Positions 1-64,000 of a DNA stretch of 64,000 nucleotides are shown here, piece by piece. The position numbers and the translations under genes were made by a program. The stretch spans positions 82,734 through 146,733 of the forward strand of contig SVDU01000014.1 in the NCBI GenBank assembly GCA_015057705.1. Reading direction: 5' to 3'. Numbering within the stretch: position 1 is the stretch's first letter; every line of letters starts with the position of its first letter. The stretch is from Paenibacillaceae bacterium (GTDB taxonomy: Bacteria; Bacillota; Clostridia; Lachnospirales; Lachnospiraceae). A model generated the notes under the pieces. The model was not told the origin of the DNA. It worked only from the letters and a program-made list of their open reading frames with translations, and ran no database searches.

Positions 1-514
1 CAGGACTTACAAGGGGCACGGTACAGACCGTGCCCTGCTGGGAGGAATGCTGGGATTTGAGACTCACGATTTGAGAATTAAGAATTCTTTTCAACTGGCA
101 GAAGAACAGGGACTTATTTATTCCTTTGTTACCAATGAAAAAGAAACAGAAGTTCATCCAAATACCGTGGAGATTCATTTGACCGGCACAGATGGGGCTT
201 TTATGTCCGTAAGAGGAGTTTCTATCGGCGGCGGTAAGGTAAAAATTGTTAAAATCAATGGCGTCGATGTTGATTTTACAGGAGAGTACTCCACTCTGGT
301 AATCCGGCATTTGGACTATCCCGGGATGGTGGCCTATATCGCTACCTGCTTAAGTGAAAGAAATGTAAACATTGCATTTATGCGTTTGTACCGGGAAAAG
401 AAGGGGGCTACTGCCTATTCTGTAGTGGAATCAGATGAAGAGATTCCCCAGGAGCTGCTTGAAAAACTGCGGGAACATGAAAAAGTTGAAGATGTAATGC
501 TGATTCAGGTTTAG
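1..514 (+). CDS. sdaAB: L-serine dehydratase, iron-sulfur-dependent, beta subunit (5' end cut by window)
   Basis: Beta subunit of the [4Fe-4S] L-serine dehydratase that deaminates L-serine to pyruvate and ammonia in the cytoplasm. The reading frame is open to the first base, and the residues before the first ATG (TYKGHGTDRALLGGMLG) are typical SdaAB sequence, so the ATG at 47 is internal and the gene starts upstream of the window. About 170 residues are visible of a family length near 220. The C-terminal half (from about VIRHLDYPGMVAYIA) is an ACT domain, the usual regulatory or serine-sensing end of this subunit. The alpha subunit follows after 8 bases, so the two are co-translated. Confidence 0.93.
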   Translation, partial: RTYKGHGTDRALLGGMLGFETHDLRIKNSFQLAEEQGLIYSFVTNEKETEVHPNTVEIHLTGTDGAFMSVRGVSIGGGKVKIVKINGVDVDFTGEYSTLVIRHLDYPGMVAYIATCLSERNVNIAFMRLYREKKGATAYSVVESDEEIPQELLEKLREHEKVEDVMLIQV

Positions 515-522
515 GAGGAGCT

Positions 523-1398
523 ATGGATTTTATTTCAGGACAAGAATTACTGCAATTATGCGAAGAGAATGGCTGCCCGATTTCCGATATCATGATTCAA
601 CGTGAAATCAGTGAATATGGCGCTTCTTCAGAAGAAATAATGGGGCGAATGAAGGAAGCTTATCGAATCATGAAAGAAGCCTGTCATAAGCCGTTAGACG
701 AACCGGTTCCCTCCATTGGAGGCCTCATCGGGGGAGAGGCGAAAAAGGTAAGGGACAGAAGACGTCAGGGAAAGTCCATATGCGGAAGTATGCTTTCCAA
801 AGCAATTACTTATTCTCTGGCGGTTCTTGAAGTGAATGCTTCCATGGGTCTGATCGTGGCAGCGCCCACAGCCGGAAGCTCCGGAGTCCTTCCCGGTCTT
901 TTGCTTGCATTAGAGGAGGAGTTTTCCCTTGATGATGAGCAGATCATATCCGGTCTTTTTACAGCAAGTGCCATCGGGTACCTGATTATGAGGAATGCTT
1001 CCGTAGCAGGTGCTCAGGCGGGCTGTCAGGCTGAGGTGGGGGCAGCCTCTGCCATGGCAGCTGCAGCAGCAGCCGAAATCATGGGCGGAACGCCACAGCA
1101 ATGCATGGATGCAGCCTCCGCAGCACTTGTTAATTTACTGGGATTAGTCTGTGATCCGGTAGCAGGACTGGTGGAATGTCCATGCCAGAGCCGTAATGTA
1201 ATCGGTGCTTCCAATGCCCTGGTCTGTGCGGAAATGGCTCTGGCCGGAATCCGGCAGCTGATACCATTTGACCAGATGGTGGATACCATGATGACAGTTG
1301 GACGTTCTATTCCGTTTGAATTAAGAGAAACGGCACTGGGAGGGTGTGCAGCAACAGAAGCTGCCTGCGCCAAAACCTGCCAGATCTTTAAAAATTAA
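523..1398 (+). CDS. sdaAA: L-serine dehydratase, iron-sulfur-dependent, alpha subunit
   Basis: Catalytic alpha subunit (291 aa, normal family length) of the oxygen-sensitive L-serine dehydratase. It carries the family motif APTAGSSGVLPG near residue 115 and cysteines in CDPVAGLVECPCQ and in the C-terminal GGCAATEAACAKTC, which fit the cluster ligands known for the family. The ATG follows an AGGAGG box at a good distance, right behind sdaAB. Together the pair makes pyruvate from serine, a common energy and carbon route in Clostridia. A hairpin terminator follows the gene, so sdaAB-sdaAA end their transcript here. Confidence 0.95.
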   Translation: MDFISGQELLQLCEENGCPISDIMIQREISEYGASSEEIMGRMKEAYRIMKEACHKPLDEPVPSIGGLIGGEAKKVRDRRRQGKSICGSMLSKAITYSLAVLEVNASMGLIVAAPTAGSSGVLPGLLLALEEEFSLDDEQIISGLFTASAIGYLIMRNASVAGAQAGCQAEVGAASAMAAAAAAEIMGGTPQQCMDAASAALVNLLGLVCDPVAGLVECPCQSRNVIGASNALVCAEMALAGIRQLIPFDQMVDTMMTVGRSIPFELRETALGGCAATEAACAKTCQIFKN

Positions 1399-1416
1399 TA
1401 AAATTATATGGTAGAG

Positions 1417-1447
1417 AAGGATCGGTCGTTGGGATTGATCCTTTTCT
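1417..1447 (+). terminator. Terminator after sdaAA
   Basis: Stem AAGGATCGGTC / GATTGATCCTT (11 pairs, two of them G-U) with a GTTGG loop, followed by a T-rich run. It closes the sdaAB-sdaAA transcript. Confidence 0.7.
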
Positions 1448-1473
1448 TATTTCCAATTTTTATCTGACAAAAT

Positions 1474-1509
1474 AAAATAGTTGCGAGTGCAACTATTTTG
1501 TGATATGCT
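1474..1509 (+). promoter_or_regulatory. MarR-type operator overlapping the marR-MATE promoter
   Basis: A perfect 11-base inverted repeat, AAAATAGTTGC-GAGT-GCAACTATTTT (1474-1499). A -35-like TTGCGA (1481-1486) and a -10-like TATGCT (1504-1509) lie 17 bases apart, with the -35 inside the repeat. A repressor bound here would block RNA polymerase. The first gene downstream encodes a MarR regulator, so autoregulation is the simplest reading (inference). Confidence 0.7.
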
Positions 1510-1565
1510 GTTTTTGAATTATTGCTTTTGTATGTACGTGTTTAAACACCAGGAGGTGAATAAAA

Positions 1566-2015
1566 TTGGATAAACACAGGGAAATCGGGAAATATATTTC
1601 CATCCTCCAAAGGCTGAATAATATGTTTTACGCAAACCGATTATCTTCTTTTCAGATAGGCTGTGGACAACAGTTTTTTTTATTGCAGATTTTTAATCAT
1701 CCGGGAATGAATCTTCATGAACTGGCGTTAAACGGAAATTATGATAAGGCGACAGCGACCAGGGCAGTAAAAAAGCTGGAAGAAGAGGGATATGTGCGGA
1801 CGGAGACCGAAGAAGTGGATAAACGGATACGGAGAATCTATTTAACTGACCGGGCAAAACCGGTTGTAGAAAAGACCCAGGAGTGTGTAGATGAATGGGC
1901 GGAAATAATTTTAGAAGGACTTACTGGCGATGAGCGTAAAGAAGCAGAGCAGCTGCTCATCCGAATGGCGGATAATGCACATCGCTTTAACAGCAGGCAA
2001 AAAGGAAAGGAATGA
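1566..2015 (+). CDS. MarR family transcriptional regulator
   Basis: A 149-aa winged-helix regulator of the MarR family. The helix-turn-helix and wing are seen around residues 50-95 (GMNLHELALNGNYDKATATRAVKKLEEEGYVR), with the conserved D-R pattern in the wing (VDKRIRRIYLT). The start is a TTG, chosen because AGGAGGTG lies 7 bases upstream. The gene overlaps the MATE exporter by the ATGA of its stop, so the two are translationally coupled. It probably represses its own operon through the palindrome just upstream and releases it on binding a toxic small molecule; the ligand is unknown. Confidence 0.9.
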   Translation: MDKHREIGKYISILQRLNNMFYANRLSSFQIGCGQQFFLLQIFNHPGMNLHELALNGNYDKATATRAVKKLEEEGYVRTETEEVDKRIRRIYLTDRAKPVVEKTQECVDEWAEIILEGLTGDERKEAEQLLIRMADNAHRFNSRQKGKE

Positions 2016-3409
2016 CATACTTTATGGAACACAACAAGATAAATCAGGGGGGAAATCCCCTGGGCTATAAACCAATTGGACATCTGCTGATGCAGTTTGC
2101 TCTCCCTGCGATTATCGCCATGCTGGTAAACTCAATTTATAATATTGTAGATCAGATTTTTATCGGACAGGGTATCGGTTATCTGGGCAATGCAGCTACT
2201 ACCATTGCATTTCCCATTGTTACTATTATTTTAGCAGTTTCTACCCTCCTGGGAGCAGGCGGAAGCGCATATGCTGCCATTAAGCTTGGGGAAAAGAAGG
2301 AAGAGGAAGCGCAGAAAACCCTGGGAACTGTTACAGTACTTACGCTTATATTCAGTGCAGTGGTTGTGGCTGCAGGCTTTTTATTTTTAGATCCCATGTT
2401 AAAGATTTTTGGTGCTACGGCTAATACCATGGTGTATGCAAGAGAGTATACTTCTGTAATTCTGATTGGTACTCCGTTTAATATGCTGGCGGTGGTTCTT
2501 AGCAATATGGCTAGAACTGACGGCAGCCCGTCGCTGTCTATGTACGCTATGCTGGTGGGTGCATTTTTAAATACCATACTGGACCCGATTTATATTTTTG
2601 TTTTTAAATGGGGGGTTACGGGAGCTGCGATTGCAACTATCACTTCCCAGATTATCTCAGCAGTGGTTCTAATCGTATATTTTATGAAAAAAGGTAAAAA
2701 TATGCGTTTTAATAAACAAACCATGATTGTTGATATGGAAATATGCCGCCTTGCACTTCCGCTTGGAATATCAAGTTTTATTACACAGGTTGCTTCTACT
2801 ATCTTACAGGTTGTCATGAATAATTCTCTGGTGTATTATGGTAATCAGAACGCTGTAGGCGGCGATGTTGCACTGAGTGCTATGGGAATTGTCAACAAGA
2901 TCGGTATGATTTTAGTTTCTATCTGCCTTGGAATTGGAATTGGATCACAGCCTATTTTTGGATTTAATAAAGGTGCTGGTCAGCCAAAGAGGGTGAAAAA
3001 AACATTTCTGGTCGCTGCATTATCTGCAACCAGTGTGGCATTGTTTGGCTGGCTGATCTGCCAGATTTTCCCAGGGGCCATTTTAGGACTGTTCGGAACT
3101 CAGGATCCTCAGTTTAATATATTTGCTGAGCGATGCTTAAGGATTTACATGCTTGGCATATTTACAGCAGGTTTTCAGGTTGTCAGTACCAGCTATTTCC
3201 AGTCAACGGGACAGCCATTTAAAGCATCTGTTTTGTCTATGCTTCGTCAGCTTTTATTATTAATACCGCTGATTCTGATTCTGCCACTTCGCTTTGGACT
3301 GGACGGAATTTTATATGCAGGGCCTACGGCAGATATTATATCAGCAATAGTGGTCAGTCAGTTTATCATTCATGAATTAAGGAAATTAGACAAAGCCTGT
3401 AAGGCCTGA
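2012..3409 (+). CDS. MATE family efflux transporter
   Basis: A 465-aa polytopic membrane protein of the MATE (multidrug and toxin extrusion) family, of normal length. It has two related halves of about six membrane segments each and the usual opening pattern QFALPAIIAMLVNSIYNIVDQIFIG. Members export drugs or metabolites by sodium or proton antiport. The start at 2012 overlaps the marR stop; an ATG at 2024 is also possible. The MarR-MATE pairing suggests inducible efflux. The alpha/beta hydrolase that follows after 21 bases is probably in the same transcript. Confidence 0.93.
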   Translation: MTYFMEHNKINQGGNPLGYKPIGHLLMQFALPAIIAMLVNSIYNIVDQIFIGQGIGYLGNAATTIAFPIVTIILAVSTLLGAGGSAYAAIKLGEKKEEEAQKTLGTVTVLTLIFSAVVVAAGFLFLDPMLKIFGATANTMVYAREYTSVILIGTPFNMLAVVLSNMARTDGSPSLSMYAMLVGAFLNTILDPIYIFVFKWGVTGAAIATITSQIISAVVLIVYFMKKGKNMRFNKQTMIVDMEICRLALPLGISSFITQVASTILQVVMNNSLVYYGNQNAVGGDVALSAMGIVNKIGMILVSICLGIGIGSQPIFGFNKGAGQPKRVKKTFLVAALSATSVALFGWLICQIFPGAILGLFGTQDPQFNIFAERCLRIYMLGIFTAGFQVVSTSYFQSTGQPFKASVLSMLRQLLLLIPLILILPLRFGLDGILYAGPTADIISAIVVSQFIIHELRKLDKACKA

Positions 3410-3430
3410 TAAGCTTTTAGCGGAAGGAGA

Positions 3431-4327
3431 ATGGCAGCCGTGAGTCTGAAGATACAAATGACAAAATTTTTAGCAGGGTCTGGAAATGCAGAAAAAAAGT
3501 TAGAAGCCAAGCTTTTGTCCCCTCCTCGGGGCGGCAATGTCATTGACCGGGATCATTTTAATAAAAAGATCCGGGTGAAGGAGTGGAGCGTAGACGGATT
3601 CGGGGGAGTCACCATTAACGGCAGCTATACCAGCCAAAAGCATATTTTAATGCTGCCGGGCGGTGCATATTCCCTGGAACCCTCCCGCCGTTATCTGGAA
3701 CTTTCAGAATATTTTGCTCTTTCTCATCAGATGAAGGTTACAATTCCGTTTTGCCCATTGTCACCGGAATATACATCTATAGAAGTACATCAATATCTGC
3801 TTCATGTTTACAGTCGCCTTGTTAAGGAATATAAGGAAGATCAATTCTTTTTCTGGGGAGATTTTTCAGGAGGCGGTCTGGCTCTTTCTTTTTTACAGGA
3901 GCTCAGGGATATTAATAATTTACCGCTGCCAGCTAAAACTGCAGTAATATCGCCATGGTTAGATATCGCTCTGGAGAACCCACTGATTAAGATAGCTAAA
4001 AAGGCAGATGTTCTCCTTCCGGTAGAAACGCTAAAGCAAACGGGAATCCGTTACCGGGGCTCCCTGGCTTCCGATCATCCCTTTGTTTCTCCTATCTATG
4101 GAGACTGGGACAATCTGGGTAAAATTCTGATATTTTCTGGAACGGAAGATATTATGACTCCGGATTGTGATTTGCTTGCAGAAAAGGCGGGTAGTTTTAA
4201 GGGAACAGAACTGATTTATAAAAAAGGAGCTGGCATGTTCCATAATTGGATTTTAATACCCTGCAGAGAGACAGATGCTACATTAGATTTAATTGCTTCT
4301 TATTTTCTTGATGAGGGAGAAATTTAA
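3431..4327 (+). CDS. Alpha/beta hydrolase, HSL/acetyl-esterase-like, with an altered nucleophile elbow
   Basis: A 298-aa alpha/beta-hydrolase-3 protein related to the hormone-sensitive-lipase and acetyl-esterase group. Visible parts are the oxyanion-hole motif PGGAY (about residue 76), the elbow WGDFSGGGLAL (about 142), a late Asp in GTEDIMTPD and a His in GMFHNWIL. In the family the elbow is GDSAGG, with Ser third; here that position is Phe145 and the neighbour is Ser146, so normal esterase chemistry is uncertain. Last gene of the marR-MATE operon; a role in modifying the exported compound is only a guess. Confidence 0.8.
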   Translation: MAAVSLKIQMTKFLAGSGNAEKKLEAKLLSPPRGGNVIDRDHFNKKIRVKEWSVDGFGGVTINGSYTSQKHILMLPGGAYSLEPSRRYLELSEYFALSHQMKVTIPFCPLSPEYTSIEVHQYLLHVYSRLVKEYKEDQFFFWGDFSGGGLALSFLQELRDINNLPLPAKTAVISPWLDIALENPLIKIAKKADVLLPVETLKQTGIRYRGSLASDHPFVSPIYGDWDNLGKILIFSGTEDIMTPDCDLLAEKAGSFKGTELIYKKGAGMFHNWILIPCRETDATLDLIASYFLDEGEI

Positions 4328-4367
4328 AAATGAGGTTCGACCCATGGTGGCCGAACCTCATTTTGGC
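4327..4367. terminator. Bidirectional terminator between the hydrolase gene and mecA
   Basis: A 13-base perfect stem AAAATGAGGTTCG / CGAACCTCATTTT with T-rich tails on both strands, between convergent genes. Confidence 0.9.
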
Positions 4368-4399
4368 TTGTGATGAAGTACTATGAACAAAGGAACGGA

Positions 4400-5119
4400 T
4401 TAAAGTTGTGCAAGTGACTGAAGGGCATTCCCCTCAATCAGGACCTCGTAATGTTCCTTGTAGTACGCTTCGGAGGCGTAATCCTGATGAATCTTGGATC
4501 CGTACTCTGCAAGAAGATTGCATACCCGGCTGAAGTCCAGTGACTTCTCAGGGGTGTTACGTATTACCAGATAATACTGTCTGGTATTTGGTTTTTTATA
4601 TAAAGTATTCCTGCCATCATAAACCTGTCCGATGATCTTTGCAGCATCAGAAATTTGATCCAGACTCTGAAAACAGTAGATTCTTACTGAGGAAGCGGTT
4701 GATTGCTCTTTTGGTTTTTCTTCTTCCGGCTCTTCTTTTTTGTCTATTCCCAACAGATTTAACAGACCATCAGCACCTTCTAAAAGCTCACTGGCCAGAT
4801 CTGGAGGCATGGAATCTAAATCCTCGTCTGTTGTTGGTGAAAATTTTGCAAACCTTGTATCTAATTCTTCCGGGTCATCAATTTTAGTGATTACTAACAT
4901 CACGCTTTCGTTGGATAACGGAATTGCTTCTACCATGAGAGGAATGTCTTCTGCTTCAAATCCCACTTCGTTAGAGGCTTTTTGAATCATCTCGCGGAAC
5001 AGGTTGCGGGCTTTTTCACTGCCGTAGGCAAGTTCGCCTAAATTAAGGTTTCGGACGCTTAAATCAAAGCTGGTAAGCGTACAACGGATCTGATTTTCAT
5101 TGATACGTTCTATCTTCAT
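4400..5119 (-). CDS. mecA: Adaptor protein MecA
   Basis: A 239-aa MecA-type adaptor, which in Firmicutes delivers substrate proteins (ComK in Bacillus) to the ClpC ATPase. The N-terminal domain (MKIERINENQIRCTLTSFDL) recognises substrates. An acidic, Lys/Glu-rich linker follows at about residues 120-145. The C-terminal domain (VRIYCFQSLDQISDAAKII) binds ClpC. All three parts and the length fit the family. It is monocistronic, with its own promoter at 5191-5220 and a shared terminator with the convergent hydrolase operon. The substrates in this organism are unknown. Confidence 0.93.
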   Translation of the reverse strand: MKIERINENQIRCTLTSFDLSVRNLNLGELAYGSEKARNLFREMIQKASNEVGFEAEDIPLMVEAIPLSNESVMLVITKIDDPEELDTRFAKFSPTTDEDLDSMPPDLASELLEGADGLLNLLGIDKKEEPEEEKPKEQSTASSVRIYCFQSLDQISDAAKIIGQVYDGRNTLYKKPNTRQYYLVIRNTPEKSLDFSRVCNLLAEYGSKIHQDYASEAYYKEHYEVLIEGNALQSLAQL

Positions 5120-5190
5120 AGGATCACTTCCTGTTCTTTTTAAAATGGTGAATATTTTTTACATACTTCCTCAACATAACTATACTATAT

Positions 5191-5220
5191 ATTATAGCAA
5201 AAAGGCAATTACTATGTGAA
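5191..5220 (-). promoter_or_regulatory. mecA promoter
   Basis: On the minus strand: TTCACA (5220-5215), an 18-base spacer, and TATAAT (5196-5191) preceded by TGC (extended -10). From here to the VOC terminator near 5359 I see only AT-rich sequence with no convincing gene. Confidence 0.7.
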
Positions 5221-5354
5221 AAAATTTATATAAATTTAAGGTTTATATGCAAAAATACGGGTATCCTATCTAATTACTGGGATTTCTCCTTTAAATTTAT
5301 AGCGTGATACTAATATGATACTATTTCCATAGGATCCAGTTATTTTCGGTCAAC

Positions 5355-5386
5355 AAATAAAGGGAACCGCCAGTGGGCTCCCTTTT
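5355..5386 (-). terminator. Terminator after the VOC gene
   Basis: Stem AAAGGGA / TCCCTTT (with an inner CC/GG pair) around GCCAGT. On the minus strand it is followed by TTTATTTGTT. Confidence 0.65.
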
Positions 5387-5432
5387 ACATTTTTAAAAAG
5401 AAAAAGCTGGTAAATATAAGAATTTAAACAAT

Positions 5433-6230
5433 CTAACCTTCGGTAAAGAGGATAAACGGTGTAGGTGCGTTTGACTGTACTCGATTTTCACTTTGATGAT
5501 TACGGGTGAGTATAATATGATCAATCCCATCTTTTTGATCTTCAACCAGATGGATAGAAGTTTCCTTAATCGGGAACAAACAGCTCCTTCCATTTTTCTC
5601 CAGCGTTATGGAAGGTTCAATTCCAAGAAGCAGGGTATATTCCTTGTATGTTTTGTTCCATTCACTGGTTGAGATCCTGATTTCATGGATTGCGGCTGCT
5701 CCGTTGGCATGAGAGGTATCCTGCACTTCAATGATTGGAGATGGCTGATACTCGCTCATCAAAAAGGGAAGACGAATACTGTCTGGAGAACAGAGCGTCC
5801 ATTTTAGTTTAATTCCATGGTGATCAATCCTGGATTTTGGACGTGGTTTCGATAGTTTTAGGCCATTTTTAAGAAGCTTATCTATATTTTCCTGATACAG
5901 TACACCGGGTACAGAATCCAAAGCAAAATCTCTTAATCCCTCCTGCCCCGGCAGGTAACGTGCAAGACGGCTGGAATAAGGCGGATTCCATATTCCTATT
6001 GTCTTAACTAAAAATTTAAGAAGTGTGTTAACAATTCTTCCGTGATCTGTGGAGAAAAGCTCCAGAAAACAGCCGTCTTTTAAATAGATCAAAGCATTGT
6101 GAGTCTTACCAGGGACACCTCCCGGTACTACTTGAAACCCCATTTCTTCATATTGTCGTATGGCTGTTTCAAGATGATTGACTTGAATTAACACATGCCC
6201 GATTTTGAATGGCATATTTTTATTTTTCAC
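5433..6230 (-). CDS. VOC (glyoxalase-like) family protein
   Basis: A vicinal-oxygen-chelate protein of about 265 aa with a glyoxalase-like-3 N-terminal module (KIGHVLIQVNHLETAIRQYE, then GCFLELFS). A second, weaker module covers the C-terminal half (HEIRISTSEWNKTYKEYTLL). Family members are dioxygenases, lyases or metal and ligand binders; the reaction is not known. I prefer a GTG start at 6230: AGGAGG lies inside the longer ORF at 6244-6239, 8 bases before it, so the ATG at 6251 cannot use that site. The promoter contains GTTAGT-AATT-ACTAAC, the same operator half-sites as the siderophore importer at 26823, which hints at metal- or siderophore-linked control. Confidence 0.8.
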   Translation of the reverse strand: MKNKNMPFKIGHVLIQVNHLETAIRQYEEMGFQVVPGGVPGKTHNALIYLKDGCFLELFSTDHGRIVNTLLKFLVKTIGIWNPPYSSRLARYLPGQEGLRDFALDSVPGVLYQENIDKLLKNGLKLSKPRPKSRIDHHGIKLKWTLCSPDSIRLPFLMSEYQPSPIIEVQDTSHANGAAAIHEIRISTSEWNKTYKEYTLLLGIEPSITLEKNGRSCLFPIKETSIHLVEDQKDGIDHIILTRNHQSENRVQSNAPTPFILFTEG

Positions 6231-6253
6231 TAAAAAGACCTCCTGATTCATAA

Positions 6254-6283
6254 TGAATAGTTAGTAATTACTAACTAAAGCAA
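6254..6283 (-). promoter_or_regulatory. VOC promoter with palindromic operator
   Basis: Minus-strand TTGCTT (6283-6278) and TATTCA (6259-6254), 18 bases apart. The spacer is filled by the perfect palindrome AGTTAGTAATTACTAACT (6259-6276). The core GTTAGT-NNNN-ACTAAC recurs at 26823-26838. Confidence 0.65.
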
Positions 6284-6310
6284 AAAGAAAAGACCGCCAA
6301 TGAAAGGCGG
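6280..6310 (-). terminator. Terminator after the small minus-strand gene
   Basis: Minus-strand stem CCGCC-TTTCATT-GGCGG followed by TCTTTTCTTTTT. It separates the small gene at 6530-6760 from the VOC gene. Between 6316 and 6530 I see no convincing gene on either strand. Confidence 0.65.
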
Positions 6311-6529
6311 CATTTTAAAAAGTTTTCATGTCGCTATATAATTTAAGTATAAATTATCATTCCTAACGTTGGTTGTCAATTGAAACAAGTTATAATTTCG
6401 GTATTGTAATAGTCAAATTATCTCATCTATTTTTTTGTGAACTTAAAATTACAGCAGTCTCCGCCTTCATCCAATGTTTTACTACGTGTAAAACGTATTG
6501 TATTATCAATACCCTGATACATAATATAG

Positions 6530-6760
6530 TCACTGCGGCAAAAAATACGGCAAAGTTCCGGACAATGATAAAAACAGCAGGTGTCGTACCAGAGACATTG
6601 ATGAATGTAAAAAATAAAATCCTTCGAATTGTCTTTTCTTATCTACATTGATATGATTTTCCATATTATGATTCATCAAGTGAGTTAAGGAAACATAAAG
6701 CTGGTGTCCCCGCTGCATTCCGAATTGGTCAATTAAAAACTGTTTTTGCAGTTTTGACAT
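6530..6760 (-). CDS. Small protein of unknown function (76 aa)
   Basis: Not recognised. I chose the ATG at 6760 because AAAGGAG sits 8 bases upstream; the longer ORF start at 6793 has no ribosome site. The product begins MSKLQKQFLIDQFG, is rich in His and Asn in the middle (HLMNHNMENHINVD), and ends with a hydrophobic stretch (LVRHLLFLSLSG) that is too short for a confident membrane segment. It has its own minus-strand promoter (6845-6873), a terminator-like hairpin in its leader (6811-6833) and a downstream terminator, which argues for a real gene. The opposite-strand ORF at 6373-6651 has no such signals. Confidence 0.55.
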   Translation of the reverse strand: MSKLQKQFLIDQFGMQRGHQLYVSLTHLMNHNMENHINVDKKRQFEGFYFLHSSMSLVRHLLFLSLSGTLPYFLPQ

Positions 6761-6810
6761 AATATTTCTCCTTTCAGTTTTCTGGTATACCAATTGTAAC
6801 GCTTTTTATA

Positions 6811-6873
6811 AAAAAACTCATGCTCATAGAGTTGTTTCGCCGATATTATAATTTTACGCCTGGTGAACTACAA
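6811..6873 (-). promoter_or_regulatory. Promoter and terminator-like leader hairpin of the small minus-strand gene
   Basis: Minus strand: TTGTAG (6873-6868), 17 bases, TATAAT (6850-6845). Transcription should begin near 6838 and run at once into AACTC / GAGTT (6833-6815) followed by six T's. This may be an attenuator or a very short RNA. Confidence 0.5.
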
Positions 6874-6902
6874 CACAAAAATGTTAAAAAACTATAAAAT
6901 GG

Positions 6903-6968
6903 TTGAAAAACAAAGAATATTATATTACAATAATCCCCAAGAGATGATATTGAACAGGCACAAGGAGG
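6903..6968 (+). promoter_or_regulatory. Promoter and ribosome site of the kinase gene
   Basis: TTGAAA (6903-6908), 17 bases, TACAAT (6926-6931), so RNA should start near 6938. AAGGAGG follows at 6962-6968. The promoter is divergent from the minus-strand one at 6845-6873. No ATG, GTG or TTG lies 4-12 bases after the AAGGAGG. Confidence 0.6.
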
Positions 6969-8422
6969 TGATTTTAGTAAGCACCGTTCTGTTCGGCAAA
7001 TATCAACTATGCGGTATCTTGGGAACCGGTCGGGAAGGAACAGTTTTTCTGGCGGTTCATCTTGGGCTTGAAGAATACAGGGCAGTGAAACGTGTATCCA
7101 AAAGCTTTCTCAATTATGAACAATTCAGGCGTGAAGCATTGATTTTAAAAGAGTTGCGCCATCCTGGTATTCCCATTTTATACGACGTAGAAGAAGATGA
7201 AAGTTACAGTTATTTAATTGAAGAGTATTTGGAAGGAGATTCCTTATATGATCTTGTAAAAAAACAGGGTCATCTGTCGCGGGAGCTGACCATTTTCTAT
7301 GGAATTCAGCTTGCCAGCATCATTAATTACCTGCATCTCGCAGGAACAACCCCTATATTACATTTAGATTTACAGCCGAAAAACCTGTTATTATGCCATG
7401 ATACCATAAAACTCATTGACTTTGGACTGGCTGCATCGTTAAAAGAAGCAAATAAACCGGGAGAACGTTATGGTACGGTGGGCTGCGCTGCACCGGAACA
7501 ATATGAGGCAGAAGCAGTGCTTGATGAAAGAACAGATATTTATGCCATTGGCACGATCCTCTGTTATCTGTACACTGGGGAATTTCCCAAGCTGCCTTTT
7601 ATACCAGCATCGTCCATGGACCCGGGGCTGGCATCAGTTATCGGGCAATGTATCTGTAAAGAGAAGGAGAACAGGTATTCAACGGCACAGGAGCTTTTGG
7701 ATCAGCTCCGTCAGTTAAAAGAAACGGAAACGGATGCAAAAAAACGTCTGCAATCATCATCTCTTACAATTGCTCTTTCAGGGAGCAAATCTGGGGCAGG
7801 AACAACCCACATTGGAATCGGCCTGTCTGTCTACCTTAAAAATCAAGGAATTCCCAACTTATTGGAAGAAAAACAGGACTCTTTTATGGGTGCCAGTCTT
7901 TTTAAATTCACGAAAGCAAAGCGTGACAGCTATGGTTTGCTGCATTACAGAAACTTAATTATAAAGCCATATTATGGTGCAGGAGTGAAATTAAAGGATC
8001 CACACTTTCGTGTGCACCTGATGGATTGGGGAGAGAATTTAAGCCAGGCGCTTCATATGGTACCTGATGCTGTAATACTGGTGTGTGATGCCAGTATATG
8101 GAACCGGGTTCATGCCTTTGAAGCTGTGGAAGAAGTAATAAGATCCGGCATCCCCTATGCCGTCATATACAATCACTGGGCGTTTGATAAAAAAATCTGT
8201 ATCCCAAAAGGCGCACAGGCATCAGTCTTTTTTCGAGCCCCATTTTTCTCCGATCCATTTATAGTCAGTCATGAACTGGAGACTTTTTATCAGGCTGTAA
8301 CCAGTGAAATCCTGGCGAAAACCCGGGGAGGAGGAAGATGGGATTTACCAGTTATGCGCTGGGGGAAAAAGGTGTTGAATAAATTAAGGATAAAGGAGCG
8401 CTGTCTGTCTGGAAAGGGTTAA
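6944..8422 (+). CDS. Ser/Thr protein kinase fused to a TadZ/CpaE-like P-loop domain
   Basis: Residue numbers follow the 519-aa ORF. The N-terminal half is a Hanks-type kinase with a Gly loop GTGREGTVF, Lys76 (AVKR), Glu91, catalytic HLDLQPKN (Asp169), DFG at 186 and APE at 210, so it looks active. From about residue 300 comes a second domain opening SGSKSGAGTTHIGIG. This resembles the deviant Walker A of TadZ/CpaE/ParA ATPases: the N-side Lys is kept and the usual GKT is GTT. No membrane segment or PASTA repeat is seen. The start is doubtful: the promoter places RNA start near 6938 and AAGGAGG at 6962-6968, but the codons beyond are ATT, TTA, GTA. I list the last ordinary ATG. Next gene 6 bases on. 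Confidence 0.8.
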   Translation: MILNRHKEVILVSTVLFGKYQLCGILGTGREGTVFLAVHLGLEEYRAVKRVSKSFLNYEQFRREALILKELRHPGIPILYDVEEDESYSYLIEEYLEGDSLYDLVKKQGHLSRELTIFYGIQLASIINYLHLAGTTPILHLDLQPKNLLLCHDTIKLIDFGLAASLKEANKPGERYGTVGCAAPEQYEAEAVLDERTDIYAIGTILCYLYTGEFPKLPFIPASSMDPGLASVIGQCICKEKENRYSTAQELLDQLRQLKETETDAKKRLQSSSLTIALSGSKSGAGTTHIGIGLSVYLKNQGIPNLLEEKQDSFMGASLFKFTKAKRDSYGLLHYRNLIIKPYYGAGVKLKDPHFRVHLMDWGENLSQALHMVPDAVILVCDASIWNRVHAFEAVEEVIRSGIPYAVIYNHWAFDKKICIPKGAQASVFFRAPFFSDPFIVSHELETFYQAVTSEILAKTRGGGRWDLPVMRWGKKVLNKLRIKERCLSGKG

Positions 8423-8428
8423 ACTTCT

Positions 8429-9046
8429 ATGAAGAGATTTGCAAAAAGAGGCTGGAAACTGGGTAATCCGTTTGGTAAAGTCCAGACCCCTGAATTAATA
8501 GGTATTATTGGTACCGGAAGAGGGAATGGAGTGACTCATTTTTCAGTGATGACAGCCGGATATTTATCTGGTGTGATGAGAATGCGGTGTGCAGTTTTGG
8601 AGTGGAATCATCATGAGTCCTTTTCGTGTATGGGAGCTTCCTGTTCCAGTGGAAAAAAAGGTGAAAACCCGTTTCGGGTTCTGGAGACAGATTATTTTGG
8701 AAAAGCGGGGATTGATACACTGTTGTTGTGTAAAAAGTCCGGCTATCATGCTGTAATTGTGGATTATGGGACTGCAAAGGAAGGCAATCTGGAAGAGTTT
8801 TTTCGATGCAGCAGGCAATTTGTAATAGGAAGTCTTAGTGAGTGGCAGATTGGTGAGTTTCTGGAATTTGAAAAGAGAGGGATAAAAACGGAAAAAAGCT
8901 GGCACAGCCTTGTATCATTTGGCAGTGAAGATGCAAGAACAAGTCTGGAAAAAAGATTAAAGGTTCCGGTGAGAAGAATTCCCTTTTCCATAGATCCATT
9001 TTCTGTCACTGCTGAGACTATTAGTTTTTACGAACAATTATTTTAA
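8429..9046 (+). CDS. CpaE/ParA-like protein with a degenerate P-loop
   Basis: A 205-aa protein related to the C-terminal half of the preceding kinase. After a basic N-terminus it has IGIIGTGRGNGVTHFSV, which shares the G-x-TH pattern with the kinase's second domain (GAGTTH). The P-loop Lys is Val, and the N-side deviant Lys is Arg, so ATP hydrolysis is doubtful. A Walker-B-like strand HAVIVDYG follows near residue 110. The gene starts 6 bases after the kinase stop and is surely in the same operon. It may be a partner or pseudo-ATPase for the kinase fusion. No Flp/Tad pilus genes are present, so a pilus role is not supported here. Confidence 0.65.
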   Translation: MKRFAKRGWKLGNPFGKVQTPELIGIIGTGRGNGVTHFSVMTAGYLSGVMRMRCAVLEWNHHESFSCMGASCSSGKKGENPFRVLETDYFGKAGIDTLLLCKKSGYHAVIVDYGTAKEGNLEEFFRCSRQFVIGSLSEWQIGEFLEFEKRGIKTEKSWHSLVSFGSEDARTSLEKRLKVPVRRIPFSIDPFSVTAETISFYEQLF

Positions 9047-9080
9047 AATACAAAAGATAAAACGGCGGGGAGATAGCAAT

Positions 9081-9323
9081 ATGAGTAAAGAAGACAGTGG
9101 TATATGGAAAGAAGGTAAAAGAGACCAGTATCTGGAAGGACTGAAAAGGTACAGAAATAAGGGGGTTCCCATTGTAATTGACGGCGAGGAACTGCCGGAG
9201 ACAGACTGGGGAAGAATATTTGAAATAAGGGAGGATGACAGCTTTTATATGGCAGACTATGTTCCTGATGAGGAGACCGGTAAACTGCAGGAAATCAGAT
9301 TTGACCGTGTCTACAACCGGTAA
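9081..9323 (+). CDS. Small acidic protein, DUF6061-like (80 aa)
   Basis: An 80-aa protein with no signal peptide or membrane segment. It has the pattern RNKGVPIVIDGEELPETDW followed by REDDSFYMADYV and EIRFDRVYN. I associate this with a small Firmicutes family of unknown function (DUF6061, from memory and not certain). The start at 9081 has GGGGAG 9 bases upstream. It follows the kinase/P-loop pair by 34 bases and probably shares their transcript. The 200 bases after it hold no convincing gene until the promoter of the SH3-GH18 gene. Confidence 0.65.
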   Translation: MSKEDSGIWKEGKRDQYLEGLKRYRNKGVPIVIDGEELPETDWGRIFEIREDDSFYMADYVPDEETGKLQEIRFDRVYNR

Positions 9324-9457
9324 TTTCAGAAAACATGGGATCAGGGGCGCGTTGGCGGATTCCATCTTCAGCCCGGAGAGAATGAGTTTATACGCGTCAG
9401 GGAGGGACAGGGGAATCAGAATGTAATGAAAATGTAAATTCCAAAAAGAAAGAAGTA

Positions 9458-9466
9458 TGATATAAT
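9458..9466 (+). promoter_or_regulatory. Extended -10 promoter of the envelope operon
   Basis: TGATATAAT (TATAAT at 9461-9466) gives a good extended -10 box. No clear -35 is seen at the usual distance, which suggests dependence on the TG extension or an activator. Confidence 0.45.
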
Positions 9467-9525
9467 CTAAAAGATATTACAGAAATGAGTTCATAAGATA
9501 TGATCCATAAGCAGGAGGAAAACAG

Positions 9526-11187
9526 ATGAAGAGGAAAGCAGTGCCGGTTATGGTGGCGCTGGGATTGATTTTGCTGGTTCTGGCCGGTTCTTTCGGAATC
9601 CGGGTTTTAGAACGGTATATTCCATCCAGTGAGCAGGCAGATTTGACTGAGATTTTTGGGGTCACAGGGGATGAGGTGGCAGTTTTTTTTAATGAGAATC
9701 TTCAGGAAACCAAAGGTCTTTTTGCAGAGGATCAGACCTACCTACCCATCAGTTGGATTAATGAAAATTTAAATGAGCGTTTTTACTGGGATAGTAATGA
9801 GAAGCTCCTTGTGTATACACTTCCGGATTCCATTGTTTATGCAGACCAGAATACAAAAGGTTCTTCCGGAAAATCACTGATTCTGGAGAAAGGGGATACT
9901 GTGTATTTATCCCTGGGCCTTATTGCTAACTATACAGATGCTGAGTTTACTGCCTATGATTCAGCTGTAAATAAGCGGGTGTTTATCAATAATAACTGGA
10001 CAGATAAAGAACGGGCTACAGTTGTTAAAGACGGTAACGTGCGTATCAAAGGCGGAGTCAGGAGCCCAATTGCAACTCATGTGAATGAGGGGAGCAAAGT
10101 GACGGTACTGGATTCCATGGACAAATGGGATAAAATCAGGACAGAGGACGGTTTTATTGGCTATGTAGAACGCCGACGCCTTGGAGAAACACAAAAAGAG
10201 GCTTCCGTAAGTACTTTTATAAAGCCGGTTTATAAAAATATAACCATGGATCAGCCGGTTTGCCTGGTATGGCATCAGGTTACCACGGCAGAGGGAAATT
10301 CTACCTTTGACAGTCTGATTGCCAATACCTCAGGGGTTAACGTGATTTCTCCAACATGGTACGAATTAAGTGATAATGAAGGTGGTTTTCATTCCCTGGC
10401 AGATGCGGGGTATGTAAAAAAGGCTCACGACAAAGGATTAAAGGTCTGGGCACTGATTAATAACTTTAGTTCCGATGTGAATACGGAGATTCTGATGTCT
10501 AAAACATCAACAAGGAAGAAGCTGATCGATGCTTTGATGGCAGAGGCAAAGACCTATGGATTTGACGGCATTAATCTGGACTTTGAAGGCATAAAAGAGG
10601 AAGCGGGTCCCCATTACATTCAGTTTATCAGAGAGCTGTCCATCCCATGCAGAGAGAAGGGGCTTGTTCTGTCCGTGGATAATTACGTGCCCGTTGCAGG
10701 AAATGAGTTTTATAACCGGAAGGAGCAGGGGATCGTAGCTGATTATGTGATCATTATGGGTTACGATGAACATTATGCAGGCGGAGAGGCCGGATCTGTG
10801 TCTTCTATTCAATATGTAGAAGATGGAATTAAGAATACGCTTAAAGTTGTTCCCAAGGAAAAAGTTATTAATGGTATTCCTTTTTACACCAGAATATGGA
10901 CGGAAGGAACAGATGGAAAGACTTCATCCTCTGCCATTGGTATCGCAAAATCCAAAGAATGGGTTACGAAAAATGATATGAAACTGTACTGGCAGGAAGA
11001 GTTGGGACAGTATTACGGAGAACTTCAGACAGAAGAAGGCAAAAAGACCGTATGGCTTGAGGAAGAACGTTCCATCGGTCTGAAGATGAACTTGATCCGT
11101 CAGTACGATCTGGCAGGTGTGGCATGCTGGAAGCTGGGGTTTGAGCCGGCTGATTTGTGGGATGAAGTACGGCTTGACAAGGAATAA
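9526..11187 (+). CDS. Membrane-anchored SH3 / GH18-family glycosyl hydrolase
   Basis: A 553-aa exported protein. Residues 7-25 form an uncleaved signal anchor (VMVALGLILLVLAGSFGI). Residues of about 45-160 resemble a copper-amine-oxidase-N-like (stalk) domain, about 165-220 are a bacterial SH3 domain (RIKGGVRSPIATHVNEGSKV), and about 240-550 form a glycosyl-hydrolase-18 barrel. The barrel keeps FDGINLDFEGI, matching the DxxDxDxE signature with its catalytic Glu. Such proteins (YaaH- or YdhD-like) cut N-acetylglucosamine links in peptidoglycan, often around sporulation. It starts an envelope group with the phosphoesterase lipoprotein and amidase that follow. Confidence 0.88.
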   Translation: MKRKAVPVMVALGLILLVLAGSFGIRVLERYIPSSEQADLTEIFGVTGDEVAVFFNENLQETKGLFAEDQTYLPISWINENLNERFYWDSNEKLLVYTLPDSIVYADQNTKGSSGKSLILEKGDTVYLSLGLIANYTDAEFTAYDSAVNKRVFINNNWTDKERATVVKDGNVRIKGGVRSPIATHVNEGSKVTVLDSMDKWDKIRTEDGFIGYVERRRLGETQKEASVSTFIKPVYKNITMDQPVCLVWHQVTTAEGNSTFDSLIANTSGVNVISPTWYELSDNEGGFHSLADAGYVKKAHDKGLKVWALINNFSSDVNTEILMSKTSTRKKLIDALMAEAKTYGFDGINLDFEGIKEEAGPHYIQFIRELSIPCREKGLVLSVDNYVPVAGNEFYNRKEQGIVADYVIIMGYDEHYAGGEAGSVSSIQYVEDGIKNTLKVVPKEKVINGIPFYTRIWTEGTDGKTSSSAIGIAKSKEWVTKNDMKLYWQEELGQYYGELQTEEGKKTVWLEEERSIGLKMNLIRQYDLAGVACWKLGFEPADLWDEVRLDKE

Positions 11188-11219
11188 CAGAAGAAAGGGA
11201 TAAGCAGGAAGGTCAGTTT

Positions 11220-12647
11220 ATGAGAAAGAGGGTATTATTGGCAGCATTGGCGGCTGCAGTTTGTGTAACTTCAGGCTGCTCTTTTAAAAAAGGAGCACAG
11301 GAACTTACGCAGGAAGAGAGTACGGCACAGCCGGAGACAACCGTTACACAAGTACAGACACCTTCCACAGCACAGGTCCCTGAAACCTCCGGGGAGTCTT
11401 CCCCAGAACAACCCCAGGCACTTGAGGAAGGAGCCGCCAGGATAATAATAGCTACAGATATTCATTATCTGGCCAGAGATTTAACCGATATGCAGATGAG
11501 CTATGAATATACGGCTGATCACGGAGATGGCAAAGTAATGAAATATATCTGGGAAATTACAGATGCGTTCATTGAAGAAGTGAAAGCAGAAAAACCGGAT
11601 CTGGTAATATTAGAGGGTGATTTAACTTATAACGGAGAGCGGGATAGCCATATAGAACTTGCCAGTAAACTGGAGGCCATAGAAGAAGCGGGAATTCCTG
11701 TAATCGTTATTCCTGGAAACCATGATATTAATAATCCTGATGCGTGTCGGTTTGAGGGAGAGTCCATAGTTAGTACGGAAAGTATTACACCAGAAGAATT
11801 TGAAGAGATATATGACGAATTCGGATATAGTGAAGCGGTGAGCCGGGACCCGGCGTCCCTAAGCTATGTATACCAGATCAATGATAAAACCAGAGCTCTG
11901 ATGCTTGACAGCTGCCAGTATAATCCAAAGAACCTGGTGGGCGGCATGATAAAAGATGATACATACACCTGGATTGAGGAGCAGATGGAAGAGGCATGGA
12001 ATCTGGGGATGAAAGTGATTCCTGTGGCCCATCACAATTTGCTTGATGAAAGTGAAGTTTATCTTCAGGATTGTACCATTGAGCATAGTGAACAGCTCAT
12101 TGATCAGCTGGAGAGCTGGGAAGTTCCTTTATTTTTAAGCGGACATCTTCATGTTCAGCATTATAAGAGATCCCATGGCGATTCTGGAATTTATGAAATA
12201 GTGACAGGCTCTTTGTCTACCCCTCCATGTTTGTACGGAATATTGGAGTATGGTCCGAAAGGAACCTTTAACTACCATACGAAATCTCTTGATATGAAAG
12301 CCTGGGCGGAGAAAACAGGTAATAAGGACAAGAATCTTTTGAATTTCAGTAATTATGGTAAAAAATATTTGAGTAAAGTTTTTTATAATCAGGCTCAGGA
12401 TGAGTTTAATAGCTTAAATACCCTTCAGGGTCTGACTGAAAGTCAGCGGGATATGATGGCTAAGGTATATGCAGAACTGAATTCTGCGTGTTATGAAGGT
12501 AAAGTAGCGGATATTCGTGAGAAGGTCATGGCAAAAAAGGGATATAAATTGTGGCAGGAAGAGGGGTATCCCAGTATTTTATCCCAGTATCTGGAGTGGA
12601 TCACTGCAGATGGCGGCAGAGATTATAACACATTAAGCGTTAAATAA
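11220..12647 (+). CDS. Metallophosphoesterase lipoprotein
   Basis: A 475-aa exported lipoprotein: signal peptide with the lipobox VTSGC ending at Cys20, then a Thr/Glu/Pro-rich linker to about residue 75. The calcineurin-like core shows all five metal motifs in order: ATDIHYL, EGDLTYNG, PGNHDIN, VAHHNL and SGHLHVQ. It should hydrolyse a phosphoester outside the membrane; the substrate is unknown. About 140 C-terminal residues after the core are helical and not recognised. It sits 32 bases after the GH18 gene and is likely co-transcribed with it. Confidence 0.88.
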   Translation: MRKRVLLAALAAAVCVTSGCSFKKGAQELTQEESTAQPETTVTQVQTPSTAQVPETSGESSPEQPQALEEGAARIIIATDIHYLARDLTDMQMSYEYTADHGDGKVMKYIWEITDAFIEEVKAEKPDLVILEGDLTYNGERDSHIELASKLEAIEEAGIPVIVIPGNHDINNPDACRFEGESIVSTESITPEEFEEIYDEFGYSEAVSRDPASLSYVYQINDKTRALMLDSCQYNPKNLVGGMIKDDTYTWIEEQMEEAWNLGMKVIPVAHHNLLDESEVYLQDCTIEHSEQLIDQLESWEVPLFLSGHLHVQHYKRSHGDSGIYEIVTGSLSTPPCLYGILEYGPKGTFNYHTKSLDMKAWAEKTGNKDKNLLNFSNYGKKYLSKVFYNQAQDEFNSLNTLQGLTESQRDMMAKVYAELNSACYEGKVADIREKVMAKKGYKLWQEEGYPSILSQYLEWITADGGRDYNTLSVK

Positions 12648-12708
12648 AAGGAAAGTCACTTGTACCGGTTCTTTTTTAATTCACAAAAAAGTATAATTCA
12701 TTAAGAAC

Positions 12709-13425
12709 GTGAATCGGGTAAAGAGCGTGAAATTAAAAAAATGGGAACCGTTCATGGCGGTGATTTTGCTGATATTGGTTTATGTTATATCGAGCCAGGC
12801 GGGAAAGATGGCAGCAGTAAATAACGCCCCATCTGCACAAAAGAATCGGCCGGTGGTAGTAATTGATGCTGGCCACGGGGGGAATGACCCTGGAAAGATC
12901 GGGATTGACGGTACTCTGGAAAAAGATATTAATCTGAAGATTGCCATGAAACTGAAAAAGTATCTGGAAGCATCGGATGTGGATGTTGTTCTTACCAGAG
13001 ATGATGACAATGGACTCTACTCAGCCAGAGACAACAGAAAAAAGATGGCGGATATGACCAAACGGTGTGATGTTATCAATAAAACCAAGCCTGCATTGAC
13101 TGTAAGCATCCATCAAAACAGTTATCATCAGGAAGAAATCTCCGGAGGACAGGTGTTTTATTATAAAAAGTCAGAAAAAGGGAAAAAGCTTGCTGAAACC
13201 ATACAGGAACGGTTCGATTTTTTATTGGGAGATAAGAATACAAGACTTGCAAAACCCAATGATAATTATTACCTGTTGCTTCACGTGAGGACACCGATTG
13301 TAATCATTGAATGCGGATTCTTAACCAATAGCAGGGAATCAAAGCTTTTGAATAATGAAGATTATCAGGACCGGGTAGCGTGGACCATACATATGGGAAT
13401 CATGAGCTATTTAAATAATAATTAA
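12709..13425 (+). CDS. N-acetylmuramoyl-L-alanine amidase (Amidase_3), membrane-anchored
   Basis: A 238-aa cell-wall hydrolase that cuts the amide between MurNAc and the stem peptide. The N-terminus carries one hydrophobic segment (FMAVILLILVYVIS). The Amidase_3 domain has the zinc ligands in DAGHGG, the Glu of GTLEKDINL and the His of VSIHQNSYH. The catalytic Glu is in IIECGFLTN, so it looks active. There is no binding repeat or CwlD-specific extension, but its size and anchor resemble the sporulation amidase CwlD. The start is uncertain: GTG at 12709 lacks a strong ribosome site and an in-frame GTG at 12727 is an alternative. Confidence 0.85.
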   Translation: MNRVKSVKLKKWEPFMAVILLILVYVISSQAGKMAAVNNAPSAQKNRPVVVIDAGHGGNDPGKIGIDGTLEKDINLKIAMKLKKYLEASDVDVVLTRDDDNGLYSARDNRKKMADMTKRCDVINKTKPALTVSIHQNSYHQEEISGGQVFYYKKSEKGKKLAETIQERFDFLLGDKNTRLAKPNDNYYLLLHVRTPIVIIECGFLTNSRESKLLNNEDYQDRVAWTIHMGIMSYLNNN

Positions 13426-13433
13426 ATATAAAA

Positions 13434-13469
13434 AAACGGGAACCTTTGACTTACAGGTTCCTGTTTTTG
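13434..13469. terminator. Bidirectional terminator after the amidase
   Basis: Stem AACGGGAACCT / AGGTTCCTGTT with A- and T-rich tails, between convergent genes. Confidence 0.85.
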
Positions 13470-13488
13470 TCTTTACATGGAAGAAATG

Positions 13489-14208
13489 TTATTCCGACTG
13501 GATACCGGTATCTTTCTCAGTTTCCGGTTCCATTTCCGTTTCAGTGCTCTCTACAGCGCTATTTGACAGCGCTGCAGCAGTCTTATTAACTTCTCCAATT
13601 TTTTCAGAAGTTTTTGCTACTAATTGATCAGATCTGCTTTGTAGTCTGGATGCAGCCTCGATTTTTTGATCTGTATTTCCGTAACCTTGTTTAATCTCAC
13701 TTTTTAATACATTGATTTTTCCATCAATCATGTCTTTCGCGGATGAGATTATTTCTGCCTGAGATACACCGGATGATAATTTTGTGATTGCACTCATCTG
13801 CTCAGCCTGCGCATCTTCTTTTGATTTTGGTTTTTTATAAATTTTACCGGTTTCATCAATGAAATAAGGCTCCGATTTATCTGATTCATCCGCCTGAATC
13901 TGTGAGATCTGATCGTCAATGGCTTTTATCTGCATCTCAAATTCTTTCAGTTTATCATTCATGTTTTCTGAGCCGTTTGCCTGATCGGAGTCCAGCATCG
14001 ACTGTTTTTGTTCCAGAATCCTTTGCTTCTGATCCATCAGCTGCTTCAGCATACCCTGCTTTTTCCCGGCAGGGGAAATTGATACTTCATCGGTTTTCTT
14101 GCTTTCCTTACTTTTGCCGTAAATTGCCTCATATTTATTGTTAGCAGAACGGTTGATGGAAGCGATATTTATTTTTGTCGACTGGGTTTCCATTTTACCA
14201 ATATACAT
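13489..14208 (-). CDS. Predicted coiled-coil protein of unknown function (239 aa)
   Basis: Not recognised. It is a soluble, highly charged protein without signal peptide or membrane segment. The N-terminus (KINIASINRS, then DEVSISPAGKKQ) resembles the opening of FlgM-like and other short clostridial regulators, a weak similarity. Residues of about 55-100 (LKQLMDQKQRILEQKQSML) and 150-215 are long amphipathic helices likely to form coiled coils. The C-terminus is very acidic (ESTETEMEPETEKDTG). The ATG follows AAGGAGGG by 8 bases. It is convergent with the amidase and shares its terminator. Confidence 0.75.
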   Translation of the reverse strand: MYIGKMETQSTKINIASINRSANNKYEAIYGKSKESKKTDEVSISPAGKKQGMLKQLMDQKQRILEQKQSMLDSDQANGSENMNDKLKEFEMQIKAIDDQISQIQADESDKSEPYFIDETGKIYKKPKSKEDAQAEQMSAITKLSSGVSQAEIISSAKDMIDGKINVLKSEIKQGYGNTDQKIEAASRLQSRSDQLVAKTSEKIGEVNKTAAALSNSAVESTETEMEPETEKDTGIQSE

Positions 14209-14310
14209 CTCATACCCTCCTTTTGTACTGATTATTTATTCGGCAGTTAGAGGAGGAATATAATTATTTTGGCGCAGACGGTAACGATTACGGTATAAAC
14301 GGTCTTACTA

Positions 14311-15549
14311 TCAATGAGATGGTGGAAAAAGTGGAAAAAGCTGAATCATGACACAAAAATGAAATAGTTCATCTGAAATTGAAATGTCCATAGTTCCATT
14401 ACAGCGTTCAACCGCATCACGAATGTTAGATAAACCGATTCCATGAAGATGGGGGTCTTCTTTTGAAGACAAAAAAGGGCTGATACCTGGGCTTGCTGTA
14501 TGTGGGACCGGATTGGTTATTTCAATCATAAGAAAGGAACGTTGGACACAGGAAACTGCTGTAATCAGTGGAGGATCATTCCGGTCGGTTAATTTTTGGC
14601 AGGCTTCCAGAGCGTTATCCAAAGCATTGCTTAAAATGATACACAGGTCAGAAGGATTGATTAGATCAGAGGAGGGAAAAATGAAATCTGTATCGAAACG
14701 AATTTCCCATGCTCTGGCAAGGGCAAGTTTTTCCCTGATAATTGCATCTGCATAAGCATTACCGGAAGAATAATCAGGATAAAAAGTATTAAAAGTTCCG
14801 GTTATACAATCCAGGTAATTAAAAGCCTCTTCATTCTTATTCATGGAGAGGAGATTCCTTAAGCACAGCATATGGTTCTTAAAGTCATGGCGAAAACCGG
14901 ACAGCTGTTTTTCCTCTTCCTTCCATGCTGCAATCCTTTTTTCCAGTATTGCATTTTTCTCATTTGCAAGGTGTAAGCTTAGTTTCCGGTCTGCATAGTA
15001 AGAGGAAAAAGTAATTAGTGAAACGCCGCCAGTTGCAACAGCAGTTGCGAGCATGTTAGATAACAGCGTGTTGTTGTACTGGATCTGGTTCCAGCCGTAG
15101 TAAATAACAGTCTGTCTGGTAAAGAAACATAAGATCAGGAGGAAAAGATTTTCCGGCATAGTAATCTCACCATGCAGATTACGGCATTTTCTGCCCACCC
15201 ATTCCAATATGGCTGCGTAAAGCAGGAAGGTTAAAATATCACATAGTTTATAAGCTATATCATAAGCAGATGAATTATGAATGATGTTTTTACTTAAAAA
15301 TTGAATTAATGGCAGAAAAACAAAATTGCATGTATATCCCAGCCCGTCAGTGAAAATAGCCAACATTACCTTTTTCCCGGTACTGGCCTGGAATAATACC
15401 CAGATCATGATTAGTGAAGTGATAAAATAAAACAGTTCCTGTGGAAAAATCAGGGCAAGTCTGCAATTAATGTTGATAAAGTTGGAGGCCATGGAAAAAA
15501 AGACAACTCCAATAAAGGTTAAAAGCTTGTGAAAACGGCATTTTAACAT
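14311..15549 (-). CDS. GHKL-type sensor histidine kinase (AgrC-like)
   Basis: A 412-aa membrane sensor kinase. About six hydrophobic segments cover residues 1-200. A cytoplasmic part follows with the HPK10-type phospho-acceptor region FRHDFKNHMLCLRN and a GHKL ATPase with N-box NALDNALEAC and glycine motif HGIGLSNIRDAV. This is the layout of peptide-sensing kinases such as AgrC. Its LytTR partner lies immediately upstream on the same strand. No agrB- or agrD-like gene is seen beside it, so the signal is unknown. The ribosome site before the ATG is weak. Confidence 0.88.
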   Translation of the reverse strand: MLKCRFHKLLTFIGVVFFSMASNFININCRLALIFPQELFYFITSLIMIWVLFQASTGKKVMLAIFTDGLGYTCNFVFLPLIQFLSKNIIHNSSAYDIAYKLCDILTFLLYAAILEWVGRKCRNLHGEITMPENLFLLILCFFTRQTVIYYGWNQIQYNNTLLSNMLATAVATGGVSLITFSSYYADRKLSLHLANEKNAILEKRIAAWKEEEKQLSGFRHDFKNHMLCLRNLLSMNKNEEAFNYLDCITGTFNTFYPDYSSGNAYADAIIREKLALARAWEIRFDTDFIFPSSDLINPSDLCIILSNALDNALEACQKLTDRNDPPLITAVSCVQRSFLMIEITNPVPHTASPGISPFLSSKEDPHLHGIGLSNIRDAVERCNGTMDISISDELFHFCVMIQLFPLFPPSH

Positions 15550-15596
15550 CTTACTAAAGAAACGATATTGGATGTAAGCGGTAAAAGTAAGAAGAA

Positions 15597-16304
15597 TTAT
15601 AACAATACCTCCTTTTTCATATATTTGAGGAAGGTACTGGAAAAATCCTGATATTTTCGTTTACTAACCGGAATTATTTCTCCGTTGGAAAGATGAAGAT
15701 CCATTCGGTCAAACCGGACAATATAATCCATGTTAACAATGTAACTTCTGTGGCACCGGAAGAAACGGGCGGGGAGATTCTTTTCAACGGATTCCAGCTT
15801 ACCAGAAACTTGGGTGGTATTAGTTTGGTTGTGAAGAGTTAGTGTTTTATTATTTACTTCCAGATACATAAGATCAGAGCAGGAAATGCATATAGTGGAC
15901 TGTCCTGATTTTACTATAATGGGAGGTTCTTTTAAGAGATTAAGCTGTTTGATTATATGATCAAGCACGGGATAAAGCTTTTGCCTGCTTACTGGTTTAA
16001 TGAGATAATGGGAGGCATCTACATCAAAGGATTGAAATACATATTGTTTATAAGCAGTAAGAAATACCAGTTTTGCCCTCGTATTGGTCTCCCTGATTTT
16101 ACGGGCAGTATACAGTCCGGATTCTTCGCCCATCTTAATATCCAGAAAAATAAGGTCAGGCACAGCTTTGGAGGACAGAAGCTCTGTTCCGGATGTAAAA
16201 AGGAAAAGCTGGAAGGGGATGTTCCGTGTACGGAAATACCCTTCCAGATCATTAGCAAATCCATGCATAAACTCTGCCTGGTCATCACAAAGAAATACGT
16301 TCAT
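15597..16304 (-). CDS. LytTR family response regulator (AgrA-like)
   Basis: Response regulator of about 235 aa. The N-terminal receiver domain has the acidic pair in LCDDQ, the phosphorylated Asp in LIFLDIKMGEESG and the Lys of YLIKPVS. The C-terminal LytTR DNA-binding domain includes FFRCHRSYIVNMDYI and ends near VSKRKYQDF. I place the start at the ATG 16304, 8 bases after AGGAAG; the GTG at 16313 in the ORF track overlaps that ribosome site. It lies 47 bases before its kinase and only 23 bases after asnA, so all three are probably one transcript. Confidence 0.88.
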   Translation of the reverse strand: MNVFLCDDQAEFMHGFANDLEGYFRTRNIPFQLFLFTSGTELLSSKAVPDLIFLDIKMGEESGLYTARKIRETNTRAKLVFLTAYKQYVFQSFDVDASHYLIKPVSRQKLYPVLDHIIKQLNLLKEPPIIVKSGQSTICISCSDLMYLEVNNKTLTLHNQTNTTQVSGKLESVEKNLPARFFRCHRSYIVNMDYIVRFDRMDLHLSNGEIIPVSKRKYQDFSSTFLKYMKKEVLL

Positions 16305-16327
16305 TGCGTCCACTTCCTATGTAAGAA

Positions 16328-17335
16328 TTAAAGCAGAAATATATTGTTCTTTCTGCACTCTTTTCGCATTTCGTCTGGCCAGATACTGGCCTGGACTTCG
16401 CCAACGTGTGCCCGGTCTAATAATAGCATACAAAGGCGTGACTGTCCGATTCCTCCGCCGATGGTATAGGGGAGTTCTCCATTTAAAAGCATTTTATGAT
16501 AAGGGAGCTCCTTGCGGTCTTCACACCCTGCCTTCCTTAACTGTTCTGACAGAGCTGTTTCATCTACGCGGATTCCCATGCTTGAGATTTCTAATGCACA
16601 GTTTAAATGTTCGAACCAGAAGAGAATATCTCCGTTAAGCTGCCAGTCATCGTAATCAGGTGCTCTGCCATCGTGAGTTTTTCCGCTTCCTAATTTATCT
16701 CCGATTTTCATAAGGAAGACACAGCCGTGTTTTTTTGTGATGGCATTTTCCCTCTCCTTGGGTGACAGTTTAGGATAGAGGTCTTCCAACTCCTGGGAGG
16801 TGATGAAAGTAATGTCATCAGGAAGTGTCTTGACTGCCTGGGGATATTTGTACCAGACTTCATGTTCCATGTGTTTGATAATCTTGAAAATAATTTTCAC
16901 GGTCTCTTTTAACGTATTTTCGTTTCTTTCTTCTCTGGTAATTACTTTTTCCCAATCCCACTGATCCACATAACAGGAGTGAAGATTGTCTAAATCTTCG
17001 TCTCTGCGGATGGCATTCATATTGGTGTAAAGTCCTTCTCCTGGCTGAAAGCCGTATTCGTGGAGTGCCATACGTTTCCATTTGGCAAGTGAGTGTACCA
17101 CTTCCATGGTTTCGCCGGGAACTCCTGAAAGATCAAACTGCACCGGGCGTTCCACACCATTTAAATTATCATTTAATCCGCTGCTTCGTTCTACAAATAA
17201 AGGGGCGGAGATTCTCTCTAAGTTCATCTCCTTACCCAGTTCCTTTTGAAAGGTGTCTCTTATGTATTTAATTGCCTCCTGGGTTTCCCGGACAGAGAGC
17301 CTGGGATCATAGTTTTGGGGTATAATCAGTTCCAT
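16328..17335 (-). CDS. asnA: Aspartate-ammonia ligase (asparagine synthetase A)
   Basis: AsnA, 335 aa, makes asparagine from aspartate, ammonia and ATP in the cytoplasm. The fold is related to class II aminoacyl-tRNA synthetases. Typical AsnA stretches are seen: [43 protein letters not shown] and, at the C-terminus, [14 protein letters not shown]. Length is normal. The ATG follows AGAGGAG at a good distance. The gene heads a probable operon with the LytTR/GHKL two-component pair, an unusual combination. A short palindrome (GGGCTTTAAAAGCCC, 17411-17425) lies upstream, of unknown role. Confidence 0.95.
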
Positions 17336-17446
17336 GTTTTTCTCCTCTTTTAACGTATACTGTTATTATGGTATCATTGATAGGAAAAACTTACAACTGC
17401 TATTTGTACAGGGCTTTAAAAGCCCCTTTTGTGGGGGGTAAAAGCA

Positions 17447-17475
17447 TTGCATGAGCCTTTACGCTGTGATATGAT
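17447..17475 (+). promoter_or_regulatory. Promoter of the tsaC operon
   Basis: TTGCAT (17447-17452), 17 bases, TATGAT (17470-17475). RNA should begin near 17482, past the ATG at 17478, so that ATG cannot be the start of the next gene. Confidence 0.7.
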
Positions 17476-17507
17476 AAATGGAAGTGAAAAGAAAAGAGCA
17501 GAGAGAT

Positions 17508-18569
17508 ATGAATACGAAACGAATTATATTAAAAGACAGAGAGAATCCGGATTCAGAACAGTTAAAAGAACCGGCAAAAATATTAAGGGAAGGCGGTCTT
17601 GTAGCATTTCCGACGGAAACTGTTTATGGTCTTGGGGCCAATGCCTTAAACGAAGAGGCTGCAAAGAAGATATATGAGGCGAAGGGAAGACCATCGGATA
17701 ATCCTCTCATTGCCCACATTGCAGATTTTGACGATCTGCTGCCCCTGGTGACGGAAGTCCCGGAGGCAGGCAGAAAACTTATGGAAGCATTCTGGCCTGG
17801 TCCCCTTACGCTGATTTTTCCCAAAAGCAGTCTGGTTCCTTATGGGACGACCGGCGGACTTGATACAGTAGCCGTTCGAATGCCTGCTGACCCTGCAGCC
17901 AGCGCGCTGATCCGGCTGGCAGGAGTTCCCATAGCAGCGCCCAGCGCCAATACATCCGGCCGCCCCAGCCCTACCACAGCAGATCATGTATGGCAGGATA
18001 TGAACGGAAAGATCCAGATGATCGTTGATGGCGGTGCTGTTGGGATCGGTGTGGAATCCACCATCATTGACGTTTCGGGAGATGAACCCATGATACTAAG
18101 ACCAGGCGCAGTTACCCAGGAGATGGCATCTGCAGTTTTAGGGAAAGAGATCTGTCTGGATCCTGCTATTATCTCAGGACCGTTAAAAGCCGATGTAAAA
18201 CCAAAGGCACCGGGAATGAAGTATAAGCATTATGCACCTAAAGCAGATCTTACTCTGGTTGAGGGAAATACAGAAGCTGTGGTTTCTGCTATTAATAAAA
18301 TGGCAGAGGAAAAGCTGGAGGCAGGATACCGGGTAGGTGTGATCTGTACCGATGAGACATCAGATCTTTATCCGGGAGGTATTATAAGGAGTATTGGCAG
18401 CCGTCTGAAAGAGGAGTCTGTTGCCCACAATTTATATGCAGTTTTACGGGAATTTGACGATTTAGATGCTGACTTTATATTTTCTGAGAGCTTTTCCAGA
18501 AGTCATCTGGGACAGGCAATCATGAACCGGTTAACTAAGGCAGCTGGTTACCACATTATTAAAGTTTGA
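17508..18569 (+). CDS. tsaC: L-threonylcarbamoyladenylate synthase (Sua5/YwlC type)
   Basis: Sua5/YwlC-type enzyme, about 353 aa, which makes threonylcarbamoyl-AMP from threonine, bicarbonate and ATP for the t6A37 modification of tRNAs decoding ANN codons. The YrdC domain (FPTETVYGLGANAL, AKGRPSDNPLIAHI, APSANTSGRPSPT) fills about residues 20-200, and a Sua5 C-terminal domain follows. The promoter at 17447-17475 starts RNA downstream of the ORF-track ATG at 17478, so I use the next ATG at 17508 (MNTKRI). The dCMP deaminase follows after 18 bases. Confidence 0.92.
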   Translation: MNTKRIILKDRENPDSEQLKEPAKILREGGLVAFPTETVYGLGANALNEEAAKKIYEAKGRPSDNPLIAHIADFDDLLPLVTEVPEAGRKLMEAFWPGPLTLIFPKSSLVPYGTTGGLDTVAVRMPADPAASALIRLAGVPIAAPSANTSGRPSPTTADHVWQDMNGKIQMIVDGGAVGIGVESTIIDVSGDEPMILRPGAVTQEMASAVLGKEICLDPAIISGPLKADVKPKAPGMKYKHYAPKADLTLVEGNTEAVVSAINKMAEEKLEAGYRVGVICTDETSDLYPGGIIRSIGSRLKEESVAHNLYAVLREFDDLDADFIFSESFSRSHLGQAIMNRLTKAAGYHIIKV

Positions 18570-18587
18570 AAGGGAGGAGCAGGAAGG

Positions 18588-19082
18588 ATGACTGGAAAAA
18601 GAGAAGATTATATTACCTGGGATGAATATTTTATGGGAGTGGCTGTTTTGTCAGGAAAACGATCCAAGGATCCCAGCACTCAGGTAGGAGCCTGTATTGT
18701 CAGTCAGGATAATAAAATTTTATCCATGGGTTATAACGGATTTCCACTTGGGTGTTCCGATGATGAATTTCCATGGGGAAGAGACAATGAGGCAGAGGAT
18801 CCCTATAATGCCAAATATTTCTATTCCACTCACAGTGAATTAAATGCTATTCTTAATTACAGAGGAGGAAGTCTGGAAGGCTCTAAACTTTATGTAACCC
18901 TTTTCCCCTGTAATGAGTGTGCAAAAGCAATCATACAGTCCGGAATTAAAACAATTGTATACGGTTCGGACAAGTATGCCGGAACACCTGCGGTGAATGC
19001 TTCCAAGCGTATGCTTAACGCGGCAGGAGTCCGCTATTATCAATATCAGCCATCCGGCAGAAAAATAGAGATCGAGGTTTAA
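18588..19082 (+). CDS. Deoxycytidylate (dCMP) deaminase
   Basis: A 164-aa zinc deaminase that converts dCMP to dUMP, feeding thymidylate synthesis. The zinc motifs are HSELNAI (His and the catalytic Glu) and PCNECAK (two Cys). The N-terminus YFMGVAVLSGKRSKDPSTQVG is typical of the ComEB/dCMP deaminase family, and the length fits. The ATG has GGGAGGAG upstream. It lies in a tight run of housekeeping genes with tsaC before and the radical SAM gene one base after. Confidence 0.92.
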   Translation: MTGKREDYITWDEYFMGVAVLSGKRSKDPSTQVGACIVSQDNKILSMGYNGFPLGCSDDEFPWGRDNEAEDPYNAKYFYSTHSELNAILNYRGGSLEGSKLYVTLFPCNECAKAIIQSGIKTIVYGSDKYAGTPAVNASKRMLNAAGVRYYQYQPSGRKIEIEV

Positions 19083-19083
19083 T

Positions 19084-20844
19084 ATGAAGTTTTTACTGGC
19101 GGCACTGAATGCCAAATATATTCATTCTAACCCTGGAGTTTACAGTCTAAAGGCTTATGCCCAGGCGTGGCTGAAAGAGCCGGAACTTAGTGATGGAAGG
19201 TTTGAGATAGAAATCGGGGAATATACCATTAATAATCAGATGGATGAAATATTGAGTGATATTTATAGAAGAAAACCGGATGTAGTGGGATTCTCCTGTT
19301 ACATCTGGAATATTTCCTATATTTTAGAACTGGTACGGGACCTTCCGAAAGTTCTCCCTCATGTGGAGATCTGGCTGGGAGGTCCTGAGGTGTCTTACGA
19401 TGCAGCCCGGATTTTAGAAGAAGAGCCATACGTTTTCGGCATTATGATGGGAGAAGGGGAAGAAACCTTTAAAAAAGTGGTCAGCTGCTATCTGGATCAG
19501 CAGAGAGGAACTCCGGGGTGGGATCAGACAGCCTTTCAGGAGATAGATGGAACTGCTGTCCGGGATAAAGATGGACTACCGGTTATCAATCCTTTAAAAT
19601 CCCCGGTTGATTTAAACAAGATTCCATTTCTGTATGAGGATATGGCCGGGTTTGAAAACCGTATTGTTTATTATGAAAGCAGCCGTGGATGCCCATTTTC
19701 CTGCAGCTATTGCCTTTCTTCTGTTGATAAGTCCGTCCGGTTTCGTGATACGGATCTGGTGTTAAAGGAACTGGATTTTTTTCTTCAGAAAAAAGTTCCA
19801 CAGGTGAAATTTGTAGACAGAACCTTTAACTGCAGCAGGAATCACTCTTATCGCATCTGGGAGTATTTAATTGAACATGATAACGGGGTGACTAATTTCC
19901 ATTTTGAAATTTCCGCTGATTTACTGAATCAGGATGAATTACAGCTGATGTCCCACATGAGACCCGGACTGATTCAGCTGGAGATTGGAGTTCAGAGTAC
20001 CAATGAAACTACCATTAAGGAGATCCACCGGAGTATGGATCTGTCTGCATTAAGGAAGAATGTGGAGATCATAAACAGCTATGGAAACATACATCAGCAT
20101 CTGGATCTGATTGTGGGACTTCCATTTGAAGACTATGAAAGCTTCAGACGTTCCTTCAACCAGGTATATGATATGAAACCGGAACAGCTTCAGCTGGGAT
20201 TTTTAAAGGTATTAAAGGGTTCCTATATGTCACAAAAGGCACAGGATTATGAGATTCGTTATAAGGAAACGCCTCCTTATGAAGTTTTGTCCACCAGATG
20301 GCTTGACTATGGTGGGGTTCTTAAGTTAAAGGGACTGGAAGAGATGCTGGAGGTTTACGGCAACAGCGGTCAGTTTCAAGCTACAATAGAAGAATTTCGC
20401 AAAGAATTTCATACTCCTTTTGATATGTTTGAGTCATTGGCTGAATATTATGATAAACAGGAATTGTCAAAGCTGAGCCACAGCCGAATGGCCAGGTACG
20501 AGATATTAGATACATTTATCAGCCTCCGGGTTCCTGATAAACAGTCCTATTACAGGGATCTTCTGGTATATGACTTATATCTGAGAGAAAACTTAAAGAG
20601 CCGCCCTGTTTTTTCCGCTGATCAGGAGCCTTATAAAGATCAGGTAAAAGCATTTTTTGCCGATGAGGCGGTTCAATATCATTATTTAAAAGATGGTTAT
20701 GAAGGATTTGAAGCCAGGCAGCTGATCAAGATGGCTCATGTGGAGGTATTTCATGATGGAAGAGCGGTTCTTTTTGATTATAAAAAAAGGGATGTGCTTA
20801 CCCATAATGCAGCAGTCCATGAGCTTGGCATATGGAGGAGATGA
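19084..20844 (+). CDS. B12-binding radical SAM protein (DUF4080 type)
   Basis: A 586-aa protein with an N-terminal cobalamin-binding-like domain (about 1-150), a radical SAM core with the cluster motif SSRGCPFSCSYCLS near residue 200 (Cys-x3-Cys-x2-Cys), and a long C-terminal extension that I associate with DUF4080. Such enzymes use an adenosyl radical with cobalamin for methylation or rearrangement; the substrate of this family is not known to me. It starts one base after the dCMP deaminase, and its stop overlaps the nth start, so it is in the middle of an operon. Confidence 0.88.
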   Translation: MKFLLAALNAKYIHSNPGVYSLKAYAQAWLKEPELSDGRFEIEIGEYTINNQMDEILSDIYRRKPDVVGFSCYIWNISYILELVRDLPKVLPHVEIWLGGPEVSYDAARILEEEPYVFGIMMGEGEETFKKVVSCYLDQQRGTPGWDQTAFQEIDGTAVRDKDGLPVINPLKSPVDLNKIPFLYEDMAGFENRIVYYESSRGCPFSCSYCLSSVDKSVRFRDTDLVLKELDFFLQKKVPQVKFVDRTFNCSRNHSYRIWEYLIEHDNGVTNFHFEISADLLNQDELQLMSHMRPGLIQLEIGVQSTNETTIKEIHRSMDLSALRKNVEIINSYGNIHQHLDLIVGLPFEDYESFRRSFNQVYDMKPEQLQLGFLKVLKGSYMSQKAQDYEIRYKETPPYEVLSTRWLDYGGVLKLKGLEEMLEVYGNSGQFQATIEEFRKEFHTPFDMFESLAEYYDKQELSKLSHSRMARYEILDTFISLRVPDKQSYYRDLLVYDLYLRENLKSRPVFSADQEPYKDQVKAFFADEAVQYHYLKDGYEGFEARQLIKMAHVEVFHDGRAVLFDYKKRDVLTHNAAVHELGIWRR

Positions 20845-21527
20845 TGGCTAAAAAAGAGACAAAAGCAGACAAAAGAGCCAGGGTAACCAGTGTTTTAGAG
20901 GCTCTTGACCAGGAATACGGAACAGAATATATCTGCTATTTAAACCATGAAACACCATGGCAGCTGCTCATTGCAGTTATTTTAAGTGCCCAGTGTACCG
21001 ATGCCAGAGTCAACATGGTGACTGCAGATTTATTCAAAAAATACGATTCGCCGGAAAAATTTGCAAATGCCCATTTAAAAGAGCTGGAACAGGATATCCA
21101 CTCCCTGGGATTTTATCACATGAAAGCCAAAAATATTATTTCCTGCTGTACGGATCTGGTGGAAAAGTATGGAGGCGAAGTTCCAAAGACCATGGAAGAG
21201 CTGACTGGGCTTGCAGGAGTGGGCAGGAAAACGGCCAATGTAATACTGGGCAATATTTATAACCAACCCAGTATTGTGGTCGACACCCATGTAAAGCGGA
21301 TATCGAAAAAACTGGGGTTTGCCAAATCAGATGACCCGGAAAAAATTGAATATGAATTAATGGAGATACTGCCAAGAGATCACTGGATCCTGTGGAACAT
21401 CCAGATTATCACGCTGGGAAGATCCATCTGCATTGCAAGAAGTCCCAAATGCAGTGACTGCTTCCTAAAGGAGCTGTGTCCCAGTGCTGTAACAGGGGAA
21501 ATTGAGGAGAGGAAGAACAAAACGTGA
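20844..21527 (+). CDS. nth: Endonuclease III
   Basis: Base-excision-repair glycosylase/AP-lyase, about 227 aa, for oxidised pyrimidines. The helix-hairpin-helix LTGLAGVGRKTANVIL holds the catalytic Lys, and VVDTHVKR holds the catalytic Asp. The C-terminal cluster motif C-x6-C-x2-C-x5-C is intact (CIARSPKCSDCFLKELC). The ATG at 20844 overlaps the previous stop by one base and has GGAGG at a better distance than the ORF-track start at 20832. The next gene overlaps its stop through GTGA. Confidence 0.95.
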   Translation: MAKKETKADKRARVTSVLEALDQEYGTEYICYLNHETPWQLLIAVILSAQCTDARVNMVTADLFKKYDSPEKFANAHLKELEQDIHSLGFYHMKAKNIISCCTDLVEKYGGEVPKTMEELTGLAGVGRKTANVILGNIYNQPSIVVDTHVKRISKKLGFAKSDDPEKIEYELMEILPRDHWILWNIQIITLGRSICIARSPKCSDCFLKELCPSAVTGEIEERKNKT

Positions 21528-22231
21528 TATCATCTTATGTTGCCGTGGATTTAGAAACGACCGGTCTTGACCCAAAGCGGGATAAAATTATTGAAATCGG
21601 AGCAGTGCGGGTGACGGATGGAAAAGCAGAAGACACATTTGAATGCTTTGTAAATCCTTACCGCAATCTGGAAGAGCGTGTGATTTCCCTGACTGGTATT
21701 ACTGACAGTCAGCTGGAGCCTGCGCCAGGCATTGAATCCATAATTGGCCATTTCCTTGATTTCGCAGGTAAACTGCCTATTCTTGGACATCAAATCATCT
21801 TTGATTACAGTTTTTTAAAACGTGCAGCAGTAAACAAAGGATTATGTTTTGAACGGCAGGGAATTGATACATTAAAGCTTGCAAGAAAATTTATGCCGGA
21901 AGACAGATCAAAAAGTCTCTCTGCAGCCTGTGGTTATTTCGGGATAGAAATAAAACAGAGCCATCGTGCCAGATTTGATGCCATTGCAGCTCATGAGCTG
22001 TATCAGACAATGAAAAAGGAGTTCGGTAAAAGGAATCCGGAAGTCTTTGACTCTGTCCCCTTGATTTATAAGGTGAAAAAGGAACAACCGGCGTCAAACC
22101 GGCAAAAAGAACACTTGCAGGATTTATTAAAATATCATAAAATAGTTTTATCTGTGCAATTGGATCATTTATCCAGAAATGAAATATCCAGAATTACGGA
22201 TAAAATCATCGCACAATATGGAAGAATATAA
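21524..22231 (+). CDS. 3'-5' exonuclease, DEDDh family (DnaQ-like)
   Basis: A 235-aa exonuclease with the DnaQ/PolC-epsilon fold. Motif I is VAVDLETTGLD, motif II lies around LGHQIIFDYSFL and motif III is HRARFDAIAAHELY (His and Asp), giving the DEDDh set. It starts with GTG overlapping the nth stop, so it is translationally coupled. The C-terminal 50 residues (ASNRQKEHLQDLLKYH) resemble an SAP-like or helical extension. It could be a proofreading subunit or a repair nuclease; context next to nth favours repair. Confidence 0.88.
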   Translation: MISSYVAVDLETTGLDPKRDKIIEIGAVRVTDGKAEDTFECFVNPYRNLEERVISLTGITDSQLEPAPGIESIIGHFLDFAGKLPILGHQIIFDYSFLKRAAVNKGLCFERQGIDTLKLARKFMPEDRSKSLSAACGYFGIEIKQSHRARFDAIAAHELYQTMKKEFGKRNPEVFDSVPLIYKVKKEQPASNRQKEHLQDLLKYHKIVLSVQLDHLSRNEISRITDKIIAQYGRI

Positions 22232-22246
22232 GAGAGGTGATACAAA

Positions 22247-22360
22247 ATGATTAATTTTAACAATAAGAACAACAGGAAGTTTATGTCAGTGGTTTTAATC
22301 GCAGTTGTAGTTTTACTGATTATAGCAATGGTACTCCCCATGATGTTAAGTTTTATGTGA
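22247..22360 (+). CDS. Small single-pass membrane protein (37 aa)
   Basis: Too short for the ORF track. The ATG at 22247 has AGAGGTG 7 bases upstream. The product is a basic N-terminus (MINFNNKNNRKFM) followed by one hydrophobic helix (SVVLIAVVVLLIIAMVLPMM), the form of DUF4044/Prli42-like small membrane proteins of Firmicutes; that assignment is tentative. It fills most of the gap between the exonuclease and the VanW gene and lies in the same orientation. Confidence 0.6.
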   Translation: MINFNNKNNRKFMSVVLIAVVVLLIIAMVLPMMLSFM

Positions 22361-22413
22361 TAGTTTTTGTTGACAAAACGTCAGGCGGAAACAGTAGAGT
22401 AAGAGGATTGAAT

Positions 22414-23904
22414 ATGAAAAAGAAAACTTTGTCCATATGCCTGGCAGCCTCTATGCTGGCAGTGGGAATCGGATTTTTCTCACCAGCATACGTTATGGCT
22501 GATACGCTTCCGGATGGTATCTATGTCGGAGATTATAATCTGGGCGGTTTGACAGAGGAAGAAGCCGGGCAGAAAGTTCAGGGCCTGGTTAATGAAATGG
22601 AAAATCAGAAAATCACACTGGTTGTGGACGGACAGCCGGTTGATACGACAGCTAAGGATCTGGGGTTTCATTGGAGCAACCCGGAAGCGGTTTCTCAGGC
22701 AGCATCCTCCTGGCAGGGGGGGAATTTATTAAAACGATATTTAAATAAAAAGGATATGGAACATAATCCAGTCATCATTCCTTTGGAAACTTCTTTGGAT
22801 GATGGCAGGTTAGCGTCATTTGTGGCCGAAAAATGTGCACCTGCAGTGGCAGAGCCAAAGAATGCCTCCATTGTCCGCCAGAACGGGGCATTTTCAGTCA
22901 CACCTTCTGTGATTGGAAAAACAGTGGATGTGGAAGCCACAAAGCAGGCTCTTAATGCGGCGTTTGCAAATGGTTTAAAAGAGCCGGTAACTGTTAACGC
23001 AGTTGTTGCCGAAGTAAAGCCGGCGATTACAACCGAAGATTTATCTACCATACAGGATGTACTTGGAACCTTTTCCACCAATTTCTCATCAAGCGGTGCT
23101 TCCAGGTCCAAAAACCTGCAGGTTGGTTCCGGAAAGATAAATGGCCATGTGTTAATGCCTGGAGAGACCTTGTCCGGTTATGACTGTATGCACCCCTTTA
23201 CGGTTGATAATGGTTATGCGACAGCTGCTGCATATGAGAACGGTCAGGTGGTTGACAGTGTGGGAGGCGGAGTATGCCAGATCGCCACTACCATTTATAA
23301 TGCCGCACTCAGAGCAGAGTTAGAGATCAGTCAGAGACAGAATCACTCCATGGTGGTAAGTTATGTAAAGCCGTCGGAGGATGCTGCAATCGCAGGAACC
23401 TATAAAGACATTAAATTTACCAATAATTACGGCACACCTATTTATGTGGAAGGCTATACTTCAGGAAAGACTCTTACCTTCACCATATACGGAAAAGAGA
23501 CCAGACCAGCCAACCGGACCTTTGACTTTGTTTCGGAAACGCTCAGTGTTACTGATCCGGGGGAGGCAAAAGAGGTTGTGGATCCTGCCATGCCGCCTGG
23601 ATCCAGAAAGCAGGTTCAGTCCGCCCATAAAGGAATGAAATCAAGACTCTGGAAGATTGTGTATGTAGATGGTGCAGAACAGAGCAGGGAGATACTTCAT
23701 ACGGATACCTACAATCCCTCCAAGGCAATTATAAAGGTGGGTCCGGCGGCACCCGCAGTTGCAGAACCATTGCCAGTTTATCCTTCTGAAGCTCCTGATA
23801 TTATAACACAGCCAACTCAGGAAACAACCCAGCAACCGGATTCCCAGGCAGTACCTGAATGGGAAGATGCTGTGGATAGTCCCCAGGCAGGACCGGGAGA
23901 ATAA
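22414..23904 (+). CDS. VanW family exported protein
   Basis: An exported protein of about 496 aa. The signal peptide is residues 1-29 from the ATG at 22414 (MKKKTLSICLAASMLAVGIG), which has AAGAGG 8 bases upstream; the ORF-track start at 22357 would place 19 extra residues before the signal. About 35-200 contains a YoaR-like putative peptidoglycan-binding domain. The VanW domain follows (GGVCQIATTIYNAALRAELEI), then a G5-like stretch (PPGSRKQVQSAHKGM) and a Pro/Gln/Thr-rich tail. VanW proteins are envelope proteins of unclear function. The lack of other van genes gives no reason to infer glycopeptide resistance. Confidence 0.88.
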   Translation: MKKKTLSICLAASMLAVGIGFFSPAYVMADTLPDGIYVGDYNLGGLTEEEAGQKVQGLVNEMENQKITLVVDGQPVDTTAKDLGFHWSNPEAVSQAASSWQGGNLLKRYLNKKDMEHNPVIIPLETSLDDGRLASFVAEKCAPAVAEPKNASIVRQNGAFSVTPSVIGKTVDVEATKQALNAAFANGLKEPVTVNAVVAEVKPAITTEDLSTIQDVLGTFSTNFSSSGASRSKNLQVGSGKINGHVLMPGETLSGYDCMHPFTVDNGYATAAAYENGQVVDSVGGGVCQIATTIYNAALRAELEISQRQNHSMVVSYVKPSEDAAIAGTYKDIKFTNNYGTPIYVEGYTSGKTLTFTIYGKETRPANRTFDFVSETLSVTDPGEAKEVVDPAMPPGSRKQVQSAHKGMKSRLWKIVYVDGAEQSREILHTDTYNPSKAIIKVGPAAPAVAEPLPVYPSEAPDIITQPTQETTQQPDSQAVPEWEDAVDSPQAGPGE

Positions 23905-23913
23905 AAACAGAAC

Positions 23914-24489
23914 ATGAGACGGATTGAAAGAGAAAATACAGGAACCATAAGGCCGGGGCAGGATCTTGTGGCTGCAGGATATGCAGGATTAGCCGGAACG
24001 TTAAAAATAGTAAGTGAAAGAGAGGGAGAACTGCATCAGTGGTTCTCCTCGCAATATATTGACCAGGTTTTAACCGGAGATTATTTATTCCCGGTAAATG
24101 ATCCGGAGTTTTTTAAGAATCTGGGGGCTACGGAATGGGAGCCGGTTCTTGAGGGAGGAATACTAAAAGCTCTCTGGGATTTATCTGGCGCCTATATGAC
24201 GGGAATTCGTTTTGACCTTCATAAAATTCCAGTAAGGCAGGAAACCATTGAGATCTGTGAGCGGTACGACTTAAACCCATACCGTCTTTATTCAGAGGGC
24301 TGCTTTGTGTTGGCGGCGGATAACGGAGGAGACCTGGTATCTGTCTTAAAGGAGCATGGAATGAAAGCGGCAGTCATTGGGAAAGTAACAGACGGAATCA
24401 AACGGATTATTGTCCATGAAGACGGAAACGGCTATCTTGACCGCCCTTCAGAGGACGAACTATATAAGGTGTTATCCCAAAACAGGTAA
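23914..24489 (+). CDS. AIR-synthase-like (PurM/HypE C-terminal domain) protein
   Basis: A 191-aa protein resembling only the C-terminal domain of the PurM/HypE/SelD ATPase family, here with EGGILKALWDLSGAYMTGI, EICERYDLNPYRLYSEGCFV and KAAVIGKVTDG. The ATP-binding N-terminal domain is absent and the N-terminus looks natural, so this is a domain-only protein rather than a fragment of HypE. No hydrogenase genes are nearby. It is followed after 14 bases by an Lrp regulator and an aminotransferase, so a role in amino acid metabolism is possible but unproven. Confidence 0.7.
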   Translation: MRRIERENTGTIRPGQDLVAAGYAGLAGTLKIVSEREGELHQWFSSQYIDQVLTGDYLFPVNDPEFFKNLGATEWEPVLEGGILKALWDLSGAYMTGIRFDLHKIPVRQETIEICERYDLNPYRLYSEGCFVLAADNGGDLVSVLKEHGMKAAVIGKVTDGIKRIIVHEDGNGYLDRPSEDELYKVLSQNR

Positions 24490-24503
24490 ATCGGAGGTAG
24501 GAT

Positions 24504-24986
24504 ATGAGAGAAAAGATATTGGCAATTATTGAAAAAAACAGCAGAATTGATTTAAAGGATCTGGCGGTTCTACTTGGAGAAAGTGAGGCAGCCATTGCAA
24601 ACGAGATTGCCGAAATGGAAAAGGAACATATCATCTGCGGATATCACACCCTGATTAACTGGGATAATACCAGCGATGAAAAGGTGGTTGCTTTAATTGA
24701 GGTTAAGGTAACTCCCCAGAGAGGTATGGGTTTTGACAAGATCGCAGAACGTATTTACCAGTACAGTGAGGTAAATGCAGTTTATTTAATGTCAGGAGCC
24801 TTTGATTTTACCGTATTTATCGAAGGAAAGACCATGAGAGCAGTTGCCCAGTTCGTATCTGAGAAACTCTCCCCCATGGAATCCGTGCTCAGCACAGCCA
24901 CCCATTTTGTTCTGAAAAAATATAAAGATCACGGGACGGTTCTGGCGGAAGAGACACAAGATGAAAGGATGTTGATTACGCCGTGA
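24504..24986 (+). CDS. Lrp/AsnC family transcriptional regulator
   Basis: A 160-aa regulator with an N-terminal winged helix (SRIDLKDLAVLLGESEAAIANEIAEMEKEHII) and a C-terminal RAM/ACT-like effector domain (KVVALIEVKVTPQRGMGFDKIAERIY). Lrp-type proteins sense amino acids. The ATG has GGAGGTAGG upstream. Its end overlaps the GTG of the aminotransferase gene, so the two are coupled and the regulator probably controls or senses the product of that enzyme. Confidence 0.92.
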   Translation: MREKILAIIEKNSRIDLKDLAVLLGESEAAIANEIAEMEKEHIICGYHTLINWDNTSDEKVVALIEVKVTPQRGMGFDKIAERIYQYSEVNAVYLMSGAFDFTVFIEGKTMRAVAQFVSEKLSPMESVLSTATHFVLKKYKDHGTVLAEETQDERMLITP

Positions 24987-26152
24987 GAAACCCATTATCA
25001 GACCGTATAACAGAGATTCCCTCTTCGGGAATCCGTAAATTTTTTGACATCGTAAGTGAGATGAAGGATGCCATTTCTCTGGGTGTAGGCGAGCCTGATT
25101 TTGACACGCCATGGCATATCAGGGAAGAGGGTATTTATTCACTGGAAAAGGGACGGACATTTTACACCTCCAACGCTGGTTTAAAAGAGCTTAAGACGGA
25201 GATCTGCAGCTATTTAAGCCGCCGCTTTGAAGTTACATATGATCCTGATCATGAGGTGATGGTAACGGTTGGCGGCAGCGAAGCCATTGATATTGCACTC
25301 CGTGCCATGTTAAATCCAGGCGATGAGGTGCTGGTTCCCCAGCCCAGCTATGTTTCCTATGTACCTTGTACCATTCTGGCCAATGGAGTTCCGGTGATCA
25401 TTGATCTGGAAGCAAAGGATCAGTTTAAGCTGACAAAAGAAAAGCTTCTGGAGAAGATCACTCCGAAGACAAAGGTTCTCATTCTACCGTTTCCAAACAA
25501 CCCTACAGGGGCTGTCATGGATGCCAGAGAGCTGAAGGAAATCGCAGACATTGTAATTGAGAAAGATTTATTCGTTATCTCAGATGAGATCTATGCAGAG
25601 CTTACTTATGGCGGGGATCACTCCACCATAGCAGCTTTTCCTGGTATGAAAGACAGAACGGTTTTAATTAATGGATTTTCCAAATCTTACGCCATGACCG
25701 GCTGGAGGCTTGGCTATGCCGCTGCTCCCAGAATGATTTTAGAACAGATGTTAAAGATCCACCAGTTTGCTATTATGTGTGCACCTACCACCAGTCAGTA
25801 TGCAGCAGTTGCTGCGCTGCGGGACGGCGATAAGGATGTGGCTGTTATGCGGGAATCCTATGATCAAAGAAGGCGTTATTTAATGCATGCGTTTCAGGAG
25901 ATGGGGCTTGAATGCTTTGAGCCCAACGGTGCTTTCTATACATTTCCATGCATCAAACGGTTTGGAATGACTTCGGATGAATTTGCCACCCGGCTTCTGA
26001 TGGAAGAAAAGGTAGCGGTTGTTCCCGGAACTGCATTTGGAGATTGCGGAGAAGGGTATCTTCGTATTTCTTATGCGTATTCCTTGAAGAACCTAAAAGA
26101 AGCTTTAAGCCGTATGGAACGATTTATTAAAAGACTGGATGGAAAGGCGTAA
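24983..26152 (+). CDS. Pyridoxal-phosphate aminotransferase, class I/II
   Basis: A 389-aa fold-type-I aminotransferase of normal length. It has the Asn-Pro motif PFPNNPTGAVM, SDEIYAELTY and the PLP-lysine motif NGFSKSYAMTGWRLGY, plus the substrate-carboxylate Arg near the end (YLRISYA). Substrate is probably an aspartate, alanine or aromatic amino acid, which the sequence alone does not decide. It starts with GTG inside the Lrp gene end. TrmL follows 5 bases downstream. Confidence 0.92.
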   Translation: MRNPLSDRITEIPSSGIRKFFDIVSEMKDAISLGVGEPDFDTPWHIREEGIYSLEKGRTFYTSNAGLKELKTEICSYLSRRFEVTYDPDHEVMVTVGGSEAIDIALRAMLNPGDEVLVPQPSYVSYVPCTILANGVPVIIDLEAKDQFKLTKEKLLEKITPKTKVLILPFPNNPTGAVMDARELKEIADIVIEKDLFVISDEIYAELTYGGDHSTIAAFPGMKDRTVLINGFSKSYAMTGWRLGYAAAPRMILEQMLKIHQFAIMCAPTTSQYAAVAALRDGDKDVAVMRESYDQRRRYLMHAFQEMGLECFEPNGAFYTFPCIKRFGMTSDEFATRLLMEEKVAVVPGTAFGDCGEGYLRISYAYSLKNLKEALSRMERFIKRLDGKA

Positions 26153-26157
26153 TCACT

Positions 26158-26652
26158 ATGAATATTGTACTATTGGAACCGGAGATGCCGGCGAATACAG
26201 GGAATATCGGAAGAACCTGTGTGGCCACGGATACCAGGCTTCATCTAATTCAGCCTTTGGGTTTTAAGCTGAATGATAAACTGATAAAAAGGGCAGGGCT
26301 TGATTACTGGGATAAGTTAGATGTTACCGTGTACAGTGATTATCAGGATTTTTTAGACCGGAATCCGGGAGCAAAAATCTATATGGCCACTACGAAGGGA
26401 CATCATGTTTACTCTGATGTAAAATACGAGCCAGATTGCTTTCTCATGTTTGGGAAGGAAAGTGCCGGAATACCAGAAGAGATTCTTGTGGATAATGAGG
26501 ATCGCTGTGTAAGAATTCCCATGTGGGGCGATATCCGTTCCCTGAATTTATCCAATTCCGTTTCTATTGTTCTTTATGAAGCTTTGAGGCAGAATGGATT
26601 TGACCGTATGACCATGGAAGGGGAGTTGCATCATCTCCATTGGAAAGAATAA
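26158..26652 (+). CDS. trmL: tRNA (cytidine/uridine-2'-O-)-methyltransferase TrmL
   Basis: A SPOUT methyltransferase of 164 aa (YibK/TrmL) that methylates the 2'-O of the wobble nucleotide 34 of tRNALeu. The knot motifs are clear: PANTGNIGRTCVA at the N-terminus, LMFGKESAGIPEEIL, and RIPMWGDIRSLNLSNSVSI in the C-terminal knot. Length is that of the minimal, single-domain members. Last gene of the 17.5-26.6 kb plus-strand run; a strong terminator follows. Confidence 0.93.
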   Translation: MNIVLLEPEMPANTGNIGRTCVATDTRLHLIQPLGFKLNDKLIKRAGLDYWDKLDVTVYSDYQDFLDRNPGAKIYMATTKGHHVYSDVKYEPDCFLMFGKESAGIPEEILVDNEDRCVRIPMWGDIRSLNLSNSVSIVLYEALRQNGFDRMTMEGELHHLHWKE

Positions 26653-26658
26653 AAAAAT

Positions 26659-26690
26659 GCCTTGACCGGTAAATGGTTAAGGCGTTTTTT
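26659..26690 (+). terminator. Terminator after trmL
   Basis: Stem GCCTTGACC / GGTTAAGGC (one G-U) with a 7-base loop and six T's. Confidence 0.88.
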
Positions 26691-26784
26691 AATGCCTCCG
26701 TCTGGTGTTGTCCCAGCCTGTGCCCGGCAGCAAAGTGAAAGTGCATTAAAAATAGGTGTAAGTTAGCAGCGACAAACTGAATGG

Positions 26785-26838
26785 TTGACAATTATGGCCT
26801 GATATGGTAAACTGCGGATTGAGTTAGTCGTTACTAAC
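26785..26838 (+). promoter_or_regulatory. Promoter and operator of the siderophore importer
   Basis: TTGACA (26785-26790), 17 bases, TAAACT (26808-26813). Just past the expected RNA start is GTTAGT-CGTT-ACTAAC (26823-26838), identical in both half-sites to the operator at 6260-6275. A repressor here would stop transcription. No Fur- or DtxR-type consensus is apparent, so the regulator is unknown. Confidence 0.7.
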
Positions 26839-26901
26839 AAAAAACGGGACTGGCAACTATATTTAGATATTTGCCGGTTAAAACATAATCAGGAGGTTAT
26901 T

Positions 26902-27939
26902 ATGAGAAAATCTATTTTACCCAAGTTAACTGTCGTTGCGGCAGTATTAGCCCTGGCGCTGACGGGCTGTTCAGGCAAAAGCAGTAACACGGCAGCTACC
27001 GTAGCAAGTACGCAGTCAAGTGAATCGGCGGAAACTACAACAGAGAAGGCTTCAACCGTTGAAGTCACAGATATTCATGGAACGGTTACTGTTCCTGTAA
27101 ATCCAAAGAACGTAGTGGCATTGGACAACAGAACGTTTGAGACTTTGTCTGATTGGGGAATTAAGTTAGCGGCGGTTCCCAAGGGAGTTATGCCTGCAGA
27201 CTCACCATATGTAGCAGACAGTGAGGTTCAGGACATTGGAGATCATAAAGAACCAAATCTTGAAATGATTGCAGCTGCAGATCCGGAGCTTGTTATTGTA
27301 GGCCAGAGATTTTCCAGTTATTATGAAGATATAAAGAAGCTGGTACCAAATGCTGCAGTAATTGATCTTAGTTTTGAAGTTTCAAAAGAAGCTGGTAAGT
27401 CCGGCGAAAGTTTTGTAAATGGACTGAAGGATTCCACAATCACATTGGGTAAAATCTTCGATAAGAATGAAGAAGCAGAGAAGCTGACTGCTGATTTTGA
27501 CAAAGCAATTGAGAAGGCAAAGTCAGCATACAATGGGACCGACAAAATTATGAGTGTTGTAGTTTCTGGCGGAGAGATTGGTTTTTCAGCCCCTCTTTCA
27601 GGACGTGTATGGGGACCTATGTATGAAGTGTTTGGCTGGAAGTCTGCATTAGAAGTTGACGGTGCCTCTTCTGATCATAAGGGTGATGATATTTCTGTTG
27701 AAGCAATTGCACAAAGCAATCCCGACTGGATTTTTGTAATGGACCGTGACGCTGCAATTTCTTCTGAAAAGGATGCAGTTCCCGCAAAGGATGTAATAGA
27801 TAATTCTCCGGCCCTTCAAAACACTACCGCTATTTCAAAAGGACATGTCGTGTACGCACCAAACGATACATACACCAACGAATCCATACAAACTTATTTG
27901 GAGTTATTTGATAACCTTGCAAGCGCTTTGACCAAGTAG
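26902..27939 (+). CDS. yclQ: Siderophore ABC transporter, substrate-binding lipoprotein (YclQ-like)
   Basis: A 345-aa binding lipoprotein: signal peptide with lipobox ALTGC, a Ser/Thr/Ala/Glu linker to about residue 50, then a class III periplasmic-binding fold (VEVTDIHGTVTVPVNPKNVVALDN, IGDHKEPNLEMIAAADPELVIVG). The sequence pattern matches YclQ of Bacillus, the petrobactin and catecholate-siderophore binder, so ferric siderophore is the likely ligand (inference). AGGAGG precedes the ATG. First gene of a four-gene importer; no siderophore biosynthesis genes are nearby, so it may take up siderophores of other microbes. Confidence 0.88.
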   Translation: MRKSILPKLTVVAAVLALALTGCSGKSSNTAATVASTQSSESAETTTEKASTVEVTDIHGTVTVPVNPKNVVALDNRTFETLSDWGIKLAAVPKGVMPADSPYVADSEVQDIGDHKEPNLEMIAAADPELVIVGQRFSSYYEDIKKLVPNAAVIDLSFEVSKEAGKSGESFVNGLKDSTITLGKIFDKNEEAEKLTADFDKAIEKAKSAYNGTDKIMSVVVSGGEIGFSAPLSGRVWGPMYEVFGWKSALEVDGASSDHKGDDISVEAIAQSNPDWIFVMDRDAAISSEKDAVPAKDVIDNSPALQNTTAISKGHVVYAPNDTYTNESIQTYLELFDNLASALTK

Positions 27940-27947
27940 GAAAAAGG

Positions 27948-28970
27948 ATGTATAACAGAATGCATAAAGATCGAATAAGAAAAATCACAGGGGCTGAGAA
28001 TTCTCAGCCCCAGAATTATTATAATAAAATATGGACAAAACCTTTTATACTAACAGTAATCTGTGTTTTTATTCTGGGAATCATATCACTCTTTACTGGG
28101 GTATATGATATTAAGGGACAAGAAGACGGACTGCAAATGTTCTTTATCACACGAGTCCCAAGAACCGCTGCTCTCATGCTTACAGGTGCGGCAATGTCCA
28201 TGTCAGGGCTGGTCACACAGCTGATCACTCAGAACCGTATGGTGGAACCTACCACAACGGGGACAATTGAATGGGCAGGCCTGGGACTTGTTTTTGTTTA
28301 TCTGGCAATTCCCGCACCGACTCTGGTGCAAAGAATGGCCGGTGCCATCATTTTTTCATTTATAGGTACTATGATTTTCTTTTTCTTCTTAAGAAAGGTC
28401 AAACTTCGCTCGTCCTTGATCGTTCCTATCATAGGAATGATGCTGGGGGCAGTCGTATCTTCAATTTCCACTTTTATCGGGCTCCTTTTTCAAATGACGC
28501 AAAGCATTGAAACCTGGTTCGTCGGTTCTTTTGCTCCGGTTCAAATTGGACGTTATGAGTATTTATGGCTGATTGTAATTATTAATATCGTTATTTTTAT
28601 CTATGCGGACCGGTTGACATTAGCTGGATTAGGAGAAGATGTGGCGACCAGCCTTGGTGTAAATTATAATAAGATTGTTATTCTGGGAACTGGTCTTATT
28701 TCGGCAGCCGTTGGTATTGTTGCAGCTGTTATTGGAAACCTGCCGTTTTTAGGCTTAATTGTACCCAATATTGTTTCCATGTACCGGGGCGACGATCTTA
28801 AGAGCAATTTACCCTGGGTATGCGTATTGGGAATGGGAACAATCACGTTGTGCGATATTATTTCCCGTACAATTATAATGCCTTTTGAAGTCCCTGTCTC
28901 TTTAATACTTGGAACTGTGGGTGCGGTTATATTTATCGTGATCTTAATGAAACAAAGGAAGCTAAGATGA
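27948..28970 (+). CDS. yclN: Siderophore ABC transporter permease (FecCD family, YclN-like)
   Basis: A 340-aa FecCD/BtuC-type permease with about nine membrane segments. Typical stretches are RVPRTAALMLTGAAMSMSGLVTQ and, near the end, GNLPFLGLIVPNIVSMYRGDDLKSNLPW, the coupling region that contacts the ATPase. It starts 8 bases after the binding-protein gene and overlaps the next permease by ATGA. The N-terminus has about 25 polar residues before the first membrane helix. Pairs with the next gene as a heterodimer. Confidence 0.9.
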   Translation: MYNRMHKDRIRKITGAENSQPQNYYNKIWTKPFILTVICVFILGIISLFTGVYDIKGQEDGLQMFFITRVPRTAALMLTGAAMSMSGLVTQLITQNRMVEPTTTGTIEWAGLGLVFVYLAIPAPTLVQRMAGAIIFSFIGTMIFFFFLRKVKLRSSLIVPIIGMMLGAVVSSISTFIGLLFQMTQSIETWFVGSFAPVQIGRYEYLWLIVIINIVIFIYADRLTLAGLGEDVATSLGVNYNKIVILGTGLISAAVGIVAAVIGNLPFLGLIVPNIVSMYRGDDLKSNLPWVCVLGMGTITLCDIISRTIIMPFEVPVSLILGTVGAVIFIVILMKQRKLR

Positions 28971-30028
28971 GTGAAATTATATATAGTAATAAAAAAAACG
29001 GATTCAATAACGAGCTAGATGATAAGAACAGATCAGCCAGAGCTTTTCGTACCAGGAAAGAGGAAATACGTTATTGGTTTTTGCTGATAACATTGTTTGC
29101 TTTAGGTGCTCTTGCCACCTATGGACTTTTGGTTTATAACAATCCGGTTCCCATCGGCTCTCCTTCGTTTATTCCGGTTGTAAAACGGAGGCTGACAGCA
29201 ATTATTGCAATGATTATTTCAGCTGTTTGTCAGAGCCTGGCAACCGTTGCGTTCCAGACGAGTACAAATAACAGGATTATCACTCCTTCCCTTTTGGGAT
29301 TTGAGGCACTTTACTCAACCATACATACTAGTGCCATGTTCTTTTTTGGCGCTGGTGCCTTTATAAAGTTCAGCGGCGTTGGACCTTTTCTGTTACAGAT
29401 CAGTGTAATGGTTATGATGTGCTTAATCCTTTATGGCTGGCTGCTTTCCGGAAAGTACGGAAATCTGCAGCTTATGCTTTTGGTAGGGATCATTATTGGA
29501 ACCGGGCTGAAGTCGGTATCCTCTTTTATGAGAAGACTGCTGGCGCCGTCTGAGTTTGATGTTTTGCAGGCAAGATTATTCGGATCTGTTAATAATGCAG
29601 ATGCGGGGTATTTTCCCATAGCCATACCAATCGTAATCATTGCTGCAGTGCTGATTCTTGCCTACTCAAAGAAATTAAATGTATTGTCTCTTGGAAAGAG
29701 TGCCAGCACTTCGTTGGGGGTAAATCATAAGTTTGGAGTCATTTATACTCTTATATTAGTTTCTGTTCTGATGTCTGTTTCGACCTCTCTGGTTGGACCC
29801 CTCACCTTCTTCGGATTTTTAGTTGCTACCATGAGTTATCAGGCAGCGCCCACCTATGATCACAGATATATTTTTCCCATGGCACTTGCCATAGGTTTTT
29901 TGGTTTTAACTGGCTCATACTTTTTTATGTATCATATATTCAGGGCTCAGGGTGTTGTTTCTATCATCATTGAACTGTTTGGGGGAATCACATTTTTAGT
30001 TGTAATGCTAAGAAAGGGAACTTTATGA
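28967..30028 (+). CDS. yclO: Siderophore ABC transporter permease (FecCD family, YclO-like)
   Basis: A 353-aa second FecCD-type permease with about nine membrane segments. Characteristic parts are KRRLTAIIAMIISAVCQSLA and GPLTFFGFLVATMSYQ, replacing the usual GxIxFxGLxxPH in the coupling region, as in the YclO group. It overlaps the previous permease and the next ATPase gene by four bases each, showing a tightly coupled operon. The first 40 residues are polar and charged. Confidence 0.9.
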   Translation: MSEIIYSNKKNGFNNELDDKNRSARAFRTRKEEIRYWFLLITLFALGALATYGLLVYNNPVPIGSPSFIPVVKRRLTAIIAMIISAVCQSLATVAFQTSTNNRIITPSLLGFEALYSTIHTSAMFFFGAGAFIKFSGVGPFLLQISVMVMMCLILYGWLLSGKYGNLQLMLLVGIIIGTGLKSVSSFMRRLLAPSEFDVLQARLFGSVNNADAGYFPIAIPIVIIAAVLILAYSKKLNVLSLGKSASTSLGVNHKFGVIYTLILVSVLMSVSTSLVGPLTFFGFLVATMSYQAAPTYDHRYIFPMALAIGFLVLTGSYFFMYHIFRAQGVVSIIIELFGGITFLVVMLRKGTL

Positions 30029-30777
30029 TTGAGATTCTTAATGTTAGAAAAACGTACTCAGATGAGGTTATGATAGGTCCTTTAAATATTCAGATACCAA
30101 AGGCTGGTCTTACTTCTCTGATAGGACCTAATGGTGCTGGGAAATCTACCGCACTGTTAATGATTGGAAGACTTCTGAATATGGATGAAGGCCAGATTAC
30201 AGTAGCAAATATGAATGTTTCAGATTCTAAATCAGAAGACCTGGCAAGAATCTTAACGATTTTGCGGCAGGAAAATCATTTTGTCACCAGACTGACGGTC
30301 AGACAGCTGGCGGGGTTTGGGCGGTTTCCTTATTCCAAGGGGAGATTGACAAAGGAAGATGAAAGGATTATTTCCAAATACATTGATTTTCTGGATCTTG
30401 GTGATTTAGAGAACCGCTATTTAGACGAGCTATCAGGCGGTCAGAGGCAAAGAGCATATGTGGCAATGGTTTTATGTCAGGAGACGGAATACGTGCTTCT
30501 TGATGAGCCTTTAAACAATCTGGATGTTGCCCGTTCCGTGCAAATGATGGAACATCTAAGACATGCTGCCAATGAATTTGGCAGAACCATTCTCACCGTA
30601 ATACACGACATCAATTTTGCGGCTAAATATTCGGATCGGATTTGTGCCATGAAAAATGGACAGATTGCTGCGTTCGGGACAGTACAAGAAGTGATGAAGC
30701 CGGAGCTTTTAACGGATATTTTTGAAACAAACATAGATATTATGGAAGGTCCTCATGGACCAATCGCAATTTATTAA
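30025..30777 (+). CDS. yclP: Siderophore ABC transporter ATPase (YclP-like)
   Basis: A 250-aa ATPase of the FepC/BtuD group. Walker A GPNGAGKST is near residue 34, the Q-loop is in LRQENHF, the signature is LSGGQRQRAYVAM, Walker B is YVLLDEPLNNLD and the switch His is in VIHDINFAA. It starts with ATG overlapping the previous stop and completes the binding protein-permease-permease-ATPase set. A strong terminator follows about 150 bases later. Confidence 0.93.
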   Translation: MIEILNVRKTYSDEVMIGPLNIQIPKAGLTSLIGPNGAGKSTALLMIGRLLNMDEGQITVANMNVSDSKSEDLARILTILRQENHFVTRLTVRQLAGFGRFPYSKGRLTKEDERIISKYIDFLDLGDLENRYLDELSGGQRQRAYVAMVLCQETEYVLLDEPLNNLDVARSVQMMEHLRHAANEFGRTILTVIHDINFAAKYSDRICAMKNGQIAAFGTVQEVMKPELLTDIFETNIDIMEGPHGPIAIY

Positions 30778-30927
30778 TTCTATCATCTATGAAATTAAGG
30801 AGGGGGCGGAAGCCTGACCTTCCTTAGCCTTCATCATTGGTTTCAATGCAGGAGGTCAAACAAAAACAGGAGGCTGCAAGTGAAAAATTAATAAGACGTC
30901 TTTGCCATTGGGTGGTACGGTTTTACC

Positions 30928-30964
30928 GGCTTGTTCTTAATTTTAAGAACGAGCCATTTTTTTG
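30928..30964 (+). terminator. Terminator of the siderophore operon
   Basis: Stem GGCTTGTTCTTA / TAAGAACGAGCC (12 pairs, one G-U) with a 4-base loop and ATTTTTTTG. The ORF-track entry at 30837 runs through it and is not a gene. From here to 31267 there is AT-rich DNA holding only the promoters and inverted repeats listed next. Confidence 0.9.
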
Positions 30965-31058
30965 TACTTTTATGTCTAAAACTGTCGACAATAACCCGTT
31001 AATTTCATATAGTTGTATAGACAACTTAATAAAAATACTTAAAATGTTAAAAAATGTA

Positions 31059-31087
31059 TTGACAAAACATTGATGAAATTATATATT
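31059..31087 (+). promoter_or_regulatory. Upstream promoter of the monosaccharide importer
   Basis: TTGACA (31059-31064), 17 bases, TATATT (31082-31087). It would give a leader of about 170 bases. Confidence 0.7.
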
Positions 31088-31176
31088 TGTTTTATAACTG
31101 AATTTGGTAAAATTAACCATAAAAATCAATGGTAAAAATAATATTATAACAAAAGTCACATGCAATATCTGCCACA

Positions 31177-31240
31177 ATTCGACAAAACATGTCGAATCAA
31201 ACAAAATACATATTTGCAATATGTGCAAATTGTATATACT
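31177..31240 (+). promoter_or_regulatory. Two inverted repeats and a proximal promoter before chvE
   Basis: Repeat 1: ATTCGACA-AAACA-TGTCGAAT (31177-31197), perfect 8-base arms. Repeat 2: ATTTGCA-ATATG-TGCAAAT (31212-31230), perfect 7-base arms, overlapping a second promoter (TTTGCA 31213-31218, 16 bases, TATACT 31235-31240). Repeat 2 resembles the ATTTGT/ACAAAT form of AraR sites, and an AraR-like regulator ends this operon. Confidence 0.65.
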
Positions 31241-31267
31241 AAAATGTTATTATTAGGAGGGTATGAA

Positions 31268-32458
31268 ATGATGAAACGAAGAGTACTTGGAGTTATGCTT
31301 AGTGCAGTGTTGGCGGCATCTGCATTATTTGGATGCAGTTCGTCTCAGACAACTGCTACCACGGCGGCAACCAAAGCAGCAGAAACCAAAGCAGCAGAAA
31401 CCACAGCTGCAACAACCGCTGCGGCAGCAGCAACAACAGAAGCAGCAAAAGCAGCGGGAAGCGGCGGAAAAGTAGGTGTGGCTATGCCAACCCAGTCTTC
31501 TGAGCGCTGGATCAATGACGGTGCAAACATGAAGAAACAGCTGGAAGCTCTTGGATACCAGGTGGATTTACAGTATGCAGAGGATGATGTCCAGATGCAG
31601 GTTTCCCAGATTGAAAACATGATTGCTTCTGGTGTTAAGTGTCTGGTAATTGCATCCATCGACTCCTCAGCTCTGGTCAACGTGGAAGCTCAGGCTAAGA
31701 GCGCCGGAATCCCCATTATTGCCTATGACCGTCTGCTGATGGATACAGATGCTGTTTCCTATTATGCAACCTTTGATAACAAGGGCGTAGGTACAGCCAT
31801 TGGTAATTACATCAAAGAATCAAAGCAGTTAGATAAGGCAAAAGCAGAAGGAAAATCCTATACCATCGAATTCTTTATGGGATCTCCTGATGATAACAAC
31901 GCTCTGTTCCTATATAACGGATTAATGGAAGTATTAAAGCCATATCTGGATGACGGAACCTTAAAATGCGAATCCGGACGTACTTCCTTTGAAGATACCT
32001 GTATTTTAAGATGGTCTCAGGAAACAGCACAGCAAAACTGTGAGAACTACTTAACTGGCTTCTATGCAGACAAAAAGCTGGATATCTGTGCATCTGCATT
32101 TGATGGTTTTGCTTATGGCTGCAAGGCTGCATTAGAGGGAGCTGGTTATAAAGTAGGAGTTGACTGGCCTTTAATCACTGGTCAGGATGCGGAATTAATG
32201 GCAGTGAAAAATGTTATTTCCGGTTATCAGACCATGTCCATTTACAAGGACACAAGACTTCTTGCTGAAAAATGTGTAACCATGGTTCAGGCAGTGTTAG
32301 AAGGCGGAAAACCTGAAATTAACGATACAACCCAGTATAACAATGGTAAGGTGGTAGTTCCTTCTTATCTGTGTACACCGGTTGCGGTTGACAAGGACAA
32401 TTATAAAAAGATCATTATTGATGGCGGTTATTATACAGAACAACAGCTGGCACAGTAG
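31268..32458 (+). CDS. chvE: Multiple-monosaccharide ABC transporter, substrate-binding lipoprotein (ChvE-like)
   Basis: A binding lipoprotein of about 396 aa. The real start is the ATG at 31268, 7 bases after AGGAGG; the ORF-track start at 31160 would put 36 residues before the signal peptide and lies upstream of the proximal promoter. The lipobox is ALFGC. A long Thr/Ala/Lys/Glu linker precedes the sugar-binding fold (VGVAMPTQSSERWINDGANM, IIAYDRLLMDTDAVSYYATFDN), which matches the ChvE group that binds galactose, arabinose, xylose and similar sugars. An RNA hairpin after the stop separates it from the ATPase gene. Confidence 0.9.
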   Translation: MMKRRVLGVMLSAVLAASALFGCSSSQTTATTAATKAAETKAAETTAATTAAAAATTEAAKAAGSGGKVGVAMPTQSSERWINDGANMKKQLEALGYQVDLQYAEDDVQMQVSQIENMIASGVKCLVIASIDSSALVNVEAQAKSAGIPIIAYDRLLMDTDAVSYYATFDNKGVGTAIGNYIKESKQLDKAKAEGKSYTIEFFMGSPDDNNALFLYNGLMEVLKPYLDDGTLKCESGRTSFEDTCILRWSQETAQQNCENYLTGFYADKKLDICASAFDGFAYGCKAALEGAGYKVGVDWPLITGQDAELMAVKNVISGYQTMSIYKDTRLLAEKCVTMVQAVLEGGKPEINDTTQYNNGKVVVPSYLCTPVAVDKDNYKKIIIDGGYYTEQQLAQ

Positions 32459-32471
32459 CAGAGACGTACAT

Positions 32472-32506
32472 ACAGGCGGCGGTGGAAAAGACTGCCGCCT
32501 GTTTTC
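32472..32506 (+). terminator. Intercistronic hairpin after chvE
   Basis: Perfect stem ACAGGCGGC / GCCGCCTGT with a 13-base loop and a TTTTCG tail. It probably acts as a leaky terminator or 3' stabiliser so that the binding protein is made in excess over the rest of the operon. Confidence 0.7.
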
Positions 32507-32537
32507 GTGAAGGATAAAAAGAAAAGGAGTTGGAAAG

Positions 32538-34085
32538 ATGGCCGATTATATCCTGGAGATGAATCACATCACCAAAGAATTTTATGGTGTAAAGGCACTT
32601 GATGATGTGAATATCAAGGTGAAACGCGGGGAAATCCATGCTCTCTGCGGAGAAAACGGTGCCGGAAAGTCTACGCTTATGAACGTACTCTCCGGTGTTT
32701 ATCCTTATGGAACCTACAGCGGTGATATTGTCTATCACGGAGCAGTGTGCCAGTTCCATAACATTAAACAAAGCGAGGCAAAGGGGATTGTAATCATTCA
32801 TCAGGAGCTGGCATTAAGCCCCTATCTGTCAGTAGCTGAGAATGTTTTCCTGGGAAATGAGCAGACATTAAAAAAAGGAGTCATTGACTGGACCAAAACC
32901 CATAAGCGGGCACAGGAAATGCTGGCAAAGGTCGGACTTGAGAATGAAAACTTAAACGTGCCGGTGAGCAGCCTGGGAGTCGGCAAACAGCAGCTGATTG
33001 AGATTGCAAGAGCAATGGCAAAGCAGGTGGAACTTCTGATCTTAGATGAACCGACGGCAGCGTTAAACGATGAAGAGAGCAAGCGACTTTTAAACATCAT
33101 GCTGGAACTGAAAAAGCATGGAATCACCTGTATTATGATCTCCCATAAGCTGAATGAAATCAGCTATGTTGCGGATTCCATTACCGTAATCAGAGATGGA
33201 AAGACCATTGAGACTCTGGATAAGGGGAAAGATGAAATTAATGAAGACCGGATCATAAAGGGGATGGTAGGAAGGGAACTGACCAACCGTTACCCGGAGC
33301 GGACCAGTGAAATCAAAGATAACATATTTGAGGTAGAAAACTGGAATGCGTATCATCCGGACGATCCCGACCGTCATGTCATTCAGGATGTAACCTTCCA
33401 TGTTAAGGCCGGTGAGGTAGTGGGATTTGCCGGACTGATGGGTGCAGGAAGAACGGAACTGGCAATGAGCCTTTTCGGTAGATCCTATGGACAGAAAATC
33501 AGCGGAACCATTAAAATAAACGGAAAGCAGGCTCTGATAAGAAATGTAAGGGATGCCATTAATAACAAGCTTGCATATGTTTCGGAAGACCGCAAAAACT
33601 ACGGCCTGATCCTTATAGACACTGTAAAAGGAAATATGACGCTGGCAGCTCTTAGAAACTTCTTTTCCAAAAAAGGAATTGTAAACAAGAATGATGAAAT
33701 CATTTCCGCAGAAAACTACCGGAAGAAAATTAATGTTAAGACGAATTCCATCAACCAGTCAGTCAGTTCACTGTCCGGAGGAAATCAGCAGAAGGTAGTC
33801 CTGGCAAAATGGATGCTGACTCAGCCTGATATCCTGATTCTTGATGAACCCACCCGGGGAATTGACATTGGTGCAAAGTATGAAATATACTGCATCATCA
33901 ATGATCTGGCAAAGGCAGGTAAAGCTATTCTTGTCATATCGTCGGAGCTTCAGGAGTTAATCGGAACCTGTGACCGCATCTATGTCATTAACGGAGGGCA
34001 TATTTGTGGAGAACTTACCAGGGAAGAGGTTTCACAGGAAAAGATTATGAAGTGTATCATGGAAGACAACGGAAAGGAAGAATAA
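32538..34085 (+). CDS. mmsA: Multiple-monosaccharide ABC transporter ATPase (MmsA/GguA-like)
   Basis: A 515-aa tandem sugar ABC ATPase. The first half has Walker [10 protein letters not shown], a normal signature-region helix ([18 protein letters not shown]) and Walker [12 protein letters not shown]. The second half has a degenerate Walker A ([10 protein letters not shown]) but an intact signature [14 protein letters not shown] and Walker [13 protein letters not shown]. This asymmetry is normal for MglA/XylG-type proteins. GGAG lies before the ATG. The permease gene follows after two bases. Confidence 0.93.
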
Positions 34086-34087
34086 AG

Positions 34088-35254
34088 ATGGATAAGAAGA
34101 AAACAGTTAATATAAACATGAAACAGTATGGTATGATTCTGGCTCTAATCGTGGTTTTCTTAATCTTTGCTGCAATGACCGGCGGTAAAAATATGTCACC
34201 GGCAAACATTAACAATTTAATCATGCAGAACAGCTATATTGTTATTCTGGCGGTAGGCATGCTTCTTTGTGTTCTGACCGGTAACATTGATCTGGGGGTC
34301 GGTTCCATTGTTGCCGTATGCGGAGCAGTTGTGGGAATTATGATTGTAGACTATAAAACCAGCATGTGGGTTGCAATACTGGCGGCTCTTGCCATTGGTA
34401 CTCTTTCCGGTATGTTTGTTGGATTTTTTGTTTCCAAGCTTTCCATACCTCCCTTTATCGTTACACTTGCAACCATGCTTATGGGGCGTGGGCTTACCTA
34501 TACACTGTTAAAGGCGCAGACCAAAGGTCCTCTCCCGGCAAATTATACTTACATAGGCGCAGGCTTTCTTCCAACTGTTAAGATTCCCTTTGGCGGTGGA
34601 ACCCTGGATTTGATATCCATTGGAGCAGCGCTCATCGCATTTGCCTTTATAATCATATCGGAAATCAGAAGTATAAAAACAAAAAAGAAATACGATTTTC
34701 CGGTTAATCCATTGTGGCAGACAATTGTCAAGGTAGGTGTAATCATGATAATTGTATGGTTTTTCTTCTATAAACTGGCACGTTACAACGGAATTCCCTT
34801 TGTTCTCGTTATTATGGGACTTCTGGTTGCTCTGTACCACTTTATTACCAGCAAGACTGTAGCAGGAAGGCAGATCTATGCATTGGGCGGAAATGCCAAA
34901 GCAGCCCGTCTGTCCGGAATTAACACAGAAAAAGTTTTCTTCTGGGTATATACCAATATGGGAATTATGTGTGCAATTGCAGGAATTGTGCTTTCTGCAC
35001 GAAATGCATCAGCAACACCCAAAGCAGGAGATCAGTTTGAAATGGACGCCATTGCTTCCTGTTATATTGGAGGTGCTGCTACATCAGGAGGAATTGGAAC
35101 CATCATAGGAGCGGTAGTCGGAGCATTTATCATGGGAATCTTAAACAACGGAATGTCTCTTTACGGCTGGTCTACTGATATTCAGAAAATCGTAAAAGGA
35201 GCTGTATTATTAGGAGCGGTTACGGTTGACTTATTATCCAAAAGAAAAAAATAA
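34088..35254 (+). CDS. mmsB: Multiple-monosaccharide ABC transporter permease (MmsB/GguB-like)
   Basis: A sugar ABC permease of about 388 aa with roughly ten membrane segments. It shows VILAVGMLLCVLTGNIDLGVGSIVAVCGA, the usual motif of the RbsC/XylH class, and near the end GGAATSGGIGTIIGAVVGA. I take the ATG at 34088 (MDKKKTVNINMK), just after the ATPase stop; the ORF-track start at 34004 would overlap 82 bases of that gene. The regulator gene follows 21 bases downstream. Confidence 0.92.
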   Translation: MDKKKTVNINMKQYGMILALIVVFLIFAAMTGGKNMSPANINNLIMQNSYIVILAVGMLLCVLTGNIDLGVGSIVAVCGAVVGIMIVDYKTSMWVAILAALAIGTLSGMFVGFFVSKLSIPPFIVTLATMLMGRGLTYTLLKAQTKGPLPANYTYIGAGFLPTVKIPFGGGTLDLISIGAALIAFAFIIISEIRSIKTKKKYDFPVNPLWQTIVKVGVIMIIVWFFFYKLARYNGIPFVLVIMGLLVALYHFITSKTVAGRQIYALGGNAKAARLSGINTEKVFFWVYTNMGIMCAIAGIVLSARNASATPKAGDQFEMDAIASCYIGGAATSGGIGTIIGAVVGAFIMGILNNGMSLYGWSTDIQKIVKGAVLLGAVTVDLLSKRKK

Positions 35255-35275
35255 TCTAAGACAGTAGGAGAGAAG

Positions 35276-36361
35276 ATGCAGTCGCAGGAAGCAAAATATA
35301 TGGCTGTTGTAAACTGGGTCATGGAGCAGATCCAAAACGGGGTGTTCCAAACTGGGGATAAGCTGCCGTCAGAGAACGAACTAAGCCGTGAATTTGAACT
35401 CAGCAGGCAGACTGTCCGTCATGCCATTGATGTATTGGAACAGAAAAACATGCTGACCAGAATTCGGGGAAGCGGAACTTATTTGGGAGTGGGAAACCGG
35501 GAAGTGAGAAAAGAACGCTACCAGAACATTGCAGTAATCAGTACCTATGTAGACAGCTATATTTTTCCTCCCGTATTAAAAGGGATTGAAAAGACATTGT
35601 CAAAAGCAGGCTATACCATGCAGGTGGCATTTACAGGAAACAGAATCGAAAAAGAAGGAGAAATTCTTGATAAGCTGTTAGACAAAGGGTTTATAGACGG
35701 GCTGATTGTGGAACCGGCAAAAAGTGCACTGCCAAATCCCAATCTGGATTCCTACCGCAGGCTGGCGAAACAGCAGTTGCCCGTCCTGTTTTTTAACAGC
35801 AGTTATCCCCAGCTGTCATTTCCCTGTGTAGCACTCCATGATGAACTGGTGACCAGAAAAGCGGTTGAATATCTGATTCATGCAGGGCACAAAAAGATCG
35901 GTGGGCTCTTTAAATGCGATGACGGACAGGGGCATCTTCGTTACCTGGGGTTTGTAAAGGCAATGAAACAGGCCGGTATCAGCATAGACAGAAGGGGAAT
36001 TGTCTGGATTGACTCGGAGAGTCAGAATGATCTGGAAGCCTGGTCTGATTATCTTTTTGACAGGTTAAAAGATTGTACGGCACTGGTCTGTTATAACGAT
36101 GAGGTGGCTTATCTGCTGTCGGGCATCTGCATGAAGAGGGGGATTATGATTCCCGACGATCTATCCCTGGTCAGCATTGATAATTCGGAGCTGGCGTCTC
36201 TGGGTGAGGTACCCATTACTTCATTTCCCCACCCTATGGAGGCGCTGGGGAAAAAAACAGCGGAAAACATGATACGTATGATTGAAAATCCCTATTTTAA
36301 TGGAAATTATCTTTTTGATTCAGAGGCAGTAGAGCGGAAATCCGTTCGTGTCAGAGTATAG
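35276..36361 (+). CDS. GntR-LacI hybrid transcriptional regulator (AraR-like)
   Basis: A 361-aa regulator that joins a GntR-type winged helix (residues about 5-70, GDKLPSENELSREFELSRQTVRHAIDVLEQ) to a LacI-type sugar-sensing domain (about 80-361, with HDELVTRKAVEYLIHAGHKKIGG and DDLSLVSIDNSEL). This layout is that of AraR, the arabinose repressor of Bacillus. Encoded directly after the monosaccharide importer, it most likely represses that operon through the ATTTGCA/TGCAAAT repeat near 31212. Arabinose, galactose or xylose are candidate inducers; this is not settled by the sequence. Confidence 0.88.
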   Translation: MQSQEAKYMAVVNWVMEQIQNGVFQTGDKLPSENELSREFELSRQTVRHAIDVLEQKNMLTRIRGSGTYLGVGNREVRKERYQNIAVISTYVDSYIFPPVLKGIEKTLSKAGYTMQVAFTGNRIEKEGEILDKLLDKGFIDGLIVEPAKSALPNPNLDSYRRLAKQQLPVLFFNSSYPQLSFPCVALHDELVTRKAVEYLIHAGHKKIGGLFKCDDGQGHLRYLGFVKAMKQAGISIDRRGIVWIDSESQNDLEAWSDYLFDRLKDCTALVCYNDEVAYLLSGICMKRGIMIPDDLSLVSIDNSELASLGEVPITSFPHPMEALGKKTAENMIRMIENPYFNGNYLFDSEAVERKSVRVRV

Positions 36362-36370
36362 GAGTATAAC

Positions 36371-36646
36371 ATGAGTGAGGACAAAAAGAAGCAGGGTGAG
36401 TCACCTGCGCCAATTACTCTGGGTTTAAGACTGGCAGGAGGGGGATATCTGGTGTGGCTGGCATTTCAGCTTGTTCCGGAACTTCTCATCTCTACCGGAA
36501 TCAGAAATCTGATTCAGCTGGTCTTTATGACCCTGTTTTTTCTTACCGGTTCCATTATGATTATCTGGTCATTGAAAAGGCTGCTCTTTAAAGGTCCGAA
36601 CCAGTCCGGGTCATGGAATGAGGATGAACAGGAGCATATATTATAA
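36371..36646 (+). CDS. Small two-pass membrane protein (91 aa)
   Basis: Not recognised. Two hydrophobic segments (LRLAGGGYLVWLAFQLVPELL and LIQLVFMTLFFLTGSIMIIWSL) follow a charged N-terminus MSEDKKKQG, and the tail is acidic. No catalytic motif is seen. It starts 9 bases after the AraR-like gene and may share its transcript. The ATG follows AGGAG. A palindrome TCTGGAA-CCGGA-TTCCAGA (36658-36676) comes after it, with T's only a further 12 bases on, so it is a poor terminator. Confidence 0.7.
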   Translation: MSEDKKKQGESPAPITLGLRLAGGGYLVWLAFQLVPELLISTGIRNLIQLVFMTLFFLTGSIMIIWSLKRLLFKGPNQSGSWNEDEQEHIL

Positions 36647-36716
36647 TATTTAGGATATCTGGAACCGGATTCCAGAAAATTGAGTCTGTTTTTACATTTC
36701 TTTTACCATACTGTGA

Positions 36717-36745
36717 TTACAGGAGTCCCTGGCAGAAGGTATAAT
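36717..36745 (+). promoter_or_regulatory. Promoter of the broken PIN-PhoH gene
   Basis: TTACAG (36717-36722), 17 bases, TATAAT (36740-36745). AAGGAG precedes the ATG at 36794. The control region of the broken gene is thus still intact. Confidence 0.6.
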
Positions 36746-36793
36746 CAGATTTACAGAAACCAGAGTTTCTGAAATTGCAAAGGAGTCCGGTAA

Positions 36794-37610
36794 ATGATAA
36801 AAACCTATGTGGTAGATACCAATGTTCTGATTCAGGCCCCTTACGCCATTAATTGTTTTGAGGATAACCGGGTGGTCCTTCCGGTCGCTGTACTGGAAGA
36901 ACTGGATCACTTAAAAAAGGCTGAGGGCGAAACAGGTGCCAATGCAAGAAAGGCCATCAGGCTTTTGGAACAGCTGCGTCATCAGGGGGATTTACTGACA
37001 GGAGTACATCATTAAAGGTATGGCGGGGACAGCCAAAACCTTTTACTCTCTTGCAGTAGGGCTTGAAAAGCTTTTAAACAATCCAACAGGGGAATACAGA
37101 CGGGTCATTGTCAGCCGTCCCAATGCCCAGTTTGATTCTGACATAGGATTCCTTCCGGGAGACGAGCAGGAGAAAATCTCTCCGCTGATGAGACCTGTGA
37201 TTGATAATCTGGAACAGCTCATTGATTCCAATGAGGAGAAGCGATATGAAAATGAGGATGAACTATCGGGCAAAATCGAAGAAATATTTGCCAGAGGCCT
37301 GATTAAAACAGAAGCGCTGACCTTTATCCGGGGGCGTTCCATCATTCAGACGTATTTAATTATCGATGAAGCCCAGAATATGACACCCAATCAGGTCAAG
37401 GGAATTATAACCCGTGCAGGAAAAGGAACAAAGATCATACTGCTTGGAGATCCCAATCAGATTGACCGCCCGTTTCTAGATGAACGGACCAACGGACTCA
37501 GTTATGCGGCTGAGCATATGAAAGGAAGTTCTCTGTGCTGGCAGATTACCCTGCAGGCAGAGGAATGCGAACGGTCTGTTCTGGCAATGGATGCAGTAAA
37601 ACGATTATAA
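36794..37610 (+). pseudogene. PIN-PhoH family ATPase (YlaK-like), broken by an internal deletion and frameshift
   Basis: Two ORFs in different frames make up one gene. 36794-37015 encodes the first 70 residues of a PIN domain (VVDTNVLIQAPYAIN, LPVAVLEELDHLKK). 37020-37610 encodes a PhoH ATPase from its Walker A (IIKGMAGTAKTFYSLAVG; the residues before the ATG remain in frame back to the junction) through Walker B (YLIIDEAQNMTPNQ). Intact relatives are about 430-440 aa; here the second half of the PIN domain and the linker are missing, about 170 residues, and the frame changes by one at about 37003-37012. This is too large for a sequencing slip. The second half could still be translated from 37020, but its ribosome site is poor. 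Confidence 0.85.
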
Positions 37611-37622
37611 GATTTTATTGAT

Positions 37623-37671
37623 AAAAAAGGCATGCTGTCTTTCCTGAATCAGGAGGCTGGCGTGCTTTTCT
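37623..37671 (+). terminator. Terminator after the PIN-PhoH pseudogene
   Basis: A long imperfect hairpin from AAAAGGCATGC to GGCGTGCTTTT, centred on TCCTGAATCAGGA, with a T-rich tail. Confidence 0.7.
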
Positions 37672-37712
37672 GTTTGTTGAAAGAGTTGTATCAATCCCCT
37701 GTAATTGTGAAT

Positions 37713-37741
37713 TGACAAACATACTCCGCAGGTTTAAACTA
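37713..37741 (+). promoter_or_regulatory. Promoter of the BlaI-like regulator gene
   Basis: TTGACA (37713-37718), 17 bases, TAAACT (37736-37741). The -10 lies inside GTTTAAAC, a short palindrome. No clear TACA-N-TGTA BlaI site is present. Confidence 0.7.
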
Positions 37742-37782
37742 AGATACAGCTTACAAATGCAGACCCAAAAGGAGTTATATAT

Positions 37783-38187
37783 ATGAGTACACTTCCAAAA
37801 ATATCAGAAGCAGAATGGGAAATTATGAAACTTATATGGAAGTCTAACCCCATAACCTCAGAAGAGATTATTAACCTGCTATCTGGCAGAATGATGTGGT
37901 CAGCACAGACAATAAAAACCTTTATAACAAGACTTATCAAAAAAGAAGTGATTGGATTTGAAAAGAAAGGCAGGGTTTATTACTACTATCCTTTGCTCTC
38001 GGAAGAAGAGTGCATCAGATCTGAGAATAAATCCTTCTTAAAAAAGGTCTATGACGGGGCTTTAAATATGCTTTTTACGAAGTTTCTGGAAGAAGAGCTG
38101 TCAATGGAACAGATTGAAGAACTGGAACGTATTCTGAAAGATAAAAAAGAAAAGAGAATATCTGACAGCCGGGATGAGCATAAGTGA
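37783..38187 (+). CDS. BlaI/MecI family transcriptional regulator
   Basis: A 134-aa winged-helix repressor of the BlaI/MecI/CopY family. The N-terminal domain has ISEAEWEIMKLIWKSNPITSEEII and TIKTFITRLIKKEVIGFEKKGRVYYYYP. A C-terminal dimerisation helix region follows (EELSMEQIEELERILK). These repressors are usually paired with a BlaR1 membrane protease-sensor and a beta-lactamase; neither is present, and a strong terminator follows directly. Target genes are unknown. It is transcribed from a strong promoter, and a long leader (37742-37782) carries AGGAG before the ATG. Confidence 0.9.
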   Translation: MSTLPKISEAEWEIMKLIWKSNPITSEEIINLLSGRMMWSAQTIKTFITRLIKKEVIGFEKKGRVYYYYPLLSEEECIRSENKSFLKKVYDGALNMLFTKFLEEELSMEQIEELERILKDKKEKRISDSRDEHK

Positions 38188-38207
38188 TTAATTTATTTAC
38201 AAAACAC

Positions 38208-38258
38208 AAAAGCAGATAAGTTCAGACAATCAAACCGTCTGTTCTTATCTGCTTTTTC
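38208..38258. terminator. Bidirectional terminator between the BlaI-like gene and the histidine kinase
   Basis: A long two-part stem: AAAAGCAGATAAG / CTTATCTGCTTTT outside and CAGAC / GTCTG inside. T-rich tails lie on both strands. Confidence 0.93.
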
Positions 38259-38274
38259 TATAACACAGGAGCTC

Positions 38275-39681
38275 CTATAAGCTAGTTGATTTAGGAAGGC
38301 TGAAAATAAACTCAGATCCCACCCCTTCTGTGCTGACTACATCAATATTTTCTCCGTGAGACTGAATGATTTCCCGGACAATTGCAAGTCCCAGCCCGGT
38401 TCCTTTCTTGTCCTTTCCTCTGGACAAGTCTGATTTGTAAAACCTCTCCCATATCTTTTTAATGCTCTCTTTTGGTATTCCAATTCCTGTATCTTTTACA
38501 GAGACAAAGATTTTTTCATACTTGCCGGAAGCCTGTATATATATGGTGGAATCCGTATGGCTGAATTTAATGGCATTATCAATAAGATTATAAAGAACCT
38601 GCTGGATTTTGCCAAGGTCTGCATGAACCATCTGAATGCTGTCAGAGAAAGTCAGGTCAAATGTAATATTTTTTGTATTGCAGGTACCTTCTAAAGAAGC
38701 AGCCGTATCTTTAATTACCCGGTTAATATCAAAATTTGTCCGGTTTAAATATCCTTTACAGTCAAGGGAATTAAGGGTCAGCATGCCCTGTGTCAGCTTA
38801 TTGAGCCGTTCTGTCTCGGATATCACCCGGTTTAAATACTTTTCATGCATCTGGGGCGGTATAGTACCGTCTAAGATCGCCTCTAAGTATCCCTTGATGG
38901 AAGTCAGTGGGGAACGGAAATCGTGTGATACATTGGCGATAAAGGTTCGCTGGTATTCCTCCATTTTATTAATTTCATCAGACATATAATTCAAAGTGGC
39001 TGCCAGATACCCCATCTCATCCCTTGTATTCACATCAATGTGATGAGTCAGATTACCCTGTGCATATTCGTTGGCTCCTGCTGTAATCTTTTTCAGGGGG
39101 ATGTAAACATTTTTTGTAAAAACCAGCAAGATGATCAGAGAAAAACCGAATACTACCGCTGAGGTAATGTATACGATGTTTAATATACCGTTTCTCTGGG
39201 ACTGTAAATAGGATATTGGAAGATGAATCACCACATACCCATGAGTGGTATAGTTTCCTGTTATGGGAGCATGTACGCTTAATACATCATAAGTGAACTC
39301 ATTGTAGTAATTACCGATGGTATAGGATTTATTGCCCATAATGGTAGGGTCAAAGTTCTCTATCATATCTCCATCCTTACCTGGCTGCTGGCTGTCGGAT
39401 ACGATCTTGCCCTGGCGGTCCACAATCCAGATGCGGGCGTGGAGATAATCCGCTTCATTAACAAGACCAGGGTAGGAAGAGGAAAGCTTCATATCCTTTC
39501 CGTGATACATACTGCTAAAGGATGAGGCAATCTGGTTGGCTTCGTCATACAGACATTCTGACTGCTGGCCAAGGAGATACTGGTCGGTAATCCTGGAAGA
39601 GAAGGATGCGATGGTTACAAAACCCAAAAGGCCAAAGAGTAAGTAACCCATAATAAATTTATAATACAAAGAATGTGTCAT
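38275..39681 (-). CDS. Sensor histidine kinase (HisKA type)
   Basis: A 468-aa membrane kinase: membrane segment at about residues 9-29, an extracellular sensor domain, a second segment near 165-187, HAMP (KKITAGANEYAQGNLTHHIDV) and HisKA with FIANVSHDFRSPLTSIKGYL. The ATPase has N-box NLIDNAIKFSH, DTGIGIP and GTGLGLAIV. It looks fully active. Its response regulator is encoded upstream on the same strand, but a terminator (39784-39832) and a separate promoter (39737-39765) lie between, so the two can be expressed independently. The signal is unknown. Confidence 0.92.
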   Translation of the reverse strand: MTHSLYYKFIMGYLLFGLLGFVTIASFSSRITDQYLLGQQSECLYDEANQIASSFSSMYHGKDMKLSSSYPGLVNEADYLHARIWIVDRQGKIVSDSQQPGKDGDMIENFDPTIMGNKSYTIGNYYNEFTYDVLSVHAPITGNYTTHGYVVIHLPISYLQSQRNGILNIVYITSAVVFGFSLIILLVFTKNVYIPLKKITAGANEYAQGNLTHHIDVNTRDEMGYLAATLNYMSDEINKMEEYQRTFIANVSHDFRSPLTSIKGYLEAILDGTIPPQMHEKYLNRVISETERLNKLTQGMLTLNSLDCKGYLNRTNFDINRVIKDTAASLEGTCNTKNITFDLTFSDSIQMVHADLGKIQQVLYNLIDNAIKFSHTDSTIYIQASGKYEKIFVSVKDTGIGIPKESIKKIWERFYKSDLSRGKDKKGTGLGLAIVREIIQSHGENIDVVSTEGVGSEFIFSLPKSTSL

Positions 39682-39736
39682 GGAATGTTCACCTCTATAT
39701 TGTGCAGATACATGCTTACCTGTGTCTAATGCATCA

Positions 39737-39765
39737 AGTATAACTCTTTTTGGTATTCATGTCAT
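39737..39765 (-). promoter_or_regulatory. Separate promoter of the histidine kinase gene
   Basis: Minus strand: ATGACA (39765-39760), 17 bases, TATACT (39742-39737). It lies after the terminator that closes the response-regulator gene. Confidence 0.65.
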
Positions 39766-39783
39766 TCCTTATTTTCATTGATT

Positions 39784-39833
39784 AAAAGAGGGGCTGACGT
39801 AAAATGCATGGAACATTTTACATCAGCCTCTTA
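39784..39833 (-). terminator. Terminator after the response regulator
   Basis: A long hairpin, AAGAGGCTGATGTAAAATG paired with CATTTTACGTCAGCCCCTCTT on the minus strand, then TTTAAT. Confidence 0.8.
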
Positions 39834-39845
39834 TTATATAAAAAA

Positions 39846-40556
39846 CTACCGTTTTACTTCGAATTTATATCCGATTCCCCACACCGTGGAGAGTGACCAG
39901 CCGGAATGATCCTTTATCTTTTCCCTCAGACGCTTAATATGAACGTCCACGGTTCTGGTGTCGCCGATATACTCATACCCCCAGATATGGTCCAAAAGCT
40001 GTTCTCTTGTAAATACCTGGTTGGGAGAGGAGGCAAGGAAGTAAAGAAGCTCAAGCTCCTTTGGCGGCATTTCAATGGAATGTCCCATATAAATGACGGA
40101 GTAATTGGTTAAATTGACAATCAGATCCGGATATTCCACATAGTCGCCCTGCTGGTCAGTGTGGGAAGCTGCAGCAGCAGGAGAGGTCTGATAGCGCCGT
40201 AAGACTGCCTTAACCCGTGCCACAAGCTCTTTGGAATCAAAAGGTTTAATCATATAATCATCAGCGCCAAGCTCCAGACCCAGGACTTTGTCAAAGACCT
40301 CGCCTTTTGCTGACAGCATGATAATGGGCACCTGGGATCCGGAGCGAAGCTCTCTGCAGACCTGATAGCCGTCCATTCCCGGAAGCATTAAATCCAGCAG
40401 AACCAGATTGGGTTTGAATTCAGGAAAAACCCGAAGCGCTTCCTCTCCGTCGCCCACGATTTCTGTTTCATAGCATTCCTTCAAAAGATATAGGGAAATG
40501 AGTTCTGCAATATTGCTGTCATCGTCCACAATTAAAATCCGCTGTTTTTCTGCCAT
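39846..40556 (-). CDS. OmpR/PhoB family response regulator
   Basis: A 236-aa regulator. The receiver domain has VDDDSN at the acidic pocket, phospho-Asp in LVLLDLMLPGMDG and Lys in YMIKPFD. The winged-helix output domain has MPPKELELLYFLASSPNQVFTREQLLDHIWG and ends with RTVDVHIKRLREKI. It is encoded 22 bases after mutS2 on the same strand, so it is probably read through from mutS2, and it pairs with the kinase at 38275. Between its receiver and output domains is an Ala-rich linker (SPAAAASHTDQQ). Confidence 0.92.
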   Translation of the reverse strand: MAEKQRILIVDDDSNIAELISLYLLKECYETEIVGDGEEALRVFPEFKPNLVLLDLMLPGMDGYQVCRELRSGSQVPIIMLSAKGEVFDKVLGLELGADDYMIKPFDSKELVARVKAVLRRYQTSPAAAASHTDQQGDYVEYPDLIVNLTNYSVIYMGHSIEMPPKELELLYFLASSPNQVFTREQLLDHIWGYEYIGDTRTVDVHIKRLREKIKDHSGWSLSTVWGIGYKFEVKR

Positions 40557-40578
40557 AATGGATCCCCCGTTCTAATAT

Positions 40579-42969
40579 TTATTTAAATGAGACAATGGTC
40601 ACTCCGGAATCACCTTCACCGAAGACGCCAAGCCGGAATTCTTTTACATATTTTAATCTCTTTAAATGCTTATGCACTGCATTCTTTAAAGCACCTGTAC
40701 CACGTCCGTGGACTACCCGCACCTGAGGTAGATGAGCAAGATAAGCGTCGTCTAAATATTTGTCCAGCTGAGGGATTGCCTCATCTGTGGTCATGCCGAT
40801 TAGATTAATTTCAGGTGAAATGGAGAAGGACTTGGACATACGGGTTGAACTGCTTCCGCTTCCTGCCTTTTTTGCCCGGTTTTCTGACGGTGCAGAAACC
40901 GAATCATCATAAAGGAGCTCTAAGTCGGATATGTTAACCAGTGACCGCAAAATCCCCATCTGAACATATAAATCCCCTTTGGCATTGGGAAGGGAGTTTA
41001 CAGTTCCGTTCAAGTTCATGCTTAAAACCTTTACGCCGTCTCCCAGCTTCAGTTTTTTCGGATCAATTCCATTTTTCGGATTCTTCTGTTCTCTCTTTAA
41101 AGACAGGGAAGAGTCCACAACCTGAAGCTTGTTTCTTAGCCGGCTTCGCTCTGCTTCCAGTTCTTTGCTCACACCGGATTCACTGGCCAGCTTATTGATC
41201 TGACGTATGGTAGAATCTGCTGTATCCTTGGCATCCCGTAAGATTCTTTGTGCCTCTTCTCTTGCGTCTTTTATCATCTTATCCCGGCGCTCGTCAAGCC
41301 GTTCCTCTTTCTGAGTCAGGCGGGTTTTCAGCTGTTCCACTTCCAGCTTATAAGAGGCAATCTGGATTCTCTCTTTTTCAATGGTAACCCTGTTTTCTTC
41401 CAGATGCGTCAGAAGATCCTCAAAGGTTTCATCCTTTGCTTCCAGATGGTTTTTAGCCTCATCGATAATATAGTCCGGAAGTCCCAGCTTCTTTGAGATG
41501 GCAAAGGCATTACTTTTTCCTGGAACGCCGATGAGTATCCGATAGGTGGGCTGCAGTGTCTCCACATTGAATTCGCAGCAGGCATTCTCCACACCTGGCG
41601 TAGTAAGCGCGAAGACCTTTAATTCACTGTAATGAGTGGTTGCCATAGTGCGGCATTTCATATTGTGAAGGAAAGAAAGGATGGAGATTGCCAGGGCAGC
41701 TCCTTCCGTTGGATCTGTACCCGCTCCAAGCTCATCAAATAAGCAGAGAGAGTTGCTGTCTGCCTGATTTAAAATCTGCACAATGTTTGTCATATGAGAC
41801 GAAAAGGTACTAAGGCTCTGCTCAATACTCTGTTCATCACCGATGTCAGCAAACACTTCGTCAAATACGGATAGCTCAGAACCGTCAAATGCCGGAATAT
41901 GAAGGCCGGACTGCCCCATCAGGGTAAACAGACCTACTGTTTTTAATGACACTGTTTTACCGCCGGTATTTGGACCTGTAACAATTAAAAGATCAAATGT
42001 TTTTCCTAAATGGATGTTGATAGGAACAACCTTTTTCGGGTCCAGCAGGGGATGACGACCATCTTTAATATGAATTTCATGTTTGGTGTTAAAAATTGGC
42101 TCACTGGCGTTGTAGTGTTTGGCCAGCGCTGCTTTGGCGAAGATAAAATCCAGTCTGGTAAGAGTATGGAAGTTAGTCTCCAGCTCTTCTAAATAAGGTG
42201 CCAGCTGGTTGCTTAAATCTGCCAGAATCATCTCGATTTCTTTTTGTTCCTGGATCTCCAGAGCTCTTAAATCGTTATTCAGCTTTACGATTGCCATAGG
42301 CTCAATAAATAAAGTGGAGCCGGTAGAGGACTGGTCATGTACCATTCCGGTTACCTGGGATTTGTGCTCCGCTTTTACCGGGAGACAGTATCTTCCATCC
42401 CGCATGGTAATAACGGCATCCTGTAAATAAGAACGGTTGGAATTTAAAATGGAGTTCATCTGTGTGTGAATCTTATCATTAATAGAACGCATGGAACGTC
42501 TGACATGGTGAAGGCCGGGACTGGCATCATCACTGACCTCTTCCTCAGAAATGATACAGCGCTTGATCTCGTTGTTAATCGGAGTCAAAGGCTCCAGAAT
42601 GCGGAAAAATTCTTCTAGTGAATCTTCGGAAATCTCCTGATCCTCATGGCGGCCGTATGCCTTTGCTTTTGCGGAAGCGGTAAGAAGGGAGCTGATGGAT
42701 AAAATCTCAATGATTCCAAGAGAACTTCCTACCTCCAGACGTTTTAAGGATGCCCGGATATCTTTAACACCCCCAAATGAAATTCCGCCTTTTTGCCGGA
42801 CTCTTGTGACTGCATCGGTGGTTTCCCTTAAGGAAGTGGTTATTTCCTCATAATCGGTGGAAGGTACCAGTCTGCGGCACAGTTCTTTTCCGGATTCACA
42901 GGATGCATATTCGGTGAGCTGTTCAATTATTTTATAGTATTCTAAAGTTTTCAGTGCTTTTTGATTCAT
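40579..42969 (-). CDS. mutS2: Endonuclease MutS2
   Basis: A 796-aa MutS2 of normal length, a ribosome-rescue and recombination-suppressing ATPase/nuclease. The core has Walker A VTGPNTGGKTVSLKTVG, Walker B region LCLFDELGAGTDP and the switch AMATTHYSELK. A long coiled coil (about 520-630) follows, a KOW-like linker near 650-690, and the C-terminal Smr nuclease domain with VRVVHGRGTGALKNAV. The DNA-mismatch-binding domain of MutS is absent, as expected. The minus-strand promoter seems to be an extended -10 (TGCTATACT) upstream near 43050. Confidence 0.95.
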   Translation of the reverse strand: MNQKALKTLEYYKIIEQLTEYASCESGKELCRRLVPSTDYEEITTSLRETTDAVTRVRQKGGISFGGVKDIRASLKRLEVGSSLGIIEILSISSLLTASAKAKAYGRHEDQEISEDSLEEFFRILEPLTPINNEIKRCIISEEEVSDDASPGLHHVRRSMRSINDKIHTQMNSILNSNRSYLQDAVITMRDGRYCLPVKAEHKSQVTGMVHDQSSTGSTLFIEPMAIVKLNNDLRALEIQEQKEIEMILADLSNQLAPYLEELETNFHTLTRLDFIFAKAALAKHYNASEPIFNTKHEIHIKDGRHPLLDPKKVVPINIHLGKTFDLLIVTGPNTGGKTVSLKTVGLFTLMGQSGLHIPAFDGSELSVFDEVFADIGDEQSIEQSLSTFSSHMTNIVQILNQADSNSLCLFDELGAGTDPTEGAALAISILSFLHNMKCRTMATTHYSELKVFALTTPGVENACCEFNVETLQPTYRILIGVPGKSNAFAISKKLGLPDYIIDEAKNHLEAKDETFEDLLTHLEENRVTIEKERIQIASYKLEVEQLKTRLTQKEERLDERRDKMIKDAREEAQRILRDAKDTADSTIRQINKLASESGVSKELEAERSRLRNKLQVVDSSLSLKREQKNPKNGIDPKKLKLGDGVKVLSMNLNGTVNSLPNAKGDLYVQMGILRSLVNISDLELLYDDSVSAPSENRAKKAGSGSSSTRMSKSFSISPEINLIGMTTDEAIPQLDKYLDDAYLAHLPQVRVVHGRGTGALKNAVHKHLKRLKYVKEFRLGVFGEGDSGVTIVSFK

Positions 42970-43133
42970 AAGTTTATACCTTAATTATTCTGCTTTCTTT
43001 CTGGATATTTAACCGGCGTGAGAACCGGCTCTTGAATAATGGGATCGGTTACAGTATAGCATAGGAGGGACAAAAACTGCAATCCTCAGGTGATTGTTTT
43101 TCCTTGTTATTATGGTTGTTTCATATGTTTTTC

Positions 43134-43162
43134 TTGCATAAAACGGGGAAGAACCTTATAAT
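43134..43162 (+). promoter_or_regulatory. Promoter of the pseudo-HtrA gene
   Basis: TTGCAT (43134-43139), 17 bases, TATAAT (43157-43162). AAGGAGGG follows before the ATG. Confidence 0.7.
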
Positions 43163-43194
43163 AGTACTTAGGTCTTCTGAAAAGGAGGGTAAGT

Positions 43195-44505
43195 ATGCCG
43201 GAAAATAACGGGCCAGACGATAGAAAGGCGGAGCCACGCCGTTTTATCAATGAAAAGATTGTAAAACAGCCCATGTCAAAAAAGGATATGCTGAAAAGAT
43301 TTCTGGGTCTTTTAGTGACTGCAGTTATTTTCGGAATGGTTGCGGCGGTTACGTTTGTCATATCCAAACCTGTAGCTGAGAGATTACTTGTGGGAGAAAC
43401 CACCGGTGAGACGACTCCGGTGACCATACCAAAGGATGAGCCTGAGACCGTTACTTCTGTTGCTGAAACTTCTACAACTGCGGCTGAGACAGAACCAATT
43501 GAGGATATTCTTAAGTCCGCTATGGAAAAGTATCCATTCTCCGTAGATGATTTAAGCACTCTTTACGGAAGCTTAAAATCTGTGGTTCAAAAGGCGGACA
43601 AGGGAATCGTTACGGTTCACTCCGTAAAGACTCAGACGGACTGGTTTAATAACCCGGTTGAGAACTCCGGACTTTTTACCGGGGTAATCATTTCATCTGC
43701 TAATCAGGAGCTTCTCATTTTAACACCGGAAGGTGCAGTTGAGGATGCAGAAGCGATTCGTGTAGCTTTTTCCGACGGGACAGAGGTGCAGGGAAAGATT
43801 AAACAGACAGATAAGCTGTCTGGTATGGCAATTGTCAGTGTTTCCACAGCGGAACTTAGCAGAACCCAGCTGGAAGATATGAAAGCGATTGAACTTGGCA
43901 ACTCTTATTCGGTCAAGCAGGGAGACATTGTTGTTGCAATCGGCGGTCCTGCAGGAATGGTTCATTCCACCGGATATGGTTTTATTTCTTTTATAACGAA
44001 GAATGTTCAGATCATTGACGGGATGACCAGAATTCTGTATACCGATGTCAAAGGGAATGCCGGAGTGGGAACGTTTCTTATGAATACGTCCGGTCAGATT
44101 ATTGGCTGGGTGACGGATCAATATAAAAACGACAGCAGTAAAGATATGACCGCAGCCATGGCCATATCCGATTACAAGAGTATTCTGGAAAAGATGAGTA
44201 ATGGTGCACCATTCCCATACTTTGGAATCAAAGGACAGGAAGTAAGCTCAGCCATGAACAGCAGTGGTATTCCTCTGGGAGTCTATGTAGTGGAAGTGAA
44301 TACAGACAGCCCTGCTTACAATACAGGAATACAGAGCGGTGATATTATCACTGAGATGGGCGGAGCAGCCATTGTTACCATGAAGGATTTTCAGGTGGTT
44401 TTGGAAAAATCAAGTCCGGGACAGATTATTCCTGTGACTGTATCCCGCAATGGCCGGGAAGAATATAAAAAGATACAATATCAGGTAACCATCGGAGCCA
44501 GGTAA
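43195..44505 (+). CDS. Membrane-anchored HtrA-like PDZ protein lacking the catalytic triad
   Basis: A 436-aa protein with the layout of DegP/HtrA: a short cytoplasmic tail, one membrane segment (about 36-57), a Thr/Glu-rich stalk, a trypsin-like double barrel (about 125-325) and a C-terminal PDZ domain (about 340-425, GVYVVEVNTDSPAYNTGIQSGD). Aligned by eye with HtrA, the triad is gone. The His of TNNHVV is Gly180 (LILTPEGAV), the Asp of TDLAV is Gly210 (KLSGMAIV) and the Ser of GNSGG is Ala289 (KGNAGVG). The surrounding sequence is otherwise well kept, so this is a conserved-looking pseudoprotease, probably a peptide-binding scaffold at the outer face of the membrane. Confidence 0.85.
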   Translation: MPENNGPDDRKAEPRRFINEKIVKQPMSKKDMLKRFLGLLVTAVIFGMVAAVTFVISKPVAERLLVGETTGETTPVTIPKDEPETVTSVAETSTTAAETEPIEDILKSAMEKYPFSVDDLSTLYGSLKSVVQKADKGIVTVHSVKTQTDWFNNPVENSGLFTGVIISSANQELLILTPEGAVEDAEAIRVAFSDGTEVQGKIKQTDKLSGMAIVSVSTAELSRTQLEDMKAIELGNSYSVKQGDIVVAIGGPAGMVHSTGYGFISFITKNVQIIDGMTRILYTDVKGNAGVGTFLMNTSGQIIGWVTDQYKNDSSKDMTAAMAISDYKSILEKMSNGAPFPYFGIKGQEVSSAMNSSGIPLGVYVVEVNTDSPAYNTGIQSGDIITEMGGAAIVTMKDFQVVLEKSSPGQIIPVTVSRNGREEYKKIQYQVTIGAR

Positions 44506-44551
44506 CTATCCTGGCTTCCTTGTTGCTGTCAGTGAGATATGGAGGAAAAAA

Positions 44552-45502
44552 ATGAAGTATATTGAATCATTCCGGGAAGGAATGCATGTTTCTGATGTGT
44601 TTTTGTGCAAAAACAGGCAGATTTCCCTGACAAAGTCAGGAAAGGAGTACGGCAACCTGATACTTCAGGATAAAACCGGCACTGTGGATGCTAAAATTTG
44701 GGATTTGGGATCCCCGGGTATCGGAAACTTTGAGACTCTGGATTATGTATACATAGATGCAGATGTTACGGTGTTCCAGAATTCCAATCAGCTGAATATT
44801 AAGAGAATCAGAAAAGCGGAAGAAGGAGAATATATCCCAGGGGATTATCTTCCTGTTTCCGGTAAAGATATAAAAGTGATGTTTGAAGAACTGACCGGCT
44901 TTATCCGTTCTGTAAAAAGTCCTTATTACCGGGCTCTTTTAGAAAGCTTTTTCATAGAGGATACTGCATTTGCCAAGGCATTCCAGTTCCATTCTGCAGC
45001 CAAGAGCGTACACCATGGATTTGTAGGCGGACTGTTGGAACATACCCTGAGTGTAGTGAAGCTTTGTGATTATTATGCAGGATATTATCCTTTGATTAAC
45101 CGGGATCTTTTGCTCACTGCTGCTATGTTTCATGACATCGGCAAGACAAAAGAACTTTCCACATTTCCGGAGAATGATTACACCGATGACGGTCAGCTTC
45201 TTGGACATATCATTATTGGAACTGAGATGATAGGAGAAAGAATCCGTACCATTCCCGGTTTCCCCGAGAAGTCCGCTACCGAATTAAAGCATTGTATTCT
45301 GGCCCATCATGGAGAACTGGAATACGGTTCCCCGAAAAAACCGGCTCTGATTGAGGCACTGGCTCTTAATTTTGCAGATAACACAGATGCAAAGATGGAG
45401 ACCATGATTGAAGTGCTGAGAGCGGCTGGGGATAATAACGGCTGGCTGGGCTTTAACAGGCTGATGGATACAAATATCAGAAAGACTACAAACGAAATCT
45501 AA
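44552..45502 (+). CDS. yhaM: 3'-5' exoribonuclease, YhaM-like (OB-fold plus HD domain)
   Basis: A 316-aa nuclease of the YhaM/CBF1 type. An N-terminal OB fold (LTKSGKEYGNLILQDKTGTVDAKIWD) binds nucleic acid. An HD phosphohydrolase domain carries the metal ligands in GLLEHTLSVVKL, MFHDIGKTKEL and LAHHGELEYGS. YhaM trims RNA and single-stranded DNA from the 3' end. It follows the pseudo-HtrA gene by 46 bases and may share its transcript; a strong terminator closes the unit. Confidence 0.9.
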   Translation: MKYIESFREGMHVSDVFLCKNRQISLTKSGKEYGNLILQDKTGTVDAKIWDLGSPGIGNFETLDYVYIDADVTVFQNSNQLNIKRIRKAEEGEYIPGDYLPVSGKDIKVMFEELTGFIRSVKSPYYRALLESFFIEDTAFAKAFQFHSAAKSVHHGFVGGLLEHTLSVVKLCDYYAGYYPLINRDLLLTAAMFHDIGKTKELSTFPENDYTDDGQLLGHIIIGTEMIGERIRTIPGFPEKSATELKHCILAHHGELEYGSPKKPALIEALALNFADNTDAKMETMIEVLRAAGDNNGWLGFNRLMDTNIRKTTNEI

Positions 45503-45509
45503 ATGATAA

Positions 45510-45548
45510 GGTGCTTAAGGAGGTTGTTTTCCTTAGCACCTTTTTTAA
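45510..45548 (+). terminator. Terminator after the YhaM-like gene
   Basis: Stem AAGGTGCTTAAGGA / TCCTTAGCACCTT (one bulge) followed by six T's. Confidence 0.88.
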
Positions 45549-45715
45549 ATAATGCCGGATACAGGGAATTTTAGAATTTCTTTCGTTTTCTGTGACAATC
45601 ATTTTAAGATTGGTATTTTATCCTTAGAATATAGAGGAATAATCAGAGTGAGGTATAATAAATGCATGGAACGCTGGGAGAAATCAGCGGATTATGATAG
45701 ATAAGGAGAGATCAC

Positions 45716-46429
45716 ATGGACGCAAACCACATCTTATTAGTTGAAGATGACAAAGAAATCAGGCAGGGAGTGGAAATATACTTAAGAAGTCAGGGATATG
45801 AAGTGTTTCAGGCGGCAGACGGAGTAGAGGGTTTAAAGATTCTGGAACAGGAGGAAATTCATCTGGCTATTGTAGACGTCATGATGCCTCGTATGGATGG
45901 AATTACCATGACTGTGAAGCTGCGGGAAAAACATGATTTTCCGGTTATTATTCTGTCCGCCAAGTCAGAAGAGGTGGATAAAATTATGGGTCTCAACATT
46001 GGTGCAGATGACTATGTTGCAAAACCATTTACCCCCATGGAGCTTCTTGCCAGAGTAAATTCCCAGCTGAGACGGTACAGAAAGTATATGGATATGCTGG
46101 AAGCAAAAGAACAGAAAGAAAAAAGCAATGTCTATTCCATTGGAGGTCTGGAATTAAATGAAGACACAGTGGAGGTTACCGTAGATGAAAAGCTGGTAAA
46201 GCTGACTCCCATTGAATTTAAAATCCTTGCACTTCTTATGAAAAATCCTGGAAGAGTATTTTCTGCGGAAGAAATTTATGAAAGAGTATGGAATGAACGG
46301 GCAATTAATACCGATACCATTATGGTGCACATAAGGAAAATACGGGAAAAGATTGAATTAAATCCGAAGGAACCGAAATATTTAAAGGTGGTGTGGGGAG
46401 TTGGATATAAAATTGAAAAACAGGCATAG
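45716..46429 (+). CDS. OmpR/PhoB family response regulator
   Basis: A 237-aa regulator. The receiver has VEDDKE, phospho-Asp in LAIVDVMMPRMDG and Lys in YVAKPFT. The winged-helix domain has LTPIEFKILALLMKNPGRVFSAEEIYERVW and NTDTIMVHIRKIREKI. Both AAGGAG and a TATAAT near 45655 precede it, the latter without a good -35. It overlaps the histidine kinase gene by 29 bases, which shows tight co-translation of a two-component pair. Confidence 0.93.
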   Translation: MDANHILLVEDDKEIRQGVEIYLRSQGYEVFQAADGVEGLKILEQEEIHLAIVDVMMPRMDGITMTVKLREKHDFPVIILSAKSEEVDKIMGLNIGADDYVAKPFTPMELLARVNSQLRRYRKYMDMLEAKEQKEKSNVYSIGGLELNEDTVEVTVDEKLVKLTPIEFKILALLMKNPGRVFSAEEIYERVWNERAINTDTIMVHIRKIREKIELNPKEPKYLKVVWGVGYKIEKQA

Positions 46430-48647
46430 AATCAGCGGGTTACTGGCAGCAGTGGTTATATTTGCCGCAGCATTTGCAATGGTAGAACTTTATCCGTACT
46501 TTGAAAATGAGTCTTCCAGAAATGGGGCTCCAATTTACGAAGAGAGTGCTTTTTTAAAACATCTTGTAAATGGCAATTACGTTTTGGCATTGGAAGATGC
46601 ACAGAAAGAGCAGAATAAAATTCTTTCACCTTTTCAGTATTTTTTACCAGATGCTGAAGCAGAACTAAAAGCGGCAAGCAGCGACGGAAGCGAAAAAAGC
46701 ACAGCCACTGAATTATCTGGATCTTCTTCATCGAATATTCAGATAACGAAAATCGAAGGAGACGGAGAGGACGAAAGAACAGAATATTTACGAGGACTTC
46801 GCAAAAACAGCATCCGGGAATTTGAAAACTGGAACCGGAATTTTGGGAATATCCGCAACTCCATTGATTATCAGATGATAGATGAAAACGGGAAAGTGAT
46901 CCTGGATCATGCAGAAGGACGGTTTATACCCAATAACAGTCATTATGTTTTTCAGGCAGTTTTACATTACGATGAACTTGGGCGCATGGATATCAGCTGT
47001 GTGAGAGGGGAAAATACAGCTTACTTACTCAATACACTTCAGGATTTCGGAGATAAGGATCCTATGGAGAGCTATTATGATGACTATTTCCAGGAAGGGA
47101 AATTAAAACTGTCCAATCCCCGGAATATGACATTTGCCTATGGTATGTCAGAGCAGCAGATTTCATCATTCAAAGATACCAGTGGGAATATCTGGACTGC
47201 TTACGAAAACTCCGGGAGTGTCAATCGTATCTTTATCGGACTGGTATGCGCCGTAGCCGCTCTTGCTTTTCTGTTTTCCTGTATGGATGTGAATCTGGCA
47301 GATCGAATTGCTATTTTAAGAACCCCATTGGAACTGGTGGCTGGAATCGTAGCCGGCTCGGTTGCCTTTGGAGCAGGACTTACAAGTCTGGTTGCAGTGA
47401 CAAACCGGGGTGATTTATATAGTGCCCTGTTACGTGCCAATTTTATTCCTAAAGCAGCAGATATCATGGTGAAGCTGTGGAATCTCCTCTGGTGGGCAGT
47501 GCCTTTTGCAGTGATTTACTGGGCAGTCCTGTGTATGAGAGACGTGTTTCACATTGGCATCACCCGTTATTATAAGGAGAGGACCTTATGCGGATTATTC
47601 TGTGGCTGGGTAGTAAGAAGTCTGAAAAAATTGTATCGATATTTAGGAGACATTAATTTACAGGAAAAATCGGACCGTACAATCTTTAAAATTGCAGCTG
47701 TAAATTTTATTGTACTTACTATCTTATGCAGTTTATGGTTTTTGGGTATCGGAGCATTGTTCCTTTACTCGATTATTCTGTTTTTCGTAATGAGAAAATA
47801 TTATCTTGACTTAAGCAGAAAATACAACGAGCTGTTGAAAGCTACTAATCAGATAGCGGAAGGTAATTTAGAAGTTGTAATTGAAGAGGATTTAGGTGTA
47901 TTTGAACCATTTAAAATAGAAATACAAAAGATTCAGAGCGGTCTTAAGGGAGTGGTTGATGAAGAAGTCAAAAGCCAGAAGTTAAAGACTGATTTAATCA
48001 GCAATATGTCTCACGATTTAAAAACACCCCTTACTGCCATTATAACCTATGTAAATTTATTAAAAGATGATCATGCAACCCCGGAACAGAGAAAAGCCTA
48101 TATCGATATTCTGGAACAGAAATCCATGCGGTTAAAAGCGCTAATTGAAGATTTATTTGAGATCAGCAAGGCGAACAGCAATAATGTAACACTGGAACTG
48201 GAGGATGTTGATATTGTCAGTCTGTTAAAAGAGGTTAGTTTTGAGCTTAGCGATAAGATTGAGGAATCCACCATTGATTTTCGCTGGAATCTGCCTGACG
48301 AGAAAATTATTCTTTCTCTGGACAGTCAGAAGACTTACCGGATTTTTGATAACCTGCTGACTAACATTATCAAATATGCCATGCCAGGAACCCGGGCTTA
48401 CATTGATATGAGAAAAGAAAATGACTGGGTTGAAATCATATTAAAAAACATATCGGCTGCAGAGCTTACCTTTAATCCTGAGGAGATAACCGAGCGCTTT
48501 GCCAGAGGGGACCAGGCGCGCAACACAGAAGGGTCTGGTCTTGGAATGGCAATAGCCAAAAGCTTTGTGGAGCTTCAGAACGGAAAACTCACAGTAGAAA
48601 CCGAAGCCGATTTATTTCGAGTGACCATACGCTGGCCAATTATGTAA
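46401..48647 (+). CDS. Large multi-pass sensor histidine kinase (748 aa)
   Basis: The start is a TTG inside the regulator's end; an in-frame TTG at 46413 is an alternative. After an N-terminal membrane segment (LLAAVVIFAAAFAMVELYPYF) comes about 240 extracellular residues. About six further membrane segments follow (for example VNRIFIGLVCAVAALAFLFS and FIVLTILCSLWFLGIGALFL). A HAMP-like linker (ATNQIAEGNLEV) and HisKA with LISNMSHDLKTPLTAI come next, then an ATPase whose N-box is NLLTNIIKYAMP and G-box is GSGLGMAIAKS. The extracellular part is not a recognised sensor. It forms a pair with the preceding response regulator. Confidence 0.9.
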   Translation: MDIKLKNRHRISGLLAAVVIFAAAFAMVELYPYFENESSRNGAPIYEESAFLKHLVNGNYVLALEDAQKEQNKILSPFQYFLPDAEAELKAASSDGSEKSTATELSGSSSSNIQITKIEGDGEDERTEYLRGLRKNSIREFENWNRNFGNIRNSIDYQMIDENGKVILDHAEGRFIPNNSHYVFQAVLHYDELGRMDISCVRGENTAYLLNTLQDFGDKDPMESYYDDYFQEGKLKLSNPRNMTFAYGMSEQQISSFKDTSGNIWTAYENSGSVNRIFIGLVCAVAALAFLFSCMDVNLADRIAILRTPLELVAGIVAGSVAFGAGLTSLVAVTNRGDLYSALLRANFIPKAADIMVKLWNLLWWAVPFAVIYWAVLCMRDVFHIGITRYYKERTLCGLFCGWVVRSLKKLYRYLGDINLQEKSDRTIFKIAAVNFIVLTILCSLWFLGIGALFLYSIILFFVMRKYYLDLSRKYNELLKATNQIAEGNLEVVIEEDLGVFEPFKIEIQKIQSGLKGVVDEEVKSQKLKTDLISNMSHDLKTPLTAIITYVNLLKDDHATPEQRKAYIDILEQKSMRLKALIEDLFEISKANSNNVTLELEDVDIVSLLKEVSFELSDKIEESTIDFRWNLPDEKIILSLDSQKTYRIFDNLLTNIIKYAMPGTRAYIDMRKENDWVEIILKNISAAELTFNPEEITERFARGDQARNTEGSGLGMAIAKSFVELQNGKLTVETEADLFRVTIRWPIM

Positions 48648-48698
48648 GGATATGATTTTCATAATTAAGTAAAAAATAAAAATAATTTTCAAAACTTC

Positions 48699-48727
48699 TT
48701 GAAAACCGGAAAATAACTGTATATACT
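48699..48727 (+). promoter_or_regulatory. nagA promoter
   Basis: TTGAAA (48699-48704), 17 bases, TATACT (48722-48727). Confidence 0.7.
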
Positions 48728-48793
48728 GAAAGAAAGGTCAGGTTTAGCCTGTCACATCAGTAAATTGATCCGGAAAGAAAGAGGGGTAGGAAT

Positions 48794-49954
48794 ATGATAA
48801 TACAGAGCAGACGCGTGTGGATTGCAGGACAGTTTATTCCGGCACAACTTGAGCTGTCGGAAGGAAAAATTTTAGCAGTGAACGGGTATGGAACCCAGCC
48901 TGCCGATCATGATTATGGAAATGATCGGATTGTACCCGGGTTTATCGATATTCATACTCATGGAGCATATGGCTATGATACCAATGACGGTGAGCCTCAG
49001 GGACTCAGGGACTGGATTAAAAGAATACCCGAAGAGGGGGTTACTGCACTTTTACCCACAACAGTGACTCAGATGCCTGGAGTTCTGGAAAAAGCAGTTT
49101 CCAACATAGCCAATGTTGTCAATGAGGGTTATGAGGGTGCTGAGATCCTGGGTATTCATTTTGAAGGCCCTTATCTGGACATGAAGTACAAAGGAGCACA
49201 GCCTCCGGAAGCCATAGCAAAGCCCTCTGTAGAGCAGTTTGAACGTTATCAGAAGGCGGCAAAAGGTAAGATTAAATATATTACTCTTGCTCCAGAGCGG
49301 GATGAAAACTTCGCTCTTACGAAATACTGTAAAAAACATGGTGTAGTGGTGAGTATGGGGCATTCAGCTGCTACGTATGACCAGGCTCTCATGGGAATTG
49401 CCAACGGCGCCACCTCCATGACCCATGTCTATAACGGCATGACCCCCTATCATCACCGTGATCCGGGGCTGGTAGGGACGGCTCTCAGAGTACGTGATAT
49501 TTACGGCGAGATCATTTGTGATGGCTGTCACAGCCACATGGCAGCTTTAAATAATTATTATACGGCAAAAGGCAGGGACTATGCCATCATGATCAGCGAC
49601 TCCCTGAGAGCTAAAAACTGTCCGGCAGGGGGACAGTACCAGCTGGGTGGTCATGATATCGAGGTCAGGGAAAATGGTCTTGCTTATTTAAAGGGAACAG
49701 AAACCATTGCAGGAAGTACCTTAAAGATGAACAAGGGCTTAAAGCTTCTGGTAGAGGAAGCTTTGGTGCCTTTTGATTCTGCTCTTAATTCCTGTACCAT
49801 AAACCCTGCAAAGTGTCTGGGAGTGGATGACAGGAAAGGGCGCCTGAATGCAGGATACGATGCAGATCTTGTGGTGCTCAGTGATTCCTATGAAGTCGTG
49901 CAGACCTATTGCAGAGGAGTGGGAATGGTTGATGTAACAGACAGCCAGGATTAA
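48794..49954 (+). CDS. nagA: N-acetylglucosamine-6-phosphate deacetylase
   Basis: A 386-aa amidohydrolase that deacetylates GlcNAc-6-phosphate to glucosamine-6-phosphate, used in amino-sugar and cell-wall recycling. Metal and active-site motifs are FIDIHTHGAYGYD, HFEGPYLDMKYKGAQ, VVSMGHSAATYDQA, THVYNGMTPYHHRDPG and MISDSLRA. GAGGGGT precedes the ATG. It stands alone behind its own promoter; no nagB or PTS gene adjoins it. A strong terminator follows. Confidence 0.94.
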   Translation: MIIQSRRVWIAGQFIPAQLELSEGKILAVNGYGTQPADHDYGNDRIVPGFIDIHTHGAYGYDTNDGEPQGLRDWIKRIPEEGVTALLPTTVTQMPGVLEKAVSNIANVVNEGYEGAEILGIHFEGPYLDMKYKGAQPPEAIAKPSVEQFERYQKAAKGKIKYITLAPERDENFALTKYCKKHGVVVSMGHSAATYDQALMGIANGATSMTHVYNGMTPYHHRDPGLVGTALRVRDIYGEIICDGCHSHMAALNNYYTAKGRDYAIMISDSLRAKNCPAGGQYQLGGHDIEVRENGLAYLKGTETIAGSTLKMNKGLKLLVEEALVPFDSALNSCTINPAKCLGVDDRKGRLNAGYDADLVVLSDSYEVVQTYCRGVGMVDVTDSQD

Positions 49955-50004
49955 TAAATAGGCAAGCAAAGGATATTAATGCAAAAACAGCATTGACAGC
50001 AGTG

Positions 50005-50053
50005 GAGGTACTGTATAAGTAGATAAGTCTACTTTGCAGTACCTCTGTTTTTG
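50005..50053 (+). terminator. Terminator between nagA and the 50-57 kb operon
   Basis: Two-part stem: GAGGTACTG / CAGTACCTC outside and AAGTAGA / TCTACTT inside, then TGTTTTTG. It sets the left border of the next operon. Confidence 0.88.
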
Positions 50054-50142
50054 CGTTTAGAGGATCTGCCTATGTGCAGGAGTGGAACGAAGCATCGGAC
50101 ATTTTGCATAGGATGATAGAAATGAGATATAAAAGATAGAGA

Positions 50143-51117
50143 ATGGACAATAAAGTTTACGTAATCATGTATCACTATGTACGGGATTTGGAACACAGCC
50201 GTTATCCCCGGATAAAAGGACTGGATATAGCCTGCTTCAGAAAACAGATAGAATATTTAAAACAAAACTTTACGGTTATAACCATGGAGGAATTGAGTTG
50301 TGCCTGCAATGACCAGTATGAGCTGCCCAAACAAGCAGTTTTACTCACATTCGACGATGGTTATCTGGATCATTATACTTCCGTATTTCCAATCTTGAAG
50401 GCAGAAAATTTACAGGGCTCTTTTTTTATTTCAGGGAAAACACTGAAAGAGCATGTTTTATTGGATGTAAATAAAATTCATCATATACTAGCCACCACGC
50501 AGATAGACGTTCTATTGCCGTCAGTTCTTAAACGTATGGATTATTACCGGGGATCAGAATACGAATTTCCGGATAATGATACGCTTTTTCATGAATATGC
50601 ATCTGGAAATCGATTTGACAGCAAAGAAACAATTTTTGTGAAACGAATGCTTCAGACTGTATTGCCGGAAAAAGTAAGAAGTATGATCTGTGATGACCTG
50701 TTTAAAAATTATGTAGGCATATCAGAGGATAAATTAGCAGGTGAACTGTATCTGACTTCAGATCAGATCAGACTTATGAAACAGGAGGGCATGTATATTG
50801 GCCTGCATGGATATAACCACTACTGGCTGGGTCACTTGTCTGAGGAAGAAATGCAGAAAGATATCAGGCAGGCATTGGATGTCATGTCGGAATATATAGA
50901 CACTAAAAATTGGGTAATGAATTATCCTTATGGCAGTTATAATGAGGCGCTTTTGCAATACATCTCTTCTACAGGGTGTGAACTGGGACTTACTACTCAG
51001 GTAAAGGTGGCAGATTTATCAGAGTGCAGCAGCTTTACAATTCCACGCCTTGACACCAACGATTTTCCACCAATTAGTGAAAAATTCAAATGCCGTCTGG
51101 ACAAGGAACGGACATGA
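50143..51117 (+). CDS. Polysaccharide deacetylase family protein (NodB-like)
   Basis: A 324-aa carbohydrate-esterase-4 domain protein without an evident signal peptide, so probably cytoplasmic. Motif 1 is VLLTFDDGYLDHY (the Asp-Asp), and motif 2 HGYNH in IGLHGYNHYW supplies two metal His. A 70-residue insertion lies between the motifs. Such enzymes remove acetyl groups from amino sugars. The ribosome site before the ATG is weak (AGATAGAGA). First gene of a seven-gene operon that runs to 57209; in that context it may act on an activated or carrier-bound sugar precursor. Confidence 0.85.
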   Translation: MDNKVYVIMYHYVRDLEHSRYPRIKGLDIACFRKQIEYLKQNFTVITMEELSCACNDQYELPKQAVLLTFDDGYLDHYTSVFPILKAENLQGSFFISGKTLKEHVLLDVNKIHHILATTQIDVLLPSVLKRMDYYRGSEYEFPDNDTLFHEYASGNRFDSKETIFVKRMLQTVLPEKVRSMICDDLFKNYVGISEDKLAGELYLTSDQIRLMKQEGMYIGLHGYNHYWLGHLSEEEMQKDIRQALDVMSEYIDTKNWVMNYPYGSYNEALLQYISSTGCELGLTTQVKVADLSECSSFTIPRLDTNDFPPISEKFKCRLDKERT

Positions 51118-51135
51118 ACCAGGAGGTGAAACACT

Positions 51136-52185
51136 ATGAATCAATTTGACACACGGTATGAGATCCGGCTTGCTGATAGCTCTGATATAGTACTGATTAT
51201 GGATTTTATTGATAAGTGTTGGAAAAAAGGCCATATCATGTCCCAGGACAGAAATCTGTTTCGATATGAGTATCAGGATGGAAATCAGATTAATTTTGTT
51301 CTGGCAATTGATAAAAGCACCCGATTACTGGAAGGTATTTTTGGTTTTATCAAATGTTCTGATACGAAAGACGTGAAGAAAAAGGATATCTGGGGCAGCA
51401 TGTGGAAAGTACGTGAATCCGGTGAAAACATGCCTCTTTTAGGCATAGAGCTGGCTAAACGGGTTTTTGATTTAACTGGCTGTCGGACCCAGATTGGTAA
51501 CGGAGCTAACCCCAATACCACGATTCCCTTAAGGAGACTTTATTTTCATGACAGAACAGTCCGCATGAGACAATATTATAAGTTAAATCCTGAAATTGAG
51601 GAATTTAAAGTTGCACTGGTTCAGAAAAAGCCGGAAATCTTTCCGGAAAATCATTTTGACACAGAAATTATGCTTTTAAGTTCCATGAACCAAGTAAAAG
51701 AAAATTTTAATTTTGAAAGCGTCAATTCTATTCCATACAAAGACAGCTGGTATGTAAACAAACGATATTTCTGCCATCCATACTATCACTATTTAGTTTA
51801 TGGATTAAAAAATGGGAGTGGCAAATCAGGTGCGCTTTTAATGGCACGGATAATTGAATGTAACGGAGGAAGAATCTTTCGTATCGTTGATTATATGGGA
51901 GATCAGCGTTTGTTTTCCGGGATGAGTAATACGTTAGATAAGATTATGAAAGAAATGAATTTAGAATATATGGATTTTTACACCTATGGGTTTGAGGAGC
52001 AATATTTATGGGACGCCGGTTTTATCTACAGGTCAGATGATGATCCCAATATCATACCTAACTATTTTGAACCATTTTTACGCGAGAACGTTGATATATG
52101 GGCTCATTACAAACTGGACGGAACCCTGTTTTTTAAAGCAGACGGAGATCAGGAACGGCCAAATAAGATAATGGAGAAAATATAA
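51136..52185 (+). CDS. GNAT-like acyltransferase (349 aa)
   Basis: The N-terminus (YEIRLADSSDIVLIMDFIDKCW) and the following strand pattern (INFVLAIDKSTRLLEGIFGFI) suggest a GNAT-fold acyltransferase. The second half may be a second, degenerate GNAT domain (GKSGALLMARIIECNGGRIFRIVDYM). This form is seen in enzymes that acylate sugars or amino sugars in surface-polysaccharide clusters. No clear R-x-x-G-x-G/A acyl-CoA loop is visible, so the donor might be the carrier protein encoded downstream (inference). AGGAGGTGA lies at ideal distance from the ATG. Confidence 0.65.
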   Translation: MNQFDTRYEIRLADSSDIVLIMDFIDKCWKKGHIMSQDRNLFRYEYQDGNQINFVLAIDKSTRLLEGIFGFIKCSDTKDVKKKDIWGSMWKVRESGENMPLLGIELAKRVFDLTGCRTQIGNGANPNTTIPLRRLYFHDRTVRMRQYYKLNPEIEEFKVALVQKKPEIFPENHFDTEIMLLSSMNQVKENFNFESVNSIPYKDSWYVNKRYFCHPYYHYLVYGLKNGSGKSGALLMARIIECNGGRIFRIVDYMGDQRLFSGMSNTLDKIMKEMNLEYMDFYTYGFEEQYLWDAGFIYRSDDDPNIIPNYFEPFLRENVDIWAHYKLDGTLFFKADGDQERPNKIMEKI

Positions 52186-52202
52186 GGGGGCCAGGGGAAG
52201 CT

Positions 52203-53378
52203 ATGACAGGTAAAAACGAGTTTGAAGAAAAACTTCTAAATAAGGACTTATATATGACAAATGCAGGAAGGTATGCAAAAAAAATCAGCAACAAAGATAA
52301 CGTCATCATCTGGGGGTCAGGGAGCGCTTCCGACTCATTTTACCATTTTTTTAAAGAATTCAACTGCTTAAGCGGATTAAAAAATTATGCTGATAATAAA
52401 AAGGAGCTCTGGGGAACGCAAAAGAATGGATATACCATATTATCACCCTTAGAAGTTGCTGAAAAGGCAGAAGAGGGACCGGTTTATATTATAATTGCCA
52501 GTATGCGTTTTCCTGAAATAAGAAAGCAGCTGATCTTACTGGGGATAGAAGATTCAATGATTGATACAACAGGCTTTACAGTTGCCAATGATTATTATAC
52601 TTACAAAGATGAAACTGCTTATCAGATCGTAAAATCCCATTTTGATGAATTCAGACAGGTGTATAACAGTCTGGCAGATAAACGCTCCAAAGAGATCTAT
52701 TTAAATATATTGAACTCTAAGATTTCTCTGGATAATAAATATCTGGAATTCATATCCTCCCCTTCGCAAGAACAGTATTTTGACCAGGAACTACTGAAAT
52801 TAAAAACAGATGAAATATTTTGTGATTGCGGAAGCTACAATGGAGATACCATGAAGACATTTTTTCAGTTAACCGGAGGAAACTGCAGAAAATATATTGC
52901 AATAGAAGCGGATAAAGATATCTATTTAGAATTAAACCAGAAAGTTGCGGACGGAAACTATAAACACGTGACAGCCCATAATATTGCATGCTGGAATGAA
53001 AAAACAATATTAAAATTTCAGTCGGCAAAGAGCGCAGGGCATATTGCTGATGAGGGAGAGAGTGAAGTTTTGGCAGATACGCTGGATCATATTTTAAAAG
53101 ACGATCCGGTGACCATGATAAAAATGGATATTGAAGGCGCAGAGCCAGCGGCTTTGACGGGTGCCAGGACTGTGATCAGCAGGTATAAACCTGTGTTATG
53201 CATTTGTATTTACCATAACCTGAAGGACTATTACAATATCCCACTAATGATGAAAGAATTTAATCAGGATTATCATTTATTTATCCGAAACTATACTGAT
53301 ATGGTTGCTGTGGAGACTGTGTGCTACGCAGTTCCAACAGACCGGATTAAACTGAAACTTGAGGAGGGAGTTGAATGA
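52203..53378 (+). CDS. FkbM family methyltransferase with an N-terminal Rossmann-like domain
   Basis: A 391-aa protein. The C-terminal half is a FkbM-type SAM methyltransferase (FCDCGSYNGDTMKTFFQL for SAM binding, AIEADKDIYLEL, and MIKMDIEGAEPAALTGA). The N-terminal half has VIIWGSGSASDSFYHFF, resembling nucleotide-sugar or dehydrogenase-like Rossmann domains found ahead of some FkbM proteins. FkbM enzymes O-methylate sugars and polyketides. It ends in an ATGA overlap with the oxidoreductase gene, so the two are coupled. Confidence 0.88.
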   Translation: MTGKNEFEEKLLNKDLYMTNAGRYAKKISNKDNVIIWGSGSASDSFYHFFKEFNCLSGLKNYADNKKELWGTQKNGYTILSPLEVAEKAEEGPVYIIIASMRFPEIRKQLILLGIEDSMIDTTGFTVANDYYTYKDETAYQIVKSHFDEFRQVYNSLADKRSKEIYLNILNSKISLDNKYLEFISSPSQEQYFDQELLKLKTDEIFCDCGSYNGDTMKTFFQLTGGNCRKYIAIEADKDIYLELNQKVADGNYKHVTAHNIACWNEKTILKFQSAKSAGHIADEGESEVLADTLDHILKDDPVTMIKMDIEGAEPAALTGARTVISRYKPVLCICIYHNLKDYYNIPLMMKEFNQDYHLFIRNYTDMVAVETVCYAVPTDRIKLKLEEGVE

Positions 53379-54547
53379 ATCAGGTTGTAATAGGAATGGT
53401 CGGTGCAGGCAGGGCAACAGAACTGCATATGCACGCATATAACCGGGTAAGCAGGATACCGCTTCGCTTTAAGACCATTGCTGCCAGGCGCCCGGAGCAG
53501 TTATTACCTGCAAAGGAGCTTTATGGATTTGAGATTGCCACCTTCGATTTTAATGATTTGCTTACGGACCCGGAAATTCATGTAATTGATATTTGCACAC
53601 CGCCTTATGTCCATGAAGACATGATTGTAAAAGCAGTAAAAGCAGGAAAGCATGTCATTTGCGAAAAACCCCTTTCCGGTTACTTTGGAACAGGTACTGA
53701 TCCGGAACCAATTGGAAAAAACATACCCAAAGCGGTTATGTATGAGAAGCTATTGAGTTCTCTGGAAAATATGAAACAAATCATTGAAGAATCTGGCAGC
53801 AAATTCATGTATGCAGAAAATTTTATCTATGCGCCGGCTGTAGCAAAGGCGGCTGAGATTATTTCGTCAAAAAAGAGCCGTATCCTTTATATGAAAGGAG
53901 AGGAGAGCCTGAAAGGATCAAGTTCTCCCGTTGCAGGAGCCTGGTCAAAGACCGGAGGTGGAACCTTTATCCGCACCGGAACCCATCCCCTTTGTGCACT
54001 CCTTTGGTTAAAGCAGCAGGAAGCAAAGGCCCGGGGTGCTGACATCAGGGTGGAAAGTGTTCTGGCTGATATGGGAACTGTTACCACCACCCTTTCCGAT
54101 TATGACCATCGTCATATCAAGGCACGGCCAAATGATGTAGAGGATAACGGAACGGTTTTACTCACCTTTTCAGACCAGTCCAAGGCACTTGTCATAGCAA
54201 CCGATACCTGTCTTGGAGGAAGTAAAAATTATATTGAATTATATTGTAATGACGCTGCAATTACCTGCACTCTCACCATGAATGATATGATGTCCACATA
54301 CTTTTTAGATGAAGATAATTTAAATGGAGTACAACTCTCAGAAATGCTCCCGGCAAAGACTGGCTGGAACAACCCATTTATTGCAGATGAAATCATAAGG
54401 GGGTATACCGGTGAGATGCAGGATTTTATGGAAGCAGTCTATTTTGGCAGAGCTCCCAAATCGGACTTTCAGCTTGCATATGATACCATTCGTGTAGTTT
54501 ATGCAGCATATATGTCTGCTGAAGCAGGCAGACGGGTATATCTTTAA
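53375..54547 (+). CDS. Gfo/Idh/MocA family oxidoreductase
   Basis: A 390-aa NAD(P)-dependent oxidoreductase. The Rossmann start is IGMVGAGRATELHMHAY. The family motif EKP is in HVICEKPLSGY, and the active-site His lies in IRTGTHPLCALLWL. Substrates are usually sugars, sugar acids or inositols. The Gly motif has Arg-Ala in place of the common G-x-x-G ending, a mild change. GAGGAGG lies before the ATG within the end of the FkbM gene. It belongs to the 50-57 kb operon. Confidence 0.88.
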   Translation: MNQVVIGMVGAGRATELHMHAYNRVSRIPLRFKTIAARRPEQLLPAKELYGFEIATFDFNDLLTDPEIHVIDICTPPYVHEDMIVKAVKAGKHVICEKPLSGYFGTGTDPEPIGKNIPKAVMYEKLLSSLENMKQIIEESGSKFMYAENFIYAPAVAKAAEIISSKKSRILYMKGEESLKGSSSPVAGAWSKTGGGTFIRTGTHPLCALLWLKQQEAKARGADIRVESVLADMGTVTTTLSDYDHRHIKARPNDVEDNGTVLLTFSDQSKALVIATDTCLGGSKNYIELYCNDAAITCTLTMNDMMSTYFLDEDNLNGVQLSEMLPAKTGWNNPFIADEIIRGYTGEMQDFMEAVYFGRAPKSDFQLAYDTIRVVYAAYMSAEAGRRVYL

Positions 54548-54569
54548 GAATGGGGAAAGGAGTGAAACA

Positions 54570-56096
54570 ATGAGTAAAATATGCGATTTATTTTTTGACA
54601 TGGCTGCTAAGTATCCGCAAAAAACAGCAATCTGGTGTGACAACAAAACGGTCACTTATAAGGAACTGGCAGCATTGGTAAGCAGATATTCCAATTTTTT
54701 GCTGGAAGCCGGCGTTGGATATAAGGATCACATAGGGTTTCCAATGAATAATAGCGTAGAATCAGCGGCGTTGATCCTGGCGGCTGCCAACCTGGGAGCG
54801 GCGCTGGTTCCTATTAACCCAACCCTGCCCCCAGAAGTGATAAAATCTCTTTTTGCAGCAGCAGATGTAAAACATTTAATTGCAAGAAAAAATTTTCTTA
54901 AACAGGCAGAAGGAGAGACAGATCTGAATTTAAATGGAGTAAGATTCTGTTTGGATGGAACCTGGAAACATTCTCGTTCACTTGAATCAATATCAGAGGT
55001 TTCAGATAAAAGACCCATTATCAATCAGGTTACAGGAGAAGAGACCCTGATCATAACCATGACCTCTGGTTCCACCGGCGAGCCAAAACCCATTGATTTA
55101 ACCCAGAATAATAAATTTAAAAGAGCTATGGCGCACATTCGGTTATACCATCTCACAGAAGATGACCGGATATTGGCAGCAACACCACTTTATCATTCTC
55201 TGGCAGAGCGTTTGGTATTAATGCCGCTCCTGATTGGAGCAACAAGTATCTTACTGCCCAGGTTTACTCCTGCTATATGGTTAAATTGTGTAAAAGATCA
55301 GAAGGTCACATTTACCATTGCAGTATCAGCTCAGCTTGGTCAGATTGCAGAGCTGCTGACCAGTCCCTTTGTACCTGAGATCGATTCTCTCAGATGTGTG
55401 GTATCTTCTTCCTCTCTTTTAGAAAACCATGTCAAAAATGAATTAATTGATAAACTGAACTGTGATTTTCATGAGATGTATGGCACCTCAGAGACTTCAA
55501 CTGTTACCAGTATTAATTTCAGGGAAACCATGAGCAAAAAACACTCCGTTGGCAGACCGCTGCCAGAGGCTAAGGTAAAAATTATAAAAGAGGATCAGAG
55601 TATTGCAAAGCCGGGAGAGATCGGAGAGATTACCTGTAAAACAACACTGATGTGTAATGGTTATTATAATCAGCCGGAAATCTTTCAAGATGCCATGCAT
55701 GATGGTTATTTTAAAACTGGTGATCTGGGATATCTGGATGACACGGGATATTTATATTTTGCAGGACGAAAAAAAGAATTGATAATTACAGGAGGGATTA
55801 ATGTATATCCACAGGATATTGAGGATTGCATGAAAAAAATTTTGGAAGTAAAGGAATGTGCAGCTTTTGCATATCCGGACAACAGGCTGGGAGAGGTAGT
55901 AGCATTGGCGATTGTTCCAAAGCCGGATACCCAGTTGAGCAAACGGAGAATTCAGATTCATTGTGCAAAAAATCTGGCAGATTATCAACAGCCCCACATC
56001 ATTGTTTTTCTGGATCAAATACCCAAAAATTCTCTGGGAAAACTGGAAAAGTACAATCTGCCGGAATATGTAACGAAACATGGCGTGTTCAAATAG
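54570..56096 (+). CDS. AMP-forming acyl ligase (adenylation enzyme)
   Basis: A stand-alone adenylate-forming enzyme of about 508 aa. Core motifs are A3 TMTSGSTGEPKPI, A5 MYGTSETSTVTS, A7 FKTGDLGYLDDTGY, A8 GRKKELIITGGINVYPQDIED, and A10 NSLGKLEKYNL with the catalytic Lys. It could be an acyl-CoA synthetase or could load an acyl group on the carrier protein encoded next; the adjacent carrier gene favours the second. I use the ATG at 54570, with AAAGGAG upstream; the ORF-track start at 54501 overlaps the previous gene. The substrate pocket cannot be read with confidence by eye. Confidence 0.9.
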   Translation: MSKICDLFFDMAAKYPQKTAIWCDNKTVTYKELAALVSRYSNFLLEAGVGYKDHIGFPMNNSVESAALILAAANLGAALVPINPTLPPEVIKSLFAAADVKHLIARKNFLKQAEGETDLNLNGVRFCLDGTWKHSRSLESISEVSDKRPIINQVTGEETLIITMTSGSTGEPKPIDLTQNNKFKRAMAHIRLYHLTEDDRILAATPLYHSLAERLVLMPLLIGATSILLPRFTPAIWLNCVKDQKVTFTIAVSAQLGQIAELLTSPFVPEIDSLRCVVSSSSLLENHVKNELIDKLNCDFHEMYGTSETSTVTSINFRETMSKKHSVGRPLPEAKVKIIKEDQSIAKPGEIGEITCKTTLMCNGYYNQPEIFQDAMHDGYFKTGDLGYLDDTGYLYFAGRKKELIITGGINVYPQDIEDCMKKILEVKECAAFAYPDNRLGEVVALAIVPKPDTQLSKRRIQIHCAKNLADYQQPHIIVFLDQIPKNSLGKLEKYNLPEYVTKHGVFK

Positions 56097-56122
56097 TATA
56101 AAAATAGGGGGAGTTTATAAAA

Positions 56123-56401
56123 ATGACTGTAAGAGATTTTATTTTAAAGGAGCTTCAAAGAAAATATACATTGGACAAAGAAACTGACATTGAGTCATTT
56201 AACTACCTGGAAAGTGGTTATATAGACTCAATCGGTATCATACAGTTCCTTGTAAGTCTGGAAGAAGAGTACAATATTGAATTCACAGATGCTGAAATTG
56301 CTGATCCTTCGTTTAAGATCGTTGGTCAGCTGGCCCGGTTAGTTGAAAGAAAAGTGATGGAAAATGAAAGATTTAAAGCTGGTAATGGCAAAGAATCATG
56401 A
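56123..56401 (+). CDS. Acyl/peptidyl carrier protein
   Basis: A 92-aa carrier protein. The phosphopantetheine site is Ser in YLESGYIDSIGIIQFLVSLEEE, the expected D-S-[LI] motif at the start of helix II, and the following EEYNIEFTDAEIADPSFKIVGQLA fits helices II-III. It is a discrete, dedicated carrier rather than the fatty-acid ACP, as judged by context and by the unusual GYIDSI motif. It lies 26 bases after the adenylation gene, and its 3' end overlaps the DAHP-synthase ORF by 38 bases. No phosphopantetheinyl transferase is in the window. Confidence 0.9.
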   Translation: MTVRDFILKELQRKYTLDKETDIESFNYLESGYIDSIGIIQFLVSLEEEYNIEFTDAEIADPSFKIVGQLARLVERKVMENERFKAGNGKES

Positions 56402-57209
56402 CATAATTACTCCAAAGACCGAAATAAAGATAGGGAATATTACTGTTGGAAGAAACTTTCTTGTCATCGCAGGACCCTGTAGCGTGGAATCGGAGGAACA
56501 GATCATGAAAGCTGCCAGATCTGTAAAAGAAGCAGGAGCTAACATGCTTCGGGGCGGGACCTATAAACCCAGAACGTCTCCTTATTCCTTCCAGGGGCTT
56601 GGCCGGATCGGTCTGCAGTATTTAAGCAAGGCAGGACTGGAAACCGGACTTCCCATTATTACTGAAGTAACAGACACAAGAGATGTGTATCTGATTGGGG
56701 AATATGCGGATGTACTTCAGATCGGTACAAGAAATATGCAGAATTATTCATTGCTGGTTGAAGTAGGTAAGATAAAGAAACCGGTCCTCCTAAAACGGGG
56801 AATGAATGCCACAATAGAAGAGTGGTTAAACAGTGCTGAGTATATTATGAATGCCGGAAACCCGGATGTGATTTTATGCGAGAGAGGGATTCGTACGTTT
56901 GAGACCTATACCAGAAATACTCTGGATTTAAGTGCCGTCGCTGTTGTAAAAGGTCTGAGCCACCTGCCAGTTGTTGTAGACCCGTCCCATGCTACCGGCC
57001 GACCCGATTTAATTATACCCATGTCTTTAAGCGCAGTTATGGCAGGCTGTGATGGTCTTGAAATAGAAGTACACCCTTCTCCGGCCGAAGCAATAAGTGA
57101 TAAAGAACAGCAGCTCACACCAGAGCAGTTTAAAACACTAATGACAGTAGTAAATAAAACGCTGGCTTTTAAAGAAGAGCTGAACACATATGAAAACACT
57201 GCCCTCTAA
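56364..57209 (+). CDS. 3-deoxy-7-phosphoheptulonate (DAHP) synthase
   Basis: A 281-aa single-domain type I-beta DAHP synthase. It should condense phosphoenolpyruvate with erythrose-4-phosphate, the first step of aromatic synthesis. Signature parts are NFLVIAGPCSVESEEQI, RGGTYKPRTSPYSFQGLG, LQIGTRNMQNYSLL, VLLKRGMNATIEEW, LCERGIRTFE and VVVDPSHATGRPD. There is no fused chorismate mutase or ACT domain, so it may be free of feedback. The start is uncertain: ATG 56364 or 56385, both inside the carrier gene. Its place at the end of the operon, with no other shikimate genes, suggests a dedicated precursor supply (inference). Confidence 0.9.
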   Translation: MKDLKLVMAKNHDIITPKTEIKIGNITVGRNFLVIAGPCSVESEEQIMKAARSVKEAGANMLRGGTYKPRTSPYSFQGLGRIGLQYLSKAGLETGLPIITEVTDTRDVYLIGEYADVLQIGTRNMQNYSLLVEVGKIKKPVLLKRGMNATIEEWLNSAEYIMNAGNPDVILCERGIRTFETYTRNTLDLSAVAVVKGLSHLPVVVDPSHATGRPDLIIPMSLSAVMAGCDGLEIEVHPSPAEAISDKEQQLTPEQFKTLMTVVNKTLAFKEELNTYENTAL

Positions 57210-57232
57210 TTGGGAATACCAAACAAAAAATA

Positions 57233-57275
57233 CCGCAAAACAGCCATACTGCAGCTGTTTTGCGGCACTTTTGTA
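57233..57275. terminator. Bidirectional terminator of the 50-57 kb operon and phoU
   Basis: Perfect 12-base stem CCGCAAAACAGC / GCTGTTTTGCGG with a 9-base loop. T-rich on both strands (minus: TATTTTTTG). Confidence 0.92.
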
Positions 57276-57287
57276 TTGTATGATGCT

Positions 57288-57950
57288 TTATAAGATCCGT
57301 ACATTCTTCAATGCGCCTGTTTTTGCAAATTCGGTCCATTCACATACATTTACCGCATGATCACCAATTCGTTCCAGGTATTTGGCAATCATCAGCAAAT
57401 CGATACACTGGTCAATATGTTCAGTGGATTGTTTTAATAAGTCTACCACATCAACCTTTACCTTACCAAACAGCTCATCCACCACATCATCCTGTTTCTC
57501 TATTTCCTTTGCGGTACTTAAATCCTGTTTAATAAATGCCTCAATGGAACATCTTACCATCTCTCTGGCAGCAGTTGCCATGGAAGGAATATGGCGAACT
57601 ACATGGTAGACATGCTCCCCTTTAATGCGAAGAATCAGTTCAGCGATATCAGATGCATGATCCCCGATTCGCTCTAAGTCTGTAACCACCTTTAAAGCAC
57701 TGGAAACCACTCTTAAATCTCCGGCTACCGGCTGTTGACGAAGAATAAGGGAGAGGCAGCGTGCTTCTATGGAACGCTCCAGATCATTAATGGTACGATC
57801 ACCCTTTATAATATCTTCTGCTTTTTCAAAGTCCTGATCTTCAAAGGCGATAAAACACTGTTCAATGGAATTTTCCACCAAACGTCCCATTTCCTTAATG
57901 TCATCATTTAAAAGATTCAGTTCATGCTCATAATTCACTCTTGTTGTCAT
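57288..57950 (-). CDS. phoU: Phosphate-signalling complex protein PhoU
   Basis: A 220-aa all-helical protein with two PhoU repeats (each with an E/D-x-x-x-D metal-binding pattern such as LERIGDHASDIAELI and LERIGDHAVNVCEWT). PhoU links the Pst importer to the Pho two-component system and restrains phosphate uptake. It is the last gene of pstSCAB-phoU, and it shares the terminator with the convergent operon. Confidence 0.95.
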   Translation of the reverse strand: MTTRVNYEHELNLLNDDIKEMGRLVENSIEQCFIAFEDQDFEKAEDIIKGDRTINDLERSIEARCLSLILRQQPVAGDLRVVSSALKVVTDLERIGDHASDIAELILRIKGEHVYHVVRHIPSMATAAREMVRCSIEAFIKQDLSTAKEIEKQDDVVDELFGKVKVDVVDLLKQSTEHIDQCIDLLMIAKYLERIGDHAVNVCEWTEFAKTGALKNVRIL

Positions 57951-57982
57951 ATCTGGTTCTCCTTTATATGTTTAATCATAAA

Positions 57983-58747
57983 TCAGCCAAAACGGCCAGT
58001 GATATAATCCTCTGTCCGGGAATCTTTCGGGGCGGTAAACAGCTCGGTAGTTGGGGCGTATTCCACAACTTCACCTACCAGAAAGAAAGCGGTGTGATCA
58101 GCAATACGGGTTGCCTGCTGCATGTTATGAGTTACAATGGCTACCGTATATTTTTCCTTTAATTCATCCATTAAATCCTCGATTTTCAACGTAGAAATAG
58201 GATCAAGGGCTGATGTGGGTTCATCCATTAACAGAACTTCAGGTTCTACAGCTAAGGCTCTGGCGATACAAAGGCGCTGCTGCTGACCGCCGGAAAGACC
58301 AAGTGCGGATTTTTTTAAACGGCCGGACACTTCCTCCCAAAGTGCCGCACCTTTCAGGCTTTTTTCCACAATGTCATCAAGCTCAGATTTATTCCTGATG
58401 CCATGAATTCTGGGGCCGTAAGCTACATTATCATAAATACTCATGGGAAAAGGATTGGGCTGCTGGAATACCATACCAATTTTTTTTCTCAGCAGTGTGG
58501 TGTCAACTCTTGAGTCATAGATGTTTTCCCCGTCTAAAAGTACTTCACCTTCTATTTTAACACCTGGCACCAGATCATTCATGCGGTTTAAGGTTTTTAA
58601 GTAAGTAGATTTGCCGCAACCAGATGGTCCGATAAATGCCGTGATTTTATTTGTATAAAGTTCCATATTCACGTCTTTTAAAGCGTGATTCGTTCCATAA
58701 TATAAATTTAATTGATTGGTTGAAATTTTAATTGTATTTGTATTCAC
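57983..58747 (-). CDS. pstB: Phosphate ABC transporter ATPase PstB
   Basis: A 254-aa ATPase. Walker A is GPSGCGKST, the Q-loop [12 protein letters not shown], the signature [15 protein letters not shown], Walker [14 protein letters not shown], and the switch His IVTHNMQQA, all typical of PstB. It starts with an ATGA overlap with pstA. It powers high-affinity phosphate import with PstS, PstC and PstA. Confidence 0.96.
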
Positions 58748-59652
58748 GATTCTTTCGCCTCCGTGTTAAATTTATGGGACAGATATTTGGCAAGACCGTT
58801 TATTGCAAGTACGATAACAAGCAGTACTACAGCAATTCCAAAGGCCTCATCATATTTTGCTTTCTGCATGCAAAGGTATAGCTGAATCGTCAGTGTTCCG
58901 CCGGATTCAAATATTTTTCCGAGGAAACTTTTTGGGAGTATATAACCGCTTCCTGCTGTAAAAAGCAAAGCTGCAGATTCCCCTACAATTCGTCCGATTG
59001 CCAGAATAATTCCTGTTACAATACCAGGCATTGCGCTGGGAAGCAAAATAGTGCGGATCATATACCATTTTGTTGCACCGATTCCCAATGCACCGGAGCG
59101 GTAACTTTCGGGAACTGTTTTTAAAGCTTCCTGTGTAGTTCGTGTAATAAGCGGAAGAACCATAATGGCTAAGGTCAGCGCACCTGTCAGAATGGAATAA
59201 CCAAGTCCTAAGGTAGTGCCAAAGAATACATACCCAAAAAGTCCAAATATTATGGATGGAATACCGGATAATGTTTCTGTGGTAAACTCAATGATACGAA
59301 CCACTTTGCCGCCTTTTGCGTATTCATTTAAATAAATAGCTGAGCCTACGCCGAGAGGGGTTGCAATAACCAGTGTAATTGCTACCACGTACAGTGTATT
59401 GACTATATTACCCAGAATACCAAAGGTTCCTTTTATGGTGCTTGGCACTGTAGTCAAAAATGCAACGTTAATGCGGGGAACTCCTCTTACAAATACATAT
59501 CCCATAATGCCAATAAGAATGAAAATTGATATTAAGGCACATAAATAAATAAGTATTGTTAAAAGAGAGTCTGAAACTCTTTTCTTACCATTATAGATAC
59601 TATTTACAATAATGGAATCCCTATGAACAGGAATTGTGAGATCATTTGTCAT
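58744..59652 (-). CDS. pstA: Phosphate ABC transporter permease PstA
   Basis: A 302-aa permease with six membrane segments. The coupling motif ([27 protein letters not shown]) contacts the ATPase, and [15 protein letters not shown] is typical of PstA. It overlaps pstC by 11 bases and pstB by 4, so translation is coupled across the operon. The N-terminus has an extra 28 polar residues before the first membrane segment. Confidence 0.95.
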
Positions 59653-60580
59653 TTCTCCCCCCTCCTTTCTTTAAAAGGCCGTTAAGAATTATGTTTATCA
59701 TCATAATAAAGACGAATAGAACCAGCCCTATGGTAAACAGAACCTGCTTATGAAGGCCGGAGGCGTAGGACATTTCAGACACAATGGCTGTTGTCAGGAA
59801 GCGGACGGAATGGAAGGGCAGCGGAAAGTTTACAGAGCTTCCAGATACCAGACTAATTGCCATGGCTTCACCGATCGCTCTGCCGGTACCAAGAACGATA
59901 GCAGTAATAATACCCGATTTAGCAGCAGGGATCACTACATGAAATATGGTCTGTATCTTTGTTGCACCTAATGCCAGGGATGCGCTTCTAAAATGCTGTG
60001 GAACAGAGCGGAGTGCTGTTTCGCTGATGTTGATTACAGTGGGAAGAATCATAAGAGCGAGAACCAGTACCGCTGAGATTAAATTAGCTCCGCCTGTAAA
60101 CTGATGGGTGGGAGAGCCTTTGAAAATCTTCAGTTCCAGATCATACATAATCGGATTTAATATGAGAATTCCTAAAAGACCATAGATAACAGATGGAATT
60201 CCAGCTAAAAGTTCTACTGCAGGCCGTACGAAATCAGCCAGTTTTCGAGGGGCTACCTCTGCCAGAAACACAGATGTCATAACACCAATGGGAACACCTA
60301 TTAAGATAGCCAGAGCAGTCCCTGCAATTGAAGTTAAGATAACATATAGAATTCCAAAGCTTGGTACGGCCGCATCTGGTTTCCAGACAGAACCAAATAA
60401 GATATCCAGAATACCTACTTTAAATAATGCAGGAGTGCCGCTTGTTAACATATAAATACTGATTGACGCCACAGCCAGAACAGCAAAGAAGCCGCAGATG
60501 GTAAATATCACTTCTGCAGCATGTTCAATACCAGATTTACTTCCGTGACCGCCAAATATGGAATAAGACTTTGATTGCAT
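59642..60580 (-). CDS. pstC: Phosphate ABC transporter permease PstC
   Basis: A 312-aa permease with six membrane segments. Diagnostic parts are LLAGIPSVIYGLLGILIL and the coupling motif ETALRSVPQHFRSASLALGATKIQTIFHV. It is preceded by an intercistronic hairpin after pstS, and AAAGGAG lies before the ATG. With PstA it makes the membrane channel of the importer. Confidence 0.95.
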   Translation of the reverse strand: MQSKSYSIFGGHGSKSGIEHAAEVIFTICGFFAVLAVASISIYMLTSGTPALFKVGILDILFGSVWKPDAAVPSFGILYVILTSIAGTALAILIGVPIGVMTSVFLAEVAPRKLADFVRPAVELLAGIPSVIYGLLGILILNPIMYDLELKIFKGSPTHQFTGGANLISAVLVLALMILPTVINISETALRSVPQHFRSASLALGATKIQTIFHVVIPAAKSGIITAIVLGTGRAIGEAMAISLVSGSSVNFPLPFHSVRFLTTAIVSEMSYASGLHKQVLFTIGLVLFVFIMMINIILNGLLKKGGGRNDK

Positions 60581-60603
60581 ATAATGGCTCCTTTCGTGAG
60601 ATG

Positions 60604-60634
60604 GGGACGTAGCTTAAGCTTTCAGCTGCGTCCC
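60604..60634 (-). repeat. Intercistronic hairpin between pstS and pstC
   Basis: Arms GGGACGTAGCT / AGCTGCGTCCC (one mismatch) around a 9-base loop. There is no T-tract on the minus strand, so it more likely stabilises the pstS end of the mRNA than terminates it. Confidence 0.6.
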
Positions 60635-60680
60635 TATGTAGTGCGTTCGGTATAGGAAGGAACGGTTATTCCTGTTCCAA

Positions 60681-61610
60681 TTAGTTAGCTGGGATTAAAC
60701 CAACAGATTTTACTAATTCTTTTCCTTCATCAGAATGGATATAATCAAATAATGCTTTTACATTGTCGTTCTGCTTGGAGATATCACCTTTGGTTGCCAT
60801 AACAAATGGACGGCTTAAGAAATAGGAACCTGCTTTGATATTCTCTGGTGTAGGATCTATATTCTCCAGCTTTAATGTTCTTACAGTTTTGTCAAGTACA
60901 TCAAGAGAAACGTAGCCGATGGAACCAGGAGTAGAAGCTACCTTTGCCATTACTGCACCAGTACTGTCAAGTTCGTTGCTATATTTACATTTGTCTTCTA
61001 GTTTTAATAACTCTTCAAATGCACTTCTTGTACCAGAACCGGATTCACGTCCGATAACTACGATAGGCTGATCAGCTCCGCCTAAATCTTTCCAGCTTGT
61101 GGTTGTTCCGCTATAGATGGCGATCAGCTGGTCTTTTGTCAGATTCTCAACTTTGTTAGAAGGATCGGTTACTACTGCAATACCATCAATTGCTACTATA
61201 TTTTCAACAATACCTTTTGCTTTTTCTTCATCTTTTAAATTACGGGAAGCATTTCCGATATCAGCAGCGCCGTTGGTGACAGCTTCAATTCCTGCTCCAG
61301 AACCAACAAACTCAGCCTGAACCGTAACACCAGGATATTTTTCCATAAATACTTCGCTTAAAGCAGTTGCAAGCTTTTCCATTGAGGTAGAACCAACCAT
61401 GCTGATAGAACCCTTTAAATCTGCAGTAGCCTTAGCTGTTGTTGTTGCAGCTGCAGCAGTAGTTGTCTGAGTTGTACTTGCAGTTGTTTCAGCTGCTTTT
61501 GTTTCAGCTGCTGTTGTCTCAGTTGTGCTGTTGCCACATCCGGCTAATGCTCCCATTGTTAACACTGCCATACCAGCTGCTGCAAGTATTTTCATTAAAT
61601 TTTTTTTCAT
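60681..61610 (-). CDS. pstS: Phosphate-binding lipoprotein PstS
   Basis: A 309-aa binding lipoprotein. The lipobox is ALAGC. A Thr/Ala/Glu/Lys linker (about residues 28-65) resembles that of the ChvE- and YclQ-like proteins in this window. The phosphate-binding fold has SMVGSTSMEKLATALSE, NASRNLKDEEK and VIGRESGSGTRSAFEE, the Ser/Arg/Asp-rich pocket of PstS. First gene of pstSCAB-phoU, preceded by Pho-box-like repeats and an extended -10 promoter. Confidence 0.95.
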   Translation of the reverse strand: MKKNLMKILAAAGMAVLTMGALAGCGNSTTETTAAETKAAETTASTTQTTTAAAATTTAKATADLKGSISMVGSTSMEKLATALSEVFMEKYPGVTVQAEFVGSGAGIEAVTNGAADIGNASRNLKDEEKAKGIVENIVAIDGIAVVTDPSNKVENLTKDQLIAIYSGTTTSWKDLGGADQPIVVIGRESGSGTRSAFEELLKLEDKCKYSNELDSTGAVMAKVASTPGSIGYVSLDVLDKTVRTLKLENIDPTPENIKAGSYFLSRPFVMATKGDISKQNDNVKALFDYIHSDEGKELVKSVGLIPAN

Positions 61611-61659
61611 AATAACTATCTCCTCTTTTCATTTTAAATTGCTTTCGCTTACATGTTGG

Positions 61660-61725
61660 AGTATAGCAGTCGGTCCGTGTTTCTGAAATCATGTTTTGGT
61701 ATAGAGTCTGTAAAGCTTGTGTAAA
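61660..61725 (-). promoter_or_regulatory. pst promoter with Pho-box-like direct repeats
   Basis: Minus strand: TTTACA (61725-61720), TTTACA (61714-61709) and TATACC (61703-61698), each 11 bases apart, the spacing of PhoP sites in Firmicutes. TGCTATACT (-10 at 61665-61660) lies downstream with only a weak -35 (TTTCAG), as expected for an activated promoter. From 61726 to 61997 I see no further gene or clear promoter. Confidence 0.7.
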
Positions 61726-61997
61726 ACACGGCAACTGGTGTATAATTCTTCTAAAACCAGTATCTGCAGAATAGTAGTTTAGATTCATAATCTTTTCTTT
61801 TCTGTCCGGTAAAAAGGATAAAAACCGCTGAATTACGGAAAAATCCCTTTATTCTTTATAAAAATGACGGGATGGACTGGACAGAATGGGAGCAAATGTG
61901 GTAAATTGTTACGTGCATTTTATTATGGAAATAACAAAAGATGATTCCGTAATTTTTAAGAACGGATACAAAGGATACGAGAATGGAGGACGTTTTC

Positions 61998-63563
61998 ATG
62001 GGAGCATATCAACTGAAAATCACGATCAAAGGAAGCAAGCCGCCGATCTGGAGAAGGATTCTGGTACCGCAGGGAGTAACGTTTGAAACACTTCACAATA
62101 CAATTCAGGCGTCATTTTGCTGGTCTGGCCCAACCCCGTATCAATTTGAATTTCGTTCAGAGAAAATACGGGTATCCTCAGATAATATAGAACAGGTGGG
62201 AAACTATCAGTATCTTCCAACTACTGAACCCATTAACGGCAAGATAGAAAAGGATTCCAAATTTACATATGTTTCATATGGCACTGGCAGCTGGGAGTTT
62301 ACAATTCAGACAGAAGACTATTTAGATGAGTGTCAGGAGATGGCAGCCAGAGTTATTAAATATAAAGGTGATTCAATTCCGGAGACCTGCCACAGTTTGG
62401 ATGAATATGCAGAACTTTTGGAAGCTTCCCCTGATAATGGAATGGAATATGATATGGCAGCAGTGAATCTGCGCCTGGAACAGATGGCTGACGGATTTAA
62501 GCCCATCATTATTTCTGATATTTTTGACTGCTACGATAAAAACAGCATACTGGAAATTGGAAAAAGACATCATATGGCTGGAACCAGTAAGTTACATAAA
62601 GAAGAATTGGTGCAGAAAACCATTTCCTACATATTAAATGAAAAAATAATGAAGCCTTATTTTCTTTGTGTTCGTGATTGTGAAATGAATGCATTTGAGA
62701 AGGTAATGTCAGGCTGTACAAAGCTTGGCTTTCTGGAAGAACAAAATTTGGAATATCTTTATGCAGGTGGATATATAACTTCCGGAGCTGACCGCAGTTT
62801 TCTGGTTGCAGAGGAAGTTGTAAAAGCATACGAAGCATTTAATACTGCTAAGTTCCAGGAAGAGCGTACCCGCATAAGCAGAATCGGAGACTATATCTGC
62901 GCTGCCAATTCCCTGTATGCCATAACGCCTCCATCTGTCCTTTTGGAAACATTTAATAAATATGAAGAAAAGAAGCTGACAGTGGAGGAACTTTTAAACG
63001 CATACGAATCTTTAAGACCTTATCGTTTAATGGTAACTTATATCGATGGTAATTTTGTAGATGCAGCGTTAGCAGAGCAAAAAAGCTATACAGCTCTTTT
63101 GCGTACTCAGAAGAAAGTTCCCTATTATATTCCTACTCAGCAGGAAATCCGCTTTATGGCAGATAACTCTGGATTTTTAATGGGCAAAGAATTAAGCGGG
63201 CTCAGTGAATTCCTGATTTCTGAAATAAGTGTGCCAGATGACATGATTCCTCTGGTTCTCCGCCAGGTTCAGGCTGAGATCAGTATGGGGGGACAACTTC
63301 AGGAAGTGGTAAACGATTTAGAGGCAGCGGGAATACTCATGGGTTCTTCCGAACATATGGAGAAGCTTGCTGTAATTGTAACTGATATCTGGAACAATAC
63401 CCGAATGGTGCTAAACAGGGGTCATAAACCTTATGAGATGGTGATGAAAGGTTTCAATGAAGTAAGTGCTCAAAGGAAGAATATTCAGAAGATCTATCCT
63501 AATGATGCCTGTCCCTGTAACAGCGGTAAGAAATACAAGAAATGCTGCGGCAAAAATGCCTGA
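61998..63563 (+). CDS. pRiA4b ORF-3-like protein with a C-terminal SEC-C motif
   Basis: A protein of about 521 aa with three parts: an N-terminal plasmid pRiA4b ORF-3-like domain (AYQLKITIKGSKPPIWRRILVP, about 1-170), a helical middle of unknown function (about 180-490), and a C-terminal SEC-C zinc motif (YPNDACPCNSGKKYKKCCGK, C-x-C-x8-CC). The function of this family is unknown; SEC-C binds zinc and protein or nucleic-acid partners. I use the ATG at 61998, 8 bases after GGAGG, rather than 61983. It is monocistronic, with a terminator after it and no plasmid genes nearby. Confidence 0.85.
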   Translation: MGAYQLKITIKGSKPPIWRRILVPQGVTFETLHNTIQASFCWSGPTPYQFEFRSEKIRVSSDNIEQVGNYQYLPTTEPINGKIEKDSKFTYVSYGTGSWEFTIQTEDYLDECQEMAARVIKYKGDSIPETCHSLDEYAELLEASPDNGMEYDMAAVNLRLEQMADGFKPIIISDIFDCYDKNSILEIGKRHHMAGTSKLHKEELVQKTISYILNEKIMKPYFLCVRDCEMNAFEKVMSGCTKLGFLEEQNLEYLYAGGYITSGADRSFLVAEEVVKAYEAFNTAKFQEERTRISRIGDYICAANSLYAITPPSVLLETFNKYEEKKLTVEELLNAYESLRPYRLMVTYIDGNFVDAALAEQKSYTALLRTQKKVPYYIPTQQEIRFMADNSGFLMGKELSGLSEFLISEISVPDDMIPLVLRQVQAEISMGGQLQEVVNDLEAAGILMGSSEHMEKLAVIVTDIWNNTRMVLNRGHKPYEMVMKGFNEVSAQRKNIQKIYPNDACPCNSGKKYKKCCGKNA

Positions 63564-63581
63564 TCATATAGTTGGAAAAAG

Positions 63582-63616
63582 GAGTTCATCTGCATTTGGA
63601 GATGAGCTCTTTTTTG
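63582..63616 (+). terminator. Terminator after the SEC-C gene
   Basis: Stem GAGTTCATCT / AGATGAGCTC (one G-U) with an 8-base loop and T-rich tail. Confidence 0.88.
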
Positions 63617-63621
63617 TCTCG

Positions 63622-63676
63622 AATATTTCGAAAAACATGTTTTTCAAAATAATTAAAATATTTCGAAAAACATGTT
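63622..63676. repeat. Two perfect 20-base direct repeats upstream of the rRNA-type promoters
   Basis: AATATTTCGAAAAACATGTT occurs at 63622-63641 and again at 63657-63676, 35 bases apart. The second copy runs into the -35 of the first promoter. Likely an UP-element or protein site (inference). Confidence 0.7.
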
Positions 63677-63703
63677 GACTTTTGTAAAAAGCTTTGGTAT
63701 GAT
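63675..63703 (+). promoter_or_regulatory. Tandem promoter P1 (rRNA type)
   Basis: TTGACT (63675-63680), 17 bases, TATGAT (63698-63703), within GGTATGATATACC. A GC-rich hairpin (GCCG / CGGC, about 63711-63728) follows at once. Confidence 0.75.
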
Positions 63704-63791
63704 ATACCTCGCCGCTGAAAACGGCGGCAAACTTCTTCTAAGACACATCGATGACTGATGAAAAAAGTTTTGAAGAAAATGAAATATATGG

Positions 63792-63820
63792 TTGACAGAT
63801 AAAAGAAACCATGGTATTAT
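63792..63820 (+). promoter_or_regulatory. Tandem promoter P2 (rRNA type)
   Basis: TTGACA (63792-63797), 17 bases, TATTAT (63815-63820), within GGTATTATATACC, nearly the same -10 context as P1. Confidence 0.78.
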
Positions 63821-63874
63821 ATACCAGCTGTCGAAAAACAGTGAAAGAAATAAAAAAGAAAATAAAAAAAGTTG

Positions 63875-63903
63875 TTGACAAGACAGAAACGACATGATAT
63901 AAT
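63875..63903 (+). promoter_or_regulatory. Tandem promoter P3 (rRNA type)
   Basis: Consensus TTGACA (63875-63880), 17 bases, TATAAT (63898-63903). Confidence 0.85.
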
Positions 63904-64000
63904 GAATGGGTTGCTGTTGAGACAGATAACAACAAAAAGCACTTTGAAAACAGAAGATTGAACAGTATGTAAAACCCTGAAAATTCTAATAATAAGCTGT
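63904..64000 (+). other. Leader of a probable rRNA operon (16S gene expected just past the window)
   Basis: No ORF. The sequence after P3 (for example AAAAAGCACTTTGAAAAC) resembles the pre-16S leader of Clostridia, and three stacked strong promoters are typical of rRNA operons. The 16S start is not reached inside the window, so a tRNA cluster cannot be fully excluded. Confidence 0.65.

Follow-up and report, generated by a model that had tools for sequence, protein, structure and literature searches.

A Ser/Thr kinase fused to a SIMIBI-class domain, and its stand-alone partner, as a possible TadZ-like scaffold in Lachnospiraceae

Why should a Ser/Thr kinase be fused to a ParA-like domain whose P-loop has lost its lysine, and be followed at once by a second gene for such a domain? 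The 64,000-nucleotide stretch analyzed here (the window) raises this question through two adjacent genes, K and P. A preliminary description made from the letters of the sequence reported a kinase-fusion gene and a separate partner gene, and we recovered both where it had placed them. Gene order around them is nearly constant: a divergent MecA gene, then K-P-(SAF/CpaB-like)-(S)-GH18-(phosphoesterase)-amidase. The features of the window are as follows.

4400..5119, minus strand: MecA, divergent, the other edge of the kept site (PF05389, 1.3e-67); near K in 34 of 38 family-sample loci
6903..6931, plus strand: candidate promoter upstream of K, TTGAAA-17-TACAAT; a consensus match only, in a region kept in relatives
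6944..8422, plus strand: K, 492 aa, Ser/Thr kinase with a fused ParA/TadZ-like domain of the SIMIBI class; AlphaFold pLDDT 84.9
7001..7738, plus strand: kinase domain of K, residues 20-265; Lys49, Glu64, Asp142, Asn147 and Asp159 kept
7763..8323, plus strand: C-terminal SIMIBI-like domain of K, residues 274-460; its strands and helices follow one another as they do in P
7781..7810, plus strand: degenerate P-loop of K, GSKSGAGTTH, residues 280-289
8429..9046, plus strand: P, a 205-aa stand-alone protein of the SIMIBI class, starting 7 bases past K; AlphaFold pLDDT 87.6
8510..8539, plus strand: degenerate P-loop of P, GTGRGNGVTH, residues 28-37
9081..9323, plus strand: S, the next gene after P, an 80-aa protein without assigned function (protein clusters 5 and 6); no Pfam or NCBIfam match
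9526..11187, plus strand: SH3 + GH18 protein (PF00704, 2.6e-26); at most 4.5 kb from K in 36 of 38 family-sample loci
11220..12647, plus strand: calcineurin-like phosphoesterase, by profile match
12709..13425, plus strand: N-acetylmuramoyl-L-alanine amidase (PF01520, 3.9e-49)

K matches the protein kinase family (PF00069, 4e-39), and the structural neighbors of its kinase domain found by Foldseek are AMPK, Aurora and PknB, including PknB of S. aureus. Alignment of 65 relatives, Pfam and Foldseek together identify a Hanks-type kinase, with the kinase fold and the Lys, αC Glu, catalytic Asp, Asn and DFG Asp all in place. The preliminary description had called this kinase complete and named Lys76 and Asp169; the residues are there, although that numbering starts from a GTG at 6863 and becomes Lys49 and Asp142 when counted from 6944. 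"Complete" needs qualifying, however: the catalytic loop reads (H/Y)LDLQPxN, with Leu in place of the HRD Arg and the catalytic-loop Lys replaced by an invariant Gln144, and 46 of the 65 aligned relatives carry DFD instead of DFG. The kinase is likely active. The model for PrkC/PknB PASTA kinases, NF033483, matches residues 14-215 (1.5e-38) at 133 bits, far under its equivalog cut-off of at least 450, and K contains no PASTA repeats.

The putative start of K at 6944 lies about 13 bases past the promoter-like TACAAT. A TTG at 6950 is kept in relatives and lies upstream of a strong Shine-Dalgarno sequence (about 6962-6970), itself kept (AAGGAGGTG, window 6962-6980); no ordinary start codon follows it at the usual spacing in the eight relatives read. 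Position 6944 is one candidate, and K may use a nonstandard start.

Because no Pfam or NCBIfam model matches P or the C-terminal domain of K, their assignment to the SIMIBI class rests on profiles and structure. Comparison of the two by hhalign (profiles from 34 and 36 sequences) gave a probability of 99.8% across the whole domain, which at the level of sequence profiles makes them homologous. The predicted structure of P matched FlhG (Foldseek, 1.6e-6) and also ParA, MinD, BcsQ and HypB, all of the SIMIBI class, and we assign P a SIMIBI/MinD-ParA fold on the strength of this model. The SIMIBI/ParA fold proposed in the preliminary description, for which it named structure prediction as the check, is thereby borne out for P directly and for K through homology. 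The window belongs to a Lachnospiraceae genome that resembles Lacrimispora: the named relatives closest to P, mostly from Lacrimispora and Hungatella records, share 79-96% identity with it.

The shared G-x-TH motif also held up: it is a genuine family signature, because Thr-His after the Walker lysine position is invariant in the 65 sequences of K and the 59 of P that were scored. The lysine position itself is occupied by T, A, V or C, once by M, and never by K. Asp-x-Gly at the Walker-B position is likewise invariant in both sets (the Asp is D112 in P and D361 in K), and a switch-like Glu after strand 2 is nearly so. This pattern of conservation argues that the site is under maintenance rather than in plain decay. 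A MinD-like membrane-targeting tail in K found no support: the C-terminal tails are basic, averaging a net charge of +4.3, and their hydrophobic moment is not above that of shuffled sequences (median p 0.30).

Which SIMIBI family lies closest? With profiles of comparable size, P matched TadZ at 95.7-97.2% over 136-179 columns, Soj at 91% over 47 columns covering only the P-loop, and MinD at 25%; unrelated neighbor families gave approximately 0. By profile, then, TadZ is the nearest to P of the families compared, with Soj and MinD further off. The C-terminal domain of K is equivocal: five subsamples gave 17-86% for TadZ, and Soj reached 82%, confined to the P-loop region. Foldseek places FlhG, ParA and MinD ahead of any TadZ for P and so favors structures of the MinD type; the 50 listed matches contain no TadZ structure. 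Searched against PDB sequences, the P profile found SRP54, Soj and BcsQ and not 3fkq, the TadZ of Eubacterium rectale, and the C-terminal domain of K found no useful match. The TadZ encoded in a Tad locus of the same genome (L063:10437-11438) does match 3fkq (E 0.0014). Its P-loop region reads SPVNRCLKTS and retains the lysine, so the motif, which had been offered as an argument for TadZ kinship, does not serve as one; GxTH is a separate signature. The kinship itself is supported by profile for P and equivocal for K. Neither protein is a TadZ in the strict sense, since both lack a receiver domain, their operon contains no Tad genes, and their P-loop is unlike that of their own genome's TadZ.

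K-P occupies a single chromosomal site in dozens of genera of Lachnospiraceae, relatives of Clostridium from gut and soil. Single-query searches, whose counts are lower bounds, found the K domain in at least 30 and P-like domains in at least 53 of 200 genus-level Lachnospiraceae genomes. K-P is under purifying selection (omega 0.12-0.28), and a common history links K, P, MecA and GH18 (Spearman 0.78-0.87; 0.87 for MecA, 0.79 for GH18); on these sequence comparisons, K-P is inherited vertically. Some genera (L094, L260-L263) have a kinase with a single SIMIBI domain, so a K-P heterodimer would not be universal.

As the preliminary description noted, the locus itself contains no pilus genes, and the CpaF gene of this genome lies on a different contig from K-P. 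It also suggested looking for linked Tad genes in relatives, and genes of Tad type are present there. Ten chromosomal K loci, though not the operon of this genome, include a SAF/CpaB-like gene whose product scores 27.7 against PF08666 (cut-off 21) and matches CpaB TIGR03177 below its cut-off (1.6e-6). Relatives on mobile (conjugative) elements combine an extra N-terminal domain with the SIMIBI domain shared with K-P (PP profile, 1e-32 to 3e-39); the extra domain compares at 11% by hhalign with the TadZ N-terminal receiver domain and is not clearly its counterpart. Relatives in L258, a conjugative element, and L259, a chromosomal cluster, adjoin SAF/CpaB-like proteins (8e-44 and 2e-40) and T2SSE/PilT/TadA-like ATPases, and a Paenibacillus plasmid relative lies near a T2SS/T4P-type ATPase. 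One chain (L259:6636-9326) contains two SIMIBI-like stretches, which suggests that SIMIBI domains of this kind work in pairs.

In the clusters L258:7993-14004 and L259:1731-9326, several SIMIBI proteins in tandem are encoded together with a SAF/CpaB-like protein and a T2SSE-like ATPase of large size; the L258 cluster lies downstream of conjugation genes. They are possibly an undescribed Tad-like system. Elsewhere, inside conjugation operons (L102:9275-10390 and L257:8807-9937), a P-like domain carries an extra N-terminal domain, and in L102 the next genes are AbiEii-like and a Tn916-type integrase.

CpaF is present in 193 of 200 Lachnospiraceae genomes, so co-occurrence of K-P with Tad is not informative. 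In 14 genera without K-P (L183-L196), MecA and S-GH18-amidase are followed, after several genes, by TadZ-CpaF-TadB-TadC-DUF5702, with 6-9 kb between the K-P site and the Tad locus. This adjacency is suggestive, but by size and position the intervening genes resemble the housekeeping genes for TsaC, Upp and dCMP deaminase, and it probably reflects chromosomal neighborhood. Genuine Tad TadZ proteins deviate from GK[ST] at the P-loop (LKT, LQT, GTS or lost) in 45 of 71 Lachnospiraceae genomes. An initial comparison of 21 versus 14 genomes looked convincing for K-P driving this decay, with controls that had been picked for Tad adjacency; once random genomes without K-P were added, intact P-loops numbered 10 of 34 versus 16 of 37 (p = 0.32), and we dropped the idea. 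Decay of the TadZ P-loop is thus common in Lachnospiraceae and independent of K-P.

Our preferred reading, to which we assign a probability of roughly 0.5, is that K-P is a kinase-bearing, hydrolysis-dead TadZ-like scaffold at a Tad-type envelope assembly; it looks like an offshoot of a Tad-pilus positioning component that now carries a signaling kinase. K and P would form a resident module of two proteins whose building blocks are TadZ-like domains of the ParA/MinD fold, the kinase occupying the place of the receiver-like domain of TadZ/CpaE. The SIMIBI domains of K and P would probably pair as ParA/MinD domains do, as is suggested by the constant adjacency of the two genes and by the double-stretch chain of L259. 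With the P-loop lysine gone, these domains could not run a normal ATPase cycle and would instead act as a fixed scaffold, carrying the kinase to a Tad-type envelope assembly (represented in some genera by a SAF protein like CpaB, and in nearly all by cell-wall enzymes nearby), where it would phosphorylate a partner co-assembled at that site. The preliminary description had the kinase placed by, or controlling, a polar or membrane assembly, a link that we, too, infer.

A tentative alternative keeps the scaffold and drops the pilus: K-P may be a signaling-and-positioning module apart from Tad, its kinase docked on a permanent, ATP-hydrolysis-dead TadZ/MinD-like heterodimer that marks an envelope site in Lachnospiraceae. 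If so, pseudo-ParA domains can be stable kinase scaffolds rather than dynamic positioning ATPases.

We consider it unlikely that K-P regulates the adjacent cell-wall enzymes (GH18 and amidase) with no relation to Tad-type machinery, its TadZ-like domains merely dimerizing. The peptidoglycan hydrolases pointed out in the preliminary description are real neighbors at a kept site: GH18 and MecA accompany K in nearly all family-sample loci, and the genes from K to the phosphoesterase and amidase lie on one strand in fixed order. However, S-GH18-amidase occupies the same site without K-P in many genera (S80 profile matches in loci lacking K-P), and GH18 is found in 180 of 200 genomes whether K-P is present or absent; these enzymes do not need K-P. 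In addition, a gap of 200 bases separates S from the GH18 gene, and mobile relatives of the domain keep Tad-type company, not hydrolases.

That the GxTH P-loop still binds and hydrolyzes nucleotide, making K-P a normal pair of the ParA/MinD type that positions by oscillation or gradient and has a kinase attached, seems to us improbable. In its favor, three residues are invariant or nearly so (the Thr that ligates Mg, the Walker-B-like Asp and the switch-like Glu) and therefore indicate a site under selection, not one that has simply decayed. Against this, the lysine is missing from every K and P sequence, and we know of no catalytic precedent in the SIMIBI fold for a His after the P-loop Thr.

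SH3-bearing GH18 proteins such as the neighbor of K-P resemble spore cortex-lytic enzymes, and most K-P genomes encode SpoIVA, yet we rejected a sporulation or germination module as highly improbable: K occurs without a SpoIVA match in six genomes that are at least 91% complete (G049, G110, G139, G153, G185 and G197), and in at least 30 of 200 genomes versus 135 for SpoIVA. An anti-phage defense kinase is scarcely credible, since the matches of K to the PADLOC models PD-T4-6 (2e-44) and mad6 (1e-44) amount essentially to the kinase domain, which every Hanks kinase has, and its fixed, vertically inherited site lies beside housekeeping genes with no defense genes seen nearby.

A kinase on TadZ-like domains would tie Ser/Thr signaling to envelope or pilus-type assembly in Lachnospiraceae, which are dominant gut bacteria and in which, to our knowledge, control of Tad genes has been little studied. 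K-P would also offer a clear example from nature of ParA-fold proteins that have lost their ATPase chemistry and yet stay under strict sequence constraint. We found no account of a kinase-SIMIBI fusion in the open-access literature searched, our coverage of which was incomplete.

Set beside known systems, K shares its kinase domain with PrkC and PknB and differs from them in lacking PASTA repeats, in its LDLQPxN catalytic loop and in its SIMIBI tail. MinD, FlhG and BcsQ resemble P in fold, but they keep the P-loop lysine and hydrolyze ATP; the deviant Walker A motif KGGxGK[ST] of MinD, ParA and FlhG is in neither K nor P, and K-P has no convincing counterpart of the MinD membrane-targeting helix. 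Type VII secretion variant f likewise uses a TadZ-like module outside a Tad locus in Bacillota, the protein TsfV; it differs in having the receiver domain of TadZ along with an AAA+ ATPase, and T7SSf has no linked kinase, whereas kinases are common in T7SS variants, others of which adjoin Tad genes (PMC11217815). Among the genes annotated beside K-P we noticed neither an EssC-type ATPase nor a WXG100 gene. TadZ/CpaE itself differs in its receiver-like N-terminal domain, which is replaced by a kinase in K and by nothing in P; K-P also carries the GxTH signature and lies outside any Tad operon (CpaF, TadB, TadC), in a genome whose ordinary TadZ sits in a separate Tad locus. What K-P has in common with TadZ/CpaE is a SIMIBI/ParA-like domain with an atypical P-loop, in both K and P, and relatives that adjoin CpaB-like and TadA-like genes.
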